From a virus, in the IMG/VR virus record IMGVR_UViG_3300009164_000371, positions 1-23,167 of that record: a stretch of DNA of 23,167 bases. One strand, given 5' to 3'. The notes beneath the pieces were generated by a model. That model worked only from the letters and a program-made list of their open reading frames with translations. It had not been told where the DNA came from and did no database searches. Made by a program: the position numbers and the translations under genes. Numbering within the stretch: the first letter of the stretch is position 1; each line of letters opens with the position of its first letter. Of the stretch, positions 1 to 23,167 are shown one piece after another.

Positions 1-42
1 AATTGGTGCCTCAGTTAAAAAACCAAACTCAGAGAATCTCAT
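1..42 (-). CDS. Start of an unidentified protein, cut by the window edge
   Basis: An ATG at 42 on the minus strand opens a frame with no stop before the left edge; the 14 visible residues are MRFSEFGFLTEAPI. A good ribosome binding site (AAGGA) lies 8 bases upstream, and the start overlaps the end of the preceding gene by 14 bases, the usual packing here. Nothing can be said of function from so few residues. Confidence 0.5.
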   Translation of the reverse strand, partial: MRFSEFGFLTEAPI

Positions 43-277
43 CTTTTTTCCTTAAACTTTTCGAGAATCTATCCTGATCCCTTGCTTTGATGGCACTAAG
101 CAATTTTCTTTCTAAAATCTGAGCCTTTTCACTGTCATAGTGCTTATTAATCATTTCTAGTAAATTGATTGCACTGGTAATAATATTGTGGGCTCGGCTT
201 TCAATAATATGTGAAGTATCACGATTATTGCCAATTGCTTCCAATTCTTCTAAAAGACTACGGGTTTTTCGTTGCAT
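29..277 (-). CDS. Small helical hypothetical protein (82 aa)
   Basis: I do not recognise this protein. It is 82 residues, highly charged and predicted by eye to be almost entirely helical, with Leu/Ile spaced in a way that would suit a helical hairpin or coiled coil (LLEELEAI, ITSAINLLEMINKHY, ILERKLLSAIKARD). It has no membrane segment and no cysteine. It starts at ATG 277, 27 bases after the helicase gene ends, with no clear ribosome binding site. A late-type promoter (GATAAATA, 299-306) lies just upstream, so it may be made late together with the gene that begins at 42. The tight spacing and same strand as its neighbours support a real gene. Confidence 0.6.
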   Translation of the reverse strand: MQRKTRSLLEELEAIGNNRDTSHIIESRAHNIITSAINLLEMINKHYDSEKAQILERKLLSAIKARDQDRFSKSLRKKDEIL

Positions 278-298
278 GTTGTGGGTAGATCCTAATAG

Positions 299-306
299 TA
301 TTTATC
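299..306 (-). promoter_or_regulatory. Late-type promoter GATAAATA
   Basis: The minus strand reads GATAAATACTATT at the very end of the helicase gene. This matches the T4-like late -10 element (T4 TATAAATA; many marine relatives use NATAAATA). The same ATAAATACTATT string recurs before gp32 (18056-18063 and beyond). It would drive the 82-residue gene and the gene running off the left edge. Confidence 0.55.
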
Positions 307-1717
307 AATTTTGGAGATTCTTAAGTAAAGATTTAAGTGTCGCCCCTCGCACATCTGCTACTACACGCTTTGTCTCTTCCGGGAGATGTATATTTTCCCC
401 CACTACAGTAGATTGGGGCTTTACTTGATTCATAATATCGTTGGGACTCGGAGCTGGCCTATATTTTGCTTGCTGATCCGAATATCCTTCTGGGTCTTCA
501 TCCGTAATACGCATAGTTTCAATGTTATAATCTAGGTCAATTTTTTGACCTACCCCAGTTGAACTTCGACTTTTCATACATTGAATACCATACTTTCCGC
601 GTTCTTTCATACTGCGACTTGTAAAGATACCAAACACGTTATCTGCTGTGTTAATCTTACTGATACCACCTGCAATATGACTATGATCGTATTCTATTTC
701 TTCAACCGCACTACGATTCAATTGACTTGCAGTGACCATTAATACACCTAGTTCTTTTGACAAATTACGTAATTCTTCACTGACATACTTGTCTTTAATA
801 AACTGGTCGTTAGGATTGACTTTGACACTTACTGGCATAACCAAATCAAGATAGTCAATCATAACAAAGTCAACCTTCATACTAGTTTGAATTTGTACTT
901 CTTTCAAATAACTACGAATATCATTTACATTACTTTGTGCCGGTAAACCTTTAACACGATAATCGCCTGCTTTCTTGCCTGCCATTTTAACTTTAAGTTC
1001 AGTACTATCAATATCCTTACGAATATCTCTAGTACTCATCATAGTCAACATCGCATCAGTACGCAAACTTGTCAATTCTTCTGAAAGTTCTAATGAGATA
1101 TAAACACCGCTTAGTCCCATATTCAACCAGTTCAATGCAATGTTCATCATCACTAATGACTTACCTGAACCAGAGCCGCCCGCAAAGATATTCAATTCAC
1201 CTCTACTAAAGCCACCATATAACAATCTATCAAGTTGCGGCCAGCCCGTGCTTTGTTGCCCACCTGCATTAAAGTATTTGTGCAATCGTGTCTTAGGATC
1301 AGCAAAGTAATCTGTACCCATGTCACGTTGTAAACTAATTTGCACCGCATCCTTAATTAGTTTCTCAACTGGTCCAAATTCACCCTTCTCCAGTAAATCG
1401 GCTGCTTTAAGAATTGCTCGTTCTAATTCTTGTCGTTTAGTGAATGATTCAAATTCTTCTAAGAACCATTCAGTATGTTTGTCGCCAAAATCTTCTATTA
1501 GATTAAGTTGTACACCTGTGGTTGCTTTAATTTGTTTAACGTCAGGTAAAAGACTATATTTTTCACTATATTCTGTCATAAACTCTGCGACCGGTCTTAG
1601 TGTCCGTTCAAAGTTTTGTGAGTTCATAATGTTCATAACCCTAGTATAAAGTTCTGCATTTGTTAGCATCATCTCTAAAAAGAGTTTTTGAATATCTACG
1701 TTATAATCCTTTTGCAA
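305..1717 (-). CDS. 41: Replicative DNA helicase, DnaB family, T4 gp41-like
   Basis: This is the hexameric 5'-3' fork helicase that unwinds DNA and works with the primase. It has 470 residues, about the T4 gp41 size. The N-terminal third (1-140) is helical, as in DnaB proteins. The RecA-type motor has a Walker A loop GGSGSGKS near residues 180-187, Walker B FVMIDYLDL near 284-292 and the family motif TASQLNR near 329-335. The C-terminal tail from about 410 is Pro/Gln rich and probably flexible. The only good start is TTG at 1717, preceded by GAGG at 7 bases; the first in-frame ATG is at residue 16. The start overlaps the primase gene by 17 bases, so primase and helicase are translationally linked as primosome partners. 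Confidence 0.93.
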   Translation of the reverse strand: MQKDYNVDIQKLFLEMMLTNAELYTRVMNIMNSQNFERTLRPVAEFMTEYSEKYSLLPDVKQIKATTGVQLNLIEDFGDKHTEWFLEEFESFTKRQELERAILKAADLLEKGEFGPVEKLIKDAVQISLQRDMGTDYFADPKTRLHKYFNAGGQQSTGWPQLDRLLYGGFSRGELNIFAGGSGSGKSLVMMNIALNWLNMGLSGVYISLELSEELTSLRTDAMLTMMSTRDIRKDIDSTELKVKMAGKKAGDYRVKGLPAQSNVNDIRSYLKEVQIQTSMKVDFVMIDYLDLVMPVSVKVNPNDQFIKDKYVSEELRNLSKELGVLMVTASQLNRSAVEEIEYDHSHIAGGISKINTADNVFGIFTSRSMKERGKYGIQCMKSRSSTGVGQKIDLDYNIETMRITDEDPEGYSDQQAKYRPAPSPNDIMNQVKPQSTVVGENIHLPEETKRVVADVRGATLKSLLKNLQN

Positions 1718-2675
1718 TTTTACGCCTCTGCATTTCTATTTTAATTTTACTCATTGTTGCATTTTCTAATATACTTAGTAATGTAGGTAACCTACCATAT
1801 TTTACTACTGCATCATTTACGTCTTTAACTGAACTATCCCAGTCCGGTAAACTAACACTATACCCAAACTCTAATGCTTTATCACATATCTCAAGACCAG
1901 TTGCATCACGATCAGGTACTACGATAATTTTCTTATTCAATTGTGCTAATAACTGTGCTTGCTCTGTTGATATCGTATTGTGTGTCAATGCACACCCATG
2001 TACACTCATTGCATCAAATATACCCTCGACAACAATACATGCTTGCCATTCTGGTTTCTGAAGGTCATAACCAAACACATATCCTGCTTCTTGGTAGTTA
2101 ATATACTTAGGAATTCTGTTATCTAAAAATCTACTAGTATGACCTACAGTCTTTCCCTTATACGTATAGGGGATAACAATACGATTAGAATGTCTACCTT
2201 TATCATTAGGTGTTACAATAAAAGGCAATAGTGCTTCATCAATCTTTCTGTTTCGTAAATATTCTACAAATACACTGTGATTAGGATTGTTACTATCTAA
2301 TAACTCACCTTCAGGTAATTCCCTAGATTTAAATGAAATAGTATCACGGACTTTTTTAGTATACGTAAAATCTAAAAAATCTTTATTACGTAAACTTTCA
2401 AGACTCCATAATTGAATTTGTTCTATATCAACACCGGACCAAAGTAAAAACTGTTTTGTTTTTTCGCTAATGGACCTACCTAATGTAAAATTGCAACTAT
2501 AACTACAGTTGAAGCAATGGTATACCCAATTTGTCTGACCATCAAATTTAATACCACCCCTGAATCTGTCATCAGGTCTATGCCCACGATGGGAACAACA
2601 AATGGCGTTGAAACTTGTCCAACCACCGCTTGTTTGTTTTTTACGACCTGGTATTATTGAGAGTATATCAAACAT
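1701..2675 (-). CDS. 61: DNA primase, T4 gp61-like
   Basis: It makes the RNA primers for lagging-strand synthesis with the gp41 helicase. The protein has 324 residues, close to T4 gp61 (342). The N-terminus carries a CHC2-type zinc ribbon: C26/C27, H29, then C54 and C57 (CFNC). The catalytic TOPRIM domain has VVEG with Glu217 and PDRDATG with Asp255 and Asp257, the metal-binding acidic residues. It starts at ATG 2675 with no ribosome binding site and only 7 bases after a TATACT -10 box, so the transcript is probably leaderless. It overlaps the helicase start by 17 bases. The combination of zinc ribbon, TOPRIM and helicase neighbour makes the assignment secure. Confidence 0.93.
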   Translation of the reverse strand: MFDILSIIPGRKKQTSGGWTSFNAICCSHRGHRPDDRFRGGIKFDGQTNWVYHCFNCSYSCNFTLGRSISEKTKQFLLWSGVDIEQIQLWSLESLRNKDFLDFTYTKKVRDTISFKSRELPEGELLDSNNPNHSVFVEYLRNRKIDEALLPFIVTPNDKGRHSNRIVIPYTYKGKTVGHTSRFLDNRIPKYINYQEAGYVFGYDLQKPEWQACIVVEGIFDAMSVHGCALTHNTISTEQAQLLAQLNKKIIVVPDRDATGLEICDKALEFGYSVSLPDWDSSVKDVNDAVVKYGRLPTLLSILENATMSKIKIEMQRRKIAKGL

Positions 2676-2682
2676 CTGTGCT

Positions 2683-2711
2683 AGTATAACACAATGACAT
2701 TTATATTACAA
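2683..2711 (-). promoter_or_regulatory. Sigma70-type promoter of the primase-helicase pair
   Basis: On the minus strand TTGTAA (2706-2711) is followed after 17 bases by TATACT (2683-2688), with TGT before the -10 box as in an extended -10. The ATG of primase begins 7 bases after the -10, where transcription would start. The stretch TTGTGTTATACTA is also found at the 10117 promoter. Confidence 0.7.
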
Positions 2712-2724
2712 GAATGATGGATAC

Positions 2725-3477
2725 TTATCTAACCAAAATTTTGTTTACTGTTCCGCCCGTGCTTGCAAATTCAATTCGGAAATACGGGAAATGACCTTCT
2801 ATATTAAAATAATCGGTATTATTGTATCCAGTATAGAGTTGTTCTTCATCCAAATAAAACCATTCGCCATCAATTCCAGTAGGTGATCCTTGAAACTTAA
2901 CTGTTCCATAGTAATCAGTTAGTGTCATCTGAGTAGTTAATTGCGACAAATGTTTCGGAGTGTATGCTGTACTATAATAAGTTACAGGGGATACATCAGT
3001 TGGCGTATCATGTGTTGTTACTTCTAACATAGCAGATGGCGTAAATTTTGGAAATACACTATTTACAACATCAATAACGCCTCTCCCGCCAGAATGATCG
3101 TCAACAAACACCGGATAATCAAATGCTCCAACAGGAATAGTCAATGAATAATAGCATAATGTAGCATCCATTGCAAGTGTTTCCAAAGATAAAACATTTA
3201 AACTTGCTATTCCTGTCAATGGATATACCAATGTCAATGTTTTTTCTAAAATTATAGTAGAACCGTCATAACTCATTAATCTACAAAAAATAGATTTTCC
3301 GGTAAGGTCAACTGGTTTTTGATCCTGATTCAAGAATTGAAATTGTAACGTATTGTCAATTCCTTTATGGATTGTTAGATTTTTAGCGTACACGGTTTGA
3401 TATCTCCTAGGTGAGGATCCTGAATACAATACTACAGTTTGTCGGGGGATATAATAGTTTACTGAGGTAGAATACAC
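2725..3477 (-). CDS. Probable virion protein with BppU-N-like beta domain (250 aa)
   Basis: Residues about 30-115 resemble the N-terminal domain of phage baseplate-upper/neck proteins (BppU_N, DUF2479 type): a 'hkGidntlqFqFlnqDqkPvDLTG' pattern followed by alternating beta strands and a turn carrying a DGS. The rest is also beta-rich, ending in a region with Tyr-rich strands (YYGTVKFQGSPTG, EWFYLDEEQLYTGYNNTDYF), which looks like a second beta sandwich. I infer a particle protein, perhaps an adaptor or decoration of the tail or neck. The start is GTG at 3477, with AAAGGA 8 bases upstream and a late-type promoter (ACTAAATA) before it, which fits a late structural gene. It sits alone between early replication genes; 49 bases separate it from the primase gene. 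Confidence 0.7.
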   Translation of the reverse strand: MYSTSVNYYIPRQTVVLYSGSSPRRYQTVYAKNLTIHKGIDNTLQFQFLNQDQKPVDLTGKSIFCRLMSYDGSTIILEKTLTLVYPLTGIASLNVLSLETLAMDATLCYYSLTIPVGAFDYPVFVDDHSGGRGVIDVVNSVFPKFTPSAMLEVTTHDTPTDVSPVTYYSTAYTPKHLSQLTTQMTLTDYYGTVKFQGSPTGIDGEWFYLDEEQLYTGYNNTDYFNIEGHFPYFRIEFASTGGTVNKILVR

Positions 3478-3495
3478 AATTTTGGTCCTTTACTA

Positions 3496-3503
3496 TATTT
3501 AGT
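3496..3503 (-). promoter_or_regulatory. Late-type promoter ACTAAATA
   Basis: The minus strand reads ACTAAATATAGTAAAGGACC, so the element lies 18 bases before the GTG start of the BppU-like gene with an AAAGGA ribosome binding site between. It fits the CTAAATA variant of the T4-like late -10 box. Confidence 0.6.
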
Positions 3504-3509
3504 AATAAA

Positions 3510-3543
3510 ATTAAATACATTGGGCAACCAAATATGATAAATA
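3510..3543 (+). promoter_or_regulatory. Two candidate late-type boxes for the plus-strand gene
   Basis: ATTAAATA at 3510-3517 and GATAAATA at 3536-3543 both face right. The first would put an mRNA start about 10 bases before ATG 3534. The second overlaps that ATG and would favour the in-frame ATG at 3564 instead. Only one need be used; the sequence does not decide. Confidence 0.4.
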
Positions 3544-3944
3544 TATCCGAGAACACTAAAATAATGATTCAAAACGAATTCTTCAACAAACTAACTAAAA
3601 ATCATCCTTTTATTACCATCTGCTCTTATGCAGGACAGGATTATGTTGGTATTGTACAAAACCGCGATGAGGTAGTTACAACTATCTATGACTACGGAGC
3701 AATTATAGATCAGGTCCTTAGGGAAAAGTTCTTAGAATTAGGTGATACTTGGTGGTGGGAAAGTAATCGTTTAGTGCCCATCAATATGTTCTTAAAAGAA
3801 GAATGGATCATGTTCAAACCCTATCTTAGAACGTTCAATAACAAAAGTCTCACTGTAGTTCATGGCCCGATATGTAGCATATTAGAACTGGCCAAAAGAA
3901 AATCAAAAAGAAAATCAATTACTCTCGTTAAGAGAATGTCCTAA
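3534..3944 (+). CDS. Conserved-looking phage protein, only plus-strand gene (136 aa)
   Basis: I do not assign a function. The protein is 136 residues with a mixed core (FITICSYAGQDYVGIVQ, then DTWWWESNRLVPINMF and WIMFKPYLRTF) and a very basic tail (KRKSKRKSITLVKR) that could bind nucleic acid. The aromatic-rich core and basic tail look like a phage family I have seen in T4-like genomes, but I cannot name it. It is the only gene read rightward; it is divergent from the BppU-like gene (56 bases apart) and its last 30 bases overlap the end of the DnaE-like gene on the other strand. The start may instead be the ATG at 3564, which follows a late-type box and a GAGAA. Confidence 0.75.
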   Translation: MINISENTKIMIQNEFFNKLTKNHPFITICSYAGQDYVGIVQNRDEVVTTIYDYGAIIDQVLREKFLELGDTWWWESNRLVPINMFLKEEWIMFKPYLRTFNNKSLTVVHGPICSILELAKRKSKRKSITLVKRMS

Positions 3945-4508
3945 TTCTTCTAATAAGTTCATATGAACAACTACCAAGTGTGCGTAGGCAATAGCATGAC
4001 TTTTCTTAAAGCTATACCCATCAATATTCTTCTCCCACACAGTCTCAGCAACTTCTTTCCAAGGTAGACCAATCAAATGCTTCTTAGCAGGTCGAATGAT
4101 TGCTAACATCATAGCAAGTCTTGGTATGCTATTAATAGGTTCTAACATCTTTTGCATACTATAATAATGATTGCTTAAGTGAATCAATTGTTCTATAAAT
4201 GCTTTGTCGTTTAGTTTATCCCAATTAGGTTCACGCATCAATTCAATTAAGTGTTGCTCATTGCGTACTTTGTCATAGACATGCACGTTCAAAAAGTCTA
4301 GTTTGACATACCCTCGTTGTTCTGCCTCAGTGTAATCTATATTAGCCATGTCGAGTAATGCATCGTATGGAACTTCTGTAACATAAATGCCAGTTGCATG
4401 TTTACGAATAGGATTCGCTCTACGCATTGCCGCAGGAATATGAGAGATATGTTGTAAAATATTATCTCTGTTACCAAAGTCAATATCAATGTCTGATTGA
4501 AACTTCAT
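3915..4508 (-). CDS. Condensed DnaE (DNA polymerase III alpha)-like protein (197 aa)
   Basis: This short protein lines up, in order, with pieces of the bacterial replicase palm and fingers. Residues 6-11 DIDIDF followed by RDNILQHI match the DnaE motif PDFDVDF..RDQVIEHV (catalytic Asp401 and Asp403 in E. coli). KHATG at 36-40 matches KHAGG. YVKLDFLNV at 68-75 matches LVKFDFLGL, with Asp71 at the place of catalytic Asp555. IIRPA at 137-141 matches the FRPGP element, and GYSFKKSHAIAYA at 164-176 matches GYGFNKSHSAAYA. The PHP domain, most of the thumb, the beta-binding and C-terminal domains of DnaE (about 1160 residues) are absent and the linkers are much shorter. It may be a catalytically altered polymerase core, a nucleotide-binding relic or a structural mimic. 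It overlaps the SGNH gene by 23 bases and has no ribosome binding site of its own, so it is probably coupled. Confidence 0.75.
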   Translation of the reverse strand: MKFQSDIDIDFGNRDNILQHISHIPAAMRRANPIRKHATGIYVTEVPYDALLDMANIDYTEAEQRGYVKLDFLNVHVYDKVRNEQHLIELMREPNWDKLNDKAFIEQLIHLSNHYYSMQKMLEPINSIPRLAMMLAIIRPAKKHLIGLPWKEVAETVWEKNIDGYSFKKSHAIAYAHLVVVHMNLLEELGHSLNESN

Positions 4509-5283
4509 ATATTTTGGCTATCTCTTTGGCTAATCCATCATGCACGGCTTCTGCATAATGCCCACCTGGACAAAATGCATTAACATCAGTTGATAATTTA
4601 GTGCATATATCAAACATATTAAAATCAAAAGTAAGATTAAGGTAACTTTCTATATTTTTTAATTCATCGTGCTTACCCACTGGTTCAAAATATGGCATCG
4701 ATTTAATTAATAGATAAGGTATATCATTGGTCTTAAAAAAATCAATCAGATGAATTAAATTAAATAACCAATTTTTATACATTGAGGTTAGAGTTTCGTT
4801 TTCTATCCTTATCTTAGCATATTCGTATGCAATAGTTGATAAATTATCTAGCCAACTAGGCATAATTGAGATGGTATGATCATTTATAGATATATCAAAC
4901 CTATCTATTGCGGTAACTTGTATTATTGCTAAATGTATTGGTTCACTGTTACTTTTTAAATTTATAATATCAGTTATAGTACTATTACAAATGCTATCCA
5001 TTGATGCCCCGGCCTTACCACCATTCATAACCGGAATATTTAATAATTTTTCTAACTTTGCAGGCCATGCTCTTTTCATTTCCTCATTTTGTATAAATGC
5101 ATTTTCAGCAATAGTATTCACCTTCTTACGAATAGCAAAATGATGTTTCTTTACAAGAGCATCTCTTAATTCTATATTAAATATATCCTTAGGTAATCTA
5201 AAACCCGGATGTACATCTTTATGAAATATGTGGTCATACAATTCTGTTCCTTGAGTGAAACTATCTCCGTTACAATATATCAT
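4486..5283 (-). CDS. SGNH/GDSL-type hydrolase-like protein (265 aa)
   Basis: The N-terminus has the block I motif GDSFT with the expected nucleophile Ser8. A Gly-rich block II (NGGKAGAS, 87-94), a block III-like strand (IIQVTAIDR, 120-128) and a final GGHYAEAVHDGLA (240-252) with His242 follow in the SGNH order. Family members are esterases, lipases or sugar-O-deacetylases. The residue three before the His is Pro, not the usual Asp, and block III lacks a clear Asn, so catalysis is uncertain. There is no signal peptide. It starts at ATG 5283, overlapping the exonuclease stop as ATGA. In phages such proteins may act on envelope or capsule sugars or be virion parts; here it sits among DNA enzymes, which does not settle the role. 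Confidence 0.75.
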   Translation of the reverse strand: MIYCNGDSFTQGTELYDHIFHKDVHPGFRLPKDIFNIELRDALVKKHHFAIRKKVNTIAENAFIQNEEMKRAWPAKLEKLLNIPVMNGGKAGASMDSICNSTITDIINLKSNSEPIHLAIIQVTAIDRFDISINDHTISIMPSWLDNLSTIAYEYAKIRIENETLTSMYKNWLFNLIHLIDFFKTNDIPYLLIKSMPYFEPVGKHDELKNIESYLNLTFDFNMFDICTKLSTDVNAFCPGGHYAEAVHDGLAKEIAKIYEVSIRH

Positions 5284-5840
5284 CTGGGTGCCATCAATCC
5301 TGCCTTCATTAATTTCATATATGCTCGTTGCACAACAATAGCTTGATGTTCGGCGTCTTCTACTGCTTTGTGTGTGGTAATATGTTTATCATCTTTCAAA
5401 CTTACTCCAGCAACTTCGTATAATGTTCTTGTATCTCTAACTGACCAGAAAGGCCAGGGAATAGGATTTGGCTTATCGCTTGTTTGTCTCCATGCATCTT
5501 CCATAACAATACAATCGAAACCTGCACCATTGCTCCACACTGCACGACGGTTCCAACAAAACTTATAAAGCGTCTCCATGCATTCTGCAAACGGAACACG
5601 TCCCCAATCACCCATAGCTTCTTCTTGTGCAGCCTCGCTTTGTGTTCCCCACCAACGTAATGTGTCTTCATTGATACTACGATTGTATATTTCAGTTTGA
5701 TCTTCAATTGTAGGACGTAGTTCTAATCGTTCTGCTATCCCAGAACCTTTGGGATCAAATCTAACTGCACCAATTGTAAGTATAACACAATTAGGTGTTG
5801 TATTCAAACTTTCAATATCGATCATTATGTCATTTGCCAT
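5280..5840 (-). CDS. dexA: DEDDh 3'-5' exonuclease, DexA / Rv2179c-like
   Basis: It is predicted to degrade single-stranded DNA or RNA from the 3' end. All DEDDh residues are visible: Asp8 and Glu10 in IMIDIES, Asp109 in NGAGFDC, and His157 with Asp162 in THKAVEDAEHQ. With NEDTLRWWGTQSEAAQ and WSVRDTRTLYE it is closer to the Rv2179c-like/T4 DexA group than to DnaQ proofreaders. It has 186 residues against 227 for T4 DexA. Starting at ATG 5840, it overlaps the endonuclease VII gene by 11 bases and shares ATGA with the SGNH gene. It may trim DNA ends or recycle host nucleic acid; whether the substrate is DNA or RNA cannot be told from the sequence. Confidence 0.85.
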   Translation of the reverse strand: MANDIMIDIESLNTTPNCVILTIGAVRFDPKGSGIAERLELRPTIEDQTEIYNRSINEDTLRWWGTQSEAAQEEAMGDWGRVPFAECMETLYKFCWNRRAVWSNGAGFDCIVMEDAWRQTSDKPNPIPWPFWSVRDTRTLYEVAGVSLKDDKHITTHKAVEDAEHQAIVVQRAYMKLMKAGLMAPR

Positions 5841-6222
5841 TACTAGTATCCCTTAAATATTTTGCTGCCTTTTCTAACAATTCAGAATTGTCTTTAAAAT
5901 TACCACATCCTAAATTGCACTTTCTACATAACCATCCGCGAAATGTTTTTTCTTTATGATTATGATCCATCACCCACGGTCTACCTTTTTTGCGTAGTGT
6001 TGGATTAATATTTTCATTTAATTGTTCTTCTGTTTGATTGCATATAGGACAAATATGATTGTCAGGTATCGGCGGGGCAGTTTTAGATATCTCTTTTCGT
6101 TCTTTAGCTAGTGTACTATCACATAGCCTACAATCAGAACGTAGTTTTTTGCCACCACTGTCATTACCAAAGTCTGATAGCGGTTTAATCACTTTACAAC
6201 GATTACACTTTTTGCTATTCAT
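5830..6222 (-). CDS. 49: Recombination endonuclease VII (HNH, Holliday junction resolvase)
   Basis: T4 endonuclease VII cuts branched DNA such as Holliday junctions so that replicated concatemers can be packaged. The core motif MDHNH at 85-89 followed by RGWLCRKCNLGCGNFKD (95-111) is the family signature, with His and Asn of the HNH site and a structural zinc held by CPIC (58-61) and CRKC (99-102). A further N-terminal zinc ribbon (CNRC at 6-9, CRLC at 31-34) is common in small homologues but not in T4 gp49. It has 130 residues. I chose ATG 6222, which shares ATGA with the upstream stop and follows GGAAAG; an upstream TTG at 6231 is also possible. Confidence 0.9.
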   Translation of the reverse strand: MNSKKCNRCKVIKPLSDFGNDSGGKKLRSDCRLCDSTLAKERKEISKTAPPIPDNHICPICNQTEEQLNENINPTLRKKGRPWVMDHNHKEKTFRGWLCRKCNLGCGNFKDNSELLEKAAKYLRDTSNGK

Positions 6223-6503
6223 ACTTTCCAAAGTTCATACATAGTTTTAAATTTGTCATCCCACAAGACTATTGTAACATTTCCTGATACTAAAAGAAAG
6301 TCCCAGCCCACACCTCTTTCACCAAAATTGCGTCTACACCATTTAACGATAACGGTTGGATTTTCTTTTTTCTTCTTACAATCATACACATATGATTTTC
6401 TGTTGCCCCTACTCATATAAGTACGGTCAATTATCTCATATTGTATTTGATCTTCTCTGATTGGTAATGGTACAAATGTACCTGTCGAGTTTGTTATTGC
6501 CAT
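6219..6503 (-). CDS. Small array protein A, divergent member (94 aa)
   Basis: This is the last and most divergent member of a run of six small proteins that share a pattern: Trp followed by a short helix and FG..G, then a terminal strand ending in F.LRW. Here the pattern appears as KWCRRNFGERG and the end as MYELWKV. Function is unknown. The start at ATG 6503 fits better than an upstream TTG at 6518; its 3' end shares ATGA with the endonuclease VII gene and its start overlaps gene B by 10 bases. No zinc or catalytic motif is seen. Confidence 0.65.
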   Translation of the reverse strand: MAITNSTGTFVPLPIREDQIQYEIIDRTYMSRGNRKSYVYDCKKKKENPTVIVKWCRRNFGERGVGWDFLLVSGNVTIVLWDDKFKTMYELWKV

Positions 6504-6685
6504 CTTATTTGAAACCAAAAAGCATCCTTGCTGTCACCAAAATGATAATCCGCTTCTGACCTACCCTCATCTTCAACGTCCCAATGCCAAGTTGCACTCT
6601 GATAACTCTGACAATGTTCTCTAGCCCACTGTGCTGGAGTTTCTTTATTATGGGATCTAAGTGGTAGTGTTATAGTATGTCTCAT
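6494..6685 (-). CDS. Small array protein B (63 aa)
   Basis: A short member of the same family. It has QWAREHCQSYQS in the place of the W....FG..G helix and ends KDAFWFQIRWQ, which closely matches the F.LRW ends of its neighbours. Function is unknown. ATG 6685 is the best start: GAGG lies 5 bases upstream and the ATG overlaps the stop of gene C as ATGA. A GTG at 6691 would add two residues. Confidence 0.65.
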   Translation of the reverse strand: MRHTITLPLRSHNKETPAQWAREHCQSYQSATWHWDVEDEGRSEADYHFGDSKDAFWFQIRWQ

Positions 6686-6927
6686 TCCCACCTCAGTAAA
6701 AATAATGTCAGGTACTCTTCCCTACACAACATTATCTCATCTTTTTCTATGTTGTCAATCCATAGACTGTCATCAATTTCTTCTTGATACCCACTTTTAC
6801 CAAAATTTGCAATACACCAATTGCGAATTTCTTCTGAGTTAACTTCTCCATGACCCTTCCAACTAATGGTGCAAATTTTCTTTTTGCTACCAAAATATTG
6901 TTCAGTACGATACGTAAATTTATTCAT
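6682..6927 (-). CDS. Small array protein C (81 aa)
   Basis: A member of the small-protein array. Near residues 35-45 it reads RNWCIANFGKSGYQ, the array's W....FG..G motif, and it ends YLTLFLLRWE. The middle is acidic (EEIDDSLWIDNIEKDE). Function is unknown. The start is ATG 6927, preceded by GAGGTGG and overlapping the stop of gene D as ATGA; the frame is open further upstream but without a better start. The strong ribosome binding site and ATGA link suggest coupled translation of the run. Confidence 0.7.
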   Translation of the reverse strand: MNKFTYRTEQYFGSKKKICTISWKGHGEVNSEEIRNWCIANFGKSGYQEEIDDSLWIDNIEKDEIMLCREEYLTLFLLRWE

Positions 6928-7229
6928 TGCCACCTCAACAGAAACCATTCGCAATCTGGTTTCTCTCTAAACCAAAACTTAGCATTGTTAACATACCATC
7001 TATCGCCGGGCGTCCATACACCGGGTGCGCCAGGTGTGCCGCTAGGTCCGTAAGTAGATACACACCAAGCAATCATTTTGTTCCATTCTTCACCGGATAT
7101 GATTGGAGTTACTTGATGATAGGGCATGTCATACACACTACCTGTACCATCATAGTTCACACTACGCATCGCGGCCCAACCACCATTAGCTCCGTATAAC
7201 TTATTAGTCATTTGACGCTTTTTAATCAT
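6924..7229 (-). CDS. Small array protein D with Gly-Pro insertion (101 aa)
   Basis: It carries the array motif as IAWCVSTYGPSG and the end as CEWFLLRWQ. Between them lies an insertion rich in Gly and Pro (GTPGAPGVWTPGDRW) that is encoded by DNA clearly more GC-rich than its surroundings (about 7007-7055). The insert may be a flexible loop on the common fold. I chose ATG 7229, which shares ATGA with the stop of gene E; upstream ATG and other codons to 7250 are possible. Function is unknown. Confidence 0.65.
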   Translation of the reverse strand: MIKKRQMTNKLYGANGGWAAMRSVNYDGTGSVYDMPYHQVTPIISGEEWNKMIAWCVSTYGPSGTPGAPGVWTPGDRWYVNNAKFWFREKPDCEWFLLRWQ

Positions 7230-7486
7230 AGCCATCGCAGACTGAACCATTCAGCTTCTTTCTTAGACTTGAATATAAATGTTCTTCCTCTGGATACAAA
7301 ACCTCTTTTACAATTTTTTGTTACCCAATCTTTAATATCAATTGATTTTTCTCTACTTCCCAATGTTAGTAACTGGACAGTATACCAACCTGATTCAGTC
7401 AATAAGTCTTTCATAACATCAAAGTCAATTTCTTCAGACATTTCTCTAGCCATATCCTCAGCTATTTGTTCTTCTAACTTCATCAT
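7226..7486 (-). CDS. Small array protein E (86 aa)
   Basis: The N-terminal 30 residues form an acidic helix (EEQIAEDMAREMSEEIDFD) not seen in the other members. The rest fits the array: KDWVTKNCKRGFVSRG, a strand FIFKSKKEAEW and the end FSLRWL. It begins at ATG 7486, sharing ATGA with the stop of the amidotransferase-like gene. Function is unknown; the extra acidic helix could be a partner-binding tail. Confidence 0.7.
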   Translation of the reverse strand: MMKLEEQIAEDMAREMSEEIDFDVMKDLLTESGWYTVQLLTLGSREKSIDIKDWVTKNCKRGFVSRGRTFIFKSKKEAEWFSLRWL

Positions 7487-8127
7487 CGTTGCATTAGTTC
7501 ATTTGCAAAATTTAATAGAAGTTTGTGATGTACACCATCATGGTAATGTGCTTTCATCCAGCTATAACTTTCATACCAGAATGGTTGACTCTCTGGGTGA
7601 CACCCGATCAATCCTAATCTGTTCTGAAATATAGCCATTGCGTCTCCATTACTATAAGTAGCAACTGTCTCAAACTTTGTGTCATCGCCTACCAACGCAC
7701 ATCCATCATACCAGAACATTTTCATCGGCTCACCTCGCCAAGTGATAGTCATGTTCTTTGCATGTGGTCTACGTGTATCAGATCCGGGGCGTTTGAGATA
7801 TTGTACAGCATCTACGTTTTTAAGTAAAGAGAAATAGTGCGAACCTGCCCAGTATGCGCCCATGCATATGCCCAGATATCGCCCACCGTTGTCAACAAAA
7901 TCAATTACACGTTTTCCATTGTGTTGAAATAGTTTCTCGTAGCTGTTACTATCTCCAAATCCGCCGGGAACGGCTATCATATCAACTCCTTTAAAGAAGT
8001 CTTTTTCTAGTGCGTTTTTGGAAAATAGTTTGAAGTTGTACTGAGAATCCAAAGAACTGATTATTCCGTTAGAACTCTGTACTGAGCATTTTGGATCTGC
8101 TACAAAAAGTGCGATTGTTGGTTTCAT
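7483..8127 (-). CDS. Class I glutamine amidotransferase-like protein (BPL_N / DJ-1 superfamily)
   Basis: The protein has 214 residues and the fold signs of the GATase1/DJ-1 superfamily. VPGGFGDSNSYEKL (53-66) is the oxyanion-strand region. GICMGAYWAG (87-95) is a nucleophile elbow with Cys88, and CHPESQPF (176-183) supplies His177 and Glu179. The GxCxGAYWA form is most like the N-terminal domain of fungal biotin-protein ligases (BPL_N), whose substrate is not known. It is complete as a stand-alone domain, with no synthase partner. I prefer ATG 8127; a GTG at 8148 would add seven residues. It stands inside the array of small related proteins, between F and E, and shares ATGA with E, so it is probably co-expressed with them. 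A TATAAT at 8161-8166 may be a weak promoter. Confidence 0.8.
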   Translation of the reverse strand: MKPTIALFVADPKCSVQSSNGIISSLDSQYNFKLFSKNALEKDFFKGVDMIAVPGGFGDSNSYEKLFQHNGKRVIDFVDNGGRYLGICMGAYWAGSHYFSLLKNVDAVQYLKRPGSDTRRPHAKNMTITWRGEPMKMFWYDGCALVGDDTKFETVATYSNGDAMAIFQNRLGLIGCHPESQPFWYESYSWMKAHYHDGVHHKLLLNFANELMQR

Positions 8128-8161
8128 TAGAATGATATTTAGCCCCACAAATATTACACTA

Positions 8162-8398
8162 TTATAACCACCTTAGACTAAAATGTATAGCGTCTTTTTC
8201 GTCTTGGAAATAAAAATCCATGTAATTTCCAGTGGGATGTGTTGTGTATTTGTCTCCGGGTAATCCAAATTTCTCAATTGCCCATATACAGGTTTCATTC
8301 CAAGAGGTTATCGTGTCCCCTATTCTACAAGGAATACGAACTTTAGTAGCCTGCGACACGAAGGGTGTCTTTGATTTGTTGTTTAAGGTCTGGTTCAC
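8162..8398 (-). CDS. Small array protein F (78 aa)
   Basis: The first member of the array. CIWAIEKFGLPGD matches the W....FG..G motif and the C-terminus, FYFQDEKDAIHFSLRWL, is nearly the same as that of E. The start is unclear: GTG 8398 gives 78 residues but overlaps the zinc-finger gene by 56 bases, while GTG 8359 gives 65 residues with a smaller overlap; neither has a good ribosome binding site. The shared domain begins near TKVRIPCRIG, after both. Function is unknown. Confidence 0.65.
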   Translation of the reverse strand: MNQTLNNKSKTPFVSQATKVRIPCRIGDTITSWNETCIWAIEKFGLPGDKYTTHPTGNYMDFYFQDEKDAIHFSLRWL

Positions 8399-9047
8399 GA
8401 TGAAATTTTAATGCCCATTGTTCTGGATTAATATAATCAATTACGATTTTTACATGTTCTGGATTTAATGTATCTAAAAATTTAGTACCACTATCACTAC
8501 AGTAAAGCATCCAAGGACTAATTTTACCTTTTGTAATTTCTAAACATATTCTGTTTGTGTTACCATAGCGTAGAACATCGTGTGGTTGAATTCTATCTGT
8601 TTCTGCTAATCGGATGCATGTCTCAACACCTCGATGTATTGCATCAAATGCATCCTCATGTCGTAGATATTCAATCAAAAATCTAGTATACGTAGTATCA
8701 CTATTCCAACTATCAATCTTGATGTTATTTTTCAGTAACCAATCAACATATCTACTTACATTAACCACGTTAACATCAGCACAATAATTACCAAACTTTA
8801 CGAATGCAATATAGTATGCATTCTTAATGAATTCTTCATACGTTTTATTTTTTGTCTTACTCATACTATTCTTAGAATAGAATTGTAGCCAAGACTGAAA
8901 GCCTAGTCTATTGCCTAGATGGTCACGATTTTGCCAGCGTTGTTTTTGCTCACATAAATGACTAAGCAGGGTGCGTTCTTTTACAAATTCACGTTTGCAA
9001 AATTCACAACCATATTTGATATCAATCGTTTCCGTGATCTTTTTCAT
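8343..9047 (-). CDS. Zinc-finger protein of unknown role (234 aa)
   Basis: Residues 14-32 hold a C2HC-type zinc finger (CEFC, then H30 and C32 in LSHLCEQK) much like the first half of a classical C2H2 finger, which suggests DNA or RNA binding. The remaining 200 residues are helical with many Trp, Tyr and Arg and no motif I recognise. It starts at ATG 9047 inside the end of the clamp-loader gene (26-base overlap) and ends in the small-protein array. Lying next to a gp62-like gene, it may serve replication or late transcription (T4 late transcription couples to the clamp), but that is inference from position only. It is not an obvious gp59 or gp55 match. Confidence 0.65.
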   Translation of the reverse strand: MKKITETIDIKYGCEFCKREFVKERTLLSHLCEQKQRWQNRDHLGNRLGFQSWLQFYSKNSMSKTKNKTYEEFIKNAYYIAFVKFGNYCADVNVVNVSRYVDWLLKNNIKIDSWNSDTTYTRFLIEYLRHEDAFDAIHRGVETCIRLAETDRIQPHDVLRYGNTNRICLEITKGKISPWMLYCSDSGTKFLDTLNPEHVKIVIDYINPEQWALKFHREPDLKQQIKDTLRVAGY

Positions 9048-9609
9048 ATTGTGCTATATCTTTATCAGAGATGATTGTAGATAATATTTCAATATCTTCT
9101 ATCTTCAAATGAGGGAATTCATTTGCTAGATATACCTTTTTCTTTTGCACTGATACAAATACACCAGCCAACTCTTGTCTATCGGACTGGGATGCTTTGG
9201 GGTAAATTTTACCAAAGTAATCAGTAACTTCTTTTTCTTTTGGGGATTCTTTTAATTGTGCTACTTTACCTGATAGATGGGGTATCCATTGATGAAATTG
9301 TTTACCTAATCCAGGGCTTGCCGCACATAACATCAGCCATTGTAGTTTAGGATGTTTTTGTACATACTCATTAAACAAATATTTGTTTGCAGTATGATCG
9401 GTGTTCATCAAATAATAAGAACTTAATCCTGCATTAGATTTGATAGCACTCATCCAATGAGTCATCATATACGGTACAAACTTCTTTTGTTGTTCTTCCG
9501 TTAATCTATCATAATAGCCATAGTCTTTTTTGTCCATAGCGGCTAATGCATCAAATAAATCAAAGTCTACATTTTGAAATTTTTCGTCAACTGGAGTTTT
9601 AGTTGCCAT
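9022..9609 (-). CDS. 62: Probable clamp-loader small subunit, T4 gp62-like
   Basis: In T4, gp62 joins four gp44 subunits to load the sliding clamp gp45. The protein has 195 residues (T4 gp62 187). The pattern FDALAAMDKKDYGYYD, then FVPYMMTHWMSAIKS, then YLFNEYVQKHPKLQWL and GKQFHQWIP resembles the order in marine T4-like gp62 proteins (F.vNR.LS, hP.LQY.fl, krFsKW.k), and the next part holds a short helix pair (VTDYFGKIYPKAS). This is weak, pattern-level similarity read by eye. It starts at ATG 9609, which shares one base with the stop before it. The gp44 partner is not in the window. Confidence 0.6.
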   Translation of the reverse strand: MATKTPVDEKFQNVDFDLFDALAAMDKKDYGYYDRLTEEQQKKFVPYMMTHWMSAIKSNAGLSSYYLMNTDHTANKYLFNEYVQKHPKLQWLMLCAASPGLGKQFHQWIPHLSGKVAQLKESPKEKEVTDYFGKIYPKASQSDRQELAGVFVSVQKKKVYLANEFPHLKIEDIEILSTIISDKDIAQYEKDHGND

Positions 9610-10109
9610 TAAAAAGCCTGATCGTAATCTATAATTTCACAATTTCTACTAACTTCTTTTACAAAGTAAACACATCGGGGTTTATGTCCATCATCGATCG
9701 GTATACATAGAAATTGCCCGTTCTTCAATCGAGGTGCATACCAAGTAACATCATGGTAGATATCTACAATTTCAATATCTTGGAAACTAGGTCTAAATGC
9801 ACTTAATGGATTGAATTCAAATGCCTTGAATCCTCTGTCATTGATACTTGTTAACGGTAATGTTTCTAAATCACCCATATCAGGTTCGCCTATTAGTATC
9901 TGCCAATCTACCGGCATCTTAACTGTTCTATCACCTATACGTAGTACAAGTGCCGGGGCATTGAAACTTTCTAAAAAGATTAATGGTATGTAATGGTAGT
10001 CTACGTTTTGCGGGTTGCTATTGTCTAAAATAGCAAATCTCAAATCATCAATTTCATCCGGTAATGTTTCAAGGTTATAAAATTCGTTGTCTAAAGTTAA
10101 AATTCTCAT
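9609..10109 (-). CDS. Hypothetical phage protein (166 aa)
   Basis: I do not recognise this protein. It is acidic, mostly beta by eye, with no membrane segment. A strand-turn-strand core (APALVLRIGDRTVKMPVDWQILIGEPD) is followed by AFEFNPLSAFRPSFQDIEIVDIY and a C-terminal part with CIPIDDGHKPRCVYFVKEV. It is the first gene of the long leftward run and has its own consensus promoter just upstream. Its ATG at 10109 lies 7 bases after the -10 box with no ribosome binding site, so its mRNA is probably leaderless. The strong, UvsW-overlapping promoter suggests early, high expression. Being first in the run before the gp62-like gene, it may have a replication role, but this is only position. Confidence 0.7.
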   Translation of the reverse strand: MRILTLDNEFYNLETLPDEIDDLRFAILDNSNPQNVDYHYIPLIFLESFNAPALVLRIGDRTVKMPVDWQILIGEPDMGDLETLPLTSINDRGFKAFEFNPLSAFRPSFQDIEIVDIYHDVTWYAPRLKNGQFLCIPIDDGHKPRCVYFVKEVSRNCEIIDYDQAF

Positions 10110-10116
10110 ATGATAT

Positions 10117-10145
10117 AGTATAACACAATTTTACTTATATGTCAA
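10117..10145 (-). promoter_or_regulatory. Consensus sigma70-type promoter, leaderless type
   Basis: TTGACA (10140-10145) and TATACT (10117-10122) stand 17 bases apart on the minus strand, with TGT before the -10. The -35 box overlaps the last codons of uvsW. The next ATG is 7 bases after the -10, at the expected mRNA start. It would drive the long run from the 166-residue gene to the DnaE-like gene. Confidence 0.85.
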
Positions 10146-11588
10146 CTTCTCCATATCAAAAGGGTAATTTGCTTCTTTATAAAAAGCCTTGCGTTGGGTT
10201 AAATGTCTTTTGGCAAATTTGCAGGAACTTGTGAGGTCCCATATTTGGACGAAATCTTTGTCATCCGCCTTTCTAATACCCCTGCCAATACTCTGGATAA
10301 CCCTAACAAAACTCTTGCCAGGTTCAATAAGAACAAGGTTAAATATTCGTGGTATGTTGATACCAACCGCTGCCACACCGTAGGTTGCGACAATGATTTT
10401 GTTTGTACTAGTGGCAATTTCATCATATTCCTCTTTTCTTTCAGTCATGTTTGTTCCACCCGAAACAAATACTGCGTCGGGTAATCTACTAATCAATTCT
10501 TTACCTGCATTTACTCTATCAACCAATACAAGCGTGTTCCCTGACTCCTTGATATTTAGTATCAATTGAGCCATAGTGTCTAATCTTTTAGCATCCTCTA
10601 AGAGGTGCTTTAGTTCACTTTGATAATTACTGAACTCTACACTATCCTGCAACTGCACAATGTTGACATGACATTGTGCTAGTACTCCACGTTCCTGCAA
10701 TTCACTTGCACTTAGTTTATTGATAACATTACCAAGACTGACATAGATTGCTTGTGCCTCAAAGATTGCTTTAGGTATCGTCCCAGTCAATCCCCAACGA
10801 ATCGGGATATTACTCATCACCCCAGTCAATAACTCTTTTAGTGCATCAGCCTTGGCCATGTGAACCTCGTCAACCATGACACATACTACACCCTCTAAGA
10901 ACTCACCGATCGGAACTTCGGCTTCATCTGCTTTTGTTTTCTTAAGCATATTGTTAAGACTTTGCCATGTACAGATTGTATGTGTCTTGCCAAACTCTTT
11001 TCTATCACCAAAGTATACACCAACATCCAGTCCTAGATTAATGTAATCTGCTTCGGTTTGTACGACAAGACTTTTGTTAGGAACAATAACAATACTACGA
11101 CCATAATTTTGTACACTGTAACTTAGTGCGGCAGTGATTAATGTCTTACCTGCACCTGTTGCTACTTCTTGCAGTGCTTGCGGGTTAGCTAGAAAGTCAT
11201 TGATAATCTTTACTTGATAGTCACGAAACATAACAGGTTCACCCTCTCTAGGATGACCTTTAGGCCAAGTATATTGACTGAAACTATCTTCTTTGATTGG
11301 GTTGAAAGCGAATGTTTTATTATATTCTCGTAAATCTTCTAATTCGATTTCATAACCTGCCATATCAAGTATGGGAAGAATCTCCGGTAGTAAATTAACA
11401 TAACTACTGCCGCCTAAACTAAAGAAACTGATCTTACCGTTCCAACGACCTAGCCGGACACTTGGCAAATATCTCGCACCAGGCTTCTCGTATTCGAACT
11501 TTTTCATCAATGCTTTGCGTTCGGCTAGTTCAAGCCCTTCGATTTTTACATTGACTTCATCTTTAATTATTAGTTTACATTGTTTCAT
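10131..11588 (-). CDS. uvsW: UvsW-like SF2 DNA helicase
   Basis: T4 UvsW unwinds and anneals branched DNA (D-loops, R-loops, stalled forks) and switches replication from origin to recombination mode. The protein has 485 residues (T4 503). The N-terminal 90 residues match the small DNA-binding domain (KFEYEKPGARYLPSVRLGRWNG is the family's 'f....pgaryspa.r.g.WdG' pattern). The motor has motif I ATGAGKT (143-149), II DEVH (240-243), III LTGT (267-270) and motif VI QSIGRGIRK in the C-terminal RecA domain. It begins at ATG 11588 and shares ATGA with the HARP-like gene, so the two are made together. Motif II is DEVH rather than T4's own variant. Confidence 0.93.
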   Translation of the reverse strand: MKQCKLIIKDEVNVKIEGLELAERKALMKKFEYEKPGARYLPSVRLGRWNGKISFFSLGGSSYVNLLPEILPILDMAGYEIELEDLREYNKTFAFNPIKEDSFSQYTWPKGHPREGEPVMFRDYQVKIINDFLANPQALQEVATGAGKTLITAALSYSVQNYGRSIVIVPNKSLVVQTEADYINLGLDVGVYFGDRKEFGKTHTICTWQSLNNMLKKTKADEAEVPIGEFLEGVVCVMVDEVHMAKADALKELLTGVMSNIPIRWGLTGTIPKAIFEAQAIYVSLGNVINKLSASELQERGVLAQCHVNIVQLQDSVEFSNYQSELKHLLEDAKRLDTMAQLILNIKESGNTLVLVDRVNAGKELISRLPDAVFVSGGTNMTERKEEYDEIATSTNKIIVATYGVAAVGINIPRIFNLVLIEPGKSFVRVIQSIGRGIRKADDKDFVQIWDLTSSCKFAKRHLTQRKAFYKEANYPFDMEKLTYK

Positions 11589-12598
11589 TTGATCTCTATC
11601 GGTCTACTATTTACTAGGCTAATTATTTTTCCTAAGTATTTTGTTCCATCTTCTGTATTGGACATACCTAAATTAATTTTAACTGGCATTTCGTATTTTC
11701 TCAAATCAGTAATAGTAAAGTCCCTTACTCGGTCGTTCTTTATTAAAGAATGTTTAATTTTATTTGCCTTAAGATGGTTAGCTACATTATACATATATTC
11801 TTTATTTACGCCGCTCCGTTCATTCAATATTACAAAGTCGGTACCTATACTCCGTAATGATTCGATAAGGCTTGACATATCGTGTACTTCTAAGTGTGGA
11901 TTTATTTCCTTAGCAAATGAATCAACATCAATATCAATGTTTATACCCAATCTAACTAATTTTGCAATGTTTGCCGGTTCAGCATTCAACTCAACATCCA
12001 TTAACATTTCATTCAATATAGTATTACATGCAACTACATAGTAATTCCCTTTGCGTTCTATCAACGTAGGTGTCCAGTACTTCGCATCCTCATATGGTTT
12101 AATTTCAACTAGTATTTTTTTAATGATAGGACAAAAATTTACAGTACTATAATTTTCTTTTGTTATTCTAATAAGTTCTTTTAATCTAAATTCTGCGTAA
12201 GGTGTACTCCAAAATTTTTCATCACGGTCCCACTTCATATAGTCAAGAGCCTTTAAATTTTTAACAAATTCTTTTTTGAAGGGACTATGAATGATGATAT
12301 CTTTATCTTCTACAATAGAAATATATGCTTGCGTAAACTGAGTACTACTCTGTATCAAGGGTAGTGTCCACGGTAGCTGAATTAATTCTTCGCTGTTCAA
12401 TTCTTTTTTTAAGAATTGTCGATGATACCTTGATGTAATTTTATTAAGTAGGTCTGCTTGATTAGTTGTTACCGGATTTTTAACTGCAAAATTCATTTGA
12501 ACCAAATTGTTTAAGAATTTTTTATCGTAGGTTCCTAGGCTAATGTGTTTTAGCATAAAATCTACTAACTGTTCTTTTGTATTGGGTTTCACTTGCAT
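11585..12598 (-). CDS. HARP-domain-like protein coupled to UvsW (337 aa)
   Basis: Residues about 90-148 look like a HARP domain, the annealing-helicase accessory domain of SMARCAL1: a strand, then 'FKKEFVKNLKALDYMKWDRDEKFW..P', matching the HARP pattern of an aliphatic/helix start followed by W/yD...k.W..p (Trp123, Asp124, Trp130). The first 60 residues are helical (NQADLLNKITSRYHRQ). The region after 220 alternates strands and helices and might be a decayed helicase lobe, but no motor motif is seen. No Walker motif is present, so it is not an ATPase. It overlaps UvsW by 4 bases as ATGA. I infer a DNA-binding partner of UvsW. Its ATG at 12598 is 6 bases after a TATAAT box. Confidence 0.7.
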   Translation of the reverse strand: MQVKPNTKEQLVDFMLKHISLGTYDKKFLNNLVQMNFAVKNPVTTNQADLLNKITSRYHRQFLKKELNSEELIQLPWTLPLIQSSTQFTQAYISIVEDKDIIIHSPFKKEFVKNLKALDYMKWDRDEKFWSTPYAEFRLKELIRITKENYSTVNFCPIIKKILVEIKPYEDAKYWTPTLIERKGNYYVVACNTILNEMLMDVELNAEPANIAKLVRLGINIDIDVDSFAKEINPHLEVHDMSSLIESLRSIGTDFVILNERSGVNKEYMYNVANHLKANKIKHSLIKNDRVRDFTITDLRKYEMPVKINLGMSNTEDGTKYLGKIISLVNSRPIEIK

Positions 12599-12604
12599 TC
12601 TGTT

Positions 12605-12633
12605 ATTATACTACTTATGATTAGGTAAAGCAA
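12605..12633 (-). promoter_or_regulatory. Sigma70-type promoter of the HARP-UvsW pair
   Basis: TTGCTT (12628-12633) and TATAAT (12605-12610) are 17 bases apart on the minus strand. The ATG of the HARP-like gene begins 6 bases after the -10, and no ribosome binding site lies between, so a leaderless mRNA is likely. Confidence 0.7.
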
Positions 12634-12642
12634 ACATAGTGG

Positions 12643-12671
12643 AAAAAAGAGGGACATGTAAGTCCCTCTTT
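12643..12671 (-). terminator. Rho-independent terminator after the AAA+ gene
   Basis: On the minus strand the stem AAAGAGGGAC / GTCCCTCTTT (10 bp, 6-base loop) is followed by a T run (six T from 12648 down to 12643, partly pairing with the A's of the stem). It lies about 20 bases after the AAA+ stop codon, the expected place. Confidence 0.85.
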
Positions 12672-12672
12672 A

Positions 12673-12700
12673 CTGCTTAACGAAAGGGTAAATTAAGCAG
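12673..12700. repeat. 8-bp inverted repeat overlapping the AAA+ stop codon
   Basis: CTGCTTAA at 12673-12680 is repeated inverted as TTAAGCAG at 12693-12700 with a 12-base loop. The right arm contains the AAA+ stop codon. Together with the terminator next to it this could be an mRNA 3'-end stabiliser, or chance; no further evidence. Confidence 0.4.
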
Positions 12701-13742
12701 ATTTCATACAAGTACTAACAGTCAACGCTTTCCAATTTGTTGGACTGATCTTTACTAAGTCGGCTATTTTCAAGCACATACGCATACTCAACTCACGCAA
12801 ACGACTTTGATTTTCAAACATGAATTCGATAATCATCTCGCCTTCACCGTTTTCAAAGTCATAGTCTTTGAACAAACCACCGTCAGCATCACGATGCACC
12901 TGTTTGATACGCAACATTTTGTCACGTTCACTATCAATAGTCAGGTCAAGAAAGTGACAACGACTTTGCAATGCTTCCAAGTGATCCTGCAACTTTTTGC
13001 TTTTCACATTTTCAAACTTCAAGTTTGTAATGAAAATAGCAGTACCATTAAAGTCAAAACTATCAGGGATACCTTCACGGCGCAACAGAGTAGAATCACT
13101 ATTCCAGCAAATGCGTCTACGCTTACCTGAATCCAATGCAGCCTTCAAAATGTTCAATGACAAGTCATCGGCAAACACGCTATCACAATCGTCAAACACT
13201 AACACGTTTTTACGATCCGAGTACTTGTACAATTGTGCATACAAGCCTAGTGCAGTCATCGCACCTTTGATAACTTCATAACGAACACGCTTACCTGCAA
13301 TCTTATCAAAAAGACTTGCTTTTTCAAGTTGCGTTTCAACACCATATGACTTACCAACTCCGGGAGGACCTGACACAATCATAGCACGGATATCACCGTT
13401 GATAGCCGCTTTTGACATTTCATCAAGTACTGCAAAACGGGTTGCAATACGATTCATTGCTTCCTCGTCAGTCTCTTTAGGCATGACTACTTTAGTCTCT
13501 TTAGTTTTGAATTCAATTGCTGTACTCACTTCAACCTCTCCATTAATAAATTCAATGTTTTCAATACCATTTACCTTAACTTTAACATTTTCAATGTTAA
13601 CGCTAGGGAAATGACCCTCGTTCTTTACTGTCACAAACCCACCTTTTGCACCTGTCTGATAGCCTTTGACAAGTTTAAAAGTTTTGTTCACAACTGGAAT
13701 ATTGCGATACTCACCGTACTTTACACAAATCACTGATGACAT
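12693..13742 (-). CDS. AAA+ ATPase of unknown role (349 aa)
   Basis: The AAA+ core is clear: Walker A SGPPGVGKS (124-132), Walker B VLVFDDCD (180-187), a sensor-1 strand AIFITN (235-240) and a possible arginine finger in LQSRCHF (258-264). The ATPase lies after an N-terminal 60-residue beta region (KYGEYRNIPVVNKTFKLVKGY) that looks like a small SH3/KOW-like domain and may bind DNA or a partner. The C-terminal part is helical. It is not a T4 gp44-type clamp loader by sequence (no SRC in the usual clamp-loader context seen clearly, no zinc finger) and may be a motor remodelling the phage replisome or host target; role not known. ATG 13742 was chosen (AAAGGGG at 8 bases); a TTG at 13757 is less likely. 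It has a perfect consensus promoter. Confidence 0.85.
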   Translation of the reverse strand: MSSVICVKYGEYRNIPVVNKTFKLVKGYQTGAKGGFVTVKNEGHFPSVNIENVKVKVNGIENIEFINGEVEVSTAIEFKTKETKVVMPKETDEEAMNRIATRFAVLDEMSKAAINGDIRAMIVSGPPGVGKSYGVETQLEKASLFDKIAGKRVRYEVIKGAMTALGLYAQLYKYSDRKNVLVFDDCDSVFADDLSLNILKAALDSGKRRRICWNSDSTLLRREGIPDSFDFNGTAIFITNLKFENVKSKKLQDHLEALQSRCHFLDLTIDSERDKMLRIKQVHRDADGGLFKDYDFENGEGEMIIEFMFENQSRLRELSMRMCLKIADLVKISPTNWKALTVSTCMKSA

Positions 13743-13750
13743 AGAAACCC

Positions 13751-13801
13751 CTTTCAATCAATCAATACAAGTATTATATAGCCAAATTGATTTATTGTCA
13801 A
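13751..13801. repeat. Promoter repeat, copy 1
   Basis: This 51-base stretch matches 14008-14058 at 44 of 51 positions. It holds the promoter and leader of the AAA+ gene, including a near-palindrome AATACAAGTATT (13764-13775) over the predicted mRNA start. The second copy lies before the 66-residue gene. It suggests duplication of a regulatory unit. Confidence 0.8.
13773..13801 (-). promoter_or_regulatory. Perfect consensus sigma70 promoter of the AAA+ gene
   Basis: On the minus strand TTGACA (13796-13801), 17 bases, TATAAT (13773-13778). The -35 overlaps the stop codon of the preceding small gene. The leader is about 24 bases with TTGATTGATTGA then AAAGGGG. Confidence 0.9.
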
Positions 13802-13998
13802 CCTAGAAAATCGTAAGAAGTTTCATTGCCGACTTTACCAAAAGCAAGTGCGGCTGTAATCTTTTCGGAGATAGAAAAGAAAACATCGGTAGCAACTTTG
13901 CTATCAATGGTTTCCAAAAACAATGTACCGTTGAAAAAGTAAGCATTGGTCTCGGTTACAGATTTAACAACTTCTAACACTTTGGATTCGTTAATCAT
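13798..13998 (-). CDS. Small hypothetical protein (66 aa)
   Basis: I do not recognise this protein. It reads as an N-terminal helix, two beta strands (NAYFFNGTLFLET) and a helix (ATDVFFSISEKITAALAFG). The ATG at 13998 follows AAAGGAG at 7 bases, a strong ribosome binding site, and is preferred to TTG 14004. It has its own perfect consensus promoter, a near copy of that of the next gene, so it is expected to be strongly made early. Early, strongly expressed small phage proteins of this kind often act on host targets, but nothing in the sequence shows what it does. Confidence 0.7.
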   Translation of the reverse strand: MINESKVLEVVKSVTETNAYFFNGTLFLETIDSKVATDVFFSISEKITAALAFGKVGNETSYDFLG

Positions 13999-14007
13999 TT
14001 GCAAGCT

Positions 14008-14058
14008 CCTTTAATCAATCAATACATGTATTATATACCCGAACCGATTTATTGTCAA
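14008..14058. repeat. Promoter repeat, copy 2
   Basis: Matches 13751-13801 at 44 of 51 positions. It includes a perfect 12-base palindrome AATACATGTATT (14021-14032) overlapping the end of the -10 box and the predicted mRNA start, which could be an operator for a dimeric repressor. Confidence 0.8.
14030..14058 (-). promoter_or_regulatory. Perfect consensus sigma70 promoter of the 66-residue gene
   Basis: On the minus strand TTGACA (14053-14058), 17 bases, TATAAT (14030-14035). The -35 overlaps the stop codon of the 276-residue gene. The spacer is nearly the same as in the AAA+ promoter. Confidence 0.9.
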
Positions 14059-14885
14059 ATATTCTCCAATTTCCAATTTTTAATACTAAAGTATTCAAAA
14101 TCATCACGGTTTTTGAAGTAATAAGACCCGGATACTTCCAGTATGTCCCTAGCACTGAACAAACTAGACCAAATATGTTCTAATGGATTTGATGCCTCAA
14201 AAACAAATTGAACAGCAATGTTGGTTCGCTCATCTTTCATCCAATAGTGATTTGTTACACCGCTTTTTCTTTTGGAAATTATTTTACGAAGCGGTATAAG
14301 CAATCTACTCTCACCGGCTATTGTTGGTAAGGATCGGTTTGGTTTTGAGTCAACTTGAATACGCACTTCATCCAAATTAGAGTCATACTCTTGGAAGTAG
14401 GGCAAGTAATAAATCATACCTAACATATCTTCCCTAACTACCTTTTTATCAGATGAATGAACAAATTCATTTAAATCATTACGAAATTTTGAAAATCTAT
14501 TATTTTTCAACTTCCATACCATGATTTTTTTACTAAAATAATCACGAATTTGATCTGCCATTTCTTTATCCGTATCAGTGAGATGCTTAAACAATTCTTC
14601 GCTAAACAGATTACTAATATTATGCCCTTGTTTTGCTTCTTGCAATCTTTTCCAAGTTACACTTAATGCAAGAACATCCTCTGGACTTTGGAACACTTCA
14701 TATTTTTTTATATCGGGGTGATATCTTCGGTTCGAATCTACACTATCAAGGCTATATCCCCCGGATATATGATTTAGTCCACCATAGGTGTTTGCCGATT
14801 GTAAATTGTATGGCGTCAACGCTGATATTTGTGCTGTTGTCAACCCTACAATAGGACTCTTACTAATACTAATAATATTATTCAT
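14055..14885 (-). CDS. Unknown protein next to uvsY (276 aa)
   Basis: I cannot assign a function. The N-terminus (to about 60) looks loosely structured; a helical region (70-150) follows and the last third is beta-rich with Arg/Lys (LIPLRKIISKRKSGVTNHYW). The C-terminus, YYFKNRDDFEYFSIKNW, closely resembles the ending F.F....AEWFSLRW of the small proteins at 6219-8398, suggesting a common strand-turn-strand end. No enzyme motif is seen. It starts at ATG 14885, sharing ATGA with the uvsY stop, so it belongs to the gp32/UvsX/UvsY operon and may assist recombination. Its stop codon overlaps the next promoter. Confidence 0.75.
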   Translation of the reverse strand: MNNIISISKSPIVGLTTAQISALTPYNLQSANTYGGLNHISGGYSLDSVDSNRRYHPDIKKYEVFQSPEDVLALSVTWKRLQEAKQGHNISNLFSEELFKHLTDTDKEMADQIRDYFSKKIMVWKLKNNRFSKFRNDLNEFVHSSDKKVVREDMLGMIYYLPYFQEYDSNLDEVRIQVDSKPNRSLPTIAGESRLLIPLRKIISKRKSGVTNHYWMKDERTNIAVQFVFEASNPLEHIWSSLFSARDILEVSGSYYFKNRDDFEYFSIKNWKLENI

Positions 14886-15343
14886 ACCGATATGTCTTCC
14901 ATTCCCGCTGTTCTAAGTTTCACAATATGTCCCATCTGCCATTGCTTGGCTTCAAGACCCTTCATAATTCCTAACCACCTATTGCGTAGTAGGGCCACTT
15001 CATTGATTAATGTTTCATAATCAATCACTTCATCTTCACCGTCTACATACTTTTCAGCATCACGACTGGTCAATGCTCTATTATACGCTTCTAAATACTT
15101 TTGAAAATGCTTTCGGCGAATTTTCCGAAGTTGAATATTGAGGTAGTTCAGCACAGCCTCAATCTCTTGTAACTGATTGAACCTATGCTCAGTGGTACCG
15201 GGTAATGCGGCAATATTCTTTTCAACATTGCCGTATATCTTTACATCATTTTTTGCTGAGGTTAACTCAGTTTGATAATACGATATAAAATCCGGTATTA
15301 CTGACAAATCATATGTGATTCGGGTATACCAATTTTGTGACAT
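14882..15343 (-). CDS. uvsY: UvsY-like recombination mediator
   Basis: UvsY loads UvsX onto gp32-coated single-stranded DNA. The protein has 153 residues (T4 137). Its similarity to T4 is faint except for the C-terminal pattern: EDEVIDYETLINEVALLRNRW, then GIMKGLEAKQWQMGHIVKLRTAG, which matches the ordering of T4 'YW..L...al.aIKsRgfaikhIqdmR' and of cyanophage UvsY. Basic helical residues in the middle (IQLRKIRRKHFQKYLEAYNR) fit DNA binding. Position directly after UvsX and an acidic small gene supports it; the gene shares ATGA with the next one. Confidence 0.75.
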   Translation of the reverse strand: MSQNWYTRITYDLSVIPDFISYYQTELTSAKNDVKIYGNVEKNIAALPGTTEHRFNQLQEIEAVLNYLNIQLRKIRRKHFQKYLEAYNRALTSRDAEKYVDGEDEVIDYETLINEVALLRNRWLGIMKGLEAKQWQMGHIVKLRTAGMEDISV

Positions 15344-15592
15344 TTAATTCCAATCTTCTGGATCGTGGTCTTCGTCATATTCTTCGTATTCTTCTTCTTG
15401 GAAATGCTGTTCGGCATAACCTTTTAACGCCTTAGTGATATCTTTATCTTTGAATGCAACTTTGATATCTTCAACTTCAAAATTATTGTCCATCAAATAA
15501 TTGACCAAAGAATCTGCCGCATCACCACGATCATTTAAATCAACATGGTCACGCAAGATTTCCCAAACCTCTACGATACTATCTAAACTCAT
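15344..15592 (-). CDS. Acidic small protein between uvsX and uvsY (82 aa)
   Basis: The 82 residues form three helices (DSIVEVWEILRDHV, RGDAADSLVNYLMDNN, VEDIKVAFKDKDITKAL) and a very acidic tail (EEEYEEYDEDHDPEDW) that could mimic DNA or bind a partner such as gp32, UvsX or UvsY. I know proteins like this next to uvsX in T4-like marine phages but not their function. The ATG at 15592 shares ATGA with the uvsX stop and follows GGAGGAGG, so it is efficiently made. Confidence 0.75.
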   Translation of the reverse strand: MSLDSIVEVWEILRDHVDLNDRGDAADSLVNYLMDNNFEVEDIKVAFKDKDITKALKGYAEQHFQEEEYEEYDEDHDPEDWN

Positions 15593-16653
15593 TGTACTGC
15601 CTCCTCCACTGATTCAGTACTTAGCTTTTTTCCTTGATTTTTACTAAATTCGTCCATGACTTTATCTAAGCAACCACCTTCATTTGATTCCCAACCTTTA
15701 CGAAACATCTTTAAGATTTCTCCGTCATCAGTAGTGTAACTTAAACGATTACCTTCTTTAGTCAATAAGTCATTCTTCTCAAACAAATCAAGTAGACCAC
15801 TGTATGGATTCATACCTGTTTCATATGGAATCTTAATCTGTAGTGTTTCAAAAGGTTTAGCATATCGTGTTTTCATAATCTTACATGCGGCACGAATACC
15901 ATTTACTTCTGAAACTTTGTTACCATCCTCATCTTCTTTGAGTTTGAGTTTCTTCATAGCAACAAGAATACTACTTGCATACACAAAGCCTTGACCACCT
16001 GATACTTTGTCATCCGGGTCAAACATATCTTGCGATGCGTATGTGTGATTAGTTGCAACCATACCAATGTTCAAGTTACCGAACATATTAACAGAATTAC
16101 GAACAAGTGCAGCCAATGCTTTAGGCTTACGACCCATGTCACCCTTCATGTCACCTGCCTCAAACTGATTAACGTCAGTTGGTGTTAGCAACATTCCCAA
16201 GCTATCAATGACAAACAAGACTTTTGGTCTGTCTTCTTGCGGGAGTGTTTTATAATCAGTTACAAATTTACTGATTGTCTTGGCTACGTCATCAATCATA
16301 GCCATGTTTAATTTTAACAATTTATCTTCGGTAGTCTCAACGCCTAAGGCATGTAACCACTTCTCATCTAAAGCATTTTCTGAATCGATGAGAACCACAA
16401 AGATACCTTGTTGTTGAGCATGGCGTACCAAGTTGCCGGAACAGATAAAACTCTTTCCGGAACCAGATTCACCAGCAAAGACAGTGACTTTACCAAGAGG
16501 AACACCTTTGTTAAAATCACCACTAATAAGATAGTTAAGTGCATAATTTCCTGTATTGATCCAATCGGTCGGATCGTTAAACCCTATACTAAGTCCTTCA
16601 ATAGACTTAGTAATTTCTTTTCTAAATTTACTTACATCAAATGGTTTACCCAA
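15589..16653 (-). CDS. uvsX: UvsX, RecA-like strand-exchange protein
   Basis: UvsX forms filaments on single-stranded DNA and drives strand invasion in recombination-dependent replication. The protein has 354 residues (T4 391). Walker A is GESGSGKS (61-68), Walker B is VLFVIDSLGML near 145-155, and the L1/L2 DNA-binding loops lie around GDMGRKPKAL and SGGQGFVYASS. The start is TTG at 16653, with AGGAG 6 bases upstream; there is no in-frame ATG for more than 60 residues, so TTG is certain. The C-terminal 50 residues are helical and charged. It follows a BPSL0761-like gene and leads the acidic gene and uvsY. Confidence 0.95.
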   Translation of the reverse strand: MGKPFDVSKFRKEITKSIEGLSIGFNDPTDWINTGNYALNYLISGDFNKGVPLGKVTVFAGESGSGKSFICSGNLVRHAQQQGIFVVLIDSENALDEKWLHALGVETTEDKLLKLNMAMIDDVAKTISKFVTDYKTLPQEDRPKVLFVIDSLGMLLTPTDVNQFEAGDMKGDMGRKPKALAALVRNSVNMFGNLNIGMVATNHTYASQDMFDPDDKVSGGQGFVYASSILVAMKKLKLKEDEDGNKVSEVNGIRAACKIMKTRYAKPFETLQIKIPYETGMNPYSGLLDLFEKNDLLTKEGNRLSYTTDDGEILKMFRKGWESNEGGCLDKVMDEFSKNQGKKLSTESVEEAVQ

Positions 16654-16668
16654 TTTGTTCTCCTAATA

Positions 16669-16899
16669 TTATCTATGTACACCGTTAGTGTATGTTGCAA
16701 ATGGTTTTTTGTCAAGTACGTCTGGACAATTTTCTGCTAATTTATCAATTTCATAGTCTAGTGGAAAATGACGCAAAGCATGTCTTGCCTTATCACGTAC
16801 TATGCTAGGTACCCTTGGTGTTTTTCCTGGGTCACATAGTTCTTCTAGTAGTTTTTTACCTGCCTTTAGGGCTCGGTATCTTTCGTCTGGTAATGTCAT
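16669..16899 (-). CDS. BPSL0761-family small protein (76 aa)
   Basis: The sequence MTLPDERYRALKAGKKLLEEL..., then VPSIVRDKARHALRHFPLDYEID, matches the pattern of the BPSL0761 family I know from proteobacterial chromosomes ('MTMPDERTRALl.....LL.el.....vP..vR..A...LRHyP...el'). Its function is unknown even there. It lies between gp32 and UvsX, starts at ATG 16899 with AGGAG upstream, and follows a hairpin. It may be a host-derived gene or a shared phage/prophage gene. No catalytic motif is visible. Confidence 0.75.
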   Translation of the reverse strand: MTLPDERYRALKAGKKLLEELCDPGKTPRVPSIVRDKARHALRHFPLDYEIDKLAENCPDVLDKKPFATYTNGVHR

Positions 16900-16916
16900 T
16901 ACATTCTCCTATAAAC

Positions 16917-16932
16917 GGGGACCGAAGTCCCC
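16917..16932 (-). terminator. GC hairpin with UUCG loop after gene 32
   Basis: On the minus strand GGGGAC-TTCG-GTCCCC is a perfect 6-bp stem with a UUCG tetraloop, 8 bases after the gp32 stop. The T run after it (GTTTATAG) is weak on this strand, and better on the plus strand (CCCCTTTT). It may be a partial terminator or an RNA-stabilising end that lowers expression of the downstream genes relative to gp32, as in T4. Confidence 0.65.
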
Positions 16933-16940
16933 TTTTAAGA

Positions 16941-17948
16941 TTAAGCAGTTTTTGCTTGTCTAGCACGAATCATTGCTAGAATGTCTTGTGCTTTATCACT
17001 GCTAGGAGCTGATGTAGGCAATGAAATTGGAGCGGATGCCACTGCTGGCTCATCAACATCAAATGGTGCAGACTCTGCTACGGGTGCAGTCGCGGGTGCG
17101 CTAGTTTCAGTAGACGCTTGTGTTGCTGCCGCGGTCGTTCCTGCAGGTGCTTCTAAACCATATGGGCGATAGTAGTTACCCCAACGTTCATTATCATAAG
17201 GCTGTCCGTCTACGCTTGCTTCAAACATTTCTTTCATAATGCGTAGTTCGGCTTCGCCTGGTTTCTTAGGTAGAAAATCAGATAGGTTGAATAAACCATG
17301 TGCTTCAATTGATGCCATTTCTGCTTCAGTCAACGCACTTTCTTTACGTGCCCAGTTACTTGTTGAGTAATCAGCATAACCACCTTTACTTGTTTTCTTA
17401 ACGTTAAAGTCAAGACCACGCATATAGTCAGTTGGCAATTCTTCCATTTCAGGGTCCATCAAACTTGATTTGATAATTGTAAAGATTTGTGGACTGATGA
17501 TGAATCTACGAATTGGATTCGCAGGTTGCTTGTCATCACCGATTGGATTTTGACGAACAAAACCTTGGAATAGATAACTACGTTTCTTCCAATACTTGTT
17601 TGCCAATTCTTTCAAACTTTCATCTTTGTACCAAGGGCGAACTTCTGCCAAGATCGGACATGTTGATCCATCATTGTACATTTCAACGCAAGGTATTTGT
17701 ACTTGAATTTGTTTTACGTTTGGATCACCTTTAACACCATTGAATGGTAGTTTGATGATTTGACGTTCTACCCAGAAGAAAGTGTTCTTACTGTCTGCAT
17801 CTGGTAGGATACGCAATGTGGCAGTTGTGCCTTCGTCCATATTCCAGTGAGGGTAGATTGAGTTGTCAGATTGTTGGTTGCTAGATGAACCAGTTGACTT
17901 GTTTTCTTGTGCCGCGATACGGGCACGAATTTCTGCTAATGAGGCCAT
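16941..17948 (-). CDS. 32: Single-stranded DNA-binding protein, T4 gp32-like
   Basis: gp32 coats single-stranded DNA in replication and recombination. The protein has 335 residues (T4 301). Core features: ATLRILPD (43-50), FFWVERQIIKLPFN (57-70), the DGSTCPI turn (93-99), SYLFQGFV (124-131) and PIRRFIISPQIFTIIK (145-160). T4's zinc ligands are H64, C77, C87, C90; here C87 and C97 match two of them but the His and last Cys are absent (G74 and L100). A Thr/Ala/Pro linker (265-320) leads to a C-terminal helix DILAMIRARQAKTA that resembles the N-terminus LAEIRARIAAQ. It is not the strongly acidic tail of T4. It starts at ATG 17948 with AAGGAG upstream, and has its own early and late promoters. 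Confidence 0.9.
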   Translation of the reverse strand: MASLAEIRARIAAQENKSTGSSSNQQSDNSIYPHWNMDEGTTATLRILPDADSKNTFFWVERQIIKLPFNGVKGDPNVKQIQVQIPCVEMYNDGSTCPILAEVRPWYKDESLKELANKYWKKRSYLFQGFVRQNPIGDDKQPANPIRRFIISPQIFTIIKSSLMDPEMEELPTDYMRGLDFNVKKTSKGGYADYSTSNWARKESALTEAEMASIEAHGLFNLSDFLPKKPGEAELRIMKEMFEASVDGQPYDNERWGNYYRPYGLEAPAGTTAAATQASTETSAPATAPVAESAPFDVDEPAVASAPISLPTSAPSSDKAQDILAMIRARQAKTA

Positions 17949-17995
17949 AATATTCTCCTTATTTCATTAAGATGGTCTTTGTTTAATATTCGCCA

Positions 17996-18009
17996 CACAT
18001 AATTATGTG
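17996..18009. promoter_or_regulatory. Palindrome in the gp32 leader
   Basis: CACATAATTATGTG is a perfect 14-base palindrome in the long gp32 leader, 47 bases before the ATG. As RNA it could form a small hairpin, and downstream is an AT-rich stretch to the ribosome binding site, like the leader where T4 gp32 controls its own translation. An operator or chance is also possible. Confidence 0.45.
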
Positions 18010-18024
18010 ACTAACATGTGATAG

Positions 18025-18052
18025 AGTATAACATACTTTTCTCACCTGTCAA
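18025..18052 (-). promoter_or_regulatory. Extended -10 sigma70-type promoter of gene 32
   Basis: TTGACA (18047-18052), a 16-base spacer and TATACT (18025-18030) on the minus strand, with TGT before the -10. It gives a leader of about 70 bases to gp32. Confidence 0.85.
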
Positions 18053-18055
18053 TAG

Positions 18056-18063
18056 TATTTATG
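18056..18063 (-). promoter_or_regulatory. Late-type promoter CATAAATA before gene 32
   Basis: The minus strand reads CATAAATACTATT just upstream of the sigma70 promoter's -35 box. T4 gene 32 is likewise read from early/middle and late promoters. The flank ATAAATACTATT is the same as at 299-306. Confidence 0.6.
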
Positions 18064-18074
18064 CCAGATGTGGC

Positions 18075-18098
18075 AAACCGCACAAAAAAGTGCGGTTT
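18075..18098 (-). terminator. Hairpin after the 553-residue gene
   Basis: AAACCGCAC / GTGCGGTTT form a 9-bp stem with a 6-base loop about 10 bases after the stop of the 553-residue gene. On the minus strand only TTT follows before GCC, so termination may be partial; on the plus strand the tail is TTTTATTT. It probably ends the late transcript. Confidence 0.65.
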
Positions 18099-18109
18099 TA
18101 TTTACCCTT

Positions 18110-19771
18110 TTATAAACCCGAAAGTTTTTTAATTCTAGATAATATCGGGTCAGTACTTTCTTGATAATTCTTTTCCGTGTCCGCATTGCCTTGTGGATCA
18201 ATATAAGTAGAACCTGAATAATTTTTTCCTGTTTTAGGATCAGTGTAATCCCATGAAGCAAGTGATTTTTGTTGTCCAGTTGTAGGATTTTTCTGAACGG
18301 ATGTGCTAGTATACGTTTGACCAAGTTTGTTTCCTTTTTCAGTCGTACTCATATTATCATAATTACTCACAACATTAAAACCATCATCTTCCGCTACGTC
18401 TTCTTTGCCCCAACCTTCTTGGTCTTGGTATCCAGCATGAAATGCTTTTACCCATTCCGGAGGGCAGCCATGCTTCTTAGCAATGTCTTGTATTAGACCA
18501 CCAGTAGTACCGCCTTTAAATGCTCTACGACCTTCGTGATACCATTTTGCTTGTTCAGGATCTTGACTATAGCCCAAGCCTTCCGCCACACCCTGTTCTT
18601 TACCGTCATAATGTTTTTTAATATCATTATCAAATTGTTTAACAGTTGCTTTAACAATACCCTTAAATCTTTTATCTCCGCGTTTCATATTACCTGCGGC
18701 ATCAGCGGCACTTGCATCAGCACTAGCGGCTTTTTTATACTGTCCTAACTTTTCATTTGATAATTCAGTTAGACTATCAGCCCATTCACCCAATGCAATT
18801 ACTTCTTCCATATCTTTTTTAGTTTCGGTAATGTTTCTGCTTAGTTTACTTAATATTGGCATTACTGATTCAATGCGAGGATCTAAACTTGAACTCATAA
18901 ACATTTCGCTCAAGTCAACTTGTTCTTCATCTTCCATTAATGCAGGTGTGTAGCTTTCAAAGTATTCGTTGTATCCACGTTTACCTTGCAATTTACCTAA
19001 GGTCTCACGTAGTTTCTGATAATGATTGATACCCTCATTTACTAAACTTTGTGCTGATTCATTAAACTGTCCGTTGCGGGTGGCACGAACAAATCCTGCC
19101 ATCTTTTGATATTCTTCACATAAATTATTCAAGTGATTCCAACGTTCATCATTTGGTTTGCCACCTTCAGCAATATGTCTTACGTATGTACGTGCGAGAC
19201 CGGGTTTATTTGTTGGTAACAGAATTCTTTCACCATCTTGATTTTCAACAAAGATACGTGCGATATTACGAAAACGTTGTTCACCTTCTTCAATCGGACG
19301 AGTATGTTGAATACGCATTGTAACTGAAGGGATATTGTTGTTACCACTAGCATTTTTGCCAATTGGATAGTATCCTTCATTAACTTGTTCTTCTCTTTTT
19401 GTGTGTTCTCTTTTTGCCATATCTGCCTCTAAATTAGATTGGTCACTTAGTTCAAAACTAAGTTGTCTGCTTGTTGCAAATCTACTTAATGCTCGGTGAA
19501 GTTGTGACCATGAATTGCTGTCTGCTGATCCGTTTTTTGGACTGTCTGCTACATCTTTTCCAAAATAAATTACTAATTGTCTTAAACCATCAAGTGTTAC
19601 CCATACTTTACCGTAATCTACACCGTCTTTACTAAACATAAATTCAAAGACTTCTGCTTCTTCGGGGATAGGTACTGTGTCCCCGGCGCTATCTTTACTT
19701 ACGGGATTCAACCCACGGCTTTTAAGTAAGCCATAAATTTCGGTTTTTAATGATTCTTGTTCTTTGGACAT
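18110..19771 (-). CDS. Unknown large protein after terminase (553 aa), perhaps a virion protein
   Basis: I cannot assign a function. The first 110 residues form a folded domain (EVFEFMFSKDGVDYGKVWVTLDGLRQLVIYFGKDV) that looks like a small beta sheet with helices. The middle is charged and helical (GINHYQKLRETLGKLQ, KKDMEEVIALGEWADSLTE), and the C-terminus is Ser/Thr/Gly-rich and disordered looking. The sequences HIAEGG (199-204) and QGVAEG (393-398) resemble the I/L-x-E|G/A cut sites of T4 prohead protease gp21, which fits an internal head protein, but this is speculation. The ATG at 19771 has no ribosome binding site and is 4 bases after a late-type box, next to terminase. Its size and place in the late cluster suggest a particle or packaging role. 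Confidence 0.7.
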   Translation of the reverse strand: MSKEQESLKTEIYGLLKSRGLNPVSKDSAGDTVPIPEEAEVFEFMFSKDGVDYGKVWVTLDGLRQLVIYFGKDVADSPKNGSADSNSWSQLHRALSRFATSRQLSFELSDQSNLEADMAKREHTKREEQVNEGYYPIGKNASGNNNIPSVTMRIQHTRPIEEGEQRFRNIARIFVENQDGERILLPTNKPGLARTYVRHIAEGGKPNDERWNHLNNLCEEYQKMAGFVRATRNGQFNESAQSLVNEGINHYQKLRETLGKLQGKRGYNEYFESYTPALMEDEEQVDLSEMFMSSSLDPRIESVMPILSKLSRNITETKKDMEEVIALGEWADSLTELSNEKLGQYKKAASADASAADAAGNMKRGDKRFKGIVKATVKQFDNDIKKHYDGKEQGVAEGLGYSQDPEQAKWYHEGRRAFKGGTTGGLIQDIAKKHGCPPEWVKAFHAGYQDQEGWGKEDVAEDDGFNVVSNYDNMSTTEKGNKLGQTYTSTSVQKNPTTGQQKSLASWDYTDPKTGKNYSGSTYIDPQGNADTEKNYQESTDPILSRIKKLSGL

Positions 19772-19775
19772 ATTA

Positions 19776-19783
19776 TATTTATC
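19776..19783 (-). promoter_or_regulatory. Late-type promoter GATAAATA before the 553-residue gene
   Basis: The minus strand reads GATAAATATAATATG, with 4 bases between the box and the ATG. The distance would put the mRNA start at or near the ATG (leaderless); read-through from terminase may also supply transcripts. Confidence 0.55.
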
Positions 19784-19791
19784 AATATTGG

Positions 19792-21339
19792 TTAGCTTAT
19801 TACTGCAAAGAAAGGCAACGGGGATATAAATTCTTCATGGTCACGTAAGTGATTGTCTAAATCTACGTGATATTCGCTTAATTGTTGCATTACTCTCACT
19901 GAAAGTAATGAGGCCATTACCAAATCATCAGTATCTCCGATCTTAGCCGCATAACTTCCGCCGTGTGCTACGAATGCTTTTAATTCACTGATTAGACTAT
20001 GACTATTGATTGTCATCTTTTTGCTTTCCAGCAGTGTTTTGAACTTAGCACAAGCGGCTAGTTTAGATTTTTGCGTAGTGTTAAAACCCTTACGTTTTTT
20101 TCCGGGCTCGGAAATAAAAATACCCGGTATATTACTTTCACCAAACTCATGTAGTGAGATTAATGCGGCTTCACCAATTGTATTATTCTCAATACTGTAG
20201 TAGATACTGTTTGGTTCTTTAGTGCATTCTTCAATATATCTATTAATCTGTGCTAACAACTTAATCTGACTAGGAATATCCGTACGATTATGTTTCCATT
20301 CGCCTATTTGCGTAGTAGTGTTTGCTTCAAAGATTTGAATGGCTGCTGGATCACTACCTGTTCCAAGACTTGGGTCTAATCCAACAGCATATACATTACC
20401 TTTTTCAGGACGCTTATACCAACGAATCTGCCCAATACGATGTGTAGGCTCATTTCCCTTTAAATCAATCAGTGTATTAGGATTAATCAATGTTTCATCA
20501 GCAATTAAGAACTCACACCCAATCTCTCGGCGAAATCTGTCATCACCGAGTTGTGCTTTCATTTCCCCGGCCCATTTATCATCACGTCCGGGTTGTTCAC
20601 TCCAATGTGCTTGATATGCTCTAAATCCATTTACACCTATCTCAGTCTTATTACCAAACTCATCTTCTGTTTTGTTTGCGCCTTTCCAGATGAAGGCAAA
20701 TTGATCCTCATCACTATTAGGTGTACTAGTAATAATTGCTTTACCACCAGTTGACAATGTAGGAGTAATAGATGTCCAAAACTCTTTTGCAATACTTGGG
20801 CGCACGAATGCAAACTCATCTAAGTATAATAGTGTGATAGACATACCACGACCAGTATTTTCAGTAGTTGTTGCTGATACGATACGACTACCGTTTTCAA
20901 AGTCTAATGAGCCTTTGTTATATGTTGTTACACCTGCTTTGATATGATCAGGACAGTTTTCATATGCATAACGAATACGTTGCATAATTTCCTGAGCACC
21001 TGTGTATTTGTGAGCCGCAATAAGAATCGTACTGTCTGGTACAAACATTGCATACCATAGTAAATAACCTGCGGCTGATGTAGATTTACCTGACTGTCGC
21101 GGCATCAAACTGATACTGAAGCGATAGTTGTGATATGTGTCAATCAATCGTTTTTGATATCCCCAAGGATGATACACCATTGACCCCTTAGTAGGGTGCT
21201 GAATCATAAAGAAGTTATCCATGAAGTATAGATGACCCGTATCAGGATCACAACACTTGATGAAGTCATCTAGTTCTTTGTCGTCCTTGAACTTTGTCTT
21301 AACATAAGGATCTTTAACTAATGTGGGTGAATTACTCAT
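19792..21339 (-). CDS. 17: Large terminase subunit, T4 gp17-like
   Basis: gp17 is the packaging motor and nuclease that cuts concatemers and pumps DNA into the head. The protein has 515 residues (T4 610). The ATPase has Walker A PRQSGKS (80-86), Walker B LLYLDEF (170-176) and the coupling motif TSTPN (204-208). The RNase H-like nuclease has GLDPSLGTG with Asp322, Glu384 in IENNTIGE and Asp471/Asp472 in GDTDDLVMA, the three acidic residues of the family. It starts at ATG 21339, 5 bases after TCTAAATA and with no ribosome binding site. The small subunit gp16 is not seen. Confidence 0.95.
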   Translation of the reverse strand: MSNSPTLVKDPYVKTKFKDDKELDDFIKCCDPDTGHLYFMDNFFMIQHPTKGSMVYHPWGYQKRLIDTYHNYRFSISLMPRQSGKSTSAAGYLLWYAMFVPDSTILIAAHKYTGAQEIMQRIRYAYENCPDHIKAGVTTYNKGSLDFENGSRIVSATTTENTGRGMSITLLYLDEFAFVRPSIAKEFWTSITPTLSTGGKAIITSTPNSDEDQFAFIWKGANKTEDEFGNKTEIGVNGFRAYQAHWSEQPGRDDKWAGEMKAQLGDDRFRREIGCEFLIADETLINPNTLIDLKGNEPTHRIGQIRWYKRPEKGNVYAVGLDPSLGTGSDPAAIQIFEANTTTQIGEWKHNRTDIPSQIKLLAQINRYIEECTKEPNSIYYSIENNTIGEAALISLHEFGESNIPGIFISEPGKKRKGFNTTQKSKLAACAKFKTLLESKKMTINSHSLISELKAFVAHGGSYAAKIGDTDDLVMASLLSVRVMQQLSEYHVDLDNHLRDHEEFISPLPFFAVIS

Positions 21340-21344
21340 GTGTT

Positions 21345-21352
21345 TATTTAGA
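21345..21352 (-). promoter_or_regulatory. Late-type promoter TCTAAATA before terminase
   Basis: The minus strand reads GTCTAAATAAACACATG, so the late-type box ends 5 bases before the ATG. No ribosome binding site lies in the 5 bases, so the mRNA is probably leaderless. Confidence 0.6.
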
Positions 21353-21360
21353 CAGTATGT

Positions 21361-23167
21361 TTATGGTGTACTATTTCTCTTGCCCAAGAACATATGACTT
21401 GTTCTTATTTGTGACCAAGTATTAGTGTACGCAGTGTCACCGCAGTAGTTAGTTAGTGCATTACGGAAAGCAGTTGTAACGCTGGTAGCATCATATGTGC
21501 CAATAATTATAATATCATTAGTAGCCGCGGCTTGTATGTCGGCGGCTATATTTGTACCTAAACTAGGGTTACCATAAGTGTCGTAACATTTTGGAAACCC
21601 ACTACGACTTAATCCGGTTGCTGGATTCATAATCGTAATAGTATGTCCTCTAGTCATACGGAATCCAACACTAGGTCTATTGTCAGTACCATCCGGGGAT
21701 AACGTCCAATCGCTAGCTAAAACAGTACCGTTGACTTTAAAGTAACTTCCGGTTGTTGGTGTGCCGTTGAAGTTTGTAACAATAGATTGAACACGATAAC
21801 TACCGATAGTCTGGTCAAATGTCATATAAGTACCACCACTCAATTGTTGTTCAAAATATGTAAACACACTAGTGTCTGCTACAGTAACATCCGGAGTACT
21901 TGTGGCTACTAAAGTAGTTCTTCCTGAATCAGTATATAATCCAATACGTAGTTTTTGTACACCACTTTGGTCAGCACTATCAGCACTTACTGTTATAGTT
22001 ACCGTTGCAGTATTACTATTGATTGTAACTGATCCTGTGTATCCAGGTGATAATCTGTTAGGTGTTGGAGAGTTAGTTAAGTTGTCACTTAGGTTACCCC
22101 AATACAAGCTAGTACCATCACTAACTAATGCAGTTGTTATAGTAAATATTGCAGAGTCTCCTTCATTCATTGAACTTACATCGGGAGCAACTGCATAAGT
22201 CGGTACCACTGGAGTTGTGCTAGTATCAGTTACTGTTACAGTAGCACTTGTTGCTACTATTGGTCCACTAATTGATCCTGTACGAATTTTTAGAATAACT
22301 GTTTCACTACCTTCAGTAGTTGCATCATTACGTAATTGTCTAGTAATAGTAGCGGTATTGCTATTGATTATAAATGATCCACTATTGGCACCACCAGTAA
22401 AGTCTGCACCTACAGTAGTACCGGAGTTGGTCCAATACAATGTTGTACTGTTTGCTACACCAACGGTTGTAATAGTATATGTAATTGTATTACCCTCATT
22501 TACTGAAGTTGAGTTAGGCACGATAGAATAATTAATTGAAATCCAAGGACGTCCCGCCACCAATCCACCAGTATTTGAATTATCCACTATATCATTGCCA
22601 GAATAATATGTAGGTAATTGTGTAATATCGTAGTAGGCTCTAGGGTTAGACACAGCTAATCTATCAGCCGAAGCTAAATCTAGTTTAGCAATCTGTCTAG
22701 CCTCTTTGTCTGCTAGTCCACCGGTGCCTGGTGTTATAGTCCATTGTGTTGTGGTTATTTTAGCAACTCTTTGCCAAACAGAGCCATCATAGATGCGCCA
22801 GTCTTGTTCACTGTACGCAGGAAAAGCACCACTGGTTCCAGTAACTGTTGTATCGTAAGCATCTCCCAAGGTACCAACACCATCAGTCAGTGTGGGAGTG
22901 TTAGTAAAAGCGTTCCATGTGCCCTTGTATATTGCGGCATTTATTATAGTGCTAGACAATGAACCACAAACTGCCGCGGCTTTAGCCATATAATTGTCTA
23001 TCGTAGTATTGCCCTTGATAATGCCAATACTGGTTCCATATTCATCATACAAGAAGTTGCCTGCTGTCACTGAAAAATCACCGTAATAACTGGTCAATGT
23101 GATAGCAGAGCCTATTCCCAACGATGTTACATACAGTTTGTATGAGGTATTATTTGTTACTCCTAAT
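21361..23167 (-). CDS. Tail-fibre-like protein with Calx-beta repeats and ILEI/PANDER-like end, 5' end outside window
   Basis: The frame is open to the right edge (the apparent start at 23121 is only a TTG), so at least 601 residues are visible and the N-terminus is missing. Counting from 23121: residues 65-120 hold the tail-fibre motif YKGTWNAFTNTPTL ... DWRIYDGSVWQRV. Two Calx-beta-like sandwiches follow (about 198-300 and 308-418), each with an NEG (208-210, 319-321) and TVT.DTS end. The last 100 residues (about 485-586) have the ILEI/PANDER pattern: RGHTITIMNP, CYDTYG, then an Ala-rich helix, DIIIIGTYDA and an Arg/Ser end. Such domains occur in adhesins and fibres and bind carbohydrates in related folds. 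Its role is probably host recognition. It precedes terminase with 21 bases between. Confidence 0.85.
   Translation of the reverse strand, partial: LGVTNNTSYKLYVTSLGIGSAITLTSYYGDFSVTAGNFLYDEYGTSIGIIKGNTTIDNYMAKAAAVCGSLSSTIINAAIYKGTWNAFTNTPTLTDGVGTLGDAYDTTVTGTSGAFPAYSEQDWRIYDGSVWQRVAKITTTQWTITPGTGGLADKEARQIAKLDLASADRLAVSNPRAYYDITQLPTYYSGNDIVDNSNTGGLVAGRPWISINYSIVPNSTSVNEGNTITYTITTVGVANSTTLYWTNSGTTVGADFTGGANSGSFIINSNTATITRQLRNDATTEGSETVILKIRTGSISGPIVATSATVTVTDTSTTPVVPTYAVAPDVSSMNEGDSAIFTITTALVSDGTSLYWGNLSDNLTNSPTPNRLSPGYTGSVTINSNTATVTITVSADSADQSGVQKLRIGLYTDSGRTTLVATSTPDVTVADTSVFTYFEQQLSGGTYMTFDQTIGSYRVQSIVTNFNGTPTTGSYFKVNGTVLASDWTLSPDGTDNRPSVGFRMTRGHTITIMNPATGLSRSGFPKCYDTYGNPSLGTNIAADIQAAATNDIIIIGTYDATSVTTAFRNALTNYCGDTAYTNTWSQIRTSHMFLGKRNSTP

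Follow-up and report, generated by a model that had tools for sequence, protein, structure and literature searches.

A motorless HARP-like protein encoded beside the UvsW helicase in uncultured phages, a candidate accessory for fork recognition

HARP-domain proteins and the uvsW locus

HARP domains fused to other SNF2 motors confer annealing-helicase activity (PMC4035279). SMARCAL1 has two such domains, whereas T4 UvsW has been described as carrying just one, N-terminally (PMC4666394). On its own, T4 UvsW shows similar affinity for different fork substrates, with little substrate preference (PMC3778716). Phages also encode motorless proteins with HARP domains, the stand-alone HepA-related proteins of Bacillus phage vB_BcoS-136 and its relatives; in Bacillus phages PJN02 and FADO, uvsW is not among the annotated neighbours listed for the HepA-related gene. 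We analyzed a viral DNA stretch of 23,167 nucleotides, referred to here as the window (IMG/VR record IMGVR_UViG_3300009164_000371), in which a HARP-like protein lacking a motor is encoded directly upstream of uvsW. The features of this locus, all on the minus strand, are as follows.

10131..11588, minus strand: UvsW helicase gene, 485 aa (Pfam, PHROG and T4 UvsW homology)
11585..11588, minus strand: ATGA stop/start overlap of the HARP-like gene and uvsW (sequence)
11585..12598, minus strand: gene of the HARP-like, candidate accessory protein, 337 aa, predicted first gene of the uvsW unit (ORF)
11588..12130, minus strand: C-terminal part, residues 157-337 (AF2, Rossmann/RecA-like neighbours, hhalign)
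12131..12367, minus strand: HARP-like domain, residues 78-156 (hhalign, AF2 of the domain alone, fold neighbours)
12371..12598, minus strand: N-terminal helical domain, residues about 1-76 (AF2 model and alignment of 48 relatives)
12605..12633, minus strand: TTGCTT-N17-TATAAT, a predicted promoter of the sigma70 type with 6 nt between its end and the ATG
12644..12671, minus strand: terminator-like hairpin and T-run after the upstream AAA gene (sequence and fold)
12693..13757, minus strand: upstream AAA ATPase gene (PHROG 1250, 6e-85), a neighbour in a separate unit

Compared to the HARP domain of SMARCAL1 (PF07443, PDB 4o66), the domain in the window has the same motif spacing of a hydrophobic strand, a Y/F-N/K helix and a W/Y-x6-W/Y hairpin, but the protein falls below the Pfam cut-off (gathering score, 25 bits), contains no SNF2 motor in its chain, and flanks the domain with helical and Rossmann-like domains. 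The Bacillus-phage proteins differ from it by having one or two HARP motifs and other flanking domains, and the phage SNF2 helicases of the Corynebacterium phage P1201 type (PHROG 62) by the fusion of their HARP-like region to an intact motor. In Sinorhizobium phage Phosso, gp418 is homologous over the helical and HARP-like part (E = 6.5e-8) and lies two genes upstream of uvsW; unlike the window protein, it has no C-terminal domain, and a 500-aa ORF stands between gp418 and uvsW. By eye this ORF, gp419 (the region with gp418 and gp419 is L085:3747-5880), looks like an SNF2 helicase devoid of ATP-binding motifs; it is not assigned as a dead SNF2 here, since family databases and the PDB returned no match in support.

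HARP homology and predicted structure

In Pfam, NCBIfam and PHROGs no convincing family was obtained for the HARP-like protein; a DUF6953 match (8.4e-4, below the cut-off) and scattered single-member family matches among the relatives were taken as chance. A tblastn search of an isolated-phage collection returned no significant relative (two matches at E = 6 only), and neither the protein nor its profile matched the PDB by sequence. Iterative search of related loci, which had been collected with E-values that are not on a genome-wide scale, gave a family of 56 members; except for Phosso gp418, all relatives come from metagenomic viral contigs. The 181-aa and 334-aa ORFs of phage Atu_ph07 were rejected as members for want of sequence support, as was the equation of an Atu_ph07 ORF with the BFVD match A0A2L0UZF7, its sole basis being length. 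The gene is under purifying selection, with dN/dS of 0.07-0.34 between relatives, and evolves faster than UvsW.

PF07443 itself gave no match in the window at E<=10 and matched 2 of 48 relatives, with a best E of 0.051. Profile-profile comparison was then carried out against a HARP reference set of four sequences, namely three domains of Bacillus-phage HepA-related proteins and SMARCAL1 4o66. The profile of residues 78-156 from 48 relatives matched this set with a probability of 93.4% (P = 2.6e-7), and the full-length family profile did so at P = 8.5e-6. The real score of 36.5 compares with at most 21.7 for 200 column-shuffled controls and at most 14.4 for 16 unrelated families of the same contigs. 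When the HARP HMM was run over 3,863 ORFs, members of the family took ranks first to ninth. In an independent locus set, the top matches of the family profile were the N-terminal regions of phage SNF2 helicases of the P1201 type, just before the motor (hhalign P = 8.8e-5). Altogether, the profile comparisons point to homology of residues 78-156 to the HARP domain. The preliminary description had placed a HARP-like region at residues 85-150 of a motorless protein, and both elements are borne out, with residues 86-150 making up a HARP-like domain; the profile check it proposed might have ended in no HARP match, and this was not the outcome.

Alignment of 48 relatives revealed invariant D25, T44, Q47, L50 and Q61 in the N-terminal helical domain, and P106 and W123 in the HARP-like domain. 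At position 130, all but one of the 48 (47/48) have W or Y, so that W123 and W/Y130 reproduce the W-x6-W/Y spacing of HARP. The helicase motifs DExH and VI are absent from all 48 aligned members, and family searches with the window protein and its relatives gave no helicase match. Because these motifs are missing, the protein departs from SMARCAL1-type enzymes, in which HARP is fused to an active SNF2/SF2 motor.

AlphaFold2 modeled the whole protein with a mean pLDDT of 89.7 and a pTM of 0.61, the latter making the relative placement of domains less certain, and the HARP-like domain alone with a pLDDT of 89.0. The domain is predicted to fold as beta-beta-alpha-beta-beta-alpha, and the C-terminal part as a small mixed region followed by a Rossmann-like domain (about 236-337). 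By VIA-align, the HARP-like domain may fall in the same fold class as the XPB damage-recognition domain (DRD; 5tnu, Z 6.3; 2fwr, Z 5.8) and the N-terminal domain of T4 UvsW (2oca residues 1-82, Z 5.3), although these Z values are middling; MutS-beta and MotA are also neighbours. All Z values of the domain are <=6.7, below 8, and eIF1-like folds score equally. SMARCAL1 4o66 was weakly matched by Foldseek (TM 0.50 of target); it is missing from the domain-only VIA list, which does not by itself exclude a match. The predicted HARP/DRD fold therefore supports the sequence result and is no proof alone. With the full-length model, the matches in the VIA list were taken up by the C-terminal Rossmann domain and headed by periplasmic binding proteins, and hence no specific family was assigned from it.

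Pairing with uvsW and predicted expression

The ATGA overlap of the HARP-like gene with uvsW, noted in the preliminary description, is read directly in the sequence. Among 55 related loci, a count that includes L002 and L003, the two genes overlap by 4 nt in 42 and by 14 nt in 7 (49/55 in total); in five of the other six the gene is 1.6 kb from uvsW, and one has no resolved spacing. Since overlaps between neighbours are common in the window, the ATGA alone is weak evidence of pairing, and more weight lies in the adjacency, which is conserved in dozens of contigs. The HARP-like gene was found upstream of uvsW in 53 of the 80 viral contigs whose UvsW is nearest to that of the window, and 20 of the remaining contigs extend far enough upstream to show that it is missing there. 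Conversely, in all 25 loci found from a relative of the HARP-like protein itself, uvsW was directly next, five of these contigs having already been found via uvsW. The pairing is real and old. Its carriers are many uncultured phages, freshwater and marine by an inferred habitat rather than by sample records.

The UvsW tree implies three changes in presence or absence of the partner, one of them the loss of the gene from a seven-member clade (support 1.0) that branches within the carriers. Searches of the whole records of two members of this clade (263 and 171 kb) yielded no copy elsewhere. The existence of a UvsW clade lacking the partner indicates that the HARP-like gene is accessory and dispensable.

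In one lineage, marine by inferred habitat, the two genes are parted by a TonB-dependent-receptor-like gene of approximately 1.6 kb; in every contig long enough to show it, uvsW lies directly beyond this insert.

L240:4625-6214, L051:2402-3979, L071:2058-3698 and sister contigs L241-L254: TonB-receptor-like insert (Pfam Plug, 8.6e-9 in L240 and 5.3e-10 in L051)

A receptor-like outer-membrane protein on a phage could alter host uptake or superinfection.

On the minus strand of the window, the genes are ordered SSB, UvsX, a small ORF, UvsY, an ORF of unknown function, the PHROG 1250 AAA ATPase, the 337-aa protein, UvsW, and more replication genes. The same AAA ATPase lies upstream of the uvsW unit in most related contigs, with or without the HARP-like gene. 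Elsewhere on this strand (3915-5840), short exonuclease-like (PHROG 255) and DNA-polymerase-like (PHROG 11778) ORFs lie near each other, which suggests a DNA polymerase split into several ORFs.

The terminator-like hairpin after the AAA gene and the predicted promoter that follows it would make the HARP-like gene and uvsW one unit. From this arrangement we predict a leaderless, or nearly leaderless, mRNA starting with the HARP-like gene, on which translation of uvsW would be coupled via the ATGA. A generic promoter scan did not list this promoter because its -35 matches 3 of 6 positions. A T-run is found in most related intergenic regions upstream of the HARP-like gene. TATAAT-like hexamers (5 of 6 or better) stand 5-6 nt before the first-choice ATG in 33 of 56 family loci, which are not independent. 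If other in-frame starts close by are admitted, with a distance of 4-8 nt, the count rises to 52 of 56, a figure inflated by this choice of starts. A perfect TATAAT at 5-6 nt occurs at 1 of 564 minus-strand ATGs in the window. In contigs without the HARP-like gene, uvsW often bears such a -10 close to its own start. A second sigma70-like, predicted promoter close to an ATG, TTGACA-N17-TATACT (region 10109-10145, minus strand), precedes the gene at 9609-10109 and likewise predicts a leaderless mRNA. In both of these predicted promoters the -10 ends 6-7 nt before the ATG, and that of the HARP-like gene is conserved across the family.

Possible roles of the HARP-like protein

The UvsW of the window matched Pfam ResIII (1.5e-17), Helicase_C (4.3e-9) and PHROG 16, DNA helicase (1.4e-72), and aligned with T4 UvsW (2oca) at E = 1e-30, residues 26-475 against 24-476. 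Its motor motifs are invariant, and UvsW_N gave a weak match to residues 9-81 (E 0.0097). By homology, it is a complete T4-UvsW-like helicase with a motor and most of its own N-terminal HARP-like recognition domain; in profile comparison, this domain and the HARP-like domain of the neighbouring protein have no sequence similarity. These matches bear on the idea, raised in the preliminary description, of a split annealing-helicase pair. The idea is partly supported: the motorless HARP-like protein and its exceptionally stable pairing with uvsW stand, while a motor lacking HARP is not supported. Nor is a two-protein form of a single enzyme, given that UvsW keeps most of its own N-terminal domain and the partner is absent in a nested UvsW clade. 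As UvsW has its own HARP, the pair resembles a second HARP added in trans more than a split of one enzyme. We therefore consider it very unlikely that the two proteins are obligate halves of a SMARCAL1-like enzyme, with the HARP protein supplying an activity that UvsW lacks; a HARP domain in trans with overlap and gene order kept would fit, but the HARP-like domain retained by UvsW, also described for T4 (PMC4666394), and its persistence without the partner in nested clades argue otherwise. Such an obligate enzyme is less likely than an accessory that recognizes junctions.

Alternatively, the HARP-like protein may be co-expressed with UvsW and not touch it, as an independent junction-binding or host-interaction protein that acts, for example, with SSB, with UvsX/UvsY or on host defence. 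The compact operon, in which most neighbours overlap, several by 4 nt, and the lineage in which the TonB-receptor gene parts it from uvsW favour this reading and count against an accessory of UvsW; the association, however, survives across dozens of contigs, and we hold independence to be unlikely. The C-terminal domain raises another alternative, as it is possibly a degenerate RecA2, like the second motor domain of SNF2 helicases. In phage SNF2 helicases, the HARP region was weakly matched by residues 96-145 (P = 0.0016) and the RecA2 region, in colinear order, by residues 233-289 (P = 0.0026). The Rossmann-like domain gave a weak colinear hhalign match to the RecA2 region of SNF2 helicases (P = 0.0027); the real score was 30.6, and none of 120 shuffles scored higher than 23.2. 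Since one unrelated decoy family scored as high against the SNF2 profile (32.3), this likeness is only suggestive. That the protein descends from a HARP-SNF2-type helicase by loss of the first RecA domain and the active site is doubtful, and so, to the same degree, is its present service in a structural or regulatory capacity, as a subunit modulating UvsW, perhaps by inhibition or gating. Besides the colinear matches, such an origin agrees with BFVD matches, about 300 columns long, to phage SF2 helicases of 500-650 aa, with the absence of DExH and motif VI from the aligned members, and with the separate 500-aa ORF after the HARP-like gene in Phosso. Apart from the decoy, it is opposed by the UvsW motor, which gave no profile match to the C-terminal domain, by the many Rossmann proteins that score higher in structure comparison, and by the lack of family or PDB support for gp419 as a helicase. 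It is unlikely that a large phage group has retained the protein as a motor-dead HARP-SNF2 remnant (HARP plus degenerate RecA2), which would act in trans as a second HARP and regulate UvsW, and would be expressed from a conserved leaderless promoter to form a two-protein fork-remodelling complex.

Tentatively, and at slightly less than even odds, we favour as the most likely reading a motorless accessory of UvsW that recognizes DNA structure and targets or stabilizes the helicase at forks. This reading draws on the controlled HARP profile match and the fold neighbours among SF2 fork- and lesion-recognition domains, on the family profile's top matches preceding the motor of phage SNF2 helicases, on gene order and overlap, the promoter and terminator layout of one unit and purifying selection, and on the surrounding genes for SSB, UvsX, UvsY and replication. 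Two published points also favour it: the annealing-helicase activity that HARP fusion confers on other SNF2 motors (PMC4035279), and the low substrate preference of T4 UvsW alone (PMC3778716). The monomeric action of T4 UvsW (PMC3778716) and the occurrence of partner-less UvsW in three tree groups count against it, the latter implying that the helicase works without the HARP-like protein. As an accessory, the protein would share one mRNA, probably leaderless, with UvsW, with coupled translation of uvsW, and its HARP/DRD-type domain would bind branched DNA or ss/dsDNA junctions. Through a presumed contact, it would help to bring UvsW to stalled forks or recombination junctions or to keep it there, providing in trans the second HARP that SMARCAL1 has in cis, and may stimulate fork regression or annealing. 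Whether an SF2 motor is able to anneal DNA and reverse forks depends on its HARP domains, and a widespread motorless phage HARP tied to UvsW offers a natural test of whether fork-recognition modules can act in trans.
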